Assembly: GCF_900607235.1 (NCBI RefSeq)
Contig: NZ_LR027849.1
Coordinates: forward strand, 992,001 to 1,056,000
DNA from: Olivibacter jilunii
GTDB lineage: Bacteria > Bacteroidota > Bacteroidia > Sphingobacteriales > Sphingobacteriaceae
Length of the DNA stretch: 64,000 nt
Direction of reading: 5' to 3'
The notes beneath the pieces are model-generated. The model worked only from the letters and a program-made list of their open reading frames with translations, was not told where the DNA came from and made no database searches. The position numbers and the translations under genes are program-made. Of this stretch, positions 1-64,000 are shown in pieces; position 1 is the first letter of the stretch, and each line of letters opens with the position of its first letter.

Positions 1-384
1 GGCAAAACCAAAAAAAATACTAAAACAGATTATTGCGATAACAAGTAGTGTAATTCCTACATAAAGATAGTCTTTCTCTAACAAGAAAGCCACTAACGAA
101 AATATTATACGCAGAATTGGTGTTAAAAACAAGAGTAATATTCCCAGCAGGATTACATCATCGCCTCTTCCATGTGCCACCCCAATAAGTGTTTGCTTAG
201 ATAATGTTAAGATATCTATGTCTTTCTCTATAAAGGTACCGTAGTGAATTGTTTCACGCTCATGATTGAACAGATAAATCAATCCACCCAAAGCGGCAAC
301 ACCAAGCGCCGTCCAAACGCCGTATCGCAATAGATTTCCTATAACCAGCTGGATATCTCTATCTTTTACTTTCTCATTTTGCAT
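1..384 (-). CDS. DUF1634 membrane protein, partner of sulfite exporter-type permease (partial)
   Basis: The reading frame opens with ATG at 384 and stays open to the window edge (128 codons), so the C-terminus is missing. The visible protein has a short charged N-terminus and three hydrophobic segments at about residues 20-35, 80-97 and 108-127. This matches the small DUF1634 family, which is almost always encoded next to a TauE/SafE permease. It lies 32 bases downstream of such a permease on the same strand, so the two are probably one operon. The molecular role of DUF1634 is not established; an accessory role in anion export is inferred from context only. Confidence 0.75.
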   Translation of the reverse strand, partial: MQNEKVKDRDIQLVIGNLLRYGVWTALGVAALGGLIYLFNHERETIHYGTFIEKDIDILTLSKQTLIGVAHGRGDDVILLGILLLFLTPILRIIFSLVAFLLEKDYLYVGITLLVIAIICFSIFFGFA

Positions 385-416
385 TCGTTATTGAATTAGA
401 GCTTCCTCTCATCATA

Positions 417-1250
417 TTATATATTTCCGGCGGCGCCGTTATAAATCATGTTGAGTGCCAAAATAATGATGATAACGGCAAAAAACATTCTTAATTTTTT
501 TGGGTTGGCCCTCAGTAGGACTTTAGCACCCGTCATAGCACCCAATAAAACACCTATTACCACCGGCATGCAAATATCCGGTTCGATATATCCTTTCTGC
601 AAATAAATAACAGCACTGGCGGTAGCAGTGACTCCCATCATAAAGTTACTAGTGGTTGTTGACACCTTGAAAGGAATACGCATAATATTATCCATAGCGA
701 TTACTTTAAAGGCACCGGATCCTATTCCAAGTAATCCCGAAAGCATACCCGCCAAACCCATCATGCTAAAACCGCCTATTACGTTTTTGGTTCCATAGGA
801 GATAATCCCGGAAGTGCTGGGATAACTTGAAGGTAACTTTAATGCTAAAGCCAAGGAGCTTGAGGATTTCACATTGTGTTCTTCCTTTTTACGCAAAGAA
901 TTTAACGCTGAAAATATAAGGGTACAACCAAATAGAATAGCGATTAAGCTGGTTGGTGCAATGGAGGCCAGCAAGGCTCCTCCCACAGCGCCTGCCGTTG
1001 TCGCTATTTCTAGAAACATTCCTAAGCGCATATTCGTGATCCCTTCTCTTACATAAGCTGCAGCTGATCCGGAAGATGTGGCAATGACCGAGACAAGAGC
1101 AGCGCCAATAGCATAATGTATATCAACACCCAATACTACTGTCAACAGCGGGATAATTACCACACCTCCACCAAGTCCGGTAAGCGATCCAATAAATCCA
1201 GCACAGCACGCCCCAAATAACAAGATGAGTGTAAAAGTTAAAACTGTCAT
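417..1250 (-). CDS. TauE/SafE (TSUP) family permease
   Basis: Inner membrane permease of the sulfite exporter TauE/SafE family, which moves sulfur-containing or organic anions. Two homologous halves are visible, each with the glycine-rich signature: GLGGGVVIIPL near residues 25-35, and GLLGIGSGAFKV in the second half around residue 180. About eight hydrophobic segments are present and the 277 aa length is normal. A TTG at 1271 would add seven residues, but it lies inside a candidate -7 promoter element (TAAGTTTG, 1269-1276), so ATG at 1250 is preferred. The DUF1634 gene follows directly. The substrate cannot be read from sequence. Confidence 0.85.
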   Translation of the reverse strand: MTVLTFTLILLFGACCAGFIGSLTGLGGGVVIIPLLTVVLGVDIHYAIGAALVSVIATSSGSAAAYVREGITNMRLGMFLEIATTAGAVGGALLASIAPTSLIAILFGCTLIFSALNSLRKKEEHNVKSSSSLALALKLPSSYPSTSGIISYGTKNVIGGFSMMGLAGMLSGLLGIGSGAFKVIAMDNIMRIPFKVSTTTSNFMMGVTATASAVIYLQKGYIEPDICMPVVIGVLLGAMTGAKVLLRANPKKLRMFFAVIIIILALNMIYNGAAGNI

Positions 1251-1268
1251 TAATATGGTGTTTGGCTT

Positions 1269-1299
1269 CAAACTTAGCCAATTTGTGGGGATTATACAA
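1269..1299 (-). promoter_or_regulatory. Candidate Bacteroidota promoter of the TSUP permease
   Basis: On the minus strand a TTG (about 1297-1299) is followed after 20 bases by TAAGTTTG (1269-1276), which fits the Bacteroidota TTG-N19-21-TAnnTTTG form. Transcription would start near 1262, about 12 bases before ATG 1250. Pattern match only. Confidence 0.4.
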
Positions 1300-1381
1300 T
1301 TAGATAGCCTAGTGTGGACGTTATTTTTAAAGCTTTTAAAAAAAATTTCCGTTTTTTGCTTATATTAACTATAATGGACTT

Positions 1382-2605
1382 ATGAAAATACTCCATACTG
1401 CCGATTGGCATTTAGGTAAGAGATTAGACAAGTATTCAAGGCTAGAGGAGCAGCGCGCTGTATTGGATGAGCTAATTGCCCTAGCAGATGAAGAGGAAAT
1501 AGATGTTGTGTTAGTCGCCGGAGACTTATTTGACGCTTTTAACCCGGCCGCTGAAGCCGTGGAACTTTTATATAGAAGTTTGAAAAGATTGGCAAAGAAT
1601 GGTGAACGAGTTGTTATCGCCATCGCTGGTAATCATGATTCGCCCGATAGAATAGATGCCCCCGATGTATTGGCTCGTGAATGCGGGATTGTGTTCGTCG
1701 GTTATCCACAGGCCACAATCGCTGTAGGTGAATTGTGTGGTGGCTTTTGTATTACTAAGAGTGAACCTGGCTTCCTCGAGATAAAGGTTCCGAAATACGA
1801 TTATCCGCTTCGTTTGCTGTTAATGCCTTACGCTAACGAATATCGATTGAGAACATTTTTGGGTGTGGATAATGAGGAGAAAGAATTGAGAAGTATTTTG
1901 GAAGCCCATTGGGAGCAGCTGGCAACAAAGTATTGCGACAAATTTGGCGTAAATATATTAACGGCACACCTCTTCGTTATGAAGAGGGGAGAAGTCCCCC
2001 CCGAAGAACCCATCGATGAAAAACCTATACTGCACATTGGTGGTGCGCAGGCTGTCTATAGCGAAAATATACCGGAGAGTTTACAATATGTGGCATTAGG
2101 GCATTTACATCGATATCAGGAAATAGATAAAGCTCGCATGCCTATTGTGTATAGCAGTAGTTTATTAAGTTATAGCTTTGCTGAAGCGGGTCAACAGAAA
2201 AATGTAGTACTGATAGAAGCTGAGCCAGCCAGAGCAGTAGATTTCCGGCAATTGCCACTAAAAGCAGGAAAACCACTATATAAAAAACGTTTCGAAAGTA
2301 TATCAGAGGCTCTTGAATGGTTGCACCACTGCGGTCCTGCCTGGATTGAATTGACAATGGTAAGTGAAGATTTCATGAATGCAGAAGACCGAAAGCAACT
2401 TCTACAGGCCCACGACGGCATCGTTACTATCATTCCTGAAGTAAAAACCAAAGGAAATGTAGCTGAAGAGACTAGAACAATCGATTTAAGTCAGTCAGTC
2501 GAAGAATTATTTATCCAGTATTTTAGCTTCAGGAACAAACAGCAACCAAATGAGGACTTGTTAAAACTATTTACAGAAGTAAGAGCAGAGCAGATAGACG
2601 AATGA
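1382..2605 (+). CDS. sbcD: Exonuclease subunit SbcD (Mre11-type nuclease)
   Basis: Nuclease subunit of the SbcCD complex, which opens hairpins and trims double-strand DNA ends. The calcineurin-like phosphoesterase motifs are present: Asp8 and His10 in TADWHLGK, Asp48 in VAGDLFD, Asn83-His84-Asp85 in GNHDS, and a later GHLH around residue 225. A C-terminal capping region follows; 407 aa is normal. ATG at 1382 is the only sensible start. The stop overlaps the sbcC start by four bases (ATGA), so the two subunits are translationally coupled. The gene is unremarkable and well supported. Confidence 0.95.
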   Translation: MKILHTADWHLGKRLDKYSRLEEQRAVLDELIALADEEEIDVVLVAGDLFDAFNPAAEAVELLYRSLKRLAKNGERVVIAIAGNHDSPDRIDAPDVLARECGIVFVGYPQATIAVGELCGGFCITKSEPGFLEIKVPKYDYPLRLLLMPYANEYRLRTFLGVDNEEKELRSILEAHWEQLATKYCDKFGVNILTAHLFVMKRGEVPPEEPIDEKPILHIGGAQAVYSENIPESLQYVALGHLHRYQEIDKARMPIVYSSSLLSYSFAEAGQQKNVVLIEAEPARAVDFRQLPLKAGKPLYKKRFESISEALEWLHHCGPAWIELTMVSEDFMNAEDRKQLLQAHDGIVTIIPEVKTKGNVAEETRTIDLSQSVEELFIQYFSFRNKQQPNEDLLKLFTEVRAEQIDE

Positions 2606-5600
2606 TTCCAATTTCATTAACTATAAAGGGACTTTTTTCCTATCAAAAGGAGCAAACGATTAATTTCGCTCGACTAATTGAGGGACAATTATTCGGCATT
2701 TTCGGTTCCGTGGGTTCAGGCAAATCATCGGTTTTGGAGGCGATTGCTTTTGCTTTGTACGGAGAAACCGAACGACTGAGCACCCGGGACGATAGAAACT
2801 ATAACATGATGAACTTGAAATCGGATGAGTTGCTCATTGATTTTGTGTTCAGCAACTTCGACGAAAAGCAGTATCGATTTATCGTTAAAGGGAAACGCCA
2901 TGGCAAGAAATTTGAGAAAGTAAATACTTTCGATCGGTCTGCTTATAAGTTTGAAAATGGTATGTGGCAACCTTTGGAGGTAACAACTGCGACACCTTTA
3001 TTGGGACTTAGTTACGAGAACTTTAGACGTACCATTATTATTCCACAAGGCAAATTTCAAGAGTTCTTACAGCTGACAGATAAAGCCCGAACGGAAATGC
3101 TCAAAGATATTTTTCAGCTGGACAAATATGATTTTTTTCAACAGACCGCCTCTTTAGAGCGAAAGAACAACGAAGTGATCCAACGTCTAAAAGGACGTTT
3201 ATCTGTTTTTGAAGGAATAAATGAAACCTATGTTGGTCTCGCTTTGCAAAAATTGCAAAGCTTGGCAGCAGAAGTCTCGACAATGAAGGCCGAGCTTCAA
3301 CAGAGAGAAAGCGACCTAAAAGAGCAGGAGATATTGAAACGATTATTTGAGGACTTAAAAACTGCTGAAAACTCCTATAAGCAGTTGCATCTTAAGTCAT
3401 CGGAATATCAGCAGTTGAAACAGCAATTGAGTGATTATGAATACTGCGAACGTTATTTTAAGGTAAATATACAACGAGCGGAAGAGCTGGCAACAGGAAT
3501 AGAAAAGCGAAAAGAAAGCTTGAAAGAATATCAGTATAAGCTCAAAAACTGCGAAACATTACTGATGGAGCAACAGCAAGAACTTGCCAATATCACGTTG
3601 AAATATCAATCACTTGAGCTCCTTAATCAAAAGCGTAACGATTATCGGACTGCTTTGCAAATATTGCAGTTAAAAGAAGATATCGATCATTTAAGTGGAC
3701 GAATTATCAAGGGGAAAGAATTTGTCCATAAAGCGCAGCAGGAGAAGATATATCGAGAAAAAATAGCCTTAGCGCTTCGAGAAAAACTAAAAAAGAAACG
3801 GAATGAAAAGCTGGATTTGAACACCTTATCGCAGATAAAAAATTGGTTTACTTCCCGCGAGCATTTAGAAAAAAACAAAAAAACAAGCCAATTAGCACTT
3901 GATGATATAACTGGAACTTTAAAGCAACTTGAAAGTACCATCGACGACTTACTTGTTGGGGTAACTACTCCGATCCAAAATCATAAAGAATCATTAGACA
4001 CACGCATAAAGACCATTGATTTTGAGCTCGATAAGCTTTCAAATGAAATTGCGCATGCCCGGATGCAAGTTAAATTAGGTGATTTTGTCGCGGCCTTGCA
4101 GCGAGGTGAAGCTTGTCCGCTTTGTGGAGCATTGGAGCACCCTCAAGTTATGGTCTTAGAGGATGTGGAAAATCAGCTCCAACAATTAAATGCTAAATCT
4201 GTACATCTCAAGGACGAACGGAATCTCGTGCAGGGACTTATACGCCAGCTTGAAATATTAGATGGAAAAAAAGCCACCATTCTTAAGAGTCGGGACGAAC
4301 TCCTTTTTAGGGCCGAGTCAGACGAACAGGCATTACAAGTACATTTCCAATCCTTTATTTGGGAATCTACTTGCGGTAGAGACGATGCCCGCACTATTGA
4401 TCGGTTACTTGAAGAACACAAAACCGCAGAAAAAGAGTTGGAACGACTGGAACTGGAGATTAATGAAAATGATGCCATTTTGAAAAAAGCAGAAATAGAT
4501 AGAGATCAATATGAAATCGGAATACAAAAAATAGTAGCAGAAGAACGAGTAAAGGTTGGGGCCTTAAATATGCTCACGAAACAACTTCACAACTTATCTG
4601 AAGATGAAGTTTATCAATATGATAAAAACTATCTGGAAAACAGTATTTTAGATATAGATAGTGAAAGTAAAGCTATTGTCGATCAATACGAGCAACTTCA
4701 AGCTTTGGTACAGGAGGAGCAACAGCTAAAAGTATCGTTGGAAGCAAGATTTCAGGCAGTCAATGAAAACTTAGCTGCCGAGCAGGAACGTCTGGACTTT
4801 ATTACTGATCAGTTACGAGGTTCTTTAAGTAAATCGAAGTATGGCAGTTTGAATGAAGTTAAAAATATATTAAATCTAGCAATTGCTGTAGAAGAGGTCC
4901 GAAGCAGTGTAGACCTATTCTTCCAACAATTATATAATGCGAAAGAACAATATACCAAGCTAGCTACGGAGGCTAGCGATAAAGTTTACAATGAGGAGCT
5001 GTTTCTAAGGTCATTAAGCACTTATGAAGTGCTCAGGGATCGATTCAATCAAGAACAAGAGAAATATGCTGCTGCCAAAGCAGATTACGATAGGCTTCTA
5101 AAGCAACTCGAAGAAAAACAACAACTAGAAGACGATTTGGCGCGTTTACAGCATCGAGCAGATAACCTGACTATTCTTAAAAGCCTATTTAAAGGAAGTG
5201 GCTTTGTTAGTTATATATCCACGGTTTACTTACAACAATTATGTGAGGCAGCGAACAAGCGTTTTTATAAGCTTACACAGCAGCAATTGCGACTGGAGGT
5301 AACCGATAAAAATGAATTTCAGGTAAGAGATTACTTAAATGATGGTAAAACCAGATTAGCCAAGACCTTGTCCGGCGGCCAGACTTTTCAGGCTTCATTG
5401 TCGCTAGCCTTAGCTCTTGCGGAATCTGTACAACAACAAAATCGATCCAAGCAAAATTTTTTCTTTTTAGATGAAGGCTTTGGTTCTTTAGATCGGGAAT
5501 CATTGGCAGTGGCGTTTGATACGTTGAAAACATTACGAAACGAAAATAGAATTGTGGGGGTTATTTCTCACGTAGAGGAGTTACAGCAGGAAATAGATGT

Positions 5601-5667
5601 TTATCTAAAGGTTAAAAATGATCCTTTTACGGGCACTCAAATAAGTGGAAGTTGGGAAATTAAATAA
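2602..5667 (+). CDS. sbcC: ATPase subunit SbcC (Rad50-type SMC protein)
   Basis: ATPase partner of SbcD. Walker A (GSVGSGKS) is at residues 35-42. Two long coiled-coil arms follow, broken by the zinc hook CPLCG near residue 500, whose cysteines dimerise Rad50-type proteins through zinc. The C-terminal ATPase half has the ABC signature in TLSGGQTFQASL and Walker B in FFFLDEGFGSLD. Length 1021 aa is typical. It overlaps sbcD by four bases and ends just before a hairpin shared with the convergent tRNA-Gly gene. Confidence 0.95.
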   Translation: MIPISLTIKGLFSYQKEQTINFARLIEGQLFGIFGSVGSGKSSVLEAIAFALYGETERLSTRDDRNYNMMNLKSDELLIDFVFSNFDEKQYRFIVKGKRHGKKFEKVNTFDRSAYKFENGMWQPLEVTTATPLLGLSYENFRRTIIIPQGKFQEFLQLTDKARTEMLKDIFQLDKYDFFQQTASLERKNNEVIQRLKGRLSVFEGINETYVGLALQKLQSLAAEVSTMKAELQQRESDLKEQEILKRLFEDLKTAENSYKQLHLKSSEYQQLKQQLSDYEYCERYFKVNIQRAEELATGIEKRKESLKEYQYKLKNCETLLMEQQQELANITLKYQSLELLNQKRNDYRTALQILQLKEDIDHLSGRIIKGKEFVHKAQQEKIYREKIALALREKLKKKRNEKLDLNTLSQIKNWFTSREHLEKNKKTSQLALDDITGTLKQLESTIDDLLVGVTTPIQNHKESLDTRIKTIDFELDKLSNEIAHARMQVKLGDFVAALQRGEACPLCGALEHPQVMVLEDVENQLQQLNAKSVHLKDERNLVQGLIRQLEILDGKKATILKSRDELLFRAESDEQALQVHFQSFIWESTCGRDDARTIDRLLEEHKTAEKELERLELEINENDAILKKAEIDRDQYEIGIQKIVAEERVKVGALNMLTKQLHNLSEDEVYQYDKNYLENSILDIDSESKAIVDQYEQLQALVQEEQQLKVSLEARFQAVNENLAAEQERLDFITDQLRGSLSKSKYGSLNEVKNILNLAIAVEEVRSSVDLFFQQLYNAKEQYTKLATEASDKVYNEELFLRSLSTYEVLRDRFNQEQEKYAAAKADYDRLLKQLEEKQQLEDDLARLQHRADNLTILKSLFKGSGFVSYISTVYLQQLCEAANKRFYKLTQQQLRLEVTDKNEFQVRDYLNDGKTRLAKTLSGGQTFQASLSLALALAESVQQQNRSKQNFFFLDEGFGSLDRESLAVAFDTLKTLRNENRIVGVISHVEELQQEIDVYLKVKNDPFTGTQISGSWEIK

Positions 5668-5695
5668 AAAGGATCACACCGAAGCATGATCCTTT
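5668..5695 (-). terminator. Intrinsic terminator of tRNA-Gly
   Basis: Arms 5668-5676 and 5687-5695 pair over nine bases. Read on the minus strand the stem extends by two wobbles and a C-G pair to a TTCG tetraloop and is followed by TTTTTATTTAA, a good U-tract. It starts two bases after the tRNA 3' end. The same hairpin may also end sbcC on the other strand, although no T-run follows there. Confidence 0.8.
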
Positions 5696-5697
5696 GG

Positions 5698-5770
5698 AGC
5701 GAAAAACGAGGTTCGAACTCGCGACCTCAACCTTGGCAAGGTTGCGCTCTACCAACTGAGCTATTTTCGC
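5698..5770 (-). tRNA. tRNA-Gly (GCC anticodon)
   Basis: A full 73-nt cloverleaf reads on the minus strand. The 7-bp acceptor stem is GCGAAAA/TTTTCGC, the D-stem is GCTC/GAGC, the anticodon stem CAACC/GGTTG holds the loop TTGCCAA with anticodon GCC, and the T-arm carries TTCGAAC. The discriminator base is T and no CCA is encoded. A terminator follows directly. Confidence 0.95.
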
Positions 5771-5861
5771 ATGAGGAAACAAATATAAGATAGATAAATA
5801 TTCTTTGCAAGCGGTAAGTAAAAAAATTGGGTCTTTTTACAGCATTCACTGATACAGGCCT

Positions 5862-6305
5862 TTATTTCTTCAGGCCTTCTGAGGATATATTATTTGGAAG
5901 GAAATAGGTGAACAATTTAAAAAACAATGCTAAGAAATCCCATATAAAGCGGTTATTATCTTGTGCACTTTCACCGCAATCTATCGATGCCGAACGTTGT
6001 AACAGGTGTTGTAGTGTTTTTGACTGATGATTAATACCAAAAAAATGTGTCAGTTTTAGAAGGTAATACTCGAAATATAAATGACCCCAGATTTCCATAA
6101 GAAAAGATTTTCGCTTTATTTTAAGAGGATTCCCATAAATAGATTCATAATCCTGTTGTATAGCATTGGCTAACCATTCCGTTCTCTCTCTTACATTACT
6201 ATCCAAAAAACGCCATAGGTTAATATTGTTTGTAATATGAATAAGTCCAGGCTCATAACCTACGCGTATGGTAAATGAGTGATAATGAAGTATTCGTTCT
6301 ACCAT
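5862..6305 (-). CDS. Hypothetical protein, 147 aa
   Basis: I do not recognise a family. The ATG at 6305 gives a mostly helical protein rich in aromatic residues and leucine. A moderately hydrophobic stretch lies near the C-terminus (FIWDFLALFFKLFTYFL, about residues 119-135), which could be a membrane-associated helix or a buried helix. It has no signal peptide. It sits between a histidine kinase gene upstream on the same strand (gap 69 bases) and tRNA-Gly, so it could be cotranscribed with the kinase. Codon use looks like that of the neighbours. Confidence 0.55.
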   Translation of the reverse strand: MVERILHYHSFTIRVGYEPGLIHITNNINLWRFLDSNVRERTEWLANAIQQDYESIYGNPLKIKRKSFLMEIWGHLYFEYYLLKLTHFFGINHQSKTLQHLLQRSASIDCGESAQDNNRFIWDFLALFFKLFTYFLPNNISSEGLKK

Positions 6306-6374
6306 CGTTTTATGGCGCGAGGTTTGGATAGGAGAGATATTCGGGAAGGATGATACGGACTTTCGGTGTTTTCA

Positions 6375-7565
6375 TTACTTATTTAAATTAGAAGAAGAAA
6401 ATGCACTTCTTTTTGGAAAGCTTGTGGTAAGTCCTTCGGTTTTCTCTTTCGTAGCTTTTATAGGTAACATAAAATAAAAAATTGAACCTTTCCCAGGTTC
6501 ACTTTCCAGTCCGAATTTACCCTTATGATGAGAAATAATTTGTGCGCAAATAAACAGACCCATTCCTAAACCTTGGTGTTTATGCTTCTCATCACTCACT
6601 CTATAGTATTTATGAAATATATATGGTTGCTTCTCTCTGGGAATACCTTGTCCACGGTCTTTCACACATACCTTTAGCCATTTCTTATCGATAATCTCGG
6701 TATAAACAAGGACTTCGGTACTAGTAGGCGAGTATTTAAGCGCATTTGTTAAATAATTAGTCAGCACCTGTTCTAGTCTTTCCTGATCACCTTCCAGCCA
6801 TACTTTTGTATTACAATTGACGTTAATCTGCCTATCAGGGTAACTATGTCTGACATTTTCTATCGTTTGCCTTAGAAAATCCCGACAATTAAACACAGCA
6901 AAATTATACTCCATTTTTCCCGCTTGTAATCTGGAAGAGTCCAGAAGGTCTTTTGCAAGACGGTTCAATTTATTGATTTGGTTCAGGCCCTTAGATAATA
7001 GCTGTATGGTTTGTTCGATGTTTTGACTGTTAGCGTTACGTAATGCCAATTGTAGGTAGGCATTTATAGAAGTGATTGGCGTACTAAGTTCATGTCCCGC
7101 AATACTGATAAATTCTTCTTTGGCGGCTTCGGTCATTTTTGTTTTCTGAAGCTCATCCTTTAAGAATCGATTATCATGGTACAATCCTGCAATATATTCT
7201 TGTCTGTCTTGAATGGATTTAATTTTAAAAATCAAGAAATCCGTACTGTAATCCCCAAAGAGACAATCCAGCCATAATCCGGTATACGTTTCGAACTTAA
7301 TTTTCTGTTTGATTGATGACGGAGTAATCAACAGAACGGGAGTGTCTTTTACATTCGGGTTATTATTCATTACTCTTAAGACTTCTTGCGCGTCGCTACC
7401 CTCAAAAGCGTCCGCTCTTAGTATTAAGAGTTTATATTTATATGTGAAGATATGTTGCAGTGTTTCATCCGTCGACATAGCAGCCTGGGCAGGCAGGTTA
7501 TTTGCTTCCAAAATTCTCATTAAAGAATTGTTGGCTTCAGCTAAACTATCAAAAACCAGTATCAT
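6375..7565 (-). CDS. Sensor histidine kinase with N-terminal pseudo-receiver domain
   Basis: Residues about 1-125 look like a CheY-type receiver, but the acidic pair is reduced (ILVFDSLAEA) and the position of the phospho-acceptor Asp in strand 3 (KLLILRADAF) is not a clean Asp, so it is probably not phosphorylated. A short coiled linker leads to the HisKA domain with the phospho-acceptor His in ISIAGHELSTPI (about residue 160). The HATPase domain has the N box (NYLTNALKYSP), G1 (DRGQGIP) and G2 (GLGMGLFI). There are no membrane segments, so it is a cytosolic hybrid-like kinase. No response regulator lies next to it; it may pair with one of the distant NarL-type regulators in this window, which is speculation. 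Confidence 0.85.
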   Translation of the reverse strand: MILVFDSLAEANNSLMRILEANNLPAQAAMSTDETLQHIFTYKYKLLILRADAFEGSDAQEVLRVMNNNPNVKDTPVLLITPSSIKQKIKFETYTGLWLDCLFGDYSTDFLIFKIKSIQDRQEYIAGLYHDNRFLKDELQKTKMTEAAKEEFISIAGHELSTPITSINAYLQLALRNANSQNIEQTIQLLSKGLNQINKLNRLAKDLLDSSRLQAGKMEYNFAVFNCRDFLRQTIENVRHSYPDRQINVNCNTKVWLEGDQERLEQVLTNYLTNALKYSPTSTEVLVYTEIIDKKWLKVCVKDRGQGIPREKQPYIFHKYYRVSDEKHKHQGLGMGLFICAQIISHHKGKFGLESEPGKGSIFYFMLPIKATKEKTEGLTTSFPKRSAFSSSNLNK

Positions 7566-7814
7566 ACAATCTAATTTACAACGTTAGGTGGTTTGATCTG
7601 ACTTACTAATATCAATAAATCCTATTTACTAATAAAAAAAATTACACGAAATTGCGTTTTCTGAGGACGGAATTCTTATTTACGCCACTATATCTTTAGA
7701 TTGTTGCGCATAACTCTCTAACGAACAATATCCTTGAACTACTAAAACTTTTATATTTTATACGAAACATCTAAGTCTTTCTTTTGTTCTTAGATACACA
7801 AATTAAGCAATATT

Positions 7815-7988
7815 ATGGCAAAGTATTCAAAAAAGGCAAGTGAGAAGGTTGAAGAAACTATGCATGAAATGAAAGAAGGTAAACTGAAGAGCGGAAGCGG
7901 AAAGAAAGTCACTTCAAAAAAACAGGCTGTAGCCATTGGCTTATCGGAAGCGAGAAAAGAAGGCGCTAAAGTGCCAAAGAAAAAATAA
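7815..7988 (+). CDS. Small basic DUF6496-type protein, 57 aa
   Basis: A short gene with ATG at 7815 and TAA at 7986. The lysine-rich product carries the family-typical blocks MHEMKEGKLKSG, KKVTSKKQAVAIGLSEARK and GAKVPKKK. These match DUF6496, a family of very small proteins widespread in soil Bacteroidota and Proteobacteria and often near stress genes. The repeated Lys/Ser/Gly composition suggests nucleic acid contact, but no function is established. It stands alone between two minus-strand genes. Confidence 0.8.
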   Translation: MAKYSKKASEKVEETMHEMKEGKLKSGSGKKVTSKKQAVAIGLSEARKEGAKVPKKK

Positions 7989-8006
7989 GTAAGTTTCACA
8001 ACATCA

Positions 8007-8252
8007 CTATTTAGTAGAATCCTTATTTTTTTTCAGCATGATGGTTTTTTCTCTTGCTTGCAATAGATGGTTTGTGAGTAATTGATTTAAACCCTTGTCG
8101 TTGTCAGCATCGGCTTGGCTTACAATTGCAGTCGCTTCGAAGTACTCATTATCAATATGACCGTTAATGTCTAGTTGGATTTTACCATTTTGCAATAAAC
8201 GTCGAGTGTATTGCATATTTGATATAGCGGGTTGTTTTTTTTGATATGTCAT
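8007..8252 (-). CDS. Hypothetical protein, 81 aa
   Basis: No family recognised. The product is soluble, with a central segment (GKIQLDINGHIDNEYFEATAI) that looks like a short beta-hairpin, and a charged lysine-rich C-terminus. The frame extends four codons upstream to a TTG at 8264, but ATG at 8252 is the more likely start. It ends 18 bases from the end of the convergent DUF6496 gene. Confidence 0.5.
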   Translation of the reverse strand: MTYQKKQPAISNMQYTRRLLQNGKIQLDINGHIDNEYFEATAIVSQADADNDKGLNQLLTNHLLQAREKTIMLKKNKDSTK

Positions 8253-8376
8253 AACTTTCTTCAAAAACCTGTCTTATGGAAACAACAATTCCCAACTAAT
8301 TGTTGTAATTTATTGCATTATGTTTGTGATTGATCATAGGCAATTAGTTGATCAGCACATATTATTTATGACAAAA

Positions 8377-8404
8377 GCCGCTGTCATCTCACGACGGCAG
8401 CGGC
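8377..8404 (-). terminator. Intrinsic terminator of the outer membrane barrel gene
   Basis: Arms 8377-8388 and 8393-8404 pair over twelve positions with one wobble and one mismatch around a 4-base loop. On the minus strand TTTTGT follows the stem. It lies 22 bases downstream of the stop codon at 8427. Confidence 0.7.
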
Positions 8405-8426
8405 ACAAACACACATGAAAATATTT

Positions 8427-10895
8427 TTATTTCCCTACGCGGTTTTTCTCTGAGCTATCTAAATTTCTTTCAGATATTTTCAGCTTTTGATTCCCAAAGT
8501 TAAATGTAAAAGTCAACCGGGCCACGCGACTTTCCCACGTGTTGAAAACACGGACATTCAAATTTGAGTAGTCTGTTTTGACTGTGTTTGGTCGCGTATT
8601 AAATATATCGGTAACTGCAAATTTTACCTGCGCTTTTTTATTCCAGAATGATTTGTTAACACCGAGATCTAATCCCCATGACGTGCCGATCTGGTAAATG
8701 CTCCACCGTAGAGGAGAGCGATACTGCAGGGTAGCTTCGAAACGTAAACTCTGCGTTACATTGAATGTATGATTGCTGTTCGCTTGTACGGCGAATTGGC
8801 CGAAATCTATAGGCGCGGCAGGAATATCTGCCTTATAACCGAGATGCATGGCATTAATATTTGTGTTACTACTCCAGACTTTACCAAGTTCTAAAGGAAT
8901 ATTCAAATTTGCAAAATATACATTTTCGCTTGCGATATTCTCATTCGTTACATACACTATATTAGTTTCATCATCTTGGTACATCATTTCTCCAACCATA
9001 TCTTTGGTTTTCTGGTATCCTGCTGTTAACGTATATTTCTTTAGAAGTGTATAGCTTAATTCGTAAGAATTTGTATATGACGGGTTCAGAAATGGATTTC
9101 CTTGTTGATAGCTGTAAGGGTCAACATAGAACAAAAACGGATTGAGGTTTCCATAATTTGGCCGATTTATTCTTCGACTGTAGGACAGGCCTATACTTTG
9201 CTTATCAGATAGTTGTTGATTTAAGCTGATGTTTGGAAAGAGACTTAGATAATTCCGTTTATTTCTCACATTCATCGTTATCGAATTACCGTCAGAATAA
9301 GTATGTTCGGCACGTAAACCGGCTTTAATCTCGGTTTTGTTAATGGTTTGATTGTAGATCGCATAAGCAGCGCTAACCCGTTCTTTATATATAAAATGAT
9401 TCGAGCGATTTTCGTTATTTTGCCAGTCACCATTTATCTGATTGTAAAAGCCCATGTTGTTGTCACTTTTCACGCTGCTGTATTTCATTCCCAGTTCGAT
9501 TTTACTTTTAGAATTTAACGGATGAGTGTAATCAATCTTCGCTGTCTGTATATTGATGATTGAAGGCATATCGTTTAAGATGAATTCCGGGCTTCGTAAG
9601 TTCTCACCGTTCGATCTATAAAAATAATTGTCATAGTAGTTGGATGTTTTATCACTGAATCTAGAAACATCTACTTCAGCAACAAGTTTACGTCCATTGG
9701 TATCGATATTAAACGTGTTATTAACGTTAAAGGACAGATTGTTATACTTGTTTCGACCGCGATTTAGCGTTGTAAGTGTAGAATCCAGAGGGGCATTTAA
9801 ATCTGAAATCCGGTTGTTACTGGTGGAATGATCATTTCCTTGCAAGAAAAAGCCGGAGAATAAACCGCTTAATGTATTCCGTTCCGATGTTTTATAATCA
9901 ATACCACCCCTTATACTGCTGCTCGCGCGTTCATTTTGGAAATCAGCAAATTGATCGAATACTTTTGCCGACGCGCTTTGCCCAACAATTCTATATAACT
10001 CCAGTGTGTTATTAAAATTGCTGTTAACGTAGCTATAATTTCCGAAAAGATTGACTTTACCTGTTTTGTGATTAATTTGCAATGAATTATTCGACTTATG
10101 GGTACGGCCGTATCCTCCGCTCAAACTCAATGTTCCATTGGTACCCTCCATATTATTTTTCTTCAATTTGATGTTAATAATCCCGGCAGTACCTGCTGCA
10201 TCATATTTCGCGGAAGGATTGGTGTTTAATTCAATGGATTGCACGTTATTGCCGTCCATCGATTTTAACATATTAGCTAATTGTTCAGCAGATAGATAGG
10301 TTTGTTTCCCATCTATCATAACTGTTACGCCTTGACGTCCCATGAGGCTTATATTCCCATCTTTGTCAACACTTACGCCAGGTGATCGTTCTAATATATC
10401 CATTGCACTGTTACCTGCTGCTAGTGCAGTATTAGCGACATTTACAACCAAGGCGCCATCCTTACGTTCGATGGAAGGGGTACTAGCCGTAACAGTTACC
10501 TCTTTTAGTGCATTTGTCTCTGGCATTAGAACAAAAGAAGCTGCTTGTATCGTTTTTTGTCCGGATCTTATCGCAATAGGTAAATAAGTCTTGCGGAAGC
10601 CGATCATAGATGCAGATAATATATACTTCCCTTCGTCTACCGCAGGTATCTGATAGTTACCTTTCTGGTCACTGAATACTGAGCGAATATAAGATGAATC
10701 TGCGGCCCTGAGCAAAATGATTGTCGCTAAGTCAACAGGTGCACCTGTTTGGTCCTTCACGGTTCCTTGAATATTTGCTTTCTCTTGTGCCAGCACGCAG
10801 ATAATGAAAGAATAGAAAAAAAATAGGGTTAGTACAGAGATTCTCAATAAAGGCATTGGTTTATAATGTTTTTTGTGTGTGTTTGGAATATTCAT
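8427..10895 (-). CDS. Outer membrane beta-barrel protein with carboxypeptidase-like and TonB plug domains
   Basis: Outer membrane receptor-like protein of about 822 aa. A signal peptide (hydrophobic LRISVLTLFFFYSFIICVLAQ) precedes a CarboxypepD_reg-like beta-sandwich (about residues 42-125), a plug domain (MDILERSPGVSVDKDGNISL and following, about 155-240), and a long barrel (OMP_b-brl_3 type) with alternating aromatic strands ending in an aromatic-rich terminal strand. No obvious TonB box or SusD partner is seen, so this is the Bacteroidota 'outer membrane beta-barrel family protein' rather than a SusC. A TTG at 10916 falls in a candidate -7 box, so ATG 10895 is chosen; an inner ATG at 10856 would give a more compact signal peptide and is possible. 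The ligand is unknown. Confidence 0.85.
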   Translation of the reverse strand: MNIPNTHKKHYKPMPLLRISVLTLFFFYSFIICVLAQEKANIQGTVKDQTGAPVDLATIILLRAADSSYIRSVFSDQKGNYQIPAVDEGKYILSASMIGFRKTYLPIAIRSGQKTIQAASFVLMPETNALKEVTVTASTPSIERKDGALVVNVANTALAAGNSAMDILERSPGVSVDKDGNISLMGRQGVTVMIDGKQTYLSAEQLANMLKSMDGNNVQSIELNTNPSAKYDAAGTAGIINIKLKKNNMEGTNGTLSLSGGYGRTHKSNNSLQINHKTGKVNLFGNYSYVNSNFNNTLELYRIVGQSASAKVFDQFADFQNERASSSIRGGIDYKTSERNTLSGLFSGFFLQGNDHSTSNNRISDLNAPLDSTLTTLNRGRNKYNNLSFNVNNTFNIDTNGRKLVAEVDVSRFSDKTSNYYDNYFYRSNGENLRSPEFILNDMPSIINIQTAKIDYTHPLNSKSKIELGMKYSSVKSDNNMGFYNQINGDWQNNENRSNHFIYKERVSAAYAIYNQTINKTEIKAGLRAEHTYSDGNSITMNVRNKRNYLSLFPNISLNQQLSDKQSIGLSYSRRINRPNYGNLNPFLFYVDPYSYQQGNPFLNPSYTNSYELSYTLLKKYTLTAGYQKTKDMVGEMMYQDDETNIVYVTNENIASENVYFANLNIPLELGKVWSSNTNINAMHLGYKADIPAAPIDFGQFAVQANSNHTFNVTQSLRFEATLQYRSPLRWSIYQIGTSWGLDLGVNKSFWNKKAQVKFAVTDIFNTRPNTVKTDYSNLNVRVFNTWESRVARLTFTFNFGNQKLKISERNLDSSEKNRVGK

Positions 10896-10913
10896 GGCTA
10901 AATTTCTTTTTGC

Positions 10914-10921
10914 CAAAAGTA
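10914..10921 (-). promoter_or_regulatory. Candidate -7 promoter element of the barrel gene
   Basis: TACTTTTG on the minus strand fits TAnnTTTG. It would place the transcription start near 10907, about 12 bases before ATG 10895. No clean -33 TTG is visible, so support is weak. Confidence 0.3.
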
Positions 10922-11285
10922 TTTATCATATACATGTTCTTGAAGATGAATTAGGTAAATGCATTCAAAATCTCGGTAAACGACCTGTTTTATTGGGTAA
11001 ATTTTCGATTGTGCTAGAGGATTAGTTGTTGCAGACTAAAAGGACGATTTAGCTTTTGACAAAGGATTGTTTTATTCTTTTGATGTTCCATTGATCAGTA
11101 AGGTTTAATTTTTTTATGCGTGTTTAATGTGCTTACTGACTTATAGACGCTCAAAATGCCAAAACGTTGCAAGTAATCACATATTTTCGAAAATAAATAA
11201 TCCCTAAGCAAATGAACCCTGATAGTATGGCTTTGTGTGCCGTTAAGTATGCATCGTGAGAGAAGCGAGGGATATATTATAAGGG
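10922..11285. other. Gene-free stretch
   Basis: About 360 AT-rich bases between the barrel gene and the tRNA-like gene. I see no convincing coding frame, repeat or hairpin in it apart from the promoter element at its left edge. Confidence 0.5.
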
Positions 11286-11357
11286 GAGGTCGGAAGTGGA
11301 TTCGAACCACTCTGGGATCTCTTGCGGAGCTCCGCCTAACCGCTCGGCCATCCGACA
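11286..11357 (-). tRNA. tRNA-Cys-like gene with unusual anticodon arm
   Basis: A class I cloverleaf of 72 nt can be drawn on the minus strand. It has acceptor TGTCGGA/TCCGACC with a T-C mismatch at the outer pair, D-stem GCC/GGC with loop GAGCGGGTTA, a perfect T-stem AGTGG/CCACT with TTCGAAT loop, and discriminator T as in tRNA-Cys. The anticodon stem GAGCT/AGATC has a central G-A mismatch, and the loop CCGCAAG would present GCA (Cys) but with C instead of the near-universal T at position 33. The 12-base palindrome GCGGAGCTCCGC spans part of this arm. It is either a divergent or decaying tRNA-Cys, or a tRNA whose identity I misread. Confidence 0.55.
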
Positions 11358-11519
11358 CGTTCTGATTTGGATCAAAAGTACTGATATCGACGGGCTTTAC
11401 TTATACAATCCGATCGCAGTAAACGTGCAGTTGATGTGTAGTTAAGAACCCGTTCTTTTGTTTTCTCCTTTTTAGGTGCAATAAATATTCCGCATGATTT
11501 GTCAGTCCGTAAATATGCA

Positions 11520-11559
11520 TTAACAAAAAGCCCGGCTGCAGAGCCGGGCTTTTTGTTAA
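11520..11559 (-). terminator. Intrinsic terminator of purL, overlapping its stop codon
   Basis: Arms 11520-11537 and 11542-11559 are perfectly complementary over 18 bases with the 4-base loop GCAG. The GC core AGCCGGGCT is flanked by A5 and T5, so it can act in both directions. The purL stop codon (11556-11558) lies inside the right arm. Confidence 0.9.
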
Positions 11560-14500
11560 TGTTGTTCAATCCATTTCCTAGCATTGACGAACGCTTCTAT
11601 CCATGGAGAAATTTCGTCATTCCTATCACTTGGATAATGAGCCCAATGCCACTTAAATAATGAACGCTCGATATGAGGCATCATTACAAGATGTCTGCCC
11701 GACTTATCACATAACATGGCGGTATTGTAATCAGAGCCATTTGGATTAGCAGGATACGTCTCATAATGGTATTTCGCCACGATATGATATTGGTCTTCTC
11801 TATATGGAAGTTGAAATTTACCTTCACCATGTGAAATCCATACCCCCAAAGTCGACCCGGCCAGACTTGAAAGCATTACCGAATTATTTTCCTGTATTGT
11901 CAGTGCTGTAAATCCGCTCTCGTGTTTATGGCTGTCATTATGTAACATTTTGGGTTTAGATTCATGGTCGGGATTAATAAGGCCAAGTTCAATAAAGAGT
12001 TGGCATCCATTACAAATACCAACAGACAGTGTATCAGGACGTTTAAAGAAGTTTTCGAGTGCAACTCGGGCTTTTTCGTTATACATAAACGCTCCCGCCC
12101 AGCCCTTTGCCGATCCCAAAACATCTGAATTGGAGAAACCTCCGACAGCACCAATAAATTGGATGTCTTCCAAATTTTCCCGCCCGGAAATTAAGTCGGT
12201 CATATGAACATCTTTCACATCAAAACCAGCTAGATACATGGCGTTAGCCAATTCTCTTTCCGAGTTACTTCCCTTTTCACGAATCACTGCAGCTTTTGGT
12301 CTAGGTTTGGTATTATCAATTTGTGGTTTTTTACCATCAAAATGCTTGGGAAACGAATATTTCAGTATATGGTTTTTATAGTTTTTGAAACGCTCGGTAG
12401 CCTTTTGCTCACCACTTTGTTTTTGATCAAGCAGATAAGAAGTTCTAAACCAGACATCTCGCAGTTCATCTATGTCAAAGGACCATTTCGAACCGTTGTT
12501 TGTTAATTCTAAGACCGCTTGATCGCTTACCTGACCGATCTTATGGAAGGTCACCCCTTTATTGTTCAACTCGAGTTCAATAGACTCATCCGCTTGAAAA
12601 ACTACACCCACATTCTCTGCAAACAGAAGTTTGATACTATCTTGTTCTTCTAAAGCGGATAAATCAATTTGAGCTCCAAGGTGACGATCGGCAAAGCACA
12701 TCTCCAACAGCGTGGTGATCAAGCCGCCACTTCCAATGTCATGCCCTGCATGTATCTTTCCGGATTTTATAAGTTCCTGTACGGCATTGAATCCTTCTTT
12801 AAATGCGTTAGGATCAATTATGTCAGGTGTATCGTTACCTATACAGTTTAAAATTTGAGCGAAGGATGATCCGCCCAATTTAGGTTTATCTCCGGAAAGG
12901 TTTATATAATAAATTGCCCCTTTATTTTTTTGCAATACAGGTTCTACGACGGCAGTGATGTCAACGCAATGCGCAGCTGCAGATATGATAACTGTTCCAG
13001 GTGCTATTACTTCGCCATTCGAGTATTTTTGCTTCATAGAAAGCGAATCCTTTCCTGTCGGTATGTTGATACCTAAATCAATAGCAAAATCAGAGCAAGC
13101 TTTGACAGCTTCATACAAACGAGCATCTTCACCATCATTTTTACATGGCCACATCCAGTTTGCGGACAACGAAACACTTTGTAGCCCATCCTTTAGCGGT
13201 GCCCAAATTATATTGGATAATGATTCAGCTACCGCATTACGACTGCCTGCCGCTGCATTGATTAGCGCAGATAGGGGAGCATGGCCCACCGATGTTGCCA
13301 CACCGTCTTTTCCTTGGTAGTCAAGGGCCATGACGCCGCAGTTGTTTAAAGGTAATTGAAGAGGACCCGCACATTGCTGTTTAGCCACTCGTCCACCGAC
13401 ACATCTGTCTACTTTGTTTGTTAACCAATCTTTGCAGGCCACTGCTTCGAGTTGTAATAACTGATGGAGGTATTGGTCCAAATGAGTCTCGCTGTAGGAA
13501 AGATCCCGATATACCCTTTTTACGGTTTTATCTTCCATAATTGTTTTTGGCGAACTACCGAACATATCGTTTAAAGCTAAATCCATCGGTTTGGATCCAT
13601 TGCTTGAAGAAGCGATGGTAAAACGGTAATCGCCTGTGACCTGACCTACTGTATAGATTGGTGAACGTTCGCGGTCGGCAATTTTCTTTAGCATTTGCAG
13701 ATGTTCTTCAGCAATAACCAAGCCCATACGTTCCTGTGATTCGTTGCCGATAATTTCCTTTGCAGACAAAGTAGGATCGCCCACAGGAAGTTGATCTAGA
13801 TCAATTTGTCCTCCCGTACTTTCAATTAACTCGGAAAGACAATTTAAGTGACCACCGGCACCGTGATCATGTATAGAAACAATGGTGTTATGATCGCTCT
13901 CAACTAAGCCACGAATTGCGTTTGCAGCTCTCTTTTGCATTTCCGGGTTGGATCGTTGAATAGCATTTAATTCAATACCGGAGCCAAAAGCCCCTGTATC
14001 AGCTGAAGAAACTGCTGCACCGCCCATTCCGATACGATAGTTTTCGCCACCTAGTACAACAATTTTATCACCTGGGCTAGGCTGCATTTTTTTTGATTGT
14101 TCTTCTTTACCATATCCAACTCCCCCAGCCAGCATAATTACTTTATCGAAACCTAGCTTACGAGCATCCTCCTCATGTTCAAAAGTAAGAACAGAACCCG
14201 CGATAAGAGGCTGGCCGAATTTATTTCCGAAATCAGATGCGCCATTGGATGCTTTTATTAAGATATCCATTGGCGTTTGATAAAGCCAATCCCGCTCTTC
14301 CATGGCTTTTTCCCAAGGTCTATTCTCCTCCAAACGCGAGAACGCAGTCATATATACAGCAGTTCCGGCCAACGGCAAAGAACCCTGTCCTCCTGCGAGA
14401 CGGTCTCTTATTTCGCCTCCAGAGCCTGTTGCTGCTCCATTGAAAGGTTCAACGGTTGTGGGGAAGTTATGAGTCTCCGCTTTAAGGGAAATGACTGAGT

Positions 14501-15215
14501 TGAACTCTTTGATGGCGTAATAGTCAGGTTGATCAGCTCGTAGCGGGGCGAATTGTTGTAATTTAGGCCCCTTTATAAAAGCCACGTTATCCTTATAAGC
14601 AGAAACGATATCATTTGGGTTCTTCTCAGAGGTTTTTCTGATCAACTTAAATAAAGAAGTCGGTTGTTCTACGCCGTCAATTATAAAAGTACCATTAAAT
14701 ATTTTATGTCGACAGTGTTCCGAGTTAACTTGAGAAAAACCAAACACTTCAGAATCCGTAAGTTTTCTGCCGAGTTTTTTAGCCAACGCATTAAGGTAGT
14801 CAACCTCCTCATCACTTAAAGAAAGGCCCTCCTTTTGATTATAGGCTGCTATATCTTCTACTTCTAATATAGGTTCGGGTTTTAAACGAACCGTGAAGAT
14901 GTCTTGACTTAATCCATTATATTTTTGCAATAGCATGTGGTCAAAGTCAGTAAAATCAGGGCTAACCTCCTTAAATTCCTCTATTCGAAGAATATCGGAA
15001 ATTCCCATATTTTGCGTTATCTCCACTGCATTCGTACTCCAAGGCGTTATCATGGTAGCCCGAGGGCCGATAAAAGAACCTTCCAGACTTTCGCCTGTAT
15101 GTAATTCAGCTCCACCAAAAAGCCATATTAGTTTAGCTGTTTCATTGGCTGTTATTGGCCGTTCTATTTGTAAAGCAAAAATGGTGTGGTGAGGGTTTTT
15201 GAAGAAGTAAATCAT
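11556..15215 (-). CDS. purL: Phosphoribosylformylglycinamidine synthase, large single-chain form
   Basis: Converts FGAR, glutamine and ATP to FGAM, step 4 of purine synthesis. At 1219 aa it is the long form that carries all activities in one chain. In order: an N-terminal PurS-like domain (1 to about 150), a linker with the SEHCRHKIF motif (about 170), AIRS-type ATPase repeats with the substrate motif SLKAETHNFPTTVEPFNGA (about 240) and GHDIGSGGLITTLLEM (about 830), and a C-terminal class I glutaminase domain with nucleophile Cys about 1068 in GICNGCQ and His/Glu about 1181/1183 in MPHIERS. ATG at 15215 starts the PurS-like domain directly. It is monocistronic and ends in a strong terminator. 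Confidence 0.97.
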   Translation of the reverse strand: MIYFFKNPHHTIFALQIERPITANETAKLIWLFGGAELHTGESLEGSFIGPRATMITPWSTNAVEITQNMGISDILRIEEFKEVSPDFTDFDHMLLQKYNGLSQDIFTVRLKPEPILEVEDIAAYNQKEGLSLSDEEVDYLNALAKKLGRKLTDSEVFGFSQVNSEHCRHKIFNGTFIIDGVEQPTSLFKLIRKTSEKNPNDIVSAYKDNVAFIKGPKLQQFAPLRADQPDYYAIKEFNSVISLKAETHNFPTTVEPFNGAATGSGGEIRDRLAGGQGSLPLAGTAVYMTAFSRLEENRPWEKAMEERDWLYQTPMDILIKASNGASDFGNKFGQPLIAGSVLTFEHEEDARKLGFDKVIMLAGGVGYGKEEQSKKMQPSPGDKIVVLGGENYRIGMGGAAVSSADTGAFGSGIELNAIQRSNPEMQKRAANAIRGLVESDHNTIVSIHDHGAGGHLNCLSELIESTGGQIDLDQLPVGDPTLSAKEIIGNESQERMGLVIAEEHLQMLKKIADRERSPIYTVGQVTGDYRFTIASSSNGSKPMDLALNDMFGSSPKTIMEDKTVKRVYRDLSYSETHLDQYLHQLLQLEAVACKDWLTNKVDRCVGGRVAKQQCAGPLQLPLNNCGVMALDYQGKDGVATSVGHAPLSALINAAAGSRNAVAESLSNIIWAPLKDGLQSVSLSANWMWPCKNDGEDARLYEAVKACSDFAIDLGINIPTGKDSLSMKQKYSNGEVIAPGTVIISAAAHCVDITAVVEPVLQKNKGAIYYINLSGDKPKLGGSSFAQILNCIGNDTPDIIDPNAFKEGFNAVQELIKSGKIHAGHDIGSGGLITTLLEMCFADRHLGAQIDLSALEEQDSIKLLFAENVGVVFQADESIELELNNKGVTFHKIGQVSDQAVLELTNNGSKWSFDIDELRDVWFRTSYLLDQKQSGEQKATERFKNYKNHILKYSFPKHFDGKKPQIDNTKPRPKAAVIREKGSNSERELANAMYLAGFDVKDVHMTDLISGRENLEDIQFIGAVGGFSNSDVLGSAKGWAGAFMYNEKARVALENFFKRPDTLSVGICNGCQLFIELGLINPDHESKPKMLHNDSHKHESGFTALTIQENNSVMLSSLAGSTLGVWISHGEGKFQLPYREDQYHIVAKYHYETYPANPNGSDYNTAMLCDKSGRHLVMMPHIERSLFKWHWAHYPSDRNDEISPWIEAFVNARKWIEQH

Positions 15216-15522
15216 GATGTTTTATACGTGCCGCAAAATTAGGCAAAATTGCTTTTAAATGCAATGTAAGAAAGAGATAGCAAACCGTATCCCGCAAGTA
15301 TTCTAGCCTGAAAAAGTTCTAATAGAAATAAAATCATCAAGTTAAAGGAAATTAAACATGAATTTGTCCGTTTTTAATTTTGTAAGTAAAATGTAAAATG
15401 ATAAGAAATTCACTTTTACATCTACAGTCGCGGTTCCATGCAATATTGCTTTTAGTTATTCACCTGATTTTTTCGGGAAATAGAATATATTAGCCTTTTA
15501 TTATTTGTGTATTTTGAAACTC
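15216..15522. other. Divergent intergenic region purL / LytS-type kinase
   Basis: About 300 AT-rich bases that must hold the promoters of purL (minus) and of the kinase operon (plus). I see no exact TAnnTTTG box, no conserved riboswitch fold that I can recognise and no gene. Confidence 0.4.
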
Positions 15523-16266
15523 ATGATAACCGATACAATATATTTGGTTTCCACTATAGGTTTAGCCATTTTGCTACTGGCATCCATTATTGTATTATTG
15601 TTTTTGTGGAAAAACCAGGAGCAATTAAAGGAGGAAAATTTGAGGTTAAAGACGAAGTATGAAGAAATTGAAAAAAAATACACAGGCGTTCATGCAGAGC
15701 AGCTTCGGTATAAGCTGAATCCTCATCTATTCAGAAATGCTCTGAATGCGATCCAATCACATGCTTACCAAAGCTACTATGCCTTGGATAAACTATCAGG
15801 CGTGTTAGACTATATTTTATATGACACCGACGGACGTTTAGTAACGATAAAGGAAGAGATAGCGTTTGCACGCAATTTTATTGAGATAAATCGATTAAAA
15901 ACGAGTCCGTTGTTCGATATACGCATAAAGAATAGAATAGACGAGGGAGATCCCCGTTGCAACCAAGCTGTAATCGCACCGCTGACATTTATAAATCCCA
16001 TAGAAAATGCTTTTAAACATGCCGATCTTCAAAGTGACAACGCCTTTATAAGCGTCAGCTTCTCTTTTGAAAATGATTCCTGGTTTGTACTGCAGGTAGC
16101 TAATAAAATCAATGATTTGCCGGTACCGTTAAATACGAAGGGAGGATTAGGAAATACGATCTATTTAGATCAGCTTTCTTCTGTTTACGGCGAAGGAGGG
16201 TATTCTTGTAAGGAATCGATAAATAATGGAATTTTCATTACCGAACTAAGAATAAAAATACTGTGA
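15523..16266 (+). CDS. LytS/YehU-type sensor histidine kinase
   Basis: Short membrane-anchored histidine kinase of the PF06580 family. One N-terminal membrane helix (about residues 4-27) leads into a coiled-coil (residues about 28-55) and the His-kinase block LNPHLFRNALNAIQSH with the phospho-acceptor His near residue 68. The ATPase part keeps NPIENAFKHA and a short glycine motif GGLGN. There is no extracytoplasmic sensor domain, so it may sense a membrane state or a partner. Length 247 aa. A TTG at 15505 would add six residues; ATG at 15523 places the membrane helix at the usual distance. It overlaps the response regulator gene. Confidence 0.85.
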   Translation: MITDTIYLVSTIGLAILLLASIIVLLFLWKNQEQLKEENLRLKTKYEEIEKKYTGVHAEQLRYKLNPHLFRNALNAIQSHAYQSYYALDKLSGVLDYILYDTDGRLVTIKEEIAFARNFIEINRLKTSPLFDIRIKNRIDEGDPRCNQAVIAPLTFINPIENAFKHADLQSDNAFISVSFSFENDSWFVLQVANKINDLPVPLNTKGGLGNTIYLDQLSSVYGEGGYSCKESINNGIFITELRIKIL

Positions 16267-16967
16267 AGGAATTAAGGTGTATTTTATTGGATGATGAGCT
16301 GCCCGCACTTCGGTACTTGCGATCGATTTGCGAAGGGTTTAGTAATGTTGAAGTTGTCAAGGCATTTAATAACCCTTTGCGAATGCTAGAAGAGGTTGAT
16401 CAGCTGGATTTTAATGTATGCGTCCTCGATATTGAAATGCCGCAAATGAACGGAATGGAGTTGGCCGGTAAACTGGAAGGAAAAGCCATCATATTTACTA
16501 CCGCTTATAAAGAATTTGCCGCCGAAGCCTATGAATTGGATGCTGTAGACTACATTATAAAACCTATTCAGTTTGATCGATTAAAAAAAGCTTTTGATAA
16601 ATCATATAATTTCCTCCAACGGGAAGAGCTTCCCCAGTACGTCCAGTTGAACAGCAATAAAGGGAAAATACTATTACACTTTGCAATGATTGCATTTATT
16701 GTGGTCTCTGAAGTTGATAAAAGAGACAAGAGGGTGATCTATGACGATGGAAGGGAAGTAACGTTAAAAAATATTTCATTTGAACAACTCGTTAAGCTTC
16801 TTCCGCGAGACGCTTTTGTGCGCATCAACCGACAGACAATTATTGCCACTCGGTGTGTACATGCCTTTACCCATAATCAGGTTACCCTATTAGTAGGATC
16901 CAAGTCTTTTGTCTTCTCCTTGAATGAACATTATCGTAAAGATTTTCTTGCGATGTTCGGCGCTTAA
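16263..16967 (+). CDS. LytTR-family response regulator (LytR/AlgR type)
   Basis: The receiver domain (about 1-120) has the acidic pair in LLDDE (residues 9-12), phospho-acceptor Asp in VLDIEMPQMNG (about residue 57) and the Lys switch in YIIKPIQF. A LytTR DNA-binding domain (about 135-234) contains AFVRINRQTIIA. The start is GTG at 16263, overlapping the kinase stop as GTGA; no ATG in frame would keep strand 1 of the receiver, so the GTG is likely real and translationally coupled. It forms a two-gene two-component system with the upstream kinase. Target promoters are unknown; the antiporter gene 104 bases downstream is one candidate. Confidence 0.9.
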   Translation: MKELRCILLDDELPALRYLRSICEGFSNVEVVKAFNNPLRMLEEVDQLDFNVCVLDIEMPQMNGMELAGKLEGKAIIFTTAYKEFAAEAYELDAVDYIIKPIQFDRLKKAFDKSYNFLQREELPQYVQLNSNKGKILLHFAMIAFIVVSEVDKRDKRVIYDDGREVTLKNISFEQLVKLLPRDAFVRINRQTIIATRCVHAFTHNQVTLLVGSKSFVFSLNEHYRKDFLAMFGA

Positions 16968-17071
16968 CTTTATTACATTTTATTTCTCGTTGGTTACAGA
17001 ATAGACTGTCAGCGCTTTCATAAAGGATACCTAAGTTCTAAATTCGTAAAAGTACTTTAAAAATTTTCATA

Positions 17072-19348
17072 ATGAGGCGATATAAAGATTTCGTATTTTA
17101 CGTGGTGAGTATTGGGGGCTTTTCTCTGTTCATCTACTTGCTGATCATTCAAGGTGCTAACTTAGAATTTGAAAAAAATGTAAAAGTGGAACAGATAGGA
17201 GTTTCAGGCTCAGCCTGGAGTCACTTTATCGATTCATTAAAATATAACTTTTCTTATCCGTTAGCCACTTTATTATTACAGATCATCGCCATTATACTGG
17301 TTGCTAGATGCTTTGGCTATATGTGTAGAAAAATTGGTCAGCCGAGCGTAATTGGTGAAATAATCGCCGGGATCGTATTAGGACCTTCATTGTTAGGCGC
17401 CTATTTTCCAGATTTTTCAGCGGTTCTTTTTCCCGCAAGCTCACTGGGGAATCTAGGTATTATGAGCCAGATCGGTCTTATACTTTTTATGTTTGTTGTG
17501 GGGATGGAACTTGATTTAGGCATTTTAAGAAACAAAGCGCATGAAGCTGTAGTAGTGAGTCACGCCAGTATAATTTTTCCTTTCGCCCTCGGCGTTGCGT
17601 TGGCCTATTTCATTTATCAGGAAACAGCACCTGAGGGTGTCAATTTCATTTCTTATGCACTGTTTATTGGTATCTCCATGAGCATTACTGCTTTCCCCGT
17701 ATTAGCTCGGATTGTGCAAGAGCGTGGACTTTCAAAAACCAAATTAGGTGCTATGGCCATTACATGTGCCGCAGCTGATGATATAACGGCCTGGTGTATA
17801 CTCGCGGCTGTAATTGCTATTGTGAAGGCAGGTTCCCTTGCTAGCGCCCTTTACACTATTTTATTATCTGTAGCTTATGTAGCACTCATGCTAAAATTTG
17901 TTAGACCTTTTTTAAAGAGAATAGGAGATCTTTATTCCACTAAAGAGAGTTTAAGCAAGCCAATCGTAGGTATCTTTTTCGTAATCTTACTGTTATCCTC
18001 TTGGAGCACAGAAGTGATCGGCATCCATGCCCTATTTGGAGCCTTTATGGCAGGCGTAATCATGCCCGCTAATATAAATTTCAGAAACATCTTTATTGAA
18101 AAGGTAGAGGACTTAGCCCTTGTCCTCTTGCTACCTCTTTTTTTCGTTTTTACCGGTTTGCGTACGCAAATAGGACTGTTAAATGAACCCGAGCTATGGG
18201 GGTTGTGCCTTGTTTTCATTTTAGTAGCTGTAGTAGGGAAGTTTGCGGGAAGCGCAATAGCCGCAAGATTTGTAGGGCAAAGTTGGAAAGGAAGCCTGAC
18301 AATAGGTGCATTAATGAATACGCGTGGATTAATGGAGCTTGTAGCACTTAATATTGGATATGATCTTGGCGTGCTTTCTCCCGAAGTTTTTGCTATGTTG
18401 GTACTTATGGCCCTGGTTACTACCTTTATGACAGGCCCTTCTCTAGCATTTATTAACTATTTTTTTAAGGATAAGCAGGAGGAGAATTCACTTCCGGCAT
18501 TACAGGTTGATAAATACAATATTCTGATCGCCTTTGGTAATCCACTAACAGGTCGTCTGCTCGTACGACTAGCCAATAGTCTAACTAGAAAAACAAAAGA
18601 TACGGTAAGTGTTACAGCATTACATCTTTCCATTGCAAACGAATTGAATCAATTCAACGCATTCGAATATGAAAAAGAAAGCTTTGCGCCAATAGAATCT
18701 GAGTCAAAGGAGTTAGGGCAGTCCGTTGTTTCACTGTTCAAGCCTTCAGATAATATCGATGATGATATTATAGAAACAGCCAACAAAGGCGAATTTGATC
18801 TACTCTTAGTTGGTGTTGGCAAATCTGTATTTGAAGGCACATTGTTAGGTCGGATATTGGGGCTCACCTCTACCGTTGTAAATCCCGAAAGGTTATATGA
18901 GACGTTTAAAACGAAAGGTAACTTTTTTTCTTTTGGTGTATTCGACGAACGAACCAAGTATATATTGAAGCACTCGAAAATTCCGACAGGCATATTGATT
19001 GACAAACAATTAAGGGAAATAAAAGAAGTGATCGTGCCAATATTCTCCTTGAGTGATAGCTTCCTATTGATTTATATTCAGAAACTTATACAGAATGGCG
19101 GCGTCAAGATTTATATCATGGATATTGCAGGTGTCATTAAACAGAATATTGAGTTTAAAGAAGCTATCAGAGCGATTGATGTGGTAGCATCAAATCACCT
19201 GTCAGTAATAGACGAAAGAACGATGAATAAGGCATTATTGGGCCAGAAAGATTTGCTGCTCGTTAGTCTGGATAGCTGGAAGAAGGCAGTTGAATCAAGA
19301 AGTGTCTGGTTGGCTGAAACTCCTTCTGTACTTATTCTAAAACCCTAG
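17072..19348 (+). CDS. CPA2-family cation/proton antiporter with cytosolic USP-like tail
   Basis: Integral membrane exchanger for Na+ or K+ against H+. After one N-terminal membrane helix (about 8-27) and a periplasmic loop, a Na+/H+ exchanger domain of about twelve helices spans residues about 65-465. It contains the CPA2 ion-binding Asp pair in CAAADDITAW (about residue 236). The C-terminal 280 residues are cytosolic and resemble the universal-stress-like tail of plant CHX-type antiporters (GEFDLLLVGVGKS). The 758 aa length fits that class. It follows the LytS/LytR pair on the same strand and may belong to its regulon. Confidence 0.88.
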   Translation: MRRYKDFVFYVVSIGGFSLFIYLLIIQGANLEFEKNVKVEQIGVSGSAWSHFIDSLKYNFSYPLATLLLQIIAIILVARCFGYMCRKIGQPSVIGEIIAGIVLGPSLLGAYFPDFSAVLFPASSLGNLGIMSQIGLILFMFVVGMELDLGILRNKAHEAVVVSHASIIFPFALGVALAYFIYQETAPEGVNFISYALFIGISMSITAFPVLARIVQERGLSKTKLGAMAITCAAADDITAWCILAAVIAIVKAGSLASALYTILLSVAYVALMLKFVRPFLKRIGDLYSTKESLSKPIVGIFFVILLLSSWSTEVIGIHALFGAFMAGVIMPANINFRNIFIEKVEDLALVLLLPLFFVFTGLRTQIGLLNEPELWGLCLVFILVAVVGKFAGSAIAARFVGQSWKGSLTIGALMNTRGLMELVALNIGYDLGVLSPEVFAMLVLMALVTTFMTGPSLAFINYFFKDKQEENSLPALQVDKYNILIAFGNPLTGRLLVRLANSLTRKTKDTVSVTALHLSIANELNQFNAFEYEKESFAPIESESKELGQSVVSLFKPSDNIDDDIIETANKGEFDLLLVGVGKSVFEGTLLGRILGLTSTVVNPERLYETFKTKGNFFSFGVFDERTKYILKHSKIPTGILIDKQLREIKEVIVPIFSLSDSFLLIYIQKLIQNGGVKIYIMDIAGVIKQNIEFKEAIRAIDVVASNHLSVIDERTMNKALLGQKDLLLVSLDSWKKAVESRSVWLAETPSVLILKP

Positions 19349-19384
19349 CTCGTAAATAAGCATTTGGTAACATAAATTTTAATT

Positions 19385-19603
19385 ATGGAGACTTTAATAT
19401 TCAAGACTGATATTCAAACGCCTCTTATTAAGAACAAACTACTGAGCGCGTTAGAAAATATTAAAGGCCTAAATCATTGGAGGCTCGATATCGAATCCAT
19501 TTATAAACTGTTAATAATAAACGGTATTGGCATAAATTATCTGGAAGTCATCAATGAATTAGGGAAGATTGGTATTCACGCTATTCGTATGTACGAAGAA
19601 TAG
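19385..19603 (+). CDS. Small protein with HMA-like fold, 72 aa
   Basis: The pattern of predicted strands and helices (ETLIFKTDIQ, helix, HWRLDIES, helix, GIHAIRMYEE) resembles the small ferredoxin-like HMA fold of metal chaperones, but the metal-binding CxxC motif is missing. Its role is therefore unknown. It lies 36 bases after the antiporter stop on the same strand and is probably cotranscribed. A terminator follows. Confidence 0.6.
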   Translation: METLIFKTDIQTPLIKNKLLSALENIKGLNHWRLDIESIYKLLIINGIGINYLEVINELGKIGIHAIRMYEE

Positions 19604-19625
19604 CTGTTTTTAACCTGATAATCAA

Positions 19626-19653
19626 AAAATCCCGGATATAATACCGGGATTTT
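19626..19653 (+). terminator. Intrinsic terminator after the antiporter operon
   Basis: Ten-base arms 19626-19635 and 19644-19653 (AAAATCCCGG with its complement) enclose an 8-base loop; the T-run forms the 3' end of the stem. The symmetrical A/T flanks let it serve the convergent gene that ends at 19680 as well. Confidence 0.8.
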
Positions 19654-19679
19654 AAGGTTGGTTGGTGATATAAAAAATA

Positions 19680-19985
19680 TTAGGCAGATGTTAAGTTGTT
19701 GTAAAACTCCATTTTCGTGACTTCTATAACATGTTTATCACAAGAGTAGGTAATAATAAAACTATGAAAATGATTGTCAACCGTACTTTCATTTCCATAA
19801 AATAATACATCCATATAACGTACATATTCATAGTCTGACGTCAGGCGCTTGTCTATCCAAGCGTTTTGAAAAGGTTTAACTTCCAGATTCTTTATATCTA
19901 TTCCTTTCGGCAATCTTTCCGGGTGTTGTAGAAAAAACCTTTTAAGATGATCAGCAAAGTCATTGAGTGCGACAAAGTTTCCCAT
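19680..19985 (-). CDS. Hypothetical protein, 101 aa
   Basis: ATG at 19985. No family recognised. The product is soluble, with an N-terminal amphipathic helix and a C-terminal part of alternating hydrophobic residues (YVRYMDVLFYG, HFHSFIITYSCD, HVIEVTKMEF) that looks like a small beta-sheet. A single cysteine is present. It lies downstream of the Fsr-like exporter gene, but that gene has its own terminator in between, so it is likely transcribed alone. Confidence 0.5.
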   Translation of the reverse strand: MGNFVALNDFADHLKRFFLQHPERLPKGIDIKNLEVKPFQNAWIDKRLTSDYEYVRYMDVLFYGNESTVDNHFHSFIITYSCDKHVIEVTKMEFYNNLTSA

Positions 19986-20069
19986 AATACTTTATTGTTA
20001 TGGGTAAAACTAGGTATTAACAACAATAGCTGTATATACATAAAGTACACAGAAAAGCGTAAAAAAATG

Positions 20070-20096
20070 CGCAAAAGGTTATCACGACCTTTTGCG
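20070..20096 (-). terminator. Intrinsic terminator of the Fsr-like gene, overlapping its stop codon
   Basis: Ten-base arms 20070-20079 and 20087-20096 (CGCAAAAGGT type) enclose seven bases. The minus strand continues with CATTTTTTTAC. The stop codon TGA (20082-20084) sits in the loop. Confidence 0.8.
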
Positions 20097-21299
20097 TTGA
20101 CTTTCTACATTCGGGAGAAAACCTGTTATAATTCCTATTAGCGGCAAAAAGGCACATATTTTAAATACATAATTGATACTTGTATGATCGGCTAACCACC
20201 CCAATAAAGCCGATCCTACACCGCCCATCCCGAAGGCAAATCCGAAAAAAAGACCTGCAATCATACCAACTTTGTCAGGAACTAAGTCTGTAGCATAGAC
20301 TAAAATTGCCGAAAAAGCCGATGATATAATTACCCCTATAAGTACGGCTAAAATACCTGTCCAGAATAAATTTGCAAAAGGTAGAAGCAGCGTAAAGGGA
20401 GCAGCCCCTAATATGGATATCCAGATAATATACTTTCTTCCAAAGCGATCTCCCAAGGGCCCCCCAATCATTGTACCAGCTGCTACAGATGCTAGAAAAG
20501 CAAATAAGTACAGTTGAGATTGTTGTACACTAAGATGAAATTTCTCAATTAGGTAGAACGTAAAATAACTGGTCATACTAGCCATGTAGAAATATTTAGA
20601 GAATATTAAGACAAGCAGGATCCCGAGCGCTGTGAGAATACGTTTCTTAGAAAAAACAGGTGTGCTTATTGTTGTTTTACCCGATTTGACGCTTTTTAGA
20701 TACAGATGTTCTTTATACCATTTCCCGATTTGCAAAAGAACTATGATAGCCAAAATAGCCGCCAAGGCAAACCAAATAATATTAAGTTGTCCATAAGGAA
20801 CTACTATTAAGGCAGCCAACAATGGACCAATGGCACTGCCGGCATTACCGCCCAGTTGAAAAATAGATTGCGCCAATCCTTTTTTTCCACCAGACGCTAA
20901 GTGTGCCACTCTGGAAGATTCAGGATGAAATACAGAAGATCCCATTCCAATTAAACTTACTGCTATTAGTATGGGAATGAATCCGTTAGCTGTTGATAAT
21001 AAGATCAGGCCAAACAGCGTAAACGCCATGCCGATTGCAAGCGAATAAGGACGTGGAGTTCGATCGGTGTAATAGCCTACAAAAGGTTGCAATAGAGAAG
21101 CGGTTAGCTGAAATGTAAAAGTTATCATTCCGATTTGTGTAAATGATAAATGGAAATTGCTCTTTATTAATGGATAGATTGCAGGGATTACCGACTGGAT
21201 CATATCATTTAATAAATGCGTGAAACTAATGGTAAAGAGGATTGAATAAACTGTTTTTCTTACGTCAGAATCAAGCGTGCTATTGGTAAGCGTTTTCAT
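20082..21299 (-). CDS. MFS exporter of the fosmidomycin resistance (Fsr) type
   Basis: Twelve-helix major facilitator of 405 aa. The N-terminus has the family-typical block SFTHLLNDMIQSVIPAIYP followed by FQLTASLLQPFVG, and the loop motif DRFGRKY is in the second half. The block GMGSSVFHPESSRVAHLASGG is characteristic of the Fsr group. Members export fosmidomycin and other small anions; the natural substrate is open. It follows a FadR-type regulator gene by 31 bases on the same strand, so it is probably controlled by it, and could serve in the transport of the acid used by the divergent dehydrogenase. Confidence 0.85.
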   Translation of the reverse strand: MKTLTNSTLDSDVRKTVYSILFTISFTHLLNDMIQSVIPAIYPLIKSNFHLSFTQIGMITFTFQLTASLLQPFVGYYTDRTPRPYSLAIGMAFTLFGLILLSTANGFIPILIAVSLIGMGSSVFHPESSRVAHLASGGKKGLAQSIFQLGGNAGSAIGPLLAALIVVPYGQLNIIWFALAAILAIIVLLQIGKWYKEHLYLKSVKSGKTTISTPVFSKKRILTALGILLVLIFSKYFYMASMTSYFTFYLIEKFHLSVQQSQLYLFAFLASVAAGTMIGGPLGDRFGRKYIIWISILGAAPFTLLLPFANLFWTGILAVLIGVIISSAFSAILVYATDLVPDKVGMIAGLFFGFAFGMGGVGSALLGWLADHTSINYVFKICAFLPLIGIITGFLPNVESQRKRS

Positions 21300-21330
21300 T
21301 TTTTTAGATTGGAGAATTAGAGATTTTTGA

Positions 21331-21996
21331 TTATTGTGAAATGTGTCCGATTATTTTTGCTGCTGTGTTCCAAGCTTTTTTGGCGTTGCCTGCAATTATA
21401 TCTTTTAGAAGCTGCTCGTGGAGTTGCTGTGTATTCCTAAAAACAGAAGTATCCGAATATATACTATGGAACCAATTTTTTAAATGAATCGAAACCATTT
21501 TATATAAGTCCGTTAAAATCTCATTTTGTGACGCCTCTGCAATGGAAATATGAAAGTTAACGTCGGCGTCAATGCAGTTTTCCAGCGAATCAGCATCAGC
21601 AGCTTTTTTACGAGCATATAGATGAGTTTGTATCTGAATAATATCTCGTTCTGTTCGGTTAATTGCGGCTTTCTCCGCAATCTTCATTTCCAACAATTGC
21701 CTAACCTCATCCAGTTCTTTAAAGTCTGCCCGTTTAAATCGCTGTTCGATAGGCTCCTTATGAATATGATTATTTTCCACAAAAGTACCGATACCTTGTT
21801 GTACTCGCAATAAACCGGAATTAACTAAGATTTTAACGGCTTCCCTAATAGTAGAACGACCAACTCCAAAAGACTTCATTAACTCCGATTCGATCGGAAG
21901 CTTCTCATGTAATTTATAATTTCCGTTAAAAATTTGTTTTTGAAGTTTAGATGCCACTTCGTCGGCAAGTGATTTTCGCTGTATTACTGTTTTCAT
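21331..21996 (-). CDS. FadR-subfamily GntR transcriptional regulator
   Basis: The N-terminal winged helix (about 8-75) has the GntR pattern LPIESELMKSFGVGRSTIREAVKILV, LLRVQQGIGTFV. The C-terminal FCD helical domain (about 95-215) contains conserved His residues (VNFHISIAE, LHEQLLKDI) that bind a metal and acid ligand in this group. Family members sense lactate, glycolate, gluconate and similar acids. Its place opposite a FAD/Fe-S hydroxyacid dehydrogenase and before an MFS gene suggests that it controls both; this is inference. Confidence 0.9.
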   Translation of the reverse strand: MKTVIQRKSLADEVASKLQKQIFNGNYKLHEKLPIESELMKSFGVGRSTIREAVKILVNSGLLRVQQGIGTFVENNHIHKEPIEQRFKRADFKELDEVRQLLEMKIAEKAAINRTERDIIQIQTHLYARKKAADADSLENCIDADVNFHISIAEASQNEILTDLYKMVSIHLKNWFHSIYSDTSVFRNTQQLHEQLLKDIIAGNAKKAWNTAAKIIGHISQ

Positions 21997-22395
21997 TATA
22001 CTACTTTATTCATCATATCATCAGATGAATGTACAAATGTAATAAATGATTTATAAAATCAAAGCCCATCGAGAGATTGTTGTACATTATTCTTCTTAGT
22101 GTTGTGTTTTATATTGTTTACCTCATTTAATCCATCAACATGAAGGTGCCTTGCGATGAACTGCAAAAAATATTTTTTTTAGTGTTTAATGGAAAAGAAA
22201 GTGTTTTTTTGTAAAAAATAGAAGACTGATATGAGCGTATATTGGATAGATCATTTTAAGTTAATCGCCTGACATCAAAAATGAGGTTGACTCGGGTATT
22301 ACACTCAATTGGATTTGGCCTATATTATAGATTATAAGAATCATAGTAGCGATATATTATAATAACTAGACCATCATTTTTTTATAAACTTGTAT
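21997..22395. promoter_or_regulatory. Divergent control region FadR-type regulator / dehydrogenase
   Basis: About 400 bases without a gene. It holds the palindrome TCATCAGATGA (22018-22028), and a nonamer AATGTACAA at 22028-22036 whose exact reverse complement TTGTACATT lies at 22080-22088. These are candidate operators for the FadR-type protein. No exact Bacteroidota promoter is evident; TAAACTTG at 22385-22392 differs by one base from TAnnTTTG but is too close to the ATG. Confidence 0.35.
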
Positions 22396-25326
22396 ATGGA
22401 TTCCCCGCATATTAATCGTCAATTTGAAAATATACGATCTATTTTTTCAGGTGAGTTATATTACAATGACAGCCCTGAGCATCATGCCGTGCGACTCGCG
22501 TATTCTACCGATGCTTCTGTATACCAAGAGTTGCCCATAGCCGTAGCTGTTCCAAAGAACGAAAACGACTTAAGGGTGTTAATAGATTTTGCTAAACAAA
22601 CGGGAATTACCTTGATACCGAGAACTGCCGGAACCTCATTAGCAGGGCAGGTTGTTGGGAAGGGCATTATTATCGATGTATCTAAGCACTTTAACAAGAT
22701 TTTAGAAATAAATCAGGAAGAGCGTTGGGTAAGAGTACAGCCAGGCGTAATAAGAGATGATTTAAATGCGTTCTTAAAAGACTACGGCCTAATGTTTGGC
22801 CCGGAAACTTCCACTGCAAGCCGAGCCATGATCGGCGGGATGATTGGGAATAATTCGAGTGGTTTGCATTCAATCGTTTGGGGTGATACACGGAGCCATC
22901 TATTGGCGATGAAAGTCTTATTGGATGATGGTAGTTCTGCTATTTTTGAAGCACTCGATGAGCCAAGTCTTTTTAGTAAGCTAAAGCAAAACGATAGGGA
23001 AGGTGAAATATACAGAGCGGTTAATGCCCTGTTAAGTGATAAAGGAAACCAAGCGACCATCAGACAGGGCTATCCTAAACATTCAATTACAAGACGCAAT
23101 ACAGGATATGCTTTGGATCTATTGGCAAAGCCCAACGAAGCCTTTAACTTTAGTAAATTGATAGCTGGTTCCGAAGGTACTTTAGCACTGGTTACCGAAG
23201 CTAAATTAAACCTTATCTCGCTACCACCTCAGGAGGTAGGAATACTCTGTATACATTGCCATTCGCTTATTGAATCTTTGCATGCCAATATTACAGCCCT
23301 AGCACACCACCCTGAAGCGTCCGAACTAGTGGACAAATACATTCTTGATTTCACGAAAGATCATCCCACTTACCGGTATAATCGTTTCTTTATTGAAGGT
23401 GATCCGGCCGCTTTATTAATGGTCGAGTTCCGGGACCATGATGTAGAAGGTGTAGTCAATAAAGCAAATACATTAAAATCGGCCTTAGCGTCCAACAATA
23501 TAGGCTATGCTTATCCGCTTATTACAGGTAGTCGCACCAATTTGGTTTGGGACGTTCGTAAAGCTGGATTAGGACTGATCCGTAATTTACCGGGAGACAC
23601 ACAGCCTGTGAACCTAATTGAAGATTGTGCTGTTTCACCTGAAGATCTTCCTTCTTATATAGAAGAAGTTCAGGCTATATTAACCAAATACGGTACAAAG
23701 GCGTCCTATTATGCACATGCGGGAGCCGGCGAGCTACACGTTGAACCTTTGATTAATCTAAAAACAGCCGACGGAAGGCATAAATTCAGAGCGATATTGG
23801 CCGAAACGGCTGTTTTGGTAAAAAAATACAATGGATCGCTAAGCGGAGAGCATGGCGATGGTCGTTTGCGGGGAGAATTTATAAAGACGGTGTTAGGAGA
23901 GGAGGTTTATCTGCTTTTAGAAAAAATCAAATCTATTTTCGACGCTTCTTCTATTTTTAATGCGAATAAAATTGTCCGCACACCGCCGATGGACAAATTT
24001 CTACGATACGAAACAGACACCTCTGCTATTCACATAAATACAATTTTTGACTATCAAAAACAAGAGAATATTCTTCGTTTAGCCGAAAAGTGTTCAGGTT
24101 CCGGAGACTGTAGAAAATCACATATAACAGGAGGTACGATGTGTCCCTCTTATATGGCAACTCGTGAGGAGAAAGATACAACAAGAGCACGTGCTAACAT
24201 GCTTCGGCAGTTTTTAACCCATTCCACTAAAGAGAATCGCTTTGATCATGCAGAAATCAAAGAAGTGATGGATCTGTGTCTAAGTTGCAAGGCCTGTAAA
24301 ACGGAATGTCCTTCTGCGGTTGATGTAACAAAAATGAAGGCAGAGTTTTTGCAACATTACTACGATGCGAATGGGACGCCCTTTAGAACATGGCTCATCG
24401 CAAATTTCACCAAGTCTCAAAAGATAGGGAGTTATGCGCCCCGTCTGTATAATGCTGTTATCAAGAACCGTGTTTTATCGTCATTAGTAAAAGGTGCCAT
24501 TGGCTTCGCTCCGGAACGATCCTTGCCTGAAATTGGTAACACAACCCTTCGAAAGTGGATACAACGACAAAAGCCGCAAGATCTAGCTGTTGGGCAAACG
24601 GTGTATCTCTTTTGCGATGAATTTACCGATTACAACGACACGGGGATCGGACAAACAGCTTTTAAACTGTTGAGTGCATTGGGGTACCAAGTAAAATTAA
24701 TTAATCATAAAGAGAGTGGCCGCACATACTTGTCGAAAGGTCTCCTACGAAAGGCAAAAAAAATAGCCAATCAAAATGTTTTGGCATTCAAAGACGTAGT
24801 TTCTGATAAAAGCCCATTGATAGGTATCGAACCTTCGGCGATTCTCACTTTTAGAGATGAATATTTAGATTTAGTTGATAAAGATCTGGTATCCGACGCG
24901 CAGCGGATAGCAAGACATGCTTTACTAATCGATGAGTTTATTGCAGAGGAAATAGATCGTGGAAACATAAAGAAGGAGCAATTTAAAGCAATCGAAAAAA
25001 AGATCAAATTACATGGACATTGTTATCAGAAGGCATTTCACTTGGTTGCCCAAACAGAAAAAATATTGAAGTTTCCAACTGGACATGAAGTAGAGGTCAT
25101 TCCCTCCGGTTGTTGTGGAATGGCAGGCTCTTTCGGCTACGAAAAGGAACACTACCATGTTTCGCAGCAAGTAGGCGAATTGGTCTTATTGCCTTCGATA
25201 CGCTCGACAGATTCCAGTGAAATAATTGCCGCGCCGGGCACAAGTTGTCGACATCAAATAAAAGATGCAACCAGCCGTAAAGCATATCACCCTGTTGAGA
25301 TACTCTGGGATGCATTGGTTAAATAG
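22396..25326 (+). CDS. FAD-binding and 4Fe-4S 2-hydroxyacid dehydrogenase (GlcD-GlcF/YdiJ fusion type)
   Basis: Single-chain membrane-associated respiratory dehydrogenase for a D-2-hydroxyacid such as D-lactate or D-2-hydroxyglutarate. The FAD_binding_4 domain (about 45-260) has PRTAGTSLAGQ and GGMIGNNSSGLHS. A FAD-oxidase C domain follows to about 530, with the His/Glu block SLSGEHGDGRLRGEF. Two cysteine sets for iron-sulfur clusters follow (CSGSGDCRK...GGTMCPS and CLSCKACKTECPS, about 570-650), then the CCG-type domain with GHCYQKA and PSGCCGMAGSFG near the end. Length about 976 aa is typical. A TTG two codons upstream is ignored in favour of ATG 22396. It faces a FadR-type regulator. Confidence 0.9.
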   Translation: MDSPHINRQFENIRSIFSGELYYNDSPEHHAVRLAYSTDASVYQELPIAVAVPKNENDLRVLIDFAKQTGITLIPRTAGTSLAGQVVGKGIIIDVSKHFNKILEINQEERWVRVQPGVIRDDLNAFLKDYGLMFGPETSTASRAMIGGMIGNNSSGLHSIVWGDTRSHLLAMKVLLDDGSSAIFEALDEPSLFSKLKQNDREGEIYRAVNALLSDKGNQATIRQGYPKHSITRRNTGYALDLLAKPNEAFNFSKLIAGSEGTLALVTEAKLNLISLPPQEVGILCIHCHSLIESLHANITALAHHPEASELVDKYILDFTKDHPTYRYNRFFIEGDPAALLMVEFRDHDVEGVVNKANTLKSALASNNIGYAYPLITGSRTNLVWDVRKAGLGLIRNLPGDTQPVNLIEDCAVSPEDLPSYIEEVQAILTKYGTKASYYAHAGAGELHVEPLINLKTADGRHKFRAILAETAVLVKKYNGSLSGEHGDGRLRGEFIKTVLGEEVYLLLEKIKSIFDASSIFNANKIVRTPPMDKFLRYETDTSAIHINTIFDYQKQENILRLAEKCSGSGDCRKSHITGGTMCPSYMATREEKDTTRARANMLRQFLTHSTKENRFDHAEIKEVMDLCLSCKACKTECPSAVDVTKMKAEFLQHYYDANGTPFRTWLIANFTKSQKIGSYAPRLYNAVIKNRVLSSLVKGAIGFAPERSLPEIGNTTLRKWIQRQKPQDLAVGQTVYLFCDEFTDYNDTGIGQTAFKLLSALGYQVKLINHKESGRTYLSKGLLRKAKKIANQNVLAFKDVVSDKSPLIGIEPSAILTFRDEYLDLVDKDLVSDAQRIARHALLIDEFIAEEIDRGNIKKEQFKAIEKKIKLHGHCYQKAFHLVAQTEKILKFPTGHEVEVIPSGCCGMAGSFGYEKEHYHVSQQVGELVLLPSIRSTDSSEIIAAPGTSCRHQIKDATSRKAYHPVEILWDALVK

Positions 25327-25452
25327 TCATGCATAAGCGAACGTAGGTTAAAAATATATCCAAAAAAAAATTCACCCGATGGCAGGTAAATTTGCTTCAA
25401 GGATATAAAACGAATATTGGTGAATAAAGGACTGCGGTTAAAAAGGCGTAAT

Positions 25453-26301
25453 TTATCTTGTTATACTACTGGTTATATAGTTTTGCCAATGCTCCTTTTC
25501 ATCGCCATCTAATACGTCGACAAAAGATTTGGCAATCTCCATTTCGTGCGCGTTACTTAGGTCGAGGGCTTCGATGTTTGCTTCAACGATTTCAGTGCAA
25601 AAAGCAGGCCCAAAGCTGTACGCTTTAATGCGTTCTAATTCCTTATAACCAATTTCTGTTGCGTATAGGTATAAAATTTCTTCGGGAATCTCGAAGTCGC
25701 CATCAGCTTCATATCCAATATACTGAAAGCAACCGCTTTTCCAAACAAGGAAAAGTATTTCATGGTTCAAAGATTCTCCAAAAAACACGTATATCCTCTT
25801 CAGTAAGAGATCCGCAACATCACGATCAAACAGTTCGTGTAACACCGTATCTAACGTTTTAACATATTTAAGAAAGAGTGCGGAATTCAATGATTGCTGA
25901 AAATACTGGGTGATGACATCATAAATTTCGTCCTCGGTTTTGCCTTGCAAAATCTGTTTTGCCGCCAAATTTATTAGGTTATATTCTTCGTCTTTTTTTT
26001 TCCGATATCCTTTATGCTGCAAATCAAGCGTCTGGGGTAGTGTTATTTTAGCTTCTATATCTAGAAGTTGCATAGCAATATCCCAATCTTTTCTGTTTGT
26101 CGCTAAATGGCAATTATGACCGATATAACCACCTTTTTTCTTGTCTGGTTTTTTTTCACCAATGACAACATCTCCACTGTCGATTGCTAGTGGCGTCGAA
26201 CTAAAGCCGCGAATATGAACGAATAAGGATTCTTCTTCAGGTAATGCGATTATCCCGAATCCTTTTTGATTATCAAACCATTTCACTGCACCGATGAACA
26301 T
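25453..26301 (-). CDS. Cold-shock-domain protein with long uncharacterised C-terminal region
   Basis: Residues 1 to about 55 form a cold-shock domain: GAVKWFDNQKGFGII (RNP1-like) and SLFVHIRGFSS (RNP2-like). The remaining 225 residues are helical, with charged repeats (LLDIEAKITLPQTLDL, KTEDEIYDVITQYFQQ) and no family I recognise. A normal cold-shock protein is about 70 aa, so this is a fusion. The frame continues upstream to a TTG at 26328, but ATG at 26301 starts exactly at the cold-shock fold. It stands alone. RNA or single-strand DNA binding is expected for the N-terminus only. Confidence 0.75.
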   Translation of the reverse strand: MFIGAVKWFDNQKGFGIIALPEEESLFVHIRGFSSTPLAIDSGDVVIGEKKPDKKKGGYIGHNCHLATNRKDWDIAMQLLDIEAKITLPQTLDLQHKGYRKKKDEEYNLINLAAKQILQGKTEDEIYDVITQYFQQSLNSALFLKYVKTLDTVLHELFDRDVADLLLKRIYVFFGESLNHEILFLVWKSGCFQYIGYEADGDFEIPEEILYLYATEIGYKELERIKAYSFGPAFCTEIVEANIEALDLSNAHEMEIAKSFVDVLDGDEKEHWQNYITSSITR

Positions 26302-26547
26302 GGCCTGGAGTTTTTGATTATGATTCAACGGCGATAAAAGTAAGCATTATTCGTTACAATATCAGTATTTTTTTTATTATTTATTGATTATCAAATTAAT
26401 GTAAACAGAATCTTATGGAATATGGGTAGCTTTCACAAAAACCACCAATTACTCTCACAATTCCGGTCAATAACCTATAGCGTTTCTAAGCTTTCAAGGG
26501 CTCTATTTAAGAAGTCAGGATATCCGGAGATACATCTCAGTTATTCG

Positions 26548-26585
26548 TTTTGCGATATTATGCGATTTTGCATAATATTGCAAAA
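26548..26585 (+). promoter_or_regulatory. Large inverted repeat over the MFS start codon, candidate DeoR-type operator
   Basis: Arms 26548-26563 (TTTTGCGATATTATGC) and 26570-26585 are complementary at 15 of 16 positions around six bases. The right arm ends on the A of the ATG of the MFS gene. The operon encodes a DeoR-type regulator as its third gene, so an autoregulatory operator is a natural reading; an mRNA hairpin hiding the ribosome site is the alternative. Confidence 0.6.
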
Positions 26586-27799
26586 TGAATAACACTTCAA
26601 TAAATGGAATTAATCCCGCTAAAGCGCGTTCCGCAACACAATATATTTTTTTGATATGTGGATTGGGAATTTCCAGTTGGGCTCCTATGGTTCCCTATGC
26701 TAAGGAAAGACTAGGCCTTAATGATGCAGACCTAGGTTTACTGCTTCTTCTTCTGGGAGCCGGGGCCATTACAATGATGCCCTTGACGGGTGTTATGACA
26801 ACGAGATATGGGAGTCGACCGGTTATTCTGTATTCAACCTTCATTATGGCCCTTAGCTTACCGATGTTGCTTTTGATGACGTCTCCTATCTTGATGGGAA
26901 TCATGCTTTTTATATTTGGTGCTGCTGTCGGCACCATTGATGTAGCCATGAATGCGCACGGCGTACAGGTTCAAAATATCTTTACTAAACCTATCATGTC
27001 CTCGCTTCATGGACTATTCAGCGTGGGAGGGCTATTGGGATCTTTGGGGTTAGGATTCTTTATTAGATTCGGTCTGGAGCCAATTGTAGCCGCTATTAGT
27101 ATTTCACTTTTGTTGTTACTTATCGTTTGCAGCCAATACACCAATTTGCTTTCAGCAGATTCGGAGATAAAATTACGAAAATCCAATTCCTCGGAAGTTA
27201 TTGACGGGCAGGGGGGCTTCTCTTGGATGAAAGGAAGTGTTCTATTTCTAGGTGCCATGTGCTTTATCGTTTTTCTATCAGAAGGAGCTATGTTGGATTG
27301 GAGTGCCGTTTATCTCCGGGAAATTAGGTATGTAGAACCTGAATTTGCAGGTAGTGGTTATGCTGCTTTTTCAATAGCAATGGCAATTATGCGTTTAGTT
27401 GGTGATCGAATTGTGGCGCGTTTAGACGGAAAGCGGGTCGTAGTAGGTGGAAGCTTATTGGCAGCGTTTGGATTGTCATTGGTCGTTTTCGTTCCCTGGA
27501 TTTCAGGTACATTATTTGGATTTGTTCTTCTCGGATTGGGAGCTGCCAATATCGTTCCGGTATTTTTTACCGAAGGAGGACGAATAAATGGCCTTTCTCC
27601 AACCGTAACGATTCCGGCTATTACGACAATGGGATATGCCGGGCAATTAATAGGGCCGGCAATTCTCGGGTTCATCGCCTATAACTTTTCGCTTCCAATA
27701 GCATTCGCATGTATCGGCTTAATGCTTTTACTGGTAGCTTTGAGTTATAGCGTTCGTAGAAACGAGCGATCTAAACTGTTGAAAAACTATTCAGAATAA
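26585..27799 (+). CDS. MFS transporter, YbjJ-like
   Basis: Twelve-helix major facilitator of 404 aa. Helix 1 (YIFLICGLGISSWAPMVPYAK) and the block SLHGLFSVGGLLGS resemble the YbjJ/FucP-like MFS branch linked to sugars or sugar derivatives. It is the first gene of a three-gene string: transporter, HAD phosphatase (16-base gap), DeoR-type regulator (22-base gap). This layout suggests uptake or efflux of a sugar (phosphate) with a dedicated phosphatase. The substrate cannot be read from sequence. Confidence 0.8.
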   Translation: MNNTSINGINPAKARSATQYIFLICGLGISSWAPMVPYAKERLGLNDADLGLLLLLLGAGAITMMPLTGVMTTRYGSRPVILYSTFIMALSLPMLLLMTSPILMGIMLFIFGAAVGTIDVAMNAHGVQVQNIFTKPIMSSLHGLFSVGGLLGSLGLGFFIRFGLEPIVAAISISLLLLLIVCSQYTNLLSADSEIKLRKSNSSEVIDGQGGFSWMKGSVLFLGAMCFIVFLSEGAMLDWSAVYLREIRYVEPEFAGSGYAAFSIAMAIMRLVGDRIVARLDGKRVVVGGSLLAAFGLSLVVFVPWISGTLFGFVLLGLGAANIVPVFFTEGGRINGLSPTVTIPAITTMGYAGQLIGPAILGFIAYNFSLPIAFACIGLMLLLVALSYSVRRNERSKLLKNYSE

Positions 27800-27815
27800 T
27801 TTAAGAAGAAACCGT

Positions 27816-28457
27816 ATGCTAGATGTAAAATGCATAATATTTGATTGCGATGGTGTCCTGGTAGATACCGAGTCCATTATGATTTCCGTTTTATTGGAAA
27901 TGGCAGGGGAGCCGGCTGTGATAGATTTGGAAGAAGCACTCAAACTTTTTAGTGGCCGACAAATTTTGGAAACCATCAAGATATTGGAAGAGCGGCGGGG
28001 AAAAGCTTTTCCAGAGAATTTTGAGATTGAGTTCCGTAGAAAAGCGTATGAACGGTTCAAACAAGAGGTACGGCCGATAGCCGGTGTAAGCGAACTATTG
28101 TCAACTATAAAACTTCCCTGCTGTGTCGCTTCAAGCGGACCCCGGGAGAAAATTGAATTGAATCTTCAGGTGACGGGCCTGATACGTTTCTTTGAACCTC
28201 ATCGAATTTTTAGCTCTTACGAAATTGATAGCTGGAAGCCTGATCCAGGTATATTTTTATACGCTGCTAAATCAATGGGCTATAAGCCTTCTGAATGTGT
28301 GGTTATAGAAGACAGTTTAGCCGGTATAACGGCTGGCTTGGCTGGCGGTTTTCGTGTTTATGCCTTTGCAAATGGTTATGATGAAAACGAATGGATCGAT
28401 GAACGCGTACAGGTGTTCCGGAAAATGAGTGAATTGCCTGCACTATTGGGTATTTAA
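27816..28457 (+). CDS. HAD-superfamily phosphatase (beta-phosphoglucomutase/YieH-like)
   Basis: A 213-aa HAD hydrolase with motif I FDCDGVLVDTE (nucleophile Asp10, acid Asp12), a helical cap (about 18-85), motif II ASSGP, motif III Lys in SWKPDPGIF and motif IV VIEDSLAGITAG. This is the DhaH/PGM-like subfamily of sugar-phosphate phosphatases and mutases. The motif arrangement fits YieH-type phosphatases that remove phosphate from 6-phosphogluconate or similar sugars. It probably acts on the substrate moved by the adjacent transporter. Confidence 0.85.
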   Translation: MLDVKCIIFDCDGVLVDTESIMISVLLEMAGEPAVIDLEEALKLFSGRQILETIKILEERRGKAFPENFEIEFRRKAYERFKQEVRPIAGVSELLSTIKLPCCVASSGPREKIELNLQVTGLIRFFEPHRIFSSYEIDSWKPDPGIFLYAAKSMGYKPSECVVIEDSLAGITAGLAGGFRVYAFANGYDENEWIDERVQVFRKMSELPALLGI

Positions 28458-28479
28458 AAGTATTAATAGCAACCTGTAA

Positions 28480-29229
28480 ATGGTAAAAGAGCAACGATTA
28501 GATCATATTTTGACGGTCCTAAAGGGCTCAGAAATGGTCACTTATGAATTATTGGCACAGAGTCTAAAAGTATCAGAAGATACGATAAGGAGAGATATTG
28601 ACATCCTTCACAAAAATGGCCTCTTATCTAAAGTAAGAGGAGGAGCAATTTTGCGATCTAGGAATCCTTTAACTTTTCAGGATCGATCGTCTTACTTAAA
28701 GAAGGGTAAAGATGTCATCGCCCTCAAAGCACAACAATTTGTTAAGAACGGTCAAACGATATTTATGGATGGAGGAACTACGATTTGTGCAGTGGCCACA
28801 CAGTTTCCGTTTAATGCACATTTTCGCGTGGTAACCAACAATCAGGCATTGGTACCCATATTGGCAAAGAATAAAGGGATAGAAATCGTTGTTTTAGGCG
28901 GGGTTTATAATCGTGATACAGAAACCAACGTCGGGACCAGAACTTGTCAGGAAGTCTCGATGTATGTTGCTGATGCCTATTTGATGGGAGCTTGTGCTGC
29001 AGATCCCAATCATGGAATAACTGCCCGCATACGAGAAGACGGAGACGTAAAGCAGAGTATGATGAATGCGGCGTTGAAAACTATTGTATTAAGTAATCAC
29101 GAAAAACTGAACCATCATGATTTTTTTAAAGTTTGTGATCTTGCCCCTGTTGATGTACTTGTTACAGATCTTCCCAGCGAAGATAAAAGGCTGGATCTGT
29201 TTCGTAACAAGGAAATCCTCATTGTCTGA
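28480..29229 (+). CDS. DeoR/GlpR-family transcriptional regulator
   Basis: N-terminal DeoR helix-turn-helix (about 1-58: VTYELLAQSLKVSEDTIRRDIDIL) and a sugar-phosphate-binding DeoRC domain (about 75-235) with DGGTTICAVA, VVTNNQALV and LGGVYNRDT. Such regulators respond to phosphorylated sugars and are usually repressors of the operon they belong to. Here it is the last gene of the MFS-HAD-DeoR string; the inverted repeat at 26548-26585 is the natural operator candidate. Length 249 aa is normal. Confidence 0.9.
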   Translation: MVKEQRLDHILTVLKGSEMVTYELLAQSLKVSEDTIRRDIDILHKNGLLSKVRGGAILRSRNPLTFQDRSSYLKKGKDVIALKAQQFVKNGQTIFMDGGTTICAVATQFPFNAHFRVVTNNQALVPILAKNKGIEIVVLGGVYNRDTETNVGTRTCQEVSMYVADAYLMGACAADPNHGITARIREDGDVKQSMMNAALKTIVLSNHEKLNHHDFFKVCDLAPVDVLVTDLPSEDKRLDLFRNKEILIV

Positions 29230-29260
29230 ATAATATTATATTCTTACGTCGTTATTGTCG

Positions 29261-30352
29261 TTAAGCTTGTAATGAAACTTTTTGTCCACTCCGACAGGCT
29301 TCATAAATCGCATCAATAATCTGTAAGTCTTTTAAGCCTTCCACTCCGTCTACAGGAACAATCGCTTTATGTCCGTCCAAAATAATACCGGCCATTTCAT
29401 CCATTTGCACTGTCTGGTGCGTTTTGTGCGGTTGTGTTAATGGTCCGATGTGTGTTTTACCTTCTATTGGACCGTACCCTGTTGAAGGCTGCAGCTCAGC
29501 AAAACCTTTTTCACCATTTAAAAAGAAACGATCCAAATTATTCATATTGTACGTTGATAAGCACGATGCAACTGCACCGCTTGGAAATCCCATTTGAAAT
29601 TGAATCGTTTCGTCCACACCATCTTTAAATTTCTGTGGATCCGTTTTTGTCTCTTGCGCGGTGACCCAAACAGGTTCTTCACCTACCATGTAACGGGCGC
29701 CATTTATAGCGTAAATCCCTATATCCATCAAAGAGCCACCACCCGCTAGGTCTTTGTCTAATCTCCATTGATTCGGATCACCTATCTTAAAGCCGGAAAG
29801 GCCCTGAAAAAATAAAATTTTCCCAAATTCGCCTTCCTTTCTCATCCGAACAATCTCTAACGTCTTGGGCTCAAAATGCATGCGATAACCCACCAAGAGC
29901 TTAACATTAGCCTCGCGGCATGCGTTTACCATGTCTTGTCCTTCCTTTGCGTTAAGAGCCATCGGTTTCTCACATATGACGTGTTTCCCTGCTTTTGCTG
30001 CCCTTATCACATGGTCGTGATGAAGCGCATTAGGCGTAATAACATAAACTGCATCGATATCGGTATTCTCTTTTATGTTATCAAAATTTTCATAGTTGTA
30101 GCAGTTTTTATCAGGTATATTATATTTCTCTTGCCAAGCTTTTATTTTCGAAGGAGTGCCACTAATAACACCTACAAGTTTGGCTCGTCTGCAAGACTGC
30201 ATTGCTTCACCGACACGTGTACCGTAGCCACCCAAGCCCATAATAGCTACTCTTAGTGGACGATCGTCAAAAAAAGGAAATTTGCTTGATAAAAACGGTA
30301 TACCAGCCGTTGAAATTGCTAATCTATGTATAAATTCCCGACGCGAATGCAT
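29261..30352 (-). CDS. Gfo/Idh/MocA-family oxidoreductase with twin-arginine leader
   Basis: NAD(P)-dependent sugar oxidoreductase of the glucose-fructose oxidoreductase type. The N-terminus has a twin-arginine leader (SRREFIHRL followed by a short hydrophobic stretch), suggesting export to the periplasm. The Rossmann fold begins LRVAIMGLGGYG (about 33-45); the family EKP motif is in HVICEKPMALN (about 128) and the C-terminal domain has GGGSLMDIGIYAINGARY with the catalytic Asp/His-region residues. The substrate is unknown. ATG at 30352 gives a complete leader. It stands alone and is divergent from an HTH gene. Confidence 0.88.
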   Translation of the reverse strand: MHSRREFIHRLAISTAGIPFLSSKFPFFDDRPLRVAIMGLGGYGTRVGEAMQSCRRAKLVGVISGTPSKIKAWQEKYNIPDKNCYNYENFDNIKENTDIDAVYVITPNALHHDHVIRAAKAGKHVICEKPMALNAKEGQDMVNACREANVKLLVGYRMHFEPKTLEIVRMRKEGEFGKILFFQGLSGFKIGDPNQWRLDKDLAGGGSLMDIGIYAINGARYMVGEEPVWVTAQETKTDPQKFKDGVDETIQFQMGFPSGAVASCLSTYNMNNLDRFFLNGEKGFAELQPSTGYGPIEGKTHIGPLTQPHKTHQTVQMDEMAGIILDGHKAIVPVDGVEGLKDLQIIDAIYEACRSGQKVSLQA

Positions 30353-30663
30353 ATAAGTTTATTTAAAAATGATTTAACTTAACTGACTAACAAAATACTT
30401 AAAACAAATGTTTTACTCAATCTGTGGAAAATCAACAAACAATACACTCACGAATGGGAATATATGCCCAAGCTTCCACATGTAGATTAATATAAGGTTA
30501 TTTTTTTGTGAAAAATTGTAGTTTAAACATGTATTTTATCGCTATATTACATAGCTAATATACAAAAACAGGAAATTTCCTGTATTTTTTTGTGCTTTTT
30601 CCTCTAGTGGTTACGCTAATTGTCTCGTTTCTTTGTGTAGCAAAATAAAATTACTACCAACTA
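30353..30663. promoter_or_regulatory. Divergent intergenic region with a 16-base perfect palindrome
   Basis: The AT-rich gap between the oxidoreductase and the HTH gene holds ACAGGAAATTTCCTGT at 30568-30583, followed by T7. The palindrome is 81 bases upstream of the HTH start, a plausible operator for that protein. No + strand gene lies upstream that it could terminate. Confidence 0.4.
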
Positions 30664-31059
30664 ATGAGAAAAACTATGGACAAGCATTATGGCGAAATTA
30701 TCGAAAGAACAATTAGACGTAACGGTTATAGTATCAGTGAACTAGCCAGACTGATGAAAGTAAACCGTAGATCCATTTATAACTGGTTTAATCAACCCAA
30801 ATTCAAACCGGAAATCATCTTCAAAATAGGTTGCGCTTTGAAGCACGACTTTTCAAATGAATTTCCCGAGCTGTTTTCATCAGAAGAGTTTCAGCATGCA
30901 TTCAACAATAGTAAACTGTTGAACACCGCTTTACTGAGTGAAGAGCGTGAGAAAATAAACTATTGGAAAGATAAATATATCAATCTACTAGAAGAATACA
31001 ATCAGATTTTGGCGATAAGCAGTAATAAGATAAATACGCTGTCCTATCCTTCTATGTAA
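30664..31059 (+). CDS. Helix-turn-helix protein, 131 aa
   Basis: Residues about 8-60 form an XRE-like helix-turn-helix: RTIRRNGYSISELARLMKVNRRSIYNWF. The rest is helical, with a probable coiled-coil near the C-terminus (EEREKINYWKDKYINLLEEYNQ), likely a dimerisation part. No ligand domain is seen. A second ATG at 30676 would lose four residues. It is a stand-alone regulator; the palindrome at 30568 is a possible autoregulatory site. Confidence 0.75.
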   Translation: MRKTMDKHYGEIIERTIRRNGYSISELARLMKVNRRSIYNWFNQPKFKPEIIFKIGCALKHDFSNEFPELFSSEEFQHAFNNSKLLNTALLSEEREKINYWKDKYINLLEEYNQILAISSNKINTLSYPSM

Positions 31060-31078
31060 GGTATACTATCCTATGAAA

Positions 31079-31123
31079 ACACAAAAGACAAGGCCAACTT
31101 TTAGTTGGCCTTGTCTTTTGTGT
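31079..31123. terminator. Bidirectional intrinsic terminator (21-bp perfect stem)
   Basis: Arms 31079-31099 and 31103-31123 are perfectly complementary over 21 bases with a 3-base loop; the core GGCCAAC is flanked by AAAAG/CTTTT runs. It lies between the convergent HTH and OmpA genes and should end both. Confidence 0.9.
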
Positions 31124-31152
31124 GATTTGATGTAGTTAGGCTGGCAAACTGA

Positions 31153-31686
31153 TTATTTCGAGAGCTTTATTTCCACTCTTCTGTTTTGCGACCTACCTTC
31201 TTCCGTTTCGTTAGTAGCCACCGGTTTGGTTGCTCCGAAGCCCTGCGCGGTTAAATTATCCGGACTTATACCTGCATTTACCAAATAAAGTTTGACGGCG
31301 TTGGCGCGATCAACCGATAGAGCCATGTTATGTTCAGCCGATCCTTCTAGAGAAGCATGCCCATTAATGGTAAACTTAACAGAGGGGTCCTTCTTCATTT
31401 CTCGTACGATTTGATCCAATACACTATAAGAAGCGGTTTTTAGCACCCCTGAATCGAACTCAAACAAAATATTTTTAAAGTTATAATTGGGTTTCTCAAC
31501 GACCGGTTCTTCCTCCTTTTCTTCGACAGGCGCAGGCTCCGGTTCTTTCTCTTTTACCGGCTCTTCCTTTTTAACTGTTTCAACGACGGCATTTGGCTGC
31601 ACAGCCATCTTCTTCGATTTACAAGCTTGCATACTCACAAAAACAGTAAGTAAAATAACAAATGGATAGGTTTTCTTAATATTCAT
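31153..31686 (-). CDS. OmpA-family lipoprotein
   Basis: Outer membrane lipoprotein that binds peptidoglycan. A signal peptide ends in a lipobox with Cys in VSMQACKSKK (about residue 22). A Pro/Glu-rich linker (EKEPEPAPVEEKEEEP) spans about 40-65. The OmpA C-like domain (about 70-177) has INGHASLEGSAEHN, LSVDRANAVKLYL and SQNRRVEI. The frame reaches upstream to 31728, but ATG at 31686 gives the standard lipoprotein leader and a 177 aa product. Similar small OmpA lipoproteins link envelope and wall. Confidence 0.9.
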   Translation of the reverse strand: MNIKKTYPFVILLTVFVSMQACKSKKMAVQPNAVVETVKKEEPVKEKEPEPAPVEEKEEEPVVEKPNYNFKNILFEFDSGVLKTASYSVLDQIVREMKKDPSVKFTINGHASLEGSAEHNMALSVDRANAVKLYLVNAGISPDNLTAQGFGATKPVATNETEEGRSQNRRVEIKLSK

Positions 31687-31783
31687 CACGCATAAAATTT
31701 CTGTAAACATAAGGAATATCCAGAACATAGAAAAGATTCTCTATGTGAGTACCTCTAAAAAGGCTATCTTGAAGCTCTTTCAT

Positions 31784-32803
31784 TTAGGAACTAAAGTCAA
31801 CTAAAACTTTAATGACAGCAGATGAAGTACTTGTGCAAGTTTTAAAAGCTTCACGAATGTGATCCGCTTCAAATTGATGTGTGATATATTTTTCCGGATT
31901 GACAGCCTTTTCTTTCACGTTTTTTATAACGTGCTCGAAATCTTGTATAGTGGCGTTTCGGCTGCTCATTAATGTAAGTTCGCGTTTATGAAAGGCAGGA
32001 TGATTGAATATAATATCGCCTTTTTGAAGACCAATCAATATATACTCGCCACCATGAGCAACATATTCAAATGCACGATTGATCGCATTTAAATTCCCGG
32101 TACAATCAAATACCGCTATTGGCATTTCTCCGTTCGTTATTGTACGCAGCGAATCCATGGAATCTTCTGCAGTAGCTAAAATCGTGTAAGGTATGTTGAG
32201 CGCCTCTTTGCAAAACTGTAAACGATTGGGATTGATATCCATAGCAATAACTGTTGCACCACGCACCTTTGCCATTTCCATGGTACCAAGACCAATTGGA
32301 CCCGCGCCTATGACTAACACAAAATCGCCCGCTACGAAGTGAGCCCTAGCTACACCGTGTGCGCCAATCGCAAGAGGCTCAATAAGAGCCAGTTGTTGTA
32401 TGTTAAGCTGGTTTTCTTTAATAATCAGATGATTTGGTACACTTATATAACGGCGCATACCGCCATCAATATGCACGCCGATCACTTGCATTTGAGCGCA
32501 GCAATTTGTTTTTCCTTTTCTGCAGGCGATACATTTTCCGCAATTAAGATAAGGCATAACAGTAACCAAATCTCCTTTTTCTAAGTTTGAATCAGGGGTC
32601 GTCTCAAGTATTCTTCCCGCCAATTCATGTCCAAGTATTCTTGGATACTCGAAGTAAGGCTGAGTACCGTCAAAAGCATGTATGTCGGTGCCACATATGC
32701 CAACTTTCTCTATCTGTATGATACTATGTCCTGCCGATAGACGCGGAACCGTTGATTGAACTATCTCTAATTTACCAGGTTCTTGACATATAATTGTTTT
32801 CAT
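31784..32803 (-). CDS. Zinc-binding alcohol (polyol) dehydrogenase
   Basis: Medium-chain dehydrogenase/reductase. Catalytic zinc ligands are the Cys and His in GICGTDIHAF and GHELAGR (about 37-60), the structural zinc site is CGKCIACRKGKTNCC (about 88-102), and the NAD fold has VLVIGAGPIGLG (about 160). It resembles L-gulonate/galactitol/sorbitol-type dehydrogenases acting on a secondary alcohol of a sugar or polyol. A TTG at 32827 would add eight residues; ATG at 32803 begins at the first strand. It faces an AraC-type regulator across 233 bases, which probably controls it. Confidence 0.88.
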   Translation of the reverse strand: MKTIICQEPGKLEIVQSTVPRLSAGHSIIQIEKVGICGTDIHAFDGTQPYFEYPRILGHELAGRILETTPDSNLEKGDLVTVMPYLNCGKCIACRKGKTNCCAQMQVIGVHIDGGMRRYISVPNHLIIKENQLNIQQLALIEPLAIGAHGVARAHFVAGDFVLVIGAGPIGLGTMEMAKVRGATVIAMDINPNRLQFCKEALNIPYTILATAEDSMDSLRTITNGEMPIAVFDCTGNLNAINRAFEYVAHGGEYILIGLQKGDIIFNHPAFHKRELTLMSSRNATIQDFEHVIKNVKEKAVNPEKYITHQFEADHIREAFKTCTSTSSAVIKVLVDFSS

Positions 32804-33036
32804 TTCTCTTAAGTTTTTCGAATACAAATAAGACGCATTTTAACGATTTTTCATTTAAAACAATTAGCCTATTGTTACGGGATTTTAACTTTGTATATTC
32901 CATATTGTTCAAATAAAGAAAAATAGCCTTATTTTTATAGATTATCATATTGAATATTGTTGTTTTATGAGTTCTGGTATGAGAGCGCAGAACGGTTCAT
33001 ATTTTCGGCAATGAAAACTAATATAACAGTGGTTTA

Positions 33037-33900
33037 ATGAAAGTTGAGCAAATTGTTTTACATTCAGGGCATTCGAGCTCTTTTCAGGTTCGTAAAGAGC
33101 TAAAAGCAAACATCAATAATCGATGGCATTGCCACGCCGAATTAGAACTCATACACTTTCATCAGGGAAGTGGCACTCAGTTCGTAGGAGATCATATTCA
33201 GCGATTTAAAGCTGGCGACATCGTGTTGGTCGGTTCAAATTTACCTCATTATTGGCGTTACGATGCAGAATACGACGAAAGTAATGAGCAACCTTATTCG
33301 ACGGTTATACACTTCCATGAAAAATTTTTAGGCGCAGCATGGCTTAGTTTACCGGAGTTTCGCTTGTTTAAGCACTTGTTTGATTCGGCACAACGAGGAA
33401 TTATGCTAAAAGGACACGAGCATCCAATTGTTGTTGATCTCATGGCAGCTATTTATGAATTAGAGGGATTCAATCGGTTAATGTCTCTACTAACCTGTTT
33501 ACATTATATAGCGAACATTAAGTCACCCTGTGTTCTAGCCTCCGTTGGTTTTTCCTATAAACACAGTGAAAATGAAACAAATCGCTTGCATAGTATTTAC
33601 AACTACACCCTTAAAAATTTTAGAAATAAAATCGAATTAGATCAGGTAGCTGCCATAGCTGATTTAGTACCCAGTTCTTTCTGCCGATATTTTAAAAATC
33701 GCACCGGGAAAACTTATACGCGGTTTTTACAGGAAGTCCGTATTGGTTATGCCTGTAAGCTTTTGGTAGAAAACAAAGGTACAATCAAGCAGATATGTTA
33801 CGAAAGTGGATTTAGCAATTATACCTCATTTCACGAAATTTTTAAATCGGTAACAGGTAAAACCCCTAAAACGTATCTACAGCTACACGGAGCGGGATAA
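33037..33900 (+). CDS. AraC-family transcriptional regulator
   Basis: N-terminal cupin-type sensor (about 1-130) with several His residues (RWHCHAELELIHF, GDIVLVGSNLPHYW) and a C-terminal pair of helix-turn-helix motifs (about 188-285): LDQVAAIADLVPSSFCRYFKNRTGKTYTRF and IKQICYESGFSNYTSFHEIF. Sugar-responsive activators have this architecture. It is divergent from the Zn-dehydrogenase, the likely target. Length 287 aa is normal. Confidence 0.9.
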   Translation: MKVEQIVLHSGHSSSFQVRKELKANINNRWHCHAELELIHFHQGSGTQFVGDHIQRFKAGDIVLVGSNLPHYWRYDAEYDESNEQPYSTVIHFHEKFLGAAWLSLPEFRLFKHLFDSAQRGIMLKGHEHPIVVDLMAAIYELEGFNRLMSLLTCLHYIANIKSPCVLASVGFSYKHSENETNRLHSIYNYTLKNFRNKIELDQVAAIADLVPSSFCRYFKNRTGKTYTRFLQEVRIGYACKLLVENKGTIKQICYESGFSNYTSFHEIFKSVTGKTPKTYLQLHGAG

Positions 33901-33986
33901 ACCTATGTAATCTATAAGCATATGTTGGAATGCTAAAAAAATTAGTGTAATTTTGATTCTTTAATTCATTAGTAATAGCTTTTGAT

Positions 33987-36176
33987 ATGGATCCGACCAA
34001 TGACGATAAAAATAAGCGGGACGATAGGGAAGGACAGTCGGTAGATTTGGACCGTTTGTTGGATGGTTTGCTGTTTGATACAAACATAGTAAGCTACTCC
34101 AAGCAAAAAAAAGAAGGGCTCAAAGACCTATTAAGTAAACCCCTACGAGTTGAGAATTTTGATACGCAAATCCCTACGTATCTACGGACATTAATGGATG
34201 CTGCAAAGCATATTGATGAGAAGCTTGTTGATATTTACCGTATTTATGATCTTTCCAATCTTAAAATCAACTATAAAAAAGAGCTAAATCCACAGCAGTT
34301 AGCTGCAGTATGTACCCTAGATAAGCCCTTATTGGTTATTGCAGGAGCCGGTACGGGTAAGACGCGTGTTATTACTTATAAAGTAAGCTATCTAATTGAA
34401 AAGGGATTTGAACCAAACGAGATTTTGCTGCTCACTTTTACGAGGAAATCGGCTAATGAAATGCTTAACCGGGTACAAAAGTTGCTGCATGCCAAGTCTA
34501 TTACGAATGTACTAGGTGGAACTTTTCACTCTTTTGCTAATTATGCATTGCGAAAGTACCATGCTTTAGTCGGCCTTCCACCAAACTTTACCATCATTGA
34601 TGGCGAGGATGTGGTCGATATCATCAGCCTTCTAAAAACCGAATTAAACTTAACGCCAAAAAAAGGCAGTAAGCATTTTCCTAAATCAAGTACGATTCAG
34701 AGTATCTTCTCTAAAGCAAAGAATCATGAATTGGGTATTGAGAATGTTATTGCCGAATATTTTCCCGAATATGAGCGATTTGTAAAAGACTTTCAGCGAA
34801 TTTATACTTTGCTCGCTGCATACAAGCAGCGGTCGAACTTAATGGATTACGATGACTTGATTGATATATTACGTGATAAACTAAAAACTAATACGCATTT
34901 CAGACAAGTACTACAGGCGAAAGTAGCTTACATTTTAGTAGATGAGTATCAAGATACAAACAATATTCAACGCGAGATCGTGGAATTGTTATCACAAAAA
35001 GGAAACATAACGGTTGTCGGTGACGATGCACAAAGTATCTATTCATTCCGTGGAGCTAACTTCGAGAATATTCTTCGTTTCCCACAACATTTTGAAAATT
35101 GTGGGGTAGTAAAAATTGAGGAGAACTATCGGAGTACACAACGCATTTTGGATTTTACAAACAAGCTGATAGAAAGTGCTCGGATCGGTTTTAAAAAAGA
35201 ATTATTTTCTCGATTACATAAGGGACGAAAGCCTCGCATAAATCGGTTAGTCGATACGACCGAAGAAGCGGCTTATATTGTGGACACCGTCATGACACTG
35301 AAGGAAAATGATTTAGAATATTCTGATTTCGCTATACTAAGCAGAGCGTCATGGCAATCCAATTTTGTACAAGCAGAATTGATGAAGAGGAATATTCCAT
35401 TCATTGTAGTAGGAGGAATAAAATTCGGTGAAAGAAGACATGTCAAGGACATGGTGTCCTTCCTAAAAATTATGATGAATCCGATGGACGCCGTGGCCTG
35501 GCATCGTATTCTAAAGTTGCTCGAAGGCATTGGAGACGTACGCGCAAAAGAAATTATTGTTAAAATACATGAGCAACACGGTCGAATTGAAACTAATTTG
35601 TTTGAAGGGAAAAAGCATGGAGAACATTTAAAAGAACTTTTAGATCTATTTAATCGAATGCAGCAATTAGGTTCTGCACCCGTCGATTTAATTCCTCCGA
35701 TCTATGAATTTTATAAACCGCTATTAAAACAATTGGAAGACGATTTTGACGCCAGAGAAATTGATCTTGAGATATTTGCAGAGATTGCAGCTAAATACGA
35801 AGATTTAGAGAAATTTTTAGCTGATTTTACGTTAGAGCCTCCATCCAACCGATATCAGGATAAGACTATACCCTTTGATGAAAGTGACGAAAAACCTCTT
35901 ACGATTTCAACGATACATTCTGCTAAAGGTTTGGAATGGCATACCGTTTTTGTTCCGTTTGCCCTTGATGGTATCTTGCCTTCGGTAAGATCAATGGCAT
36001 CTTTAGAAGAAATAGAGGAGGAGCGACGTTTATTTTACGTCGCTTGTAGCAGAGCCAAGGAAAATTTGTTTATCACGATGCCAGCTTATGTTTCTTCTTG
36101 GGACGCTGTATTTACAAAACCGAGTCGATTCTTATACGGCATATCAGACAATACATACGATATCATTAACGAATGA
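33987..36176 (+). CDS. UvrD/Rep-type ATP-dependent DNA helicase
   Basis: Superfamily 1A helicase. The Q motif (LNPQQLAAV, about 101) and Walker A (GAGTGKTRVIT, about 118) are followed by DEYQDTN (Walker B, about 315), GDDAQSIYSFRGA (motif III), ENYRST (IV), STIHSAKGLEW (V) and FYVACSRA (VI). Length 729 aa. About 100 residues precede the Q motif, longer than in UvrD/PcrA, where it lies near the N-terminus. This N-terminal part is charged and not recognised. It is monocistronic. Confidence 0.9.
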   Translation: MDPTNDDKNKRDDREGQSVDLDRLLDGLLFDTNIVSYSKQKKEGLKDLLSKPLRVENFDTQIPTYLRTLMDAAKHIDEKLVDIYRIYDLSNLKINYKKELNPQQLAAVCTLDKPLLVIAGAGTGKTRVITYKVSYLIEKGFEPNEILLLTFTRKSANEMLNRVQKLLHAKSITNVLGGTFHSFANYALRKYHALVGLPPNFTIIDGEDVVDIISLLKTELNLTPKKGSKHFPKSSTIQSIFSKAKNHELGIENVIAEYFPEYERFVKDFQRIYTLLAAYKQRSNLMDYDDLIDILRDKLKTNTHFRQVLQAKVAYILVDEYQDTNNIQREIVELLSQKGNITVVGDDAQSIYSFRGANFENILRFPQHFENCGVVKIEENYRSTQRILDFTNKLIESARIGFKKELFSRLHKGRKPRINRLVDTTEEAAYIVDTVMTLKENDLEYSDFAILSRASWQSNFVQAELMKRNIPFIVVGGIKFGERRHVKDMVSFLKIMMNPMDAVAWHRILKLLEGIGDVRAKEIIVKIHEQHGRIETNLFEGKKHGEHLKELLDLFNRMQQLGSAPVDLIPPIYEFYKPLLKQLEDDFDAREIDLEIFAEIAAKYEDLEKFLADFTLEPPSNRYQDKTIPFDESDEKPLTISTIHSAKGLEWHTVFVPFALDGILPSVRSMASLEEIEEERRLFYVACSRAKENLFITMPAYVSSWDAVFTKPSRFLYGISDNTYDIINE

Positions 36177-36251
36177 CGTATGTATTTCGGAAGATTTTGT
36201 TACTCGATTGAGAGACGGATTACTATGTCGTAATCTGTCTTGTGAATACAT

Positions 36252-36887
36252 TTATGTTGTGCCTAAATGATCCTTATGATACAGCTCTTGATTAAGATAA
36301 AAAGCCGTCAAGCTTAAATTGTTGTCTACACCTATTTTTTTCATGATAGATTTTCGTATTTCCTCGATCTTCCTTTTGGTGGTAAATAGCTGATAGGCTA
36401 TTTCCCTGTTGGCATGACCGCTCATAATTAACTCCAATACGTCTCGCTCTTTTTGATTAAGCAATTCCATTTTGGATGAAAAAAGCGTTGATGAACCCAA
36501 GCTACCAAGTTTCTGAATAAACTGCAAGGATATACTGGGTGCTACATATTTGTTTCCCTTGATTATGTATTCGATAGCGAATAACAGCTCTTCTTCCGAA
36601 GCGTTATCCATAATTACACCGGCTATTTGTTGTTCGAGCGATTGCGTAACCAGGGATAAATCGCTAGACGACAAGATGGCAAGCATTCGGGACCTCAATG
36701 ATAGGGATTCCATCTTTTTCAAATACCGAATATCGTCTTCATTATTCAGTTCAAACAAACAAACATCTGCCAGTTCGTCGTAAGACTCATCTCTCAACAA
36801 CAATAAATTCTTCTCTTCCTTTAACATGGCTTGTAAGCCGGTTTTTAATAGCGGATTCTGAATTCTTAATTTGATATTCGCGTTCAT
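36252..36887 (-). CDS. NarL/LuxR-type regulator with degenerate receiver (Asp to Glu)
   Basis: The C-terminal LuxR helix-turn-helix (about 140-205: LNQKERDVLELIMSGHANREIAYQLFTTKRKIEEIRKSI) is intact. The N-terminal 125 residues have receiver fold spacing but lack the acidic pair, and the phospho-acceptor aligns with Glu46 (ADVCLFELN); the switch Lys is replaced (GVIMDNA). So phosphorylation is not expected; Glu may mimic the phosphorylated state. It is a paralogue of the regulator at 53757-54395 (shared LFTTKR and NLSL). Monocistronic. Confidence 0.8.
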   Translation of the reverse strand: MNANIKLRIQNPLLKTGLQAMLKEEKNLLLLRDESYDELADVCLFELNNEDDIRYLKKMESLSLRSRMLAILSSSDLSLVTQSLEQQIAGVIMDNASEEELLFAIEYIIKGNKYVAPSISLQFIQKLGSLGSSTLFSSKMELLNQKERDVLELIMSGHANREIAYQLFTTKRKIEEIRKSIMKKIGVDNNLSLTAFYLNQELYHKDHLGTT

Positions 36888-36972
36888 AGCTTAAGTAATA
36901 AGGTAAATGTACTGTGTTATGATTTAACATGTTGATTTTTAAATTGTTTTTTATTTTTTTTTAACATGTTAG

Positions 36973-37434
36973 TTACGCTCTATTTTCAGCTTCGTAGAGC
37001 GTCATCACCTTATTACTTGCCAATTTTAATTGTTGTTTGTGTTGTGAAAGAAGAAAGCGCGCATCAGAAGGGAGTTCTTCCAATTTTTCTGCATAATCAT
37101 AGGCTTCGTAAATTATATTTTCGCCTTCTATGCAACTTTTAAGAATTGCTCGTCTCTTGTCTTCGCTGAACAAAGCCTTCATATCCATCCAACTTCGAAA
37201 AAACTCGCCTTCAACGGTCGCCCTATCGTTTGCCTTTCCACCGGTTCGCTCGAGCTCATCCTTTAATTCGGTAAGGAATTGATAGCTTTGCGTTATAAAA
37301 TTGTGAAATTCTGATTTTAAATCAGTATCATTATCATCTAATTCCTGAATAGCATTTTCGTATCCAGCTATTCGGTCATTATTAAGCTGTATTAGGTCAT
37401 TCAACAGTGGTGTTTTCGCTTCGAGATTTTCCAT
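36973..37434 (-). CDS. PA2169-like four-helix-bundle protein (DUF2383)
   Basis: A fully helical 153-aa protein with the family-typical start LLNDLIQLNNDRIAGYENAIQEL and the later block FRSWMDMKALFSEDKRRAILKSCIEGEN. The PA2169/DUF2383 group is ferritin-like in fold and often found with stress genes, but its function is not established. The frame extends to a TTG at 37446; ATG 37434 is preferred. The preceding LuxR-type gene is downstream of it on the same strand, 85 bases apart. Confidence 0.85.
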   Translation of the reverse strand: MENLEAKTPLLNDLIQLNNDRIAGYENAIQELDDNDTDLKSEFHNFITQSYQFLTELKDELERTGGKANDRATVEGEFFRSWMDMKALFSEDKRRAILKSCIEGENIIYEAYDYAEKLEELPSDARFLLSQHKQQLKLASNKVMTLYEAENRA

Positions 37435-37696
37435 ATGTATATTCAAGCGAAATCCATGCCGTTACGTCTTTCTATCGAGTGACTCCAGGGATTTTGTTTA
37501 AGAGGCATATTGCCCGAATCGTACCAGTAATATGTAAAATTTAATACACTTTTAAAATGTTTAGAAACACATTTAACGAAAGCAAAACAGCTACCTTGAA
37601 ATAAAAACATAAAGTAAGATAAGCAATAAATAATAGCCTTAATAAACCCCATTTGTCTTTATATAGAACAGGGATAAATGGCCGGGTTGAGATGAG

Positions 37697-38143
37697 CTAT
37701 TCGTCTGCTCCTTTTTTTTTCGACTTATTGATTCCTTTTGCATCTCCTATAGAATGTGATTGATGAATATCTGATTCCTGTTTGGCCTTATCCGCCAGCT
37801 TTTCGTAAAATTTATGGAGCATATCTAGCTCTTCCTCTGTAAAATCTTCAACGTCCACCATACGGTTACTCGCTTTTTTATTCGCGGCAACAAGTTCATT
37901 TAACTTTAGCTGGATTGCCTTTGAGTCTTTGTTTTGTGACTTTTGAATCAAAAACACCATCAAAAACGTAACAATTGTAGTTCCTGTGTTAATTACCAGC
38001 TGCCAAGTGTCAGAATATTTAAAAATCGGCCCGGAGAGCCCCCAACCGATGACAATTCCAAAGGCTATTCCGAAGGCAGTAGAACTCCCTGTCCAGCCGG
38101 TTATTTTATCGGAGAATTTTTCAAAAAAATTATTAGTTGACAT
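37697..38143 (-). CDS. Low-affinity iron permease family protein
   Basis: A 148-aa protein with two membrane helices in the first 75 residues (TAFGIAFGIVIGWGLSGP, LVINTGTTIVTFLMVFLIQ), then NKDSKAIQLKLNELV, a motif typical of the bacterial family related to the yeast Fet4 permease. The C-terminus is charged and cytosolic (KINKSKKKG type). Iron transport is assumed from the family name and is not proven for these short bacterial forms. The open frame runs upstream to 38290, but ATG 38143 fits the family start. Confidence 0.85.
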   Translation of the reverse strand: MSTNNFFEKFSDKITGWTGSSTAFGIAFGIVIGWGLSGPIFKYSDTWQLVINTGTTIVTFLMVFLIQKSQNKDSKAIQLKLNELVAANKKASNRMVDVEDFTEEELDMLHKFYEKLADKAKQESDIHQSHSIGDAKGINKSKKKGADE

Positions 38144-38501
38144 ATAAATCTTTTTTATGATCTGTATACAGAACACCTTATTCTGTGGGATTCTTCTTAA
38201 GAACATAGAATAGGAATTGAAAGTTTTCGAATACAAACGAATTAAGTACGGCGATAACCAAGAAATAAGAAAATGGACTGCTATGGTCAACCTTAAAAGG
38301 TAAGCGCCGCGGCGAGAAAACAGGTTTTATGCAAATTATGGACCGACCGAAATGATTGGTATGGTTTTATGTGTTGTATAGAAAAGTGGATTAGTTATTA
38401 TGTCAAGACGACGAAAACACCGGCATTTTTATTTTAAAAGCCTTTTAACACCAGCAAATGAAATGGGTATATTAATTGTTTCATTATAATAAAAAGTTTT
38501 T

Positions 38502-39077
38502 ATGATGTTCAAAGTGGCAATTGCGATAGGTTCGTTATTCTTTATATTAAGCTGTAACGAACAAGAACGAAACAAATACAGAAATAGACCTTTGAGCATG
38601 GAGGATTCTATTACCAACAAAATGGAAGCTGACTCGGGAATTTTGGAGTCTGAAGATAAAGCCTTTGTGAATGCAGTTATAAGGTCTGGAATGGGAGAGA
38701 TCGAAGCGGGCAAGTTGGCGAGCGAGAAGTCTAGGGATACAGCCATCCAAAGTTATGCTAAACTGTTGATTACACAACATCAACAGTTGACTAAAGACAT
38801 GAAGGATATTGTAGCAGAGAGACGAGTGCAAATCCCAGAAAGTTTAGATGACGCACACACAGACAAGCTTAATCGCCTAAGAAGTAAGTCGGGGAAAGAA
38901 TTTGAAAGTGCTTTTTTACAACAAATGATCGAAGACCATACAACGTCGTTAACCTTATTTGACCAAGCTGGAGCGCATGCTAAGGATGTACATATACAAT
39001 CATTTGCTAACAAAAACATACCCATTATAAGAAATCACCTTCAAATTGCGAAGAAACTAAGCAGCAAGCTTAATTAA
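38502..39077 (+). CDS. DUF4142 ferritin-like lipoprotein
   Basis: An N-terminal lipoprotein signal (AIGSLFFILSCNE, Cys about residue 18) precedes a helical DUF4142 domain (about 50-190) with FVNAVIRSGMGEIEAGKLA, AKLLITQHQQLTKDM and FLQQMIEDHTTSLTLF. The His residues sit as in ferritin-like folds. Function unknown; family members accompany envelope and desiccation stress genes. It precedes the baeRF gene by 32 bases on the same strand and is probably in one operon with it. Confidence 0.88.
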   Translation: MMFKVAIAIGSLFFILSCNEQERNKYRNRPLSMEDSITNKMEADSGILESEDKAFVNAVIRSGMGEIEAGKLASEKSRDTAIQSYAKLLITQHQQLTKDMKDIVAERRVQIPESLDDAHTDKLNRLRSKSGKEFESAFLQQMIEDHTTSLTLFDQAGAHAKDVHIQSFANKNIPIIRNHLQIAKKLSSKLN

Positions 39078-39109
39078 CTAGCTAAATATTCAAACCCATT
39101 AAAAAGACA

Positions 39110-40270
39110 ATGATTATGGACACCATATCGAGAGAGCAATTTCTAGGGTTGGCAAATGTAAAAAGCGATCGCTGTATCACCATCTACATGCCAACCCACC
39201 GTTCCGGTTTTGAAGTGAACGAAAAACAAGACCGGTTATTATATAAGAATATATTGAAGAATGTGGAAAAGCAGGTTCTTGATTCAGGCGGAGACAAAGC
39301 AGACATACAACAATTGCTTAAGCCAAGCTATGAATTGTTAGATGATAAGGAATTTTGGTATAAACTGGATTATGGTTTGGCGCTATTCATCACAGCAGAC
39401 TCTTTTTTGGTCAAAAAACTACCCATATCAATAAAAGAGGAAGTCTATGTTAATAACACCTTTTATCTCACACCTATTTTCCCGCTACTTAATAATGATA
39501 TACATTTCTATGTACTAGCCATTAGTAAAAACGCAACGGCTTTTTATAGAGGGACTGCCTTTTCTATTGAAGAACTGAGCATTGAGGGTTTACCAAGAGG
39601 TATGGATGATGTCATCCATTTTGAAGAGAAAAGTGGCCAGAGGTTGTTCAGAGCAGGAGGGAGCCCAGCAACCGGCATAGGTAGTGCTCATGGGCATGAC
39701 GCTGGACTCGCAGATGAAGAAGAATATGTGGCAGCTTATTTAAAAGAGGTCGATCAAACATTATGGAAGGAAAAATTGGGAAATGAGAAAGCGCCTTTAC
39801 TATTAGCCGGGGTAGCATATATGGCAGCGAAATATAGACAGATCAGTCGGTATGGAAATATTGTACCTGAATATTTAGCCGGTAATTACGAGCGGGTAGA
39901 CACCCACATCATTTTTGAAAAATCGAGAAATATGATGATCCCTTTTTTGCAGAAACCGGTCAGAAGCGCGTTAGCAAACTATTATAACAATCTTGGAGGA
40001 GGGACCAGCTGCGACGACTTTTCGAAAGTCATTACAGCCAGTTTTTTCGGACAAGTAGAAAACCTTTTTGTCAAAGAACGAAGTCATGCATGGGGAAAAT
40101 TTGACAAGGATCGTAATCAAGTAACGCTCCATACCGAAAAAGAATATGGTGATGAGTGTCTTGTTAATCAAGCGATCATTCATACTATTCAGAACGGTGG
40201 AAATATATATGTGTTATCCGAAGAAGAAATGCCCGACGCAAAATTGCTCGTTGCAAGCCTCCGTTATTAA
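39110..40270 (+). CDS. baeRF-family protein (bacterial archaeo-eukaryotic release factor-like)
   Basis: A 386-aa protein of the baeRF3-type group: CITIYMPTHRSG near the N-terminus, then FYVLAISKNATAFYRGT (an eRF1-domain-2-like strand-helix), a Gly/His-rich loop (GIGSAHGHD) and a C-terminal domain ending NGGNIYVLSEEEMP. The family resembles archaeal/eukaryotic peptide release factors and has been proposed to act on ribosomes under stress; this is not proven. It ends in a four-base overlap with the convergent membrane protein gene. Start could be the first or second ATG (39110 or 39116). Confidence 0.8.
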   Translation: MIMDTISREQFLGLANVKSDRCITIYMPTHRSGFEVNEKQDRLLYKNILKNVEKQVLDSGGDKADIQQLLKPSYELLDDKEFWYKLDYGLALFITADSFLVKKLPISIKEEVYVNNTFYLTPIFPLLNNDIHFYVLAISKNATAFYRGTAFSIEELSIEGLPRGMDDVIHFEEKSGQRLFRAGGSPATGIGSAHGHDAGLADEEEYVAAYLKEVDQTLWKEKLGNEKAPLLLAGVAYMAAKYRQISRYGNIVPEYLAGNYERVDTHIIFEKSRNMMIPFLQKPVRSALANYYNNLGGGTSCDDFSKVITASFFGQVENLFVKERSHAWGKFDKDRNQVTLHTEKEYGDECLVNQAIIHTIQNGGNIYVLSEEEMPDAKLLVASLRY

Positions 40271-40743
40271 GGTTGTATTTCGCCTACGCGCATAATTTGC
40301 GTAACTAAATTGAATGTCACGATCGCAGTTAATGAAAACATGATATGTGCAAAAAATAAACCTAGGTAGAAATGAGCATTTATACCAAGAGAGATTAAGT
40401 GTTTCTTTAAGGTAATTCTAACGAGCAAAATACTCGCTAATCCATGGGCGGCTCCAAATAGAAGCGCCGTTATTACATCAGATCTTCCTACGCCAAGGCG
40501 CCATAACAGATAATAAACGCCAACGAAAAAGACCCCCAACAAATAACACACAATAAAGCCTATGTATAAACGATTGGACATTCCCGTGGGCCTCGTTTCC
40601 TCCTTACGCGTTTCAATTAGTAAATAACTAAATAATTCGGTTAGCGTAATTCCCCTTTGGCTAACCGTAACGTATAGTTTTTGTACGAGTACCATCAGTA
40701 TGGTTGCGCTCAATCCGGATAATATGAGTTTAATAAAAAGCAT
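40267..40743 (-). CDS. Hypothetical four-helix membrane protein, 158 aa
   Basis: Four hydrophobic segments (about residues 3-22, 60-80, 90-108 and 125-148) predict an inner membrane protein. I do not recognise the family. ATG at 40743 begins directly at helix 1; the frame continues to a TTG at 40770. The gene overlaps the baeRF gene tail-to-tail by four bases. Confidence 0.6.
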   Translation of the reverse strand: MLFIKLILSGLSATILMVLVQKLYVTVSQRGITLTELFSYLLIETRKEETRPTGMSNRLYIGFIVCYLLGVFFVGVYYLLWRLGVGRSDVITALLFGAAHGLASILLVRITLKKHLISLGINAHFYLGLFFAHIMFSLTAIVTFNLVTQIMRVGEIQP

Positions 40744-41201
40744 TTTATGGAATTTTATTTTGTTAAGCAATGATTATTCCTTTATGCTAAGCCAAGGGCT
40801 GTTTACCCCTGTCAGCACATTAGCAGTTGGTTGTCAAGAAGATATCTGCTTTTGCAAACAGGCTTATTTACTTTTTAGGACAGCTTGAAAACCAGACCGG
40901 TTTTGTATACCGATCTCATTATAAAATCGTCCTTATTTCTAATGTTCTGCTAATCTAACAACTACAGAGCTTTTTCTTTTTTACCCTACGTAAAACAAAT
41001 TCTATTCTTTTTTTAGGTATATGTCTTGTTTCTTTATAAGAAACGAAGGTTAGAAAAATTTAATTATAAGTATTGATTGCTATCTCTTCGTCAAGCAGCA
41101 TGGCGTCTGCCACGGTACAATGTTTTAATCAATTGTACTACGTAAGCAAAATAAAGATGCTGATTACAGGGAATTTCAATAGCATATTATCCAGAATAAT
41201 T
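40744..41201. promoter_or_regulatory. Control region before the heptose operon, with two inverted repeats
   Basis: A 458-base gap without a supported gene. Two small inverted repeats stand out: GTTTCTT-tat-AAGAAAC at 41028-41044, and GTACAAT/ATTGTAC arms at 41115-41121 and 41132-41138 separated by ten bases. The heptose operon starts at 41202, so these are candidate operator or leader structures. An open frame upstream of ATG 41202 reaches 41073, but the residues there are low-complexity and unlikely to be protein. Confidence 0.4.
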
Positions 41202-43151
41202 ATGAAGAAGAGAATTGCATTTATAAGCGAACATGCCTCACCCCTTGCCATGTTAGGCGGAATAGACAGTGGAGGACAGAATGTGTATGTTACGGAGCTC
41301 GCCAGACAGCTCGCCAAAGACGGCTATGCTATTGACATTTTTACACGAAGTGATTGCGATAGACTACCTCGAATAGTGCGACTGTTTCCGGATGTAAGAG
41401 TTATCCATGTCAATGCAGGGCCACAGCAAAGCATACCAAAAGAACAATTATTTGACTTCATGGAGGCCTTTAAGGACGACATGATCACCTTTATTGAATC
41501 AGAAGGAATAGATTATGCTTTGATACACGCCAACTTTTGGATGTCGGCATGGGTTGGTCTATCCCTAAAATTGAGATATCGTATTCCATTGGTTGTGACG
41601 TTCCACGCCCTGGGTAAAGTTCGGCGATTACATTTACAGGAAGATGATAAATTTCCTCAAGAACGAGTGACTATTGAAGAAAATATCGCGAGAGAAGCCG
41701 ATTGCATTATTGCTGAATGTCCACAAGATAAACAAGATTTAATTAGCATGTACAACGCTAATGCGAAACGAATAGCCGTTGTCCCTTGTGGTTTTAATCC
41801 CACGGAATTTTATCCTATCGATAAAATGTACGCACGTATGCTTTTAGGACTTCAGAATGATGAAAAAATTATTTTACAATTAGGACGCATGGTTCCGAGA
41901 AAAGGAGTGGATAACGTAATCCATGCGCTAAAATACTTGAAAGGGGATTTTAAAGTAAGACTTCTGGTTGTAGGAGGAGAAGGAAACGCTGAACAATTTA
42001 TGGCCAGTGCTGAATTGAAGCGCCTTCAGAAAATCGTAGAAGAGGAAGGTGTTTCCTCATACGTCGAGTTTATTGGACCAAAGAAGCGAGAAGAATTGAA
42101 ATATTATTACAGTGCAGCAGATGTTTTTGTTTCCACTCCGTGGTACGAGCCCTTTGGAATTACACCTTTGGAAGCAATGGCCTGTGGGACACCTGTAATC
42201 GGTTCAAACGTAGGAGGCATTAAATATAGCGTTGTAGATGGAGTAACCGGTTATTTAGTACCGCCTAAAAAACCTGTTGAATTGGCTAACAAGATGCAAA
42301 GGCTTTTGAAATCGGAGGGTGGCTTAATGGGATTACAGGGTATCGATAGAGTAAATCATCTTTTCACCTGGCAGAACGTCAGTAATGCGATCATGATGAT
42401 ATATGAGTCGCTTATTGATCCGGATTTTATTGTTTATAGAGATGAGTCGCAACTTATAGCACATGCTTTTGAAGAAGCGGCTTCCACATTTCAGTTCTCA
42501 GCCGCTCTACTTTCGCCTGCTATCCTGGAAGCTGGTAGTGTTATCTGCAAAGGCTTTTCAAAGGGCAAGAAGATGCTAATATGTGGCAACGGAGGAAGTG
42601 CGGCGGAGAGTCAACATTTCGCTGCAGAGCTTGTAGGTCGTTTCGACATTGAGCGAAGGCCAGCTCTTCCAGCCATCGCGCTTACTGCCGATACGTCTAC
42701 ATTAACGGCATGGGCAAACGATTTTTGTTTCGAAGAAGTATTCGCAAGACAAGTCGAGGCCCTTGGTAATAAGGGCGATATCTTGTTTACAATTAGCACA
42801 AGCGGTAACTCAGAAAACATATTGCACGCAATAAAAAAGGCTAAGAAACTGGGAATGATCTGTATTAATTTACTGGGGAAGAAAGGAGGAGAAGCCTATC
42901 GTTTCGGAGATGTTAATATCATTGTCCCTTCCGATAGTACACAACGCATTCAAGAAATACAATTACATGTCATCCATTCGATCTGCACGTTGATTGAACA
43001 ACGTATGTTTTCGTCGGAGGGATTGGTCCGCGAGACCGGTGAATTAAGGGCAACTACTAAGCGATTAATGAAAAACCGGGATGAACGCTTAGGATACGCG
43101 GTTTTAAACACTAACGCATATTATCTGACAAAACAACATCATGCAAGTTAA
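41202..43151 (+). CDS. Fusion of GT4 glycosyltransferase and GmhA-type sedoheptulose-7-P isomerase
   Basis: A 649-aa protein with two enzymes in one chain. Residues about 1-415 are a GT-B glycosyltransferase of family 4, similar to sucrose-phosphate-synthase-like enzymes: LGGIDSGGQNVYVTELAR at the N-terminus and EPFGITPLEAMACGTPVIG in the nucleotide-sugar domain. Residues about 440-620 are a SIS domain close to GmhA (ICGNGGSAAESQHFAAELVGRF, TSGNSENIL, QRIQEIQLHVIHSI with the catalytic Glu and His positions), which makes D-glycero-D-manno-heptose 7-phosphate. The following genes encode the next two steps. ATG at 41202 fits; the gene overlaps gmhB by 11 bases. Confidence 0.85.
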   Translation: MKKRIAFISEHASPLAMLGGIDSGGQNVYVTELARQLAKDGYAIDIFTRSDCDRLPRIVRLFPDVRVIHVNAGPQQSIPKEQLFDFMEAFKDDMITFIESEGIDYALIHANFWMSAWVGLSLKLRYRIPLVVTFHALGKVRRLHLQEDDKFPQERVTIEENIAREADCIIAECPQDKQDLISMYNANAKRIAVVPCGFNPTEFYPIDKMYARMLLGLQNDEKIILQLGRMVPRKGVDNVIHALKYLKGDFKVRLLVVGGEGNAEQFMASAELKRLQKIVEEEGVSSYVEFIGPKKREELKYYYSAADVFVSTPWYEPFGITPLEAMACGTPVIGSNVGGIKYSVVDGVTGYLVPPKKPVELANKMQRLLKSEGGLMGLQGIDRVNHLFTWQNVSNAIMMIYESLIDPDFIVYRDESQLIAHAFEEAASTFQFSAALLSPAILEAGSVICKGFSKGKKMLICGNGGSAAESQHFAAELVGRFDIERRPALPAIALTADTSTLTAWANDFCFEEVFARQVEALGNKGDILFTISTSGNSENILHAIKKAKKLGMICINLLGKKGGEAYRFGDVNIIVPSDSTQRIQEIQLHVIHSICTLIEQRMFSSEGLVRETGELRATTKRLMKNRDERLGYAVLNTNAYYLTKQHHAS

Positions 43152-43761
43152 TAGAAAGGCAGTGTTCTTAGATAAAGACGGAACGATCATACCAGACATT
43201 CCTTATAACGCCGACCCAAATAGAATTACCTTTGAAAAAGGGGTTGTCAGAGGTTTAAAGGAATTAGCAGCTAACGGTTTTGTCTTTATCATCATAACGA
43301 ATCAGTCAGGCATCGCAAAAGGTTATTTCACGGAGGATGAGATTTTTGAGGTAAAAAAAGCATTGGCCCGACTGTTTATTGAAGAAGGATTACCACCTTT
43401 TGAAGGGTTTTATTTCTGTCCTCATCATCCTGACGGTATTGTCTCTCGTTTTTCCTATGCATGCAACTGCAGAAAACCCCAGCCTGGATTGCTGGAGCGG
43501 GCTGCCGAAGACCATCACATTTCACTAAGTCAATCTTGGATGATAGGTGATATCTTGAATGATGTTGAAGCAGGAAATCGTGCAGGATGTAAAACCATAC
43601 TTATAGATAACGGCAATGAGACAGAATGGATGGTTGATGGTTATTATAGGAGACCATACTACGTTGCATCTGATTTTTTAGAAGCTGCTAATAAAATTAT
43701 AACTCATTTAAGTACAGTAGATCATGAGCCAAAGATTAATAGATTTAGTCCATCAGTTTAA
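43141..43761 (+). CDS. gmhB: D-glycero-D-manno-heptose 1,7-bisphosphate 7-phosphatase
   Basis: HAD-IIIA phosphatase of 206 aa that removes the 7-phosphate of heptose 1,7-bisphosphate. Motif I is FLDKDGTIIPD, followed by NQSGIAKGYF, a zinc loop (CPHHPDG...CNCRKPQPGL) and motif IV MIGDILNDVEAG. The last 38 bases overlap the start of the kinase/cytidylyltransferase gene, showing tight coupling. Length and motifs are typical for GmhB. Confidence 0.92.
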   Translation: MQVNRKAVFLDKDGTIIPDIPYNADPNRITFEKGVVRGLKELAANGFVFIIITNQSGIAKGYFTEDEIFEVKKALARLFIEEGLPPFEGFYFCPHHPDGIVSRFSYACNCRKPQPGLLERAAEDHHISLSQSWMIGDILNDVEAGNRAGCKTILIDNGNETEWMVDGYYRRPYYVASDFLEAANKIITHLSTVDHEPKINRFSPSV

Positions 43762-45220
43762 AGAGAAGAAAGTACTCGTTATTGGCGATTTTATTTTAGA
43801 CGTTTTCATAAACGGAACGACTAGCAGGATCTCTCCTGAAGCTCCGGTTCCTGTAGTGGATGTACAAAAAAAGATGCTATGCTTGGGTGGGGCCGGAAAT
43901 GTAGCTGCAAATCTTCAGGCGCTAGGAGCTACGACGCTCCTTTGCAGTGTCATTGGAGAAGACCTTTATGAATCGTCTGTAAAGCCTTTATTAAAGCGGC
44001 ATAAAATTCAAGAACAATATTTGGTGCATGATAATAAAAGAAGAACGGAAGTGAAAACACGTGTTCTTGCAGATCAACATACGATTGTTCGTTTCGATGA
44101 AGGTGATCACTGTTCCCTGAGTGAATCTTCAGAATCGCTTCTGATTGACCTCTTAGCGGATGCATATCAAGCTTGCGATGCTGTAATAATTGCCGATTAT
44201 GAAAAGGGCGTAATCAGTGCACGCGTAATCGCTGCATTGATTCAGCTACAGACGCGTTACCCAAGGTTCATAGCGATCGATTCCAAGCGATTGTTTTCTT
44301 TTAGCGCATTGAGGCCGACTGTGGTGAAGCCAAATTATAAACAGGCCCTTAATTTACTTAATATAGAAACTATGCCTGATAGGATTGCGCAGGTAGACCA
44401 AATTTCCAAGCAACTCATCGAAAAAACGAGGGCTAAATATGTTGCTCTTACCTTGGATTCGGATGGTGCAGTTTGGATCGAAAGAGGGCAAAAATCCTTA
44501 CATCTACCGGTCGATCCCGTTTATAATCCAAATGTCTGTGGGGCAGGAGACACCTACCTGGCTACAGCAACTTTGGCACTTGTTTCCAATGCCGAGAAGA
44601 TAGAAGCCGCCCAAATTGCAGCCATCGCTTCACATTGTGTAATTGAAAAGTCGGGAACCTCCGTTTGTCATGCAATAGATATTGTTGATAAAATAGTGAA
44701 TAAGACAAAAATTTTAACTTCTACGTCGTTATTGACTAGCCTTACAGATCAACTTAAAGCAAAAAATAAGCGAATTATTTTCACGAATGGCTGCTTTGAC
44801 ATCATGCATTGCGGGCACACACACTACCTACAGGAAGCAAGAAAAATGGGCGATGTACTAATTGTTGGTGTAAATTCCGATGAAAGCGTGCGCCGTTTAA
44901 AAGGAAAAAGCAGACCGATTAATATACTGAAAGATCGAATGCATGTTTTAGCGGCATTCTCATCAATTGATTATATCATAAGTTTTGGTAATGAAAATGA
45001 TGAAGATAACCCAGCAAATTTAATACGGGCATTGAAACCCGATATAGTGGTGAAGGGAGAGGACTATAGAAACAAACAAATGCCCGAATTGCAAGCTATA
45101 AATGAAGTTGGTGCCAAATTGGTGCTCTTACCTTTTACGCATGGAAAGTCAACTACCAACATAATTAGACGTATCCAGGAAAATTCATCGCCAAACCAAG
45201 TCACCAAAATGAAAGCTTAA
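43724..45220 (+). CDS. hldE: Bifunctional heptose-7-P kinase / heptose-1-P adenylyltransferase
   Basis: A 498-aa HldE/RfaE protein. Residues about 1-320 are a PfkB-type kinase that phosphorylates heptose 7-phosphate at O1, with FILDVFINGTTSRISPEAPVPV near the N-terminus and the GAGD catalytic motif in NVCGAGDTYLAT (about 270). Residues about 340-490 are the nucleotidyltransferase that makes ADP-heptose: FTNGCFDIMHCGHTHYL with the HxGH motif, then NSDESVRRLKG. Together with GmhA and GmhB it completes synthesis of ADP-D-glycero-D-manno-heptose. The next gene starts one base after its stop. Confidence 0.95.
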   Translation: MSQRLIDLVHQFKEKKVLVIGDFILDVFINGTTSRISPEAPVPVVDVQKKMLCLGGAGNVAANLQALGATTLLCSVIGEDLYESSVKPLLKRHKIQEQYLVHDNKRRTEVKTRVLADQHTIVRFDEGDHCSLSESSESLLIDLLADAYQACDAVIIADYEKGVISARVIAALIQLQTRYPRFIAIDSKRLFSFSALRPTVVKPNYKQALNLLNIETMPDRIAQVDQISKQLIEKTRAKYVALTLDSDGAVWIERGQKSLHLPVDPVYNPNVCGAGDTYLATATLALVSNAEKIEAAQIAAIASHCVIEKSGTSVCHAIDIVDKIVNKTKILTSTSLLTSLTDQLKAKNKRIIFTNGCFDIMHCGHTHYLQEARKMGDVLIVGVNSDESVRRLKGKSRPINILKDRMHVLAAFSSIDYIISFGNENDEDNPANLIRALKPDIVVKGEDYRNKQMPELQAINEVGAKLVLLPFTHGKSTTNIIRRIQENSSPNQVTKMKA

Positions 45221-46288
45221 ATGACTACATGGCATGGCTGTAAAAATATACTCGTGATTCGAGCAGATAATACAGGAGACGTACTCATGTCGTCTCCTGC
45301 AATCCGAGCGCTTAAAGATAGCTTTAATTGTAGGATTACATTGTTAACATCAACAGATACATCAGAAGTCGTTTCACTGTTGCCTATGGTTGATGAAACC
45401 ATTGCAGTCGATTTGCCCTGGGTTAAGTTAAAAGCCAATCATGCAACTCATATAGTAGAAAAACTAGTTTCACAATTGAAAGTGGCATCGTTTGATGCTT
45501 GCGTGATTTTTACCGTTTACAGTCAAAGTCCGTTACCCGCAGCAATGTTAGCATGGATGGCGGGAATTCCGAGACGTCTAGCATATTGTCGAGAAAATCC
45601 TTATGAGCTTTTAAATGATTGGATTCCTGAGAAGGAACCCTACGAACTTATTAAACCTCAGGTCGAACGTGATCTCGACTTAGTTGAGCGTGTTGGGGCT
45701 GTAGCAAAGGAGAAAAAAATAACAGTAGCGATTAAGGAAAATGCCATTTCAAGCGTAAGAATCAAACTCGAAGCTTTGGGAATAAATCTATCGAAACCTT
45801 TCATTGTACTACATCCAGGTGTGAGTGAAGAAAAAAGGCAGTTTCCCGAAGAAAAATGGGAAGAGCTCGCTAAAGAAATGTTAAAGCTATTAGATACACA
45901 GATTGTGTTTTCCGGCTCGGATAGTGAAAGTTCAATAACAAACCGCTTGAAAGATCGTGTGAAAGATAACTCTTTTTCAACCGGAGGCCTTTTCCGAATA
46001 GATGAGTTTGCAGCACTTCTCCAAATGTCCAAACTTGTCATATCTGTCAATACAGCTACCGTCCATTTAGCGACGGCCGTTGAGACTCCTCTAGTTGTAC
46101 TTTATGCTCAAACAAATCCACAACACCATCCTTGGATGGGTAATGCACGCGTGCTTGAATATAGTATTGATGAACAGATCAAAAGCAAAAATGAAGTTAT
46201 TCGCTATGTTGATCGAAAATATTACGCTGACTACTTGCCTTTACCATCGGTGAATGATATCATGCAAGCGGTATTGTCTATGTGGTGA
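45221..46288 (+). CDS. GT9 glycosyltransferase, ADP-heptosyltransferase-like
   Basis: A 355-aa GT-B protein of family 9. The N-terminal half begins ILVIRADNTGDVLMSSPAIRALK, the classic heptosyltransferase start; the C-terminal half has FIVLHPGVSEEKRQFPEEKWEEL and VSVNTATVHLATAVETPLVVLY, the donor-binding loop. It directly follows hldE, so ADP-heptose is the expected donor; the acceptor is unknown. It is the last gene of the plus-strand string and ends two bases from the end of the convergent GT9 gene. Confidence 0.88.
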   Translation: MTTWHGCKNILVIRADNTGDVLMSSPAIRALKDSFNCRITLLTSTDTSEVVSLLPMVDETIAVDLPWVKLKANHATHIVEKLVSQLKVASFDACVIFTVYSQSPLPAAMLAWMAGIPRRLAYCRENPYELLNDWIPEKEPYELIKPQVERDLDLVERVGAVAKEKKITVAIKENAISSVRIKLEALGINLSKPFIVLHPGVSEEKRQFPEEKWEELAKEMLKLLDTQIVFSGSDSESSITNRLKDRVKDNSFSTGGLFRIDEFAALLQMSKLVISVNTATVHLATAVETPLVVLYAQTNPQHHPWMGNARVLEYSIDEQIKSKNEVIRYVDRKYYADYLPLPSVNDIMQAVLSMW

Positions 46289-46290
46289 TT

Positions 46291-47256
46291 TTATATATTA
46301 CACAACACTGTATTGTTGAAATGTTGAAGCACCTTTTCGACATTTGGCTTTCTTTGACAATCTATTATTTGCTGCCTTGTAGGAGTTAGGGGGCCCCACC
46401 GATGAGGTTCACCATCCATACTAACGACCACTGCAGGCACCTGCAGTGCATAGGCTATATGGGCTACCCCTGTGCAGTTGGATAATAATCCCCTCGCTTG
46501 TTTAAGTAAAAGGGCGATCTCATCTAAATCTGTTTGACCGACAAGAAATAATGGCGGGCGGTTCATATGTGCTGATAGTTCGTTGGCAATCGTTTCTTCC
46601 TCTTTTGTCCCCGTAATAGCGACATCATAACCCGCTTCTAAACAACGGTTGGCTATTTGCGCAAAGTACTTTGGATTCCATCTACGAGATTCGCCACGTG
46701 ACCCAGGATGTATACAAACGAAATTCCCCGGCGTTAAATGGAATTTTTCGCAGATATGACGATCGTCTTTTAGAAGCGGAAATTCGAGTTGTTTACCTGC
46801 ATCAGGTATGCCGAGATGATGCATCAAATATAAGTGCCGTTCAATCTCATGCAAGTGTTCAGGATAGGGAACAAAATGTTCATTGTTTGGTCGAAAGAGT
46901 GAATCCTTGAAAAAGCCAGCCAATTTATTTGCATCAAATAATGAAACGAGTGCATTAACATAGGTGCCATTTCCCTGCATTTGTATTACCAAATCAAATT
47001 TACGCCTCTGCATATCTTGTAGAAAGGCCAAAATCTTTTTCGGTTCAATGGGCTGCTCAGGCAGCCCCGGATAGCCGGGGAAGGGAATGAATTCATCAAT
47101 ATAATTGGCAAAACGATGTTGCAGATGTTGTGTACCCGGCAGTCCTATCCAAGCAATACGCGCATTCGGATACGCTTGTCTTAATGAGCGTATTGCCGGT
47201 ATCGCACATAAAAAATCTCCTAATTGTAAGGCTCTGAAAATTGCGATTGATTTCAT
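46291..47256 (-). CDS. GT9 glycosyltransferase, second heptosyltransferase-like protein
   Basis: A 321-aa family 9 glycosyltransferase: SIAIFRALQLGDFLCAIPAIRSL at the start, VCIHPGSRGESRRWNPKYFAQIA in the middle and LLSNCTGVAHIAYALQVPAVVV near the end. Only moderately similar to the GT9 at 45221, so probably a different acceptor. The start codon overlaps the GT2 gene upstream by four bases (ATGA). Part of the minus-strand half of the heptose block. Confidence 0.85.
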   Translation of the reverse strand: MKSIAIFRALQLGDFLCAIPAIRSLRQAYPNARIAWIGLPGTQHLQHRFANYIDEFIPFPGYPGLPEQPIEPKKILAFLQDMQRRKFDLVIQMQGNGTYVNALVSLFDANKLAGFFKDSLFRPNNEHFVPYPEHLHEIERHLYLMHHLGIPDAGKQLEFPLLKDDRHICEKFHLTPGNFVCIHPGSRGESRRWNPKYFAQIANRCLEAGYDVAITGTKEEETIANELSAHMNRPPLFLVGQTDLDEIALLLKQARGLLSNCTGVAHIAYALQVPAVVVSMDGEPHRWGPLTPTRQQIIDCQRKPNVEKVLQHFNNTVLCNI

Positions 47257-48242
47257 TTTCCGATCTTAATATTATAAACGGTTCGGTATTTAATAGAACC
47301 ATACAGCTGCCAAAAAATAGATAAGTACGGTATTAGTATTGAAGTAAAAACCATTTCTGCAATATGAGAGGGTGATTTACTGGTTCCTCTCAGACGTATT
47401 AAAATAAATTTAGCGGTAAGAAACAACCAAAAACTTAGACTGGCAAAAAAGGCCCACTTCAGGTTCACATGCCATAAGAGAACCATGGAAATCAATAGCA
47501 ATAAAAGACTGTAATATAAAGCATTTGTTGGATGGCCGATTCGGGCTTGATAGAGACTTGGAAATTTCTTTGCCAATAACGCATTATATATGCCTTTCTT
47601 TTGTTCTTTTATGCTAATTCCCCATTTGGCCTTTCTAGCTGGATGAATAACAACGGCTTTGTTAAGTTTTATTATTGGGATTTTTGCACGGAGAAGCTTA
47701 AAATGCAAGTCGCTGTCTTCTCTCCATGCCATTTTAAATCGTTCGTCAAAACCTCCGACATGGTATAGCGCTTGTTTCGTACAAATACAATTAGCCGTGA
47801 TAAACTCTGCAACCTCCAATTGTGCCGTATTCCTTTCAAAATCTGTCGGGCTCTCGGGGGTTGGTACATATACTGATCCTGTATATACGATTTTCTCCTC
47901 ACCGTTATAGGCGTCAAAAATTTCCTGAAGCCAAAGTTCATCGGGAATACAATCATCATCAGTGAACGCAACCAGGTGTCCATCAGCGTATAACCATCCT
48001 AGGTTTCGGGCTGCAGCCGGTCCTTTTTTGCATTCAGTATAAAGATAAGTTATACGATTTTCAAAAGCGGTATTAAACGTAGCTACCAGCTCTTCCGTTT
48101 CTTTGTCATAACCATCACCCACCACAATAATGTCATATAAACGCTGATTAAGTGTTTGTTTAGTCAAAGCGTCTAGACATCGTGACAATAACATCGTTCT
48201 TTGGTAAGTCGGAATTACTACAGTTATCCTAAACATATCCAT
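47253..48242 (-). CDS. GT2-family glycosyltransferase with C-terminal membrane helices
   Basis: A 329-aa GT-A protein: RITVVIPTYQRTMLLSRCLDAL, then VAFTDDDCIPDELWLQ with the DxD-type metal motif, and WREDSDLHFKLLRA with the catalytic base region. Two hydrophobic segments at the C-terminus (about residues 238-285) suggest a membrane-attached transferase. The donor sugar is unknown. It lies between the carbamoyltransferase and the GT9, with four-base overlap to the latter and eight bases to the former. A later ATG (48236) is an equal start. Confidence 0.88.
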   Translation of the reverse strand: MDMFRITVVIPTYQRTMLLSRCLDALTKQTLNQRLYDIIVVGDGYDKETEELVATFNTAFENRITYLYTECKKGPAAARNLGWLYADGHLVAFTDDDCIPDELWLQEIFDAYNGEEKIVYTGSVYVPTPESPTDFERNTAQLEVAEFITANCICTKQALYHVGGFDERFKMAWREDSDLHFKLLRAKIPIIKLNKAVVIHPARKAKWGISIKEQKKGIYNALLAKKFPSLYQARIGHPTNALYYSLLLLLISMVLLWHVNLKWAFFASLSFWLFLTAKFILIRLRGTSKSPSHIAEMVFTSILIPYLSIFWQLYGSIKYRTVYNIKIGK

Positions 48243-48250
48243 ACGGCACC

Positions 48251-50026
48251 CTAAAAACTAACAAGATTTTCGTCCAAGACCATTCTTTCAGGAACATTGA
48301 CATAATCCTTCTGAATTAGAAAGGATCCTATGATAAGCGCATCGAAGGGGGATGTCCAAAAGCATTCAATAGCATCTCTTGGTGTGCATACAATTGGCTT
48401 TCCCAATGTGTTAAAAGAGGTATTTACGAGTACAGGCACTCCTGTTTTCCGTTCGAACGCCTTGATAAGTCGGTAATAAAGTGGATTTTGTTTTTCATTA
48501 ACCGTTTGAATACGCGCAGTACCATCGACGTGCTTTACGGCTGGTATTTGCGTCGCTTTATCGGGAATCACATCATAGATGAACAGCATAAACGGTGACT
48601 GTTTTGCTCCCACAAACCAATTTTCGGCGTCCTCTTCCGTTACAACAGGTGCGACGGGTCGAAAGTCTTCGCGATCCTTTACCTCATTTAATTTGGCTTG
48701 CATTTCAGGACTTAACGGCGAAGCCAAGATAGAACGACTTCCTAAGGCTCTTGGGCCATATTCCATCGCACCCTGAAACCATCCGATAATTTTATCTTGA
48801 GCAAGTAACGTTGCGGTCTCTTCCACTATGTCATGCATTTTGATATAAGGAATTTTATTTCGTTCCAAAATACGTTGTATGTCACTATCGGAGTAAGAGG
48901 GGCCTAAATATACGTCCTGCATGATCGAAGTCTTTTTACTTTCTCTACGTTCTTCCCGATCTTTTAATATAGCAGCCCCTAAAGCTGTACCGGAATCACC
49001 GGCAGCAGGCTGCACCCACACATTCTTGAATGGACTTTTATCCCTGATACGGGCATTTAAAACACAATTGAGAAATACACCGCCGGCGAGACAAAGATTT
49101 TCTTCCCGCGTCACCTCATAAAACCAATTCAACAACTCCAATATACGCTCTTCTAAAACATACTGAAGCGAACGTGCAATGTTAAAATGGTGTGCGGTAA
49201 AGGGAGCGTTTCTTAAGCGCTGTGGGCCAAATCTCTCAGAAAGTCGCAGATCGCTTATTTCATATTGTCCGCTTCCTGTTAAGCGCACAATCTCTCTAAA
49301 TTCATCAACAAAAACAGGCTCACCATATGAAGCTAAAGCCATTACTTTATATTCGTCAGATGATCGTAGAAATCCGAGATGCGCTGTGATATCTTCATAC
49401 AACAGGCCTAGGGAATGGGGCAGCTGTACTTGTTGTATCAACTCCAAGCCATTTTGGTTTCCAACGTAATAAGAACTTGATGCTGTTTCACCCCGACCGT
49501 CCATAACGAGCACGGCTGCTGCCTCAAAAGGAGAAGGAAAAAATGCACTGGCTGCATGGGACAGATGATGATCCGTAAAATGCCAGATCCAATCGTTTGT
49601 CCTTGCATTTAAAAAGGAGGATTGCAGATGGTGTGGGTAACCATCAACCAATTGTCGTGGAGCATTAATGATAGAGGAAAGAAAAAGATTTCGCCACGGC
49701 TCGGAATCTTTATCGTGTTCTGTATTTCTAACAAAAGGAATATCTGCCCATGGCCTCTTCTCATCCCCAGGGTTAACCAATAAAAAGGGATCAAACGAAT
49801 AAGCGATGTGATCAACCGCAGACAAGGTGATTCCTGCTTGCTTTAGACAAAAATCAATTGCATGATAAGGTAGTTCATAGGTCGAAAATGGAATGGGGCG
49901 TTTACCATGTTTGATTTGCGTGAATCGTTCATCTTCGGCGGCTGCAATTAGGTGTCCATTTTCGATTAAACAAGCTGCGGAGTCATGAAAAGCTGCGTTA
50001 ATTCCTAAGGTATACATATCTTTCAT
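48251..50026 (-). CDS. Carbamoyltransferase of the NodU/CmcH family
   Basis: A 591-aa enzyme that transfers a carbamoyl group from carbamoyl phosphate to a hydroxyl of a sugar or antibiotic. The N-terminal ASKHA-type domain (about 1-370) has NAAFHDSAACLIENGHLIAA, DHHLSHAASAFFPSPF with the conserved His pair, and VMDGRGE. The C-terminal YrdC-like-associated part (about 400-580) has GWFQGAMEYGPRALGSRSILASP. Members act in Nod factor and cephamycin synthesis and in bacterial sugar decoration. Here it heads a three-gene string with GT2 and GT9, suggesting O-carbamoylation of the heptose-containing product. Confidence 0.92.
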   Translation of the reverse strand: MKDMYTLGINAAFHDSAACLIENGHLIAAAEDERFTQIKHGKRPIPFSTYELPYHAIDFCLKQAGITLSAVDHIAYSFDPFLLVNPGDEKRPWADIPFVRNTEHDKDSEPWRNLFLSSIINAPRQLVDGYPHHLQSSFLNARTNDWIWHFTDHHLSHAASAFFPSPFEAAAVLVMDGRGETASSSYYVGNQNGLELIQQVQLPHSLGLLYEDITAHLGFLRSSDEYKVMALASYGEPVFVDEFREIVRLTGSGQYEISDLRLSERFGPQRLRNAPFTAHHFNIARSLQYVLEERILELLNWFYEVTREENLCLAGGVFLNCVLNARIRDKSPFKNVWVQPAAGDSGTALGAAILKDREERRESKKTSIMQDVYLGPSYSDSDIQRILERNKIPYIKMHDIVEETATLLAQDKIIGWFQGAMEYGPRALGSRSILASPLSPEMQAKLNEVKDREDFRPVAPVVTEEDAENWFVGAKQSPFMLFIYDVIPDKATQIPAVKHVDGTARIQTVNEKQNPLYYRLIKAFERKTGVPVLVNTSFNTLGKPIVCTPRDAIECFWTSPFDALIIGSFLIQKDYVNVPERMVLDENLVSF

Positions 50027-50319
50027 TTATAGGGTTAAATAAGAATCGGATTCCATATACAGTGCCACTTCTCTACGCCCTCAATTTTGTGCTCAAGAAC
50101 CCTTTTTCATTTAGTTATTTGTTCTTTAAAATTGAGTTATTGTTATATCTTCTCGTCGAATGGGTACAGCACTATGCACTTTTTAGGACACTAATAAAAT
50201 GTTGCCAATATTGCCTTCAACGGCACCGCATTGCTTGAGCTAAGGATTTTTGCATGAAGTATACTTGTGTATGTTTATAGGTTCAATAGTTGCTTATATA
50301 GGTGGTAAATAAGGATGTC

Positions 50320-50583
50320 ATGGGATTGAAAGAACCTATATTAAAAATCTTACGTAAAAAATACGATTGCATGTCGCTCATAGCGTGTTCTTGCAATCAA
50401 TACGAACTAAGTTTTAAAACTGACGAGTCCAGCGATCCAATACAGGTCTTTTTGGAACGCAAAACGTCCAAAGGAAACGTAAAGGGGCAGGGATATATTC
50501 GATGTATGATTCATGACGCTTCGGGTAGATTAAATAAAGATTACCGGCTGCCACGCAATGAATTTAATAGATTTATTATTTAA
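50320..50583 (+). CDS. Hypothetical protein, 87 aa
   Basis: ATG at 50320 opens a frame that begins MGLKEPILKILRKKYDC; an upstream GTG at 50302 is less likely. The product is soluble, basic and mixed alpha/beta, ending in a basic stretch (GRLNKDYRLPRNEFNRFII). No family recognised. A 12-base gap precedes a tiny membrane peptide gene. Confidence 0.45.
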   Translation: MGLKEPILKILRKKYDCMSLIACSCNQYELSFKTDESSDPIQVFLERKTSKGNVKGQGYIRCMIHDASGRLNKDYRLPRNEFNRFII

Positions 50584-50594
50584 CGCAAGACGCT

Positions 50595-50672
50595 ATGTTT
50601 GCACCTATTTTATTTGGAATTATCTTTTTGTTAGCTATCGGTATCGTATACTACTTTTATAGGAAGCACTAA
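50595..50672 (+). CDS. Tiny single-helix membrane peptide, 25 aa
   Basis: ATG at 50595 to TAA at 50672 encodes MFAPILFGIIFLLAIGIVYY followed by a short basic tail FYRKH. One membrane helix with positive C-terminus (N-out, C-in). Such minimal peptides exist in Bacteroidota but I know of no function. Position directly after the 87-aa gene suggests cotranscription. A similar short hydrophobic peptide lies at 58071. Confidence 0.4.
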   Translation: MFAPILFGIIFLLAIGIVYYFYRKH

Positions 50673-50762
50673 CGTGAAATATGATATTTCACACAATGCA
50701 CAGAGGTTTGTGACTTTTTAGCACCGGCAACCTAAAATATGGTATGACGTAAACAAACGAAA

Positions 50763-51728
50763 ATGCAAACTATCGCTTATCATGCATCTCATGAACAATT
50801 TAGCCCAACAGACCTATTAGGTTGGGCTATACTAGCGGAACAGTGCGGCTTTACGGCTATACATTGCTCTGATCATTTTCATTCTTGGAGCATAACCCAA
50901 CAACACAGCGGCTATGCTTTCACTTGGCTAGGCGCTGCCATGCAATCTACCAGGCTTCCTTTTGGTTTTGTATGCGCCCCTGGGCAGCGTTATCACCCTG
51001 CTATAATTGCCCAGGCTATTGCGACGCTTGGATATATGTTTCCAGATCGGTTATGGGTATCTTTGGGTAGCGGCGAAAATATCAACGAACACATCACAGG
51101 AGACAACTGGCCCGATAAAAAATTCAGAAATGAACGTTTGAGAGAATGCGCGACCATTATTCGCGCTTTATTGGGAGGCAAGGAAGTAAGCTACGAGGGT
51201 CATGTGCGTGTAGACAGGGCCAAACTTAACACGCGACCCAACAAACCCATTCCAATTTTCGGCGCTGCTGTAAGTGTGGAGACGGCGGGTTGGGTAGGTA
51301 AGTGGGCAGATGGTTTGATTACAATTAGCAGGCCGTATAACGAATTGAAGGAGGTAGTGACTGCATTCAGGAAAAATGGCGGAGAAGGGAAACCTATGTT
51401 TTTAAAAGTGCAATTGTCGTATGCAACATCAGAGGAACTGGCCCTTGTAAATGCGTACGAACAATGGAGGAATAATTTACTAGATCCAATACTTCTAAGT
51501 GATATAGCCACGATAGAAGAATTCGATGCGCTTGGATCATCCGTTAGCTTTGAGGATATACCCAAAAAAATAAGAGTATCCAGTAATTGGCAGGATCAGC
51601 TACAGTGGTTGGAGCAAGACTTGTCTCTTGGCTTCGAACATCTTATTCTTCATAATGTCAACATCTATCAAGAAGAATTTATCCGTGATTTCGGAAAATT
51701 CGTTGTCCCAAGGCTAAAAAAGCGCTAG
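50763..51728 (+). CDS. LLM-class flavin oxidoreductase (TIGR03885-type)
   Basis: A 321-aa TIM-barrel flavoprotein: IAYHASHEQFSPTDLLGWA, HCSDHFHSW and LWVSLGSGENINEHI are typical of the luciferase-like group annotated as non-F420 flavin oxidoreductases (TIGR03885), related to F420-dependent glucose-6-phosphate dehydrogenase. Bacteroidota lack F420, so FMN is the likely cofactor. Relatives often lie near alpha-glucosidase/trehalose genes, as here at 60 kb. It overlaps the convergent gene by four bases. Confidence 0.88.
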   Translation: MQTIAYHASHEQFSPTDLLGWAILAEQCGFTAIHCSDHFHSWSITQQHSGYAFTWLGAAMQSTRLPFGFVCAPGQRYHPAIIAQAIATLGYMFPDRLWVSLGSGENINEHITGDNWPDKKFRNERLRECATIIRALLGGKEVSYEGHVRVDRAKLNTRPNKPIPIFGAAVSVETAGWVGKWADGLITISRPYNELKEVVTAFRKNGGEGKPMFLKVQLSYATSEELALVNAYEQWRNNLLDPILLSDIATIEEFDALGSSVSFEDIPKKIRVSSNWQDQLQWLEQDLSLGFEHLILHNVNIYQEEFIRDFGKFVVPRLKKR

Positions 51729-51997
51729 GTTTTGTCTTGTGTGTTATCCACTCTACCGTCAAGCCCTTCCAGAAAACTAAGTCCCAGCGCATTTATCTCG
51801 AGCATTTTATTTGGATAGGGACAATCATCAGCGATGTCTACTGTAAGAATGTAGCCGTTTTGCTCCAGTATGTAGGTTGCCTTGAGAACGCTTTCAGGGT
51901 CCAATTGCATTTCCTCTGCAAACTTACCTATGGATCCAACTGACCACCTTCTTAGTAAACGAAGAAGGCGTAGGGCGTTCGAACTTAAAAACATCAT
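51725..51997 (-). CDS. Small winged-helix-like protein, 90 aa
   Basis: The pattern NALRLLRLLRRWSVGSIGKFAEEMQLDPESVLKATYILEQNGYI resembles a winged helix-turn-helix with recognition helix around residues 32-45, and MLEINALGLSFLEGLD would be the wing region. No ligand domain. Two ATGs (51997, 51994) are equal. Its downstream end overlaps the LLM gene. A regulator role is only inferred from shape. Confidence 0.5.
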   Translation of the reverse strand: MMFLSSNALRLLRLLRRWSVGSIGKFAEEMQLDPESVLKATYILEQNGYILTVDIADDCPYPNKMLEINALGLSFLEGLDGRVDNTQDKT

Positions 51998-52114
51998 AAT
52001 TTATATCATTTATAATCGTAGAAAATATTTTAACAGTCTCTTGTTTCAGCAAACGATGTTTGGAATAGGTTGGGCTTAGCTTATACTTTTTTTGCTTATC
52101 CGAAACTTTCTCTT

Positions 52115-52530
52115 TTATTTTACTTGTGTTCCGATTAAAAAACCATAAGACTCTAAGCCTGGTATTTGGCCGCAGATAATCTTCATGACACATAGTAGAG
52201 GGATGGCCAAAATCATACCGGCGGTTCCTACACGGCTTCACCTGCCACTAAGCCTACGATCATAAGGAGTGGATTAATATTCACTTGACGGCTTACTATT
52301 AAAACTCCAATATATGGTCTGAACGAATTGCACGATCAGGTCTACTGCGGCCGATGATGCTATGGTACGCTTCAGCCCACGTTGTTCAACCAATTGCTAA
52401 CTTCAATGAACAAGGTGGCCATAATGGCTGCCAATGCTATGGGTACGAGAAAGCTGCGTCCAAAATATAAAACAATAGTGCTCAGGATAGTAAACAGTAG
52501 AATATAAACAACGTATGTTAAATTTCGCAT
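52115..52530 (-). pseudogene. Remnant of an AI-2E/PerM-type transporter, frameshifted and internally deleted
   Basis: From ATG at 52530 the frame reads MRNLTYVVYILLFTILSTIV, VLYFGRSFLVPIALAAIMAT, the start of an AI-2E family transporter (about 350 aa when whole). It shifts at VSNWL into a second frame (VEQRGLKRTIASSAAV), then jumps to a C-terminal part (VNINPLLMIVGLVAGEAV, a one-base loss, then GTAGMILAIPLLCVMKIICG) and ends at TAA 52115. The middle third is missing. At least three frame changes are needed, so the gene is dead. Recognised by eye; a search would confirm. Confidence 0.75.
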
Positions 52531-52594
52531 AACTAGAATTTTTACTTAAAAACAAAAAAGCGTTTAAACTGTTATAAAATAAAAAACAAAAGCC

Positions 52595-52813
52595 ATGTAT
52601 TATTTAGTTTGTTACGATTTGGAGACGGCTGTTGCGGTGGACGATGATATTGATCCTACAAACTTGAATAGTAAGCACTGTCCTCATTTAAAAAAATTTT
52701 TGCAAAAGGTTGGAAAGAAGCCAATCAGCAAAATTGACCACAATTATCCAAGTTACCGTGCTGTTTTAGATAATTATCATATTATTGGAGAAGGAAAACG
52801 TTATTCTCACTAA
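52595..52813 (+). CDS. Hypothetical protein, 72 aa
   Basis: Begins MYYLVCYDLE. No family recognised. The product has a short beta-strand opening, an acidic stretch (VDDDIDPTNLN), a Lys-rich helix (HLKKFLQKVGKKPI) and an aromatic C-terminus. It lies alone upstream of a GNAT gene on the same strand, 209 bases away. Codon use fits the neighbours; the real existence of the gene is moderately likely. Confidence 0.4.
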   Translation: MYYLVCYDLETAVAVDDDIDPTNLNSKHCPHLKKFLQKVGKKPISKIDHNYPSYRAVLDNYHIIGEGKRYSH

Positions 52814-53022
52814 GAATTAGCATCTTATTTTTGAAGAAGACGTATTTACCCTATTATGAAATTTATTTTCCTAAAAAATATATTTTTTGATTTTTATCTA
52901 GCTTTTCCTTCTTTTTGGCATAAATATTGAAAATTAATAGGTACCAAGAAAGCTCCTATTCATCAAGGGCTTCCATGTTTCGGGAAATTATTTACAGTAC
53001 ATATATATATTCTTTTTATCTA

Positions 53023-53541
53023 ATGAAAAACTATGAAAAAACGGGTATAGTTTTAAGAAAACTATCCCTAAGCGAGGCACGTGAGTTTTGCCATTTACAT
53101 TCTTTCCCGCAGCAGTATGGTACTTACTATCAAGATTTATACGAAAATGATGAATCGCCGGAAGAATTTACAAAGCGCTTGTTATGGCTAGCAAAGTGTG
53201 TGTATACCATTCGTTTGAAATCAGCACCTGATAAAATTATCGGGTCTTGTATGATTTACAAAGGAGGAAAGAACAGGAAAGATATGTATGTGGGTGGAAC
53301 CTTACTTCCGGAATATAGAAACAAGGGTTTAATGGTGGAGGCCTTCAATCAGATGTTAGAGATGGCTAAATACTTTTATGGAGTCAATGAAGTAAAGATT
53401 TTACTTAATTCTATAAATGACCAGGTTATTCAGATCATGGATAAATTGGGCTTTATGATGGATAAGAGTAGTAATGCCAATATTTACAGTAAAATATTAC
53501 AGCAATATATTCCGAGAAGAACGACCAATTTACTTTATTAA
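53023..53541 (+). CDS. GNAT-family N-acetyltransferase
   Basis: A 172-aa protein of the RimJ/RimL-type GNAT fold. Acetyl-CoA-binding features: GGTLLPEYRNKGLMVEAFNQML with the pyrophosphate loop, IGSCMIYKG and MDKLGFMM. An open frame upstream reaches 52927 but contains an unlikely hydrophobic run; ATG 53023 gives MKNYEKTGIVLRKLSLSEA, the usual start. Substrate unknown. A good terminator follows at 53556. Confidence 0.85.
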   Translation: MKNYEKTGIVLRKLSLSEAREFCHLHSFPQQYGTYYQDLYENDESPEEFTKRLLWLAKCVYTIRLKSAPDKIIGSCMIYKGGKNRKDMYVGGTLLPEYRNKGLMVEAFNQMLEMAKYFYGVNEVKILLNSINDQVIQIMDKLGFMMDKSSNANIYSKILQQYIPRRTTNLLY

Positions 53542-53555
53542 TGGTTTACGTATAT

Positions 53556-53591
53556 TTAATCGGACTTAAAATCAAGTCCGATTAATTTTTT
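53556..53591 (+). terminator. Intrinsic terminator of the GNAT gene
   Basis: Twelve-base arms 53556-53567 and 53574-53585 around a 6-base loop, followed by T6 (53586-53591). It lies 14 bases after the GNAT stop. Confidence 0.9.
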
Positions 53592-53756
53592 CTACCTAAT
53601 CTATCACTATCGCAGTACACATGCCGGTTTTCAGAACCATTACTTTGTTAAGGGTACACTGATATTGTAAGAAACCGTTCGGTCAAAGCAGATACTTCTT
53701 TCGAACGGTTCCGGGCAGGTACTAAAGAGTGCAAACCAACGATAAAATCGCTAAAT

Positions 53757-54395
53757 CTAATTTTGTATGAACTCTTTATGCAGACGATAAAATATCAGAC
53801 TTAAATTGTCTTTCGCCCCAGTTTTTGTGATGAGGTTTTGACGTAAATCTTCGATGTTGCGTTTTGTGGTAAATAAACGGTAAGCAATTTCTTTATTGGC
53901 GTAGCCGCATACCATTAAATCAAGCACCTCCTTTTCTTTGTCAGATAGCGCGAGATCGGTGTTCAGCGTACTAATATGATCTTCAAAGTCGCTTAGTTTA
54001 TTAAAAAGTCGTACCGTTAGGCTTGGATCAACGTATTTTTTACCTTGCAAAACATAGCGGATTGCAAATAAAAGTTCTTCTTTTTGAACCGATTGCGTAA
54101 TGTAGGCGTGCGCCCCCGCATGCATTGCTCGGATCGCAGGCTGTAAACCATGGTCGTTGTCTAAAATTATAATCTTTAAATTACCGGATCCTTTCAACTT
54201 AGCTATCAATTCCTTGTCGATAGAATAGTTAAGATCATTACCCCAAATCAGTACGTCGACATCCGTTAGATGCTCTTTTAAGGTTTCTAGACAGTTATTG
54301 GTGTAATTGACATCTATATTGTCCTGTTGTAATATAGCTCGGATACCATCTCGACGTATAGGATTATTGTCCGCAATCGCTAACTTGGTTTTCAT
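53757..54395 (-). CDS. NarL/LuxR-type regulator with degenerate receiver (Asp to Gly)
   Basis: The receiver half (1 to about 120) keeps one acidic residue (IADNNPIR, Asp9), but the phospho-acceptor position is Gly52 (VDVLIWGND) and the switch Lys is Gln (YITQSV). The LuxR domain (about 145-208: LSDKEKEVLDLMVCGYANKEIAYRLFTTKRNIEDLRQNL) is intact. It is paralogous to 36252-36887. It lies downstream of the canonical NarL-type gene on the same strand, 150 bases away. Confidence 0.85.
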   Translation of the reverse strand: MKTKLAIADNNPIRRDGIRAILQQDNIDVNYTNNCLETLKEHLTDVDVLIWGNDLNYSIDKELIAKLKGSGNLKIIILDNDHGLQPAIRAMHAGAHAYITQSVQKEELLFAIRYVLQGKKYVDPSLTVRLFNKLSDFEDHISTLNTDLALSDKEKEVLDLMVCGYANKEIAYRLFTTKRNIEDLRQNLITKTGAKDNLSLIFYRLHKEFIQN

Positions 54396-54545
54396 AATTG
54401 AGAATTAGATAATTAACCACTAAACTTTTCTGCGCAATTCACGTCGCAGTTATGCAATCTGACTGCCAACAAAGGTCGTGATTAAAGGAAACATCAATTA
54501 CGTATAAATACCCAAAATTAGCTTCGGTAAATACGGTAATATACA

Positions 54546-55196
54546 TTATTTCAGGATACCATTTTGATAAGCGTACTTTATTAATGCAGCAGTATTTCTT
54601 ACACCTGTTTTTTCAATAAGACTTTGGCGGTATCCTTCTACTGTCCGTTTACTTGTAAACAAGCGTTCTGCGATTTCCTGATTCGTAAATCCATCAGCTG
54701 TGAGGGCCAAAACTTCCATTTCACGGTTATTTATTTGTAAATCAGTAGCATTTGCACTGGCTGATGAAGGGACTACTTTCATAGCTTGTCGCAAAAGTTT
54801 AAAACTAATTTCCGCGCAAATATAGGGTTCACCCTGGGCGGCAAACCGAATCGCGAACAAGAGTTCATCACGGCTTACGTTTTTGATCAAATATGCTGTT
54901 GCACCAGCCTCAAAGGCTTGGGAAACATATTTTTCATGATCCATCATTGAGAGAACGATGATATGAATACCTGGATAAAGATTTTTAATATGCTTAGTTA
55001 AGGTTATACCATCGGTATCCGGCATATTGATATCCATAACGATCGCATCCACCGTTTGTCGCTCGTCGAGGAGGAAAAGCAGCTCTTCTTGTTGATCCGT
55101 TTCGCCAACAACGGTAATATCCGATTCAATTTCCAATAAGGTCCTAATGCCTTGTCTTACAATATGGTGGTCGTCAACTAGAATAATGTTAATCAT
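54546..55196 (-). CDS. NarL/FixJ-type response regulator
   Basis: A complete 216-aa regulator. The receiver has the acidic pair in ILVDDHHIVRQGI, phospho-acceptor Asp in VDAIVMDINMPDTDG (about residue 54) and Lys in AYLIKNV. The LuxR domain (about 148-212: NNREMEVLALTADGFTNQEIAERLFTSKRTVEGYRQSL) follows. Its cognate kinase is not adjacent; the orphan hybrid kinase at 6375 and other kinases outside the window are candidates. It is followed downstream by the degenerate paralogue. Confidence 0.9.
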   Translation of the reverse strand: MINIILVDDHHIVRQGIRTLLEIESDITVVGETDQQEELLFLLDERQTVDAIVMDINMPDTDGITLTKHIKNLYPGIHIIVLSMMDHEKYVSQAFEAGATAYLIKNVSRDELLFAIRFAAQGEPYICAEISFKLLRQAMKVVPSSASANATDLQINNREMEVLALTADGFTNQEIAERLFTSKRTVEGYRQSLIEKTGVRNTAALIKYAYQNGILK

Positions 55197-55307
55197 GATA
55201 TCTCATTTGGTTAATGGCCAATCGCTTATTGATTCACGATAATGTGACAGCTATTTAATAAAGTGTTTTATCATGCCTACGTGTTAATATCCTATCTGTA
55301 TTTTTGT

Positions 55308-56057
55308 CTATTTATGTGGTACGTCTAATAGATAATAGGGCTTGGCTTGATCTTCATTTCTAAGTATTGGCAAAGCCACATTGAAGACCCGGACACCGCC
55401 CGAAGTCACACCGTCGAGCTGGCCGGCATGAGCGTGGCCGTGAAAGGCAGCATAGACCTTTCTCCTATGTAAAGGGTCTGCTAGTCTCGAAGAGCCTAAA
55501 AAAGGAAAAATTTGCTCAGGTTCTCCAATTACGGTTTCCTTAATAGGTGAATAATGTAATAAAGCGATTTTGAGAATATTAGGATTGTCTTGCTCCAATC
55601 TAGCAAGTGCACGATCCAGCTGCAACGATTCATTTACGGCCTCTTGAACAAAAGATTTCATAGACTCTTCACCAAACATAGATAGCATATATTCGTCAAA
55701 GCCACCACCAAAGCCCTTTACACCCGCAAAACCAATATTATCAATAACAATACCTTCGCCATCTAGAATGACCATATTACTGTCTTGCAGAATCTGACGA
55801 ATTAATTTATGTCTACCTTTTTCGTAATCGTGATTTCCCAATACACCTATAACCGGTATATTGCATGATTTTAATTCAGCAGCCAAAACGGTCGCCTCAT
55901 CTTCATCTCCTGTATCGGTAAGATCGCCACAAATTAGCAGTACGTCAGCTTTGTTAGCTATTTCCTCGAAACAATCTGCCCAGCGGCCTTTATCACTCAC
56001 TCGAATGTGAATATCTGCTAGCGCAGCTATTGTGGTTTTAACTTTCTTTCCCATCAT
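55308..56057 (-). CDS. Metallophosphoesterase, paired with a nucleotidyltransferase-like gene
   Basis: A 249-aa calcineurin-like phosphoesterase. Motifs: LADIHIR (Asp14/His16-type), ICGDLTDTGD, VLGNHDYEKGRH, LLHYSP and FHGHAHAG. The overlap with the upstream gene is a single base (TAATG), so the two are translationally coupled. Phosphodiesterases of this fold act on nucleic acids, nucleotides or phosphoproteins; here the partner suggests a nucleotide-linked substrate, which is inference. The last 30 residues (ILRNEDQAKPYYLLD) are family-typical. Confidence 0.85.
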   Translation of the reverse strand: MMGKKVKTTIAALADIHIRVSDKGRWADCFEEIANKADVLLICGDLTDTGDEDEATVLAAELKSCNIPVIGVLGNHDYEKGRHKLIRQILQDSNMVILDGEGIVIDNIGFAGVKGFGGGFDEYMLSMFGEESMKSFVQEAVNESLQLDRALARLEQDNPNILKIALLHYSPIKETVIGEPEQIFPFLGSSRLADPLHRRKVYAAFHGHAHAGQLDGVTSGGVRVFNVALPILRNEDQAKPYYLLDVPHK

Positions 56058-56800
56058 TAAATTGTTGTAATTGTAGATGACTTATAATTCCATTCTTTGA
56101 TATCCACCTCATATTGCGTTTGATCAATCAAAGGACCTCTACATACCTTCTCAACGGGAGGCGGTAGCTCGTATTGCTCTTTCGCTCGCTCTATGAGTTC
56201 ATCAAAAAGCCATTTAGGTACTATGTGCCGATAGTCGGCCGGATAAACGAATTGAAAAGTTATTAATTGCGCTAGTAAAATGTGCCAATGTTGATCTAGG
56301 CGATTTAAAAGATGCTTCCAATCAATATGCTTTCCATATCGTAAAAAGGTATGATTGATATCAGCACTGTCGTTTCTTTCTCGATTCCTAACATACATTT
56401 TACACCAAATCAGCTCTTCAGCGGGAATAAATTTGACTGGTACACCAACAAATTCGCCGGTACTCGCACGTACGTACCAGCTGTCGTCTACCGTACAAAT
56501 GTTATTAACGGTATCGAAAATAATATCTATAAAATAATCTCCCTTAAAGACTTTGGCTAGCCACCTCGCATCGGTCAATTCGGTTCGATAACCATTCAAG
56601 GCGAAATGCTTCAGGATTTTTGGATATTCACTGCTTTTACAGAAAATATCGAGATCCTTTGTATTTCTAAAAATACCGGTATAATGAAACATGGCAAAGG
56701 CGCCACCTAGCATGTACGGACTACCGCTATCATTTAAAAGTTTTAATGCTTCTTTAAAAAATGCATTGGAAATATCTTTTTGCTCCTGTGTTTCTATCAT
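56057..56800 (-). CDS. Nucleotidyltransferase-fold protein (AbiEii/NTP_transf-like)
   Basis: A 247-aa protein with the nucleotidyltransferase motif YMLGGAFAMFHYTGIFRNTKDLDIF: the GG followed by the DxD metal pair in DLDIF (about residue 51-54). A third acidic residue is likely at DYFIDIIFD (about 95). The remaining part contains an AbiEii-like block (FIPAEELIWCKMYVRNRERNDSAD) with the late Lys/Arg-rich helix. Family members transfer nucleotides to tRNA, proteins or drugs, or act as toxins. It is coupled to the metallophosphoesterase that follows. Confidence 0.8.
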   Translation of the reverse strand: MIETQEQKDISNAFFKEALKLLNDSGSPYMLGGAFAMFHYTGIFRNTKDLDIFCKSSEYPKILKHFALNGYRTELTDARWLAKVFKGDYFIDIIFDTVNNICTVDDSWYVRASTGEFVGVPVKFIPAEELIWCKMYVRNRERNDSADINHTFLRYGKHIDWKHLLNRLDQHWHILLAQLITFQFVYPADYRHIVPKWLFDELIERAKEQYELPPPVEKVCRGPLIDQTQYEVDIKEWNYKSSTITTI

Positions 56801-56988
56801 AAGTTTAGCATTCTATAAGGTTATAACAGCATCTCCGCCTTTTTTGTTCTTTTTCCGTATTGAATATACTTCACTCATGAATAACGAGATTAAAAGGAGT
56901 TTTCCTGAACCTCCTAATCTGCTATAGCTTTCAAACCTTAACCGAATCTATTTGTTTGACAACACAATAAGGTAATATTCAAACTATT

Positions 56989-57783
56989 ATGTCTGGAAGA
57001 AAAAAAGTATTAATACCATTGAATTTCTCAGTAAAAACCTTTTATGTTCTGCAGTTTGTATTAAAGAAAGCGAATCTCTTCGATTGGTCGGTATTCATTA
57101 TTTTGTCGTTCGAAAATGACAAATCTGAGAATAAAGAGGATATTGATCAAAAGCTTGAACACTTAATGAGGCAGGCGAAAAACGATTTTCCGCTTGTCCA
57201 CATTAGGGGAGAGGCAATACAAGGTGACATCTTGCAGTTCCTTTTGGATTTAAACAGAAGCGAACACTTTGATCTCATTGTGTCCGGACAGTATGCAGAT
57301 ATTTTACATTATGCGTCGCGCGACCTTACTGAGGGATTAGTAGAGCAGTGCTATACGCCTGTATTGGTACTTCCCGAAAGCCAGCACTTGCCAAATCTTC
57401 GTCATGTTGGCGTGATGACGAGTTTTCATGAAAACGAAATAGAAAGCATTAAACTAGTTGAACAGTTATTTGATGGGAAACTAGATATAACGGTATTTCA
57501 TGTGGCAAATGAGGAAAAAAAAGAGTTGGCATACGAACGAATGCGTGAATGGGAGCTTGACATTAGGGGAAATATCGAGAAGGTTGATATTCACTTTTTA
57601 GTAGTAGAAGCAGATACCGTCCTTGAAGGAGTTAAACGGGCGATAAATGAAGAGGATATAGATGTATTAGTTGTGACTTCAATTGCCAAGACCTTTGTGA
57701 AAAAGATATTGTCTAAAAATCTTTTTAAGGAACTTACGCAAGTTCAGGTAATACGACCAACATTATTCGTAAAATGTGACTAA
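56989..57783 (+). CDS. Tandem universal stress protein
   Basis: A 264-aa protein with two USP-type domains: residues 1 to about 135 (KKVLIPLNFSVKTFYVLQFV, FDLIVSGQYA) and about 140-264 (HVGVMTSFHENEIESIKLVEQ, DIDVLVVTSIAK). The ATP-binding G-x2-G-x9-G(S/T) motif of UspA is not clean in either half, so nucleotide binding is doubtful. The first of a plus-strand string of stress-type small genes; the KTSC gene follows in 17 bases. Confidence 0.8.
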   Translation: MSGRKKVLIPLNFSVKTFYVLQFVLKKANLFDWSVFIILSFENDKSENKEDIDQKLEHLMRQAKNDFPLVHIRGEAIQGDILQFLLDLNRSEHFDLIVSGQYADILHYASRDLTEGLVEQCYTPVLVLPESQHLPNLRHVGVMTSFHENEIESIKLVEQLFDGKLDITVFHVANEEKKELAYERMREWELDIRGNIEKVDIHFLVVEADTVLEGVKRAINEEDIDVLVVTSIAKTFVKKILSKNLFKELTQVQVIRPTLFVKCD

Positions 57784-57800
57784 GTCAAAATTATATAGCT

Positions 57801-58007
57801 ATGCCCTCCACTGTTATAGATTCCGTTCATTACAATGCAGACACCGAAGTTCTTCAAATCGTTTTCACTACTGGCTTGCTGTATCTTTATTACAATGTTC
57901 CACCCATAATTTATGAGGAACTGATCCACGCCCGTTCGAAAGGTGCTTTTTTCAATAAAAAGATACGGGGAAACTATCCATTTAAAAAAAGAGAATCACA
58001 AATTTGA
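57801..58007 (+). CDS. KTSC-domain protein, 68 aa
   Basis: Matches the KTSC family over its full length: SVHYNADTEVLQIVFTTG, YLYYNVPPIIYEEL and AFFNKKIRGNYPF. The domain is found alone or fused to lysyl-tRNA synthetase and phage proteins and its role is not known. It follows the USP gene in the same direction. Confidence 0.88.
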   Translation: MPSTVIDSVHYNADTEVLQIVFTTGLLYLYYNVPPIIYEELIHARSKGAFFNKKIRGNYPFKKRESQI

Positions 58008-58070
58008 ACATAATTAAAACAGGATATTACAGCCATAGCGCGCTCAAAGGATTAAAACAGAATACATAGC

Positions 58071-58127
58071 ATGACTACATTTTTTGTCGCTGTTCTACTT
58101 GGAATAATTTATGTGCTATATGTGTGA
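58071..58127 (+). CDS. Tiny membrane peptide, 18 aa
   Basis: MTTFFVAVLLGIIYVLYV followed by TGA: a single hydrophobic helix, similar in kind to KdpF-like mini-peptides. No other Kdp gene is present. It lies between the KTSC gene and a hydrophilic 66-aa gene, in the same direction. Its reality as a gene is uncertain; short hydrophobic frames occur by chance. Confidence 0.3.
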   Translation: MTTFFVAVLLGIIYVLYV

Positions 58128-58145
58128 TTACCTTAATAAAAAAAA

Positions 58146-58346
58146 ATGGCTATAAGAAAAGACAAGCGCTTATCCCCTTTAAAAAACAAAGCCTCTAAAA
58201 AGAGGGAAGAAGAGGACAAGCCCGATTTATCCTATGAAGCGGGAGTAGATCCACAGAAGGACCAGATAAATGAGGTTCCAAAAAATACAGAAGACTGGCA
58301 GAATGCAAATGATGAGGACAAACTAGGGGAGAAAAATAAAAGTTAA
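58146..58346 (+). CDS. Hydrophilic hypothetical protein, 66 aa
   Basis: Begins MAIRKDKRLSPLKNKASKKRE. The product is highly charged, with a basic N-terminal third and an acidic C-terminal part (NDEDKLGEKNKS); it is likely disordered. Such short hydrophilic proteins accompany desiccation and stress genes in this group, but I cannot name a family. It is convergent with the 56-aa gene at 58373. Confidence 0.55.
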   Translation: MAIRKDKRLSPLKNKASKKREEEDKPDLSYEAGVDPQKDQINEVPKNTEDWQNANDEDKLGEKNKS

Positions 58347-58372
58347 CGGATACAAACCGATACGAAACTATT

Positions 58373-58543
58373 CTACAATTTCCTGCCTTTTTCATTAATA
58401 ATAAGTGCCTCCTTTTCAATTGCAGGTTGCTTAATTCTGCCAGGCTTTTTGTCTGGGTTCTTTTTCTGTAGCATACCGTTCCGTTCGTCTGTCCCACCAT
58501 TGTTCAGTTGCTGATTACGTTCATTTTTCTTTTTCCGATCCAT
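58373..58543 (-). CDS. Hypothetical basic protein, 56 aa
   Basis: ATG at 58543 to TAG at 58373 on the minus strand: MDRKKKNERNQQLNNGG, then a Lys/Pro-rich part (KKNPDKKPGRIKQP) and a short hydrophobic end. Codon use looks coding. It resembles other unnamed short basic proteins of this group; no family assigned. It ends 26 bases from the end of the convergent 66-aa gene. Confidence 0.45.
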   Translation of the reverse strand: MDRKKKNERNQQLNNGGTDERNGMLQKKNPDKKPGRIKQPAIEKEALIINEKGRKL

Positions 58544-58819
58544 ATAATAGTCATTTTATCTTTCTAAACTTATAGCAAACGCCGTTCCGCTACCCTCACA
58601 ATTGACCAATCGCATCTCATCTTCCGGCCTGGTTTTATAGATGTACTAATAAATGGATAAGTTGTTTATTTATCCGGAATTCTTTCAATCTCCAACGCGT
58701 CTTATTGTTAGTAATCTTCTAATAGATTTTATTTTTTTATTCATTTCAGTAAAAAAATATGCTTGGCTCGGTTTTTTAGCAATGGAAGTAAAGTTTAGTT
58801 GAATTTATAATATATCCTT

Positions 58820-59014
58820 ATGAAAAAGTTATTGTTTACAGCTGCAGTAGCAGCATTTATTTTTATTGGATGCGGTAATCGTCAAGGCGATACAAACGAT
58901 GGTATGGGAGCTGGGGATGGAACAGATACATTACAAGAACCCATGCATCCCAATGATACTTCAGGAATGGCAGCACCGGTTGATACCGCAATGGATACAA
59001 CATCGATGCCTTAA
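58820..59014 (+). CDS. Small lipoprotein, 64 aa
   Basis: A lipoprotein signal (KKLLFTAAVAAFIFIGCGN, Cys about residue 18) followed by a Gly/Asp/Thr-rich, disordered mature part (DTNDGMGAGDGTDTLQEP, TSGMAAPVDTAMDTTSMP). Repeated Asp-Thr and Met residues stand out. No family recognised. It lies 78 bases before the SDR gene, and six bases before an upstream ATG of the same frame as that gene. Confidence 0.65.
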   Translation: MKKLLFTAAVAAFIFIGCGNRQGDTNDGMGAGDGTDTLQEPMHPNDTSGMAAPVDTAMDTTSMP

Positions 59015-59092
59015 TTAACAATGAACCAACAAGAAAGGAAAACCCATATAATGGCACTTTCTTGTTTTCTATTAACCTTAATGAGAAAAGTA

Positions 59093-59989
59093 ATGAGCAG
59101 TTCTAATCAAAATGTACAAGATCCGCAAAAAAAACACCCGGTACCGCCCTTCCCTCAACAAGAGCAGGAGGCACCCGGAGTTGAGCGGGAAATGGAGCCA
59201 AAGGCTGACCATGGAGAAGAAAGTTATCGAGGGACAGGTAAGTTGAAAGGAAAGAAAGCCATTATTACAGGAGGCGATTCGGGTATTGGAAAAGCAGCTG
59301 CAATCGCCTTTGCACGCGAGGGCGCTGATGTTCTCATCAGCTATTTGGCAGATGTTGAAGATGAAGATGCGAAGGACACCGCCCGATGGGTGCAAGAAGC
59401 AGGAACCAAAGCGCTCCTCGTAAAAGGTGACATAGGCGAGGCCTCCCATTGTCGATCGCTAGTTGAACAGGCGATTACCGAATTTGGACAAGTAGATATT
59501 CTTGTGAACAATGCCGCATTTCAAATGGGACGAGAAAGCTTACAGGATATACCGGAAGGAGAATGGGAACACACCTTCGCGACAAATATTCATAGTATGT
59601 ATTATTTATGCAAGGCAGCGGAACCTTACATGAAAAAGGGCGCAAGTATTATTAACACCACTTCTGTAAATGCCTATTCTCCCACACCCATATTATTAGC
59701 ATATGCAGCTACAAAAGGCGCGATCCAAAACTTCACGTCGAACCTAGCACAATTATTTCTAGAGCAAAAGAAGGGTATACGAGTCAATGCAGTTGCCCCG
59801 GGTCCTGTATGGACGCCTTTAATTCCTTCTACGATGCCTAATGCGGATAAGTTCGGTGAAAATACGCCAATGGGACGTCCGGCCCAACCTGCTGAAATGG
59901 CTCCGATTTACGTTTTTTTGGCGTCTGACGAAAGCAGCTATATCTCGGGGGCAACGATACCTGCTACCGGTGGACGAGTTACTATTTAG
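59093..59989 (+). CDS. Short-chain dehydrogenase of the YghA/stress type
   Basis: A 298-aa SDR with the N-terminal extension typical of the YghA group (DPQKKHPVPPFPQQEQEAPG) and the Rossmann motif in AIITGGDSGIGKAAAIAFA. The NNAA block (VDILVNNAAFQMG) and active site Ser/Tyr/Lys (NTTSVNAYSP, YAATKGA) are present. Family members act on small aldehydes or are induced by general stress. ATG at 59021 is in frame and would add 24 residues, but those do not look like the family. It lies just before the two GH13 genes. Confidence 0.85.
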   Translation: MSSSNQNVQDPQKKHPVPPFPQQEQEAPGVEREMEPKADHGEESYRGTGKLKGKKAIITGGDSGIGKAAAIAFAREGADVLISYLADVEDEDAKDTARWVQEAGTKALLVKGDIGEASHCRSLVEQAITEFGQVDILVNNAAFQMGRESLQDIPEGEWEHTFATNIHSMYYLCKAAEPYMKKGASIINTTSVNAYSPTPILLAYAATKGAIQNFTSNLAQLFLEQKKGIRVNAVAPGPVWTPLIPSTMPNADKFGENTPMGRPAQPAEMAPIYVFLASDESSYISGATIPATGGRVTI

Positions 59990-60023
59990 TATAGACAGAT
60001 TTTAAATTTATTTCTTCTTAACA

Positions 60024-61661
60024 ATGTACCAAGAGCAATTGTGGTGGCGTCATGGCATTATATATCAGATTTATCCTCGTTCGTTTAAAGATAGTAACGG
60101 GGATGGTATAGGCGATTTAAAAGGGATTATCCAACAGTTAGATTACCTAGAATGGTTAGGAATTAGAGCGGTATGGCTGTCACCAATTTATCCTTCGCCG
60201 ATGGCTGATTTTGGCTACGATATATCAGATTATAAACAGATTCATCCTATATTCGGCGAGATGCACGATTTGGAATCACTCCTTGATGAACTTCATAGGA
60301 GAAACATGAAGTTGATATTGGATCTAGTGCCTAATCACACATCCAGCCAACATCCCTGGTTTATCGAGTCCAAGTCATCAAAAGATTCACCAAAGCGTTC
60401 TTGGTATATTTGGGAAGATGCCAAACCAGATGGCTCGGCTCCTAATAATTGGCTTAGCGTATTCGGTGGAAGCGCTTGGGAGTGGGATGAAGATACACAG
60501 CAATATTATTATCATGCATTTTTAAAAGAACAACCAGACCTTAATTGGCGAAACGAAGATGTTCAAAAAGCGATGTTGGAGGTAATGCAATTTTGGTTGG
60601 AAAAAGGCGTTGACGGGTTCCGCGTTGATGTTATGTGGCATTTAATTAAAGACAAACAACTTCGGGATAATCCGCTCAATCCTGATTTTCAAGAAAGGGA
60701 TGCTAATTATAATCGTCTGCTCCCCGTATATTCTACCGATCAGCCGGAAGTGCATGAGTTAGTTGGACAAATGCGTGCGCTACTCGAACAGTATCAGGAG
60801 AAAGTGTTGATCGGTGAAATATACCTGCCAATCCAACGGCTAGTTACCTACTATGGAATTAATTCGAGTGGTGCGCATTTGCCTTTTAACTTCCAATTAC
60901 TCACATTGCCGTGGGATGCCCAACAAATTGCTGTTGCCATTGATGAATACGAGGGGGCAATTCCGGAAAATGGTTGGCCCAATTGGGTTCTAAGCAATCA
61001 CGATAAGCCGCGTATAGCTAGTCGTATCGGAGGCCAACAGGCAAGGGTTGCTGCATTTTTACTACTTACACTAAGGGGAACGCCAACAATTTACTATGGA
61101 GACGAGATTGGCATGTACGATGTTCCTATACCAAGCGATGAAGTGCAAGATCCCCAAGGACTAAATATGCCCGGTAAAAATTTAAGCCGGGATCCCGCCA
61201 GAACCCCCATGCAATGGAACAATGGTGAATTCGCCGGTTTTTCAACAGTTAAACCATGGCTTCGAGTCGACAAGCGTTTTAAACGGGAGAATGTAGAGAT
61301 TCAGAAAGATAATCCTTATAGTATGCTTACCTTGTACCGGAAGCTTATCAAGCTGAGGAATGAAGAGCCGACATTGCAATACGGCAACTATGTTCCTATA
61401 TTTAGCGATCAGCAGTTGATTATTTATAAACGAGCGCTCGAAGGATATCCTACCTTTCTTATCGCATTGAATTTAACGCCAAGACCCGCTTATTTTAAAC
61501 AACAAGGCAAGACCGTTTTAAAAGGCGAGGTAATTTTAGCAACAACACCCGAGACTGAGGGTCTATCACTTGAAGAAGAAATCTATGTAGGTGGGGATGA
61601 AGCACTGGTTATTCGATTAGAAAAAAACAAAACCGTTTCTGCACCTGTTCTTAATACATGA
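60024..61661 (+). CDS. GH13 alpha-glucosidase
   Basis: A 545-aa enzyme hydrolysing or transferring alpha-glucosyl groups. The TIM barrel begins GIIYQIYPRSFKDSNGDGIG; the catalytic triad lies in GFRVDVMWH (nucleophile Asp), IGEIYLPIQ (acid Glu) and LSNHDKPRI (Asp). The C-terminal beta domain follows after about residue 440. No signal peptide, so the enzyme is cytosolic. It overlaps the second GH13 gene by four bases (ATGA), so the two are one operon. Confidence 0.92.
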   Translation: MYQEQLWWRHGIIYQIYPRSFKDSNGDGIGDLKGIIQQLDYLEWLGIRAVWLSPIYPSPMADFGYDISDYKQIHPIFGEMHDLESLLDELHRRNMKLILDLVPNHTSSQHPWFIESKSSKDSPKRSWYIWEDAKPDGSAPNNWLSVFGGSAWEWDEDTQQYYYHAFLKEQPDLNWRNEDVQKAMLEVMQFWLEKGVDGFRVDVMWHLIKDKQLRDNPLNPDFQERDANYNRLLPVYSTDQPEVHELVGQMRALLEQYQEKVLIGEIYLPIQRLVTYYGINSSGAHLPFNFQLLTLPWDAQQIAVAIDEYEGAIPENGWPNWVLSNHDKPRIASRIGGQQARVAAFLLLTLRGTPTIYYGDEIGMYDVPIPSDEVQDPQGLNMPGKNLSRDPARTPMQWNNGEFAGFSTVKPWLRVDKRFKRENVEIQKDNPYSMLTLYRKLIKLRNEEPTLQYGNYVPIFSDQQLIIYKRALEGYPTFLIALNLTPRPAYFKQQGKTVLKGEVILATTPETEGLSLEEEIYVGGDEALVIRLEKNKTVSAPVLNT

Positions 61662-63298
61662 AAGACCTATGCTCTCAACATTGGTTAAAAGAAGCTGTCA
61701 TCTATTCGTTGGACGTTCGAAGCTTTAAAGATGCTGACCACAACGGATTAGGTGATATTCAAGGGCTTATATCTAAATTGGATTATCTTCAATATTTAGG
61801 TATCAATTGTATTTGGCTAGTACCTTTTTATAGCTCAGACGAAAAGGATGGGGGATATGATGTGGTTAATTACTATACAGTTGATACTCGGTTAGGAACA
61901 CTGCAGGACTTTGAAGTACTGGTAAAATCGGCCGCAAAAAGAAATATTAAAATAATTATCGACTTGGTAGTTAATCATACAAGCAATCGACATCCTTGGT
62001 TCCTTGAAGCAATATCCGATAGAGGCAGCAGATTTCACGATTTTTATATATGGAAGGATGAGAAACCGGAAAATGACAAGGAAGATTTGGTATTCAAGAC
62101 TGTCGAAGAAAGCAATTGGGAATATAATCACCAGGTGAATCGTTATTACTACCATACTTTTTATCACTTTCAACCCGATTTGAACGTGTCAAATCCCGCA
62201 GTTCAGGAAGAGATTCTTCGAATTTTAAACTTCTGGATGCAGTTTGGCATTTTTGGTTTTCGCATTGACGCCGTTCCACACATACTTAAAAACAAAGGCG
62301 ACGAGCGTTTTGAAGGAAACCCCTATGACGTTCTAGATCGATGGAAGGAAGCTGTTCTTAAAATCAATAAAGACGCGATTCTTATTGGAGAGGCGGATGT
62401 TGAACCGGAAGACTATCCCCGTTTTTTTAACAAAGGGAAAAAACTTGATGGATTATTTAATTTCTTCCTGAATAACTATCTGTTTCTCGCTCTTGCAGAA
62501 CACTGTGCTAAACCGCTAATAAACGCTTTTAAACGCTTACCCTTCTCAAATGGCCACGGTCAGTATCTGAACTTTCTTCGAAACCATGATGAATTGGATT
62601 TGGAACGATTAACAAACGATGAACGAGCCCGCGTTATGGAAGTTTTTGCACCCTGTCCATTTATGCGAATCTATGATAGGGGCATTAGAAGAAGATTGCC
62701 TCCTATGTTGAACAACAATCGAATGCATATTTGTTTAAGTATGAATCTTCTATTAACACTCCCTGGAAGCCCTGTAATTCGTTATGGTGAAGAAATCGGA
62801 ATGGGAGATGATTTGGACTTGCAGGAACGACAAAGCGTGCGAACAGCTATGCAATGGGACGATACATTCAATGGTGGTTTTTCTTCCGTTTCACCACCCG
62901 AGCTTAAGTGGACAGTGATTGATGGAGGAGTTTATGGATATCAAAACATCAATGTTTCCAAAGAAATGGATGACGAATTTTCAATATTATGTCAAACAAA
63001 AAAAATAATCGCCTCTCGAAAGGAGTATAAGCTGGCTTTTTGCAGTTCGTTTCAAATCTTAAAGAATGATCATCCGCAAATATTCATTTATCGATATGAT
63101 CTCAATGACTATGGAATACTTATCATTAATAACTTTTCGTATACAAATGCAGACGTGGAAATAGATCTAACGAAAGAAAAACCGGTGCTAACCTGTGTGT
63201 TGGGCAGCCCCTTATCAATGAAAGAATCTGCCGGAAAAATAAATCTCATACTCTCTCCTTACAGTTACCTTTGGTATAAGCTGTCTAAACTGGAATAG
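61658..63298 (+). CDS. GH13 enzyme of the trehalose synthase type
   Basis: A 546-aa cytosolic GH13 protein. Opening SLDVRSFKDADHNGLGDIQG, nucleophile in GFRIDAVPHIL, acid Glu in ILIGEADVEPEDY and Asp in LRNHDELDLERL; the last motif and RRRLPPMLNN resemble trehalose synthase (maltose to trehalose) and its relatives. It lacks a fused maltokinase. It may make trehalose or rearrange maltose with the neighbouring alpha-glucosidase; compatible-solute production is an inference. It has a small acidic gene downstream. Confidence 0.85.
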   Translation: MKDLCSQHWLKEAVIYSLDVRSFKDADHNGLGDIQGLISKLDYLQYLGINCIWLVPFYSSDEKDGGYDVVNYYTVDTRLGTLQDFEVLVKSAAKRNIKIIIDLVVNHTSNRHPWFLEAISDRGSRFHDFYIWKDEKPENDKEDLVFKTVEESNWEYNHQVNRYYYHTFYHFQPDLNVSNPAVQEEILRILNFWMQFGIFGFRIDAVPHILKNKGDERFEGNPYDVLDRWKEAVLKINKDAILIGEADVEPEDYPRFFNKGKKLDGLFNFFLNNYLFLALAEHCAKPLINAFKRLPFSNGHGQYLNFLRNHDELDLERLTNDERARVMEVFAPCPFMRIYDRGIRRRLPPMLNNNRMHICLSMNLLLTLPGSPVIRYGEEIGMGDDLDLQERQSVRTAMQWDDTFNGGFSSVSPPELKWTVIDGGVYGYQNINVSKEMDDEFSILCQTKKIIASRKEYKLAFCSSFQILKNDHPQIFIYRYDLNDYGILIINNFSYTNADVEIDLTKEKPVLTCVLGSPLSMKESAGKINLILSPYSYLWYKLSKLE

Positions 63299-63350
63299 CA
63301 ATTGTTTACCTATTATTAAATATATTTTTAAACAAATAAATTTTATACCT

Positions 63351-63632
63351 ATGAGCACATCGAATCAAACAAGCAATCACAATGAAATAAAGCAATGGGC
63401 AAAAGAACGGGGTGGTGTCCCGGCCAGAGTAAAAGGAACAGGAAATGGCGAAGATGCAGGTATTTTAAGAATCCATTTTCCTGAACATAGTGAGCATAAT
63501 GACGACCTGGAGGAAATAAGCTGGGAAGATTTCTTTGAAGAATTTGAAGAAAATAAACTGGATTTTCTTTTTCAGGAAAAAAAATCAGATGGCGAACAGA
63601 GTACTTTTCACAAATTCATTCAGCGAAAATAA
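63351..63632 (+). CDS. Small acidic protein near GH13 genes, 93 aa
   Basis: Opens MSTSNQTSNHNEIKQWAKER and has the block GVPARVKGTGNGEDAGILRIHF followed by an acidic stretch (SWEDFFEEFEENKLDFLF). Similar short proteins are found in Bacteroidota next to sugar and stress genes and are sometimes wrongly annotated as branching-enzyme fragments. No function is established. It overlaps nothing; the next gene starts six bases after its stop. Confidence 0.65.
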   Translation: MSTSNQTSNHNEIKQWAKERGGVPARVKGTGNGEDAGILRIHFPEHSEHNDDLEEISWEDFFEEFEENKLDFLFQEKKSDGEQSTFHKFIQRK

Positions 63633-63637
63633 AGGAG

Positions 63638-64000
63638 ATGGCAACAACAGCAAAGCGAAAACCGGAAACGAAGAAGAAAGCGCTCGAAGAACCTACGTTG
63701 GAAATCGAAAAAAAAAGGCAAGCTCCCGGAAAAAAAGATCTTTCCAAATCATATAATGCCTTTAAGCAATATGGCGGCAAGCAATATACAGGAATGGCAA
63801 TCGGCAGAAGTCACCATTGGGAATATGACCAGGGTGACTGGAAAGAAACAAAGATTACACCGGACCTTTGGGAGATTTTTTATGCAGTAACTAAGCGACG
63901 GAAGGGACATGCGCCAAAAGGGTCGGGTGTTCCGGTAGGAACGGAATACCATTGGTATATTTTGGCTCATCAAAACGTAAAAAAGTTAAATGCGAACGAC
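63638..64000 (+). CDS. Hypothetical basic protein (partial, runs off window)
   Basis: ATG at 63638, directly after AAAGGAG, opens 121 codons without a stop. The product begins with a Lys-rich tail (TTAKRKPETKKKALEEPTL) and continues with ordered segments: YGGKQYTGMAIGRSHHWEYD, WKETKITPDLWEIFYAVTKR and GVPVGTEYHWYILAHQNVKK. I do not recognise the family. It is probably cotranscribed with the acidic gene before it. Confidence 0.6.
   Translation, partial: MATTAKRKPETKKKALEEPTLEIEKKRQAPGKKDLSKSYNAFKQYGGKQYTGMAIGRSHHWEYDQGDWKETKITPDLWEIFYAVTKRRKGHAPKGSGVPVGTEYHWYILAHQNVKKLNAND

What the first reader, a model, noticed from the sequence alone, without database searches (positions are those of the whole stretch)
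41202..50026. Compact ADP-heptose and carbamoyltransferase cluster without HldD
Nine kilobases hold GmhA (fused), GmhB, HldE, two GT9, a GT2, a GT4 domain and a NodU/CmcH carbamoyltransferase in two convergent, overlapping gene strings whose ends are two bases apart. This covers the pathway from sedoheptulose 7-phosphate to ADP-D-glycero-D-manno-heptose, but the epimerase HldD used for LPS core heptose is not present here. No LPS core, O-antigen or polymerase gene is nearby. This points to a dedicated carbamoylated D,D-heptose glycan or small molecule, rather than standard LPS. The product is unknown to me.
Basis: partly seen in the sequence, partly recalled or inferred. Interest (0 to 1): 0.75.

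Follow-up and report, generated by a model that had tools for sequence, protein, structure and literature searches.

The report
Stress-linked carbamoylated heptose glycan gene cluster
This bacterium carries the parts list for making a rare seven-carbon sugar and building it into a carbamoyl-tagged glycan; much the same gene set turns up in several bacterial phyla, including members that lack LPS, and looks related to a Streptomyces cell-wall-stress operon whose product is still unknown.

Summary
In detail: seven intact genes at 41202-50026 encode a GT4-GmhA fusion, GmhB, HldE and a GT9, convergent (2-bp gap) with GT9, GT2 and a NodU/CmcH-type carbamoyltransferase. The genome has no HldD over the model cut-off, one HldE and one clear GmhA. 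The cluster is not private: of 105 distinct carbamoyltransferase loci from many phyla with enough flank, 77 also carry GT4, GmhB and GT2. Four of four Chloroflexota carriers tested lack LpxC, and Streptomyces and Nonomuraea carry versions, so it is not an LPS core locus. Gene number and order in a Streptomyces version fit the 12-gene S. coelicolor cwg operon, a vancomycin-induced, partly sigma-E-dependent operon of unknown product. The window genome's version is split: a GT9, a second GT4-like enzyme and an SDR sit together about 28 kb downstream, as in 5 of 5 genomes tested. In family relatives the carbamoyltransferase co-occurs with the heptose adenylyltransferase (50 of 51 against 111 of 250). 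Most likely it makes a carbamoylated, heptose-containing envelope oligosaccharide under stress. Product, acceptor, location, role and D,D configuration are inferred, not shown.

The parts
41202..43151 (+). GT4 glycosyltransferase (residues 1 to about 405; MshA / sucrose-phosphate-synthase-like) fused to GmhA, sedoheptulose 7-phosphate isomerase (about 417-606)
   Evidence: fusion also in 10 of 47 family loci; GT4 orthologues in 102 fetched loci (some are the same strain twice) keep K80, R155 and N27 in 102 of 102
43141..43761 (+). GmhB-type HAD-IIIA phosphatase (heptose 1,7-bisphosphate 7-phosphatase)
   Evidence: nearest solved structure 3l8e, a D,D-heptose 1,7-bisphosphate phosphatase; DxD 104 of 104 and cysteines 100-104 of 104 conserved
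43724..45220 (+). HldE: heptose 7-phosphate kinase plus heptose 1-phosphate adenylyltransferase; only copy in the genome
   Evidence: GAGD 27 of 27 and HxGH 28 of 28 conserved
45221..46288 (+). GT9a, heptosyltransferase-like
46291..47256 (-). GT9b, heptosyltransferase-like
47253..48242 (-). GT2 glycosyltransferase with C-terminal hydrophobic segments (about residues 238-284), probably membrane-anchored
   Evidence: hydropathy only
48251..50026 (-). O-carbamoyltransferase, NodU/CmcH family (solved relatives: decarbamoylnovobiocin carbamoyltransferase, GdmN, TobZ)
   Evidence: motifs conserved in 135 loci

Best explanation
The cluster makes a carbamoylated oligosaccharide that contains several heptoses and belongs to the cell envelope, separate from LPS; it is the Bacteroidota version of the gene set known in Streptomyces coelicolor as the cwg (cell wall glycan) operon. 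[quoted passage not shown] HldE phosphorylates C1; GmhB removes the 7-phosphate; [quoted passage not shown] With no HldD in the genome this is the likely end form. Two GT9 enzymes here and a third in the satellite locus add heptoses; the GT4 and the GT4-like satellite enzyme start or extend the chain with other sugars; the probably membrane-anchored GT2 acts at the inner membrane; the carbamoyltransferase caps a hydroxyl. The satellite SDR is a modifying reductase of unknown substrate. The neighbourhood (DUF4142, baeRF ribosome hibernation factor, a weak Usp match, DUF892, amylase-family enzymes) and the cwg precedent point to induction by envelope or osmotic stress. Shown here: gene content, single-copy status, conservation, co-occurrence with the heptose adenylyltransferase, occurrence in genomes without LpxC. 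Inferred: all reactions, their order, acceptor, configuration, location and role.
For: Of 126 distinct loci (chosen by the carbamoyltransferase only), 105 have at least 7 kb on both sides: GT2 in 103, the GT4-like partner GTX in 87, GmhB in 84, GT4 in 80, two GT9 in 78; GT4, GmhB and GT2 together in 77. 46 of 47 carrier genomes tested have the adenylyltransferase, in the cluster or elsewhere; the exception has only the carbamoyltransferase and GTX in the fetched stretch. Within the family 50 of 51 carbamoyltransferase-positive genomes have it against 111 of 250 others (Fisher 1e-14, relatedness not corrected). In 10 of 47 family loci HldE and the GT4-GmhA fusion are both in the cluster, and never one without the other. 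In Segetibacter HldE lies directly beside the satellite GTX-SDR pair. No LpxC in 4 of 4 Chloroflexota carriers tested. A version in Streptomyces sp. CA-256286 with 12 genes counted from the epimerase, a shorter one in S. fungicidicus, one in Nonomuraea. In cwg the isomerase is eighth and the bifunctional synthase ninth of twelve, as; it is vancomycin-induced and partly sigma-E dependent.
Against: No product is known for any member. S. coelicolor cwg was matched by gene number, order and names in paper passages, not by sequence, and one name does not fit (cwgD is called a putative dehydratase, where one search has a HAD hydrolase). The actinomycete versions lack the SDR and have an NAD-dependent epimerase. 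HldD is somewhat more common, not rarer, in carbamoyltransferase-positive family genomes (15 of 51 against 39 of 250, p 0.027), so L,D-heptose may be used in some. Companions are not always near: of the 105 loci 25 lack GT4 and 21 lack GmhB; of 47 family loci 19 have no GT4 in the fetched stretch, and I did not look for it elsewhere in those genomes. 111 of 250 family genomes without the carbamoyltransferase also have the adenylyltransferase, so heptose is not exclusive to this system. Two more GT9 genes lie elsewhere in the window genome.
Confidence: 0.66

Rival explanations
1. It is an LPS core locus of this bacterium, using D,D-heptose in place of L,D-heptose, with carbamoylated core heptose as in Pseudomonas.
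For: Pseudomonas LPS core has a carbamoylated heptose, ascribed to the putative carbamoyltransferase WapO (passages). The window genome has LpxC and its only HldE and clear GmhA are here.
Against: The set occurs in genomes without LpxC and in actinomycetes. In the 12 Burkholderiales genomes it exists beside an adenylyltransferase elsewhere (12 of 12) and HldD (10 of 12). At E 1e-150 the carbamoyltransferase is missing from 250 of 301 family genomes, which an LPS core gene should not be.
Confidence: 0.1
2. It makes a diffusible carbamoylated sugar metabolite or glycoside (natural-product type), not a surface glycan.
For: The carbamoyltransferase's solved relatives act on antibiotics (names). 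The GT4 is nearest to enzymes that I recall as sucrose-phosphate synthase and MshA, which act on small phosphorylated acceptors; K80 and R155, which align with the recalled phosphate-binding K78 and R154 of MshA, are invariant in 102 of 102.
Against: Six glycosyltransferases with the satellite, one with hydrophobic segments; no scaffold-making enzyme among the neighbours scanned; conservation across phyla; cwg is regulated with cell-envelope genes.
Confidence: 0.17
3. Exopolysaccharide or capsule locus that borrows polymerase and export genes from elsewhere.
For: GT2's best NCBIfam match is the EPS enzyme EpsD, though far under its cut-off (114.7 of 370). An ABC exporter family recurs in 20 of 89 loci clustered, all Betaproteobacteria by their titles.
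Against: No polymerase, flippase or chain-length gene among the recurrent families or the annotated genes of four plasmid records; ORF lists of four relatives were read by eye only.
Confidence: 0.12

Closest known systems
Streptomyces coelicolor cwg operon (SCO6179-6190), putative cell wall glycan, sigma-E regulated
   Same: Phosphoheptose isomerase and bifunctional synthase side by side among many transferases. A Streptomyces sp. CA-256286 version counted as 12 genes carries carbamoyltransferase, GT2, HAD, GT9, GTX, GT4, GmhA, HldE, GT9 with isomerase and HldE in the same eighth and ninth places.
   Different: Window version has GT4 and GmhA fused, is split into two loci about 28 kb apart, has an SDR, no epimerase in the cluster, and sits in a diderm. 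cwg sequence itself not compared; cwgD's name does not fit.
Pseudomonas LPS core region with WapO (PA5005), putative carbamoyltransferase
   Same: Carbamoyltransferase with heptosyltransferases; carbamate on a heptose (passages).
   Different: There the heptose is L-glycero-D-manno in the lipid A-linked core, with heptose kinases; no such kinase found here.
MshA (mycothiol) and cyanobacterial sucrose-phosphate synthase (protein identities of 3c48 and Tll1590 recalled)
   Same: GT4 half is closest to these among solved structures, 212 and 268 bits.
   Different: Fails the MshA model cut-off (305 of 462.5 bits); two of four recalled acceptor residues differ (F for Y110, A for T134).
NodU / CmcH O-carbamoyltransferases (TobZ, GdmN, decarbamoylnovobiocin carbamoyltransferase)
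   Same: Both domains, motifs conserved.
   Different: NodU model: 192 of a required 1000 bits, so not NodU itself; acceptor unknown.
Bleomycin sugar genes blmC-blmG (recalled)
   Same: From memory: carbamoyltransferase with ADP-heptose-synthase-like and GT9-like genes in a Gram-positive.
   Different: Not tested; one search gave one paper, not read.

Membership tests
cwg-type cell wall glycan operon | GmhA and HldE in one gene string with several glycosyltransferases | tested here: met
   also in L129, L130, L219
cwg-type cell wall glycan operon | Sequence homology of the core genes to actinomycete operons of this make-up | tested here: met
   tblastn of window proteins: carbamoyltransferase 43-46%, GmhA 40-44%, HldE nucleotidyltransferase 50%, GT4 38%, GTX 34% in L219
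cwg-type cell wall glycan operon | Sequence match to S. coelicolor SCO6179-6190 itself | not tested
   that genome was not among the records reached; matched by count, order and names in passages of PMC5839063 and PMC6767563 only
cwg-type cell wall glycan operon | Induction by cell-wall antibiotics through sigma-E | not testable with these tools
   needs expression data
LPS core heptose locus | Restricted to organisms with lipid A | tested here: not met
   LpxC absent in 4 of 4 Chloroflexota carriers, 3 of them MAGs; present in 12 of 12 others, one labelled Bacillota
LPS core heptose locus | HldD epimerase in the genome | tested here: not met
   best 100 of 274.6 bits
LPS core heptose locus | Kdo transferase or heptose kinase genes in the locus | tested here: not met
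   none among the 40 window proteins scanned
NodU nodulation factor carbamoyltransferase | Passes the NodU equivalog model | tested here: not met
   192 of 1000 bits
NodU/CmcH carbamoyltransferase superfamily | Both Pfam domains with conserved motifs | tested here: met
   242 and 225 bits; motifs in 135 loci
MshA, mycothiol glycosyltransferase | Passes the MshA equivalog model | tested here: not met
   305.2 of 462.5 bits
Wzy- or ABC-dependent exopolysaccharide locus | Polymerase, flippase or export genes with the core | tested here: inconclusive
   no such family recurs with the core except an ABC exporter in 20 of 89 loci, all Betaproteobacteria; recurrent families were not all scanned

The most novel reading that the evidence does not exclude
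One and the same carbamoylated heptose glycan, made by a gene set of about ten proteins, is shared by monoderm and diderm bacteria of at least seven phyla (phyla by record titles, several of them MAGs) as a stress-induced envelope component, so that ADP-heptose is not an LPS hallmark; and the GT4-GmhA fusion reflects channelling, the GT4 glycosylating a heptose phosphate or sedoheptulose 7-phosphate in a sucrose-phosphate-synthase-like step.
Probability: 0.3. Interest if true: 0.82.

Novelty: new variant of a known kind. Interest (0 to 1): 0.62.

Why it matters
The cwg operon was, with hrdD, one of only two known in vivo sigma-E targets of S. coelicolor before 2019, and its product is still called only a predicted or putative cell wall glycan in the passages seen. 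Showing what looks like the same set in Gram-negatives, with a heptose and carbamate signature, says what to look for chemically and offers many organisms to look in. It would also mean that ADP-heptose, discussed as a mark of Gram-negative bacteria in infection (PMC10221265, seen only in a search listing), is to be expected in LPS-free bacteria.

Tried and rejected
Rejected: LPS core (carriers without LpxC; patchy in the family). Rejected: that this is peculiar to the window genome. Rejected: that the GT4-GmhA fusion is a unique oddity or sequencing error; it is in 20 of 104 GT4-bearing loci incl. the window (some strains twice, 17 of 96 after removing identical GT4 rows), among them a Chloroflexi MAG and Nitrospira moscoviensis (in the latter the isomerase half is only 27% identical). 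A quick GT4 tree needs 5 changes of the fused state, at least 3 on starred branches, so one origin was not shown.

Led nowhere: paper searches for carbamoylated heptose or for the gene combination listed no description of this cluster apart from cwg (judged from titles and abstract starts); (SCO numbers) led to cwg, one search found the cwg papers among many unrelated ones. One search (sucrose-phosphate synthase structure) listed only a review, not read. MshA residue numbers K78, Y110, T134, R154, the identities of 3c48 and Tll1590, and the bleomycin comparison are recalled. GmhA motifs rest on only 7 loci because of a coverage filter.

Not done: structure prediction and fold search; viral-contig scans; sequence comparison with S. 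coelicolor; the 197 plasmid records beyond the five opened; a search for the GT4 string elsewhere in family genomes whose locus lacks it; GTX elsewhere in carriers other than the five tested.
Full report
WHAT IS THERE. Seven ORFs at 41202-50026 form two convergent strings with a 2-bp gap between their ends. Pfam and NCBIfam give a GT4-GmhA fusion, GmhB, HldE and GT9a on the plus strand and GT9b, GT2 and a two-domain carbamoyltransferase on the minus strand. Of the four heptose-enzyme models only the adenylyltransferase domain passes its curated cut-off; GmhA misses by two bits, GmhB and the HldE kinase by more. Active-site motifs are nevertheless kept in relatives: DxD and cysteines in GmhB (100 to 104 of 104), GAGD in the kinase (27 of 27), HxGH in the nucleotidyltransferase (28 of 28), carbamoyltransferase motifs (135 loci). 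Nearest solved structures agree with these assignments.

THE GENOME. The window is part of a 6.7-Mb genome rated 100% complete. It has one HldE, one clear GmhA, no HldD over cut-off, LpxC and five GT9 genes. Two GT9 are in the cluster, one in the satellite described below; the other two lie beside a SixA-like gene and a kinase-like gene (assigned by eye). The family is Sphingobacteriaceae by inference: contigs of same-family genomes have exactly the lengths of named Mucilaginibacter and Parapedobacter contigs (236694 and 132778 bases).

A CONSERVED SET. In four relatives found with the GT4 (read) the same genes stand together without HldE or GmhA and with one more gene, a GT4-like enzyme here called GTX. 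In three the order is the same convergent one; in the fourth (L046) the genes lie on one strand with GTX opposite. Pooled with plasmid records and family genomes and made distinct by the carbamoyltransferase there are 126 loci; of 105 with at least 7 kb each side, GT2 is near in 103, GTX 87, GmhB 84, GT4 80, HldE nucleotidyltransferase 23, SDR 22, GmhA 20; 78 have two GT9 genes; GT4, GmhB and GT2 are all present in 77. Loci were chosen by the carbamoyltransferase, so these are counts of companions. Against this: in 19 of 47 family loci no GT4 lies in the fetched stretch, some showing only carbamoyltransferase and GT2.

THE MISSING PARTNERS. The window cluster has no GTX. It is in the genome about 28 kb past the cluster (match at C2:1070697-1071632), between a third GT9 and an SDR. 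I tested four other genomes whose main cluster lacks GTX; all 5 of 5 have it elsewhere, in one stretch with a GT9 and the SDR. The SDR ends in a nearly fixed (T/R/K/Q/L)E(T/S)SWP tail and also occurs in 25 of the 136 cluster loci given to (30 hits at 40% identity or more; the other five are the satellites). In Nitrospira moscoviensis a single locus runs GT9, GTX, GT4-GmhA, SDR, GmhB, GT9, carbamoyltransferase, GT2, so the window genome holds what looks like the same system split in two. In Segetibacter HldE sits beside the satellite SDR.

HEPTOSE IS THE COMMON DENOMINATOR. I gave 47 genomes (42 of the 80 loci plus 5 genome handles) to a search for the heptose 1-phosphate adenylyltransferase: 46 have it over cut-off, in the cluster or elsewhere. 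The one without, Pedobacter sp. Leaf194, shows only carbamoyltransferase and GTX. In the family sample of 301 genomes the carbamoyltransferase (E 1e-150) is in 51 and the adenylyltransferase (E 1e-30) in 161: 50 of 51 against 111 of 250 (Fisher 1.4e-14; shared ancestry not corrected, and some family genomes are the same strains as loci). In the 47 family loci the GT4-GmhA fusion and HldE are in the cluster together in 10 and neither is in the other 37. HldD (E 1e-70) is in 22 of 47 and in 54 of 301 family genomes: 15 of 51 carriers and 39 of 250 others (p 0.027). So HldD is not needed, which favours D,D-heptose, but it is not avoided either.

NOT LPS. LpxC is absent from 4 of 4 Chloroflexota carriers (Dictyobacter aurantiacus, an isolate, and three MAGs) and present in 12 of 12 others tested, including the MAG labelled Bacillota. 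Streptomyces sp. CA-256286 has a version with epimerase, carbamoyltransferase, GT2, HAD, GT9, GTX, GT4, SIS, rfaE2, GT9 and two more glycosyltransferases; S. fungicidicus a shorter one; Nonomuraea gerenzanensis one with nine of the ten parts, the SDR missing. The Streptomyces epimerase clusters with a UDP-glucuronate-decarboxylase-like family found near 15 Betaproteobacteria and one Mucilaginibacter locus; it is far under the HldD cut-off (63 of 274.6 bits).

THE KNOWN RELATIVE. Passages of PMC5839063 name the S. coelicolor cwg cluster SCO6179-6190, with SCO6186 cwgH a phosphoheptose isomerase and SCO6187 cwgI a bifunctional synthase/transferase: eighth and ninth of twelve, as SIS and rfaE2 are when counted from the epimerase. 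cwgB, C, E, G and J are called transferases, which fits; cwgD is called a dehydratase, which does not match the HAD hydrolase in fourth place. Passages of PMC6767563 call cwg a 12-gene operon predicted to make a cell wall glycan, induced by vancomycin and partly sigma-E dependent; PMC13011467 passages report cwgA induced by salt; PMC3902916 passages repeat the sigma-E link. The founding paper (Hong 2002) is not held. Identity with cwg thus rests on count, order and names, plus sequence homology to other actinomycete operons.

CONTEXT. Window neighbours include DUF4142, a baeRF protein, a flavin-dependent oxidoreductase, a low-affinity iron permease, DUF2383, a Usp match under its cut-off, an SDR and two alpha-amylase-family enzymes; further on DUF892 and another amylase-family enzyme. 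A family of Zn-alcohol dehydrogenases recurs in 15 of the 89 loci clustered (representative checked). Paraburkholderia and Streptomyces copies sit among catalase, ferritin-like, STAS and ANTAR genes. This suggests stress induction; no statistic was made for it.

THE FUSION. GT4 and GmhA are one protein in 20 of 104 loci with a GT4, in Bacteroidota, one Chloroflexi MAG, Nitrospira moscoviensis and one MAG labelled Bacillota. They are neighbours but separate in Streptomyces. Among solved structures the GT4 half is nearest to Tll1590, recalled as sucrose-phosphate synthase, and then to 3c48, recalled as MshA. K80 and R155 are invariant in 102 of 102 orthologues and align with MshA K78 and R154, which I recall as acceptor-phosphate ligands. 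A phosphorylated acceptor is thus possible; this is a lead only.

VERDICT. Real, ordinary in its parts but unusual as a whole: a widely spread, uncharacterised carbamoyl-heptose glycan system, of which cwg is the only likely member that I found discussed in print (searches, open-licence papers only).

Noticed in passing
L213:13918-16784 (genome C2 about 1069.9-1072.8 kb, outside the window): Satellite locus GT9, GTX, SDR that belongs to the same system; the SDR C-terminus ends in a nearly invariant tail (ETSWP or ESSWP) in the hits from several phyla.
   Followed up: yes
L073: A contig labelled Candidatus Wolfebacteria carries a GT4 almost identical to Ralstonia pickettii; probably a contaminated MAG.
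   Followed up: no
L093: A MAG labelled Bacillota carries the cluster with fusion and also LpxC; the label may be wrong or the lineage a diderm one.
   Followed up: no
L213:10284-12261: Two neighbouring genes of about 330 aa; the first matches the MvdD pre-ATP-grasp domain, the second looks similar by eye; possibly a graspetide-type peptide system, no precursor sought.
   Followed up: no
window 50763-51728: TIGR03885-type LLM oxidoreductase related to F420 enzymes, next to the cluster; also near it in the same-genus genome (L161, 77%) and in L061, L064, L103, L190 (52-53%).
   Followed up: partly
L072-L128, Betaproteobacteria: An ABC exporter family of about 890 aa recurs in 20 loci; the L127 member has a C-terminal response-regulator receiver domain. 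A PIG-L deacetylase family recurs in 9 loci and a second GT2 in 16.
   Followed up: partly
window 39110-40270: baeRF-type (ribosome hibernation factor) gene upstream of the cluster; homologues also lie near clusters L106 (32%) and L168 (41%) and beside the satellite in L223 (36%).
   Followed up: no
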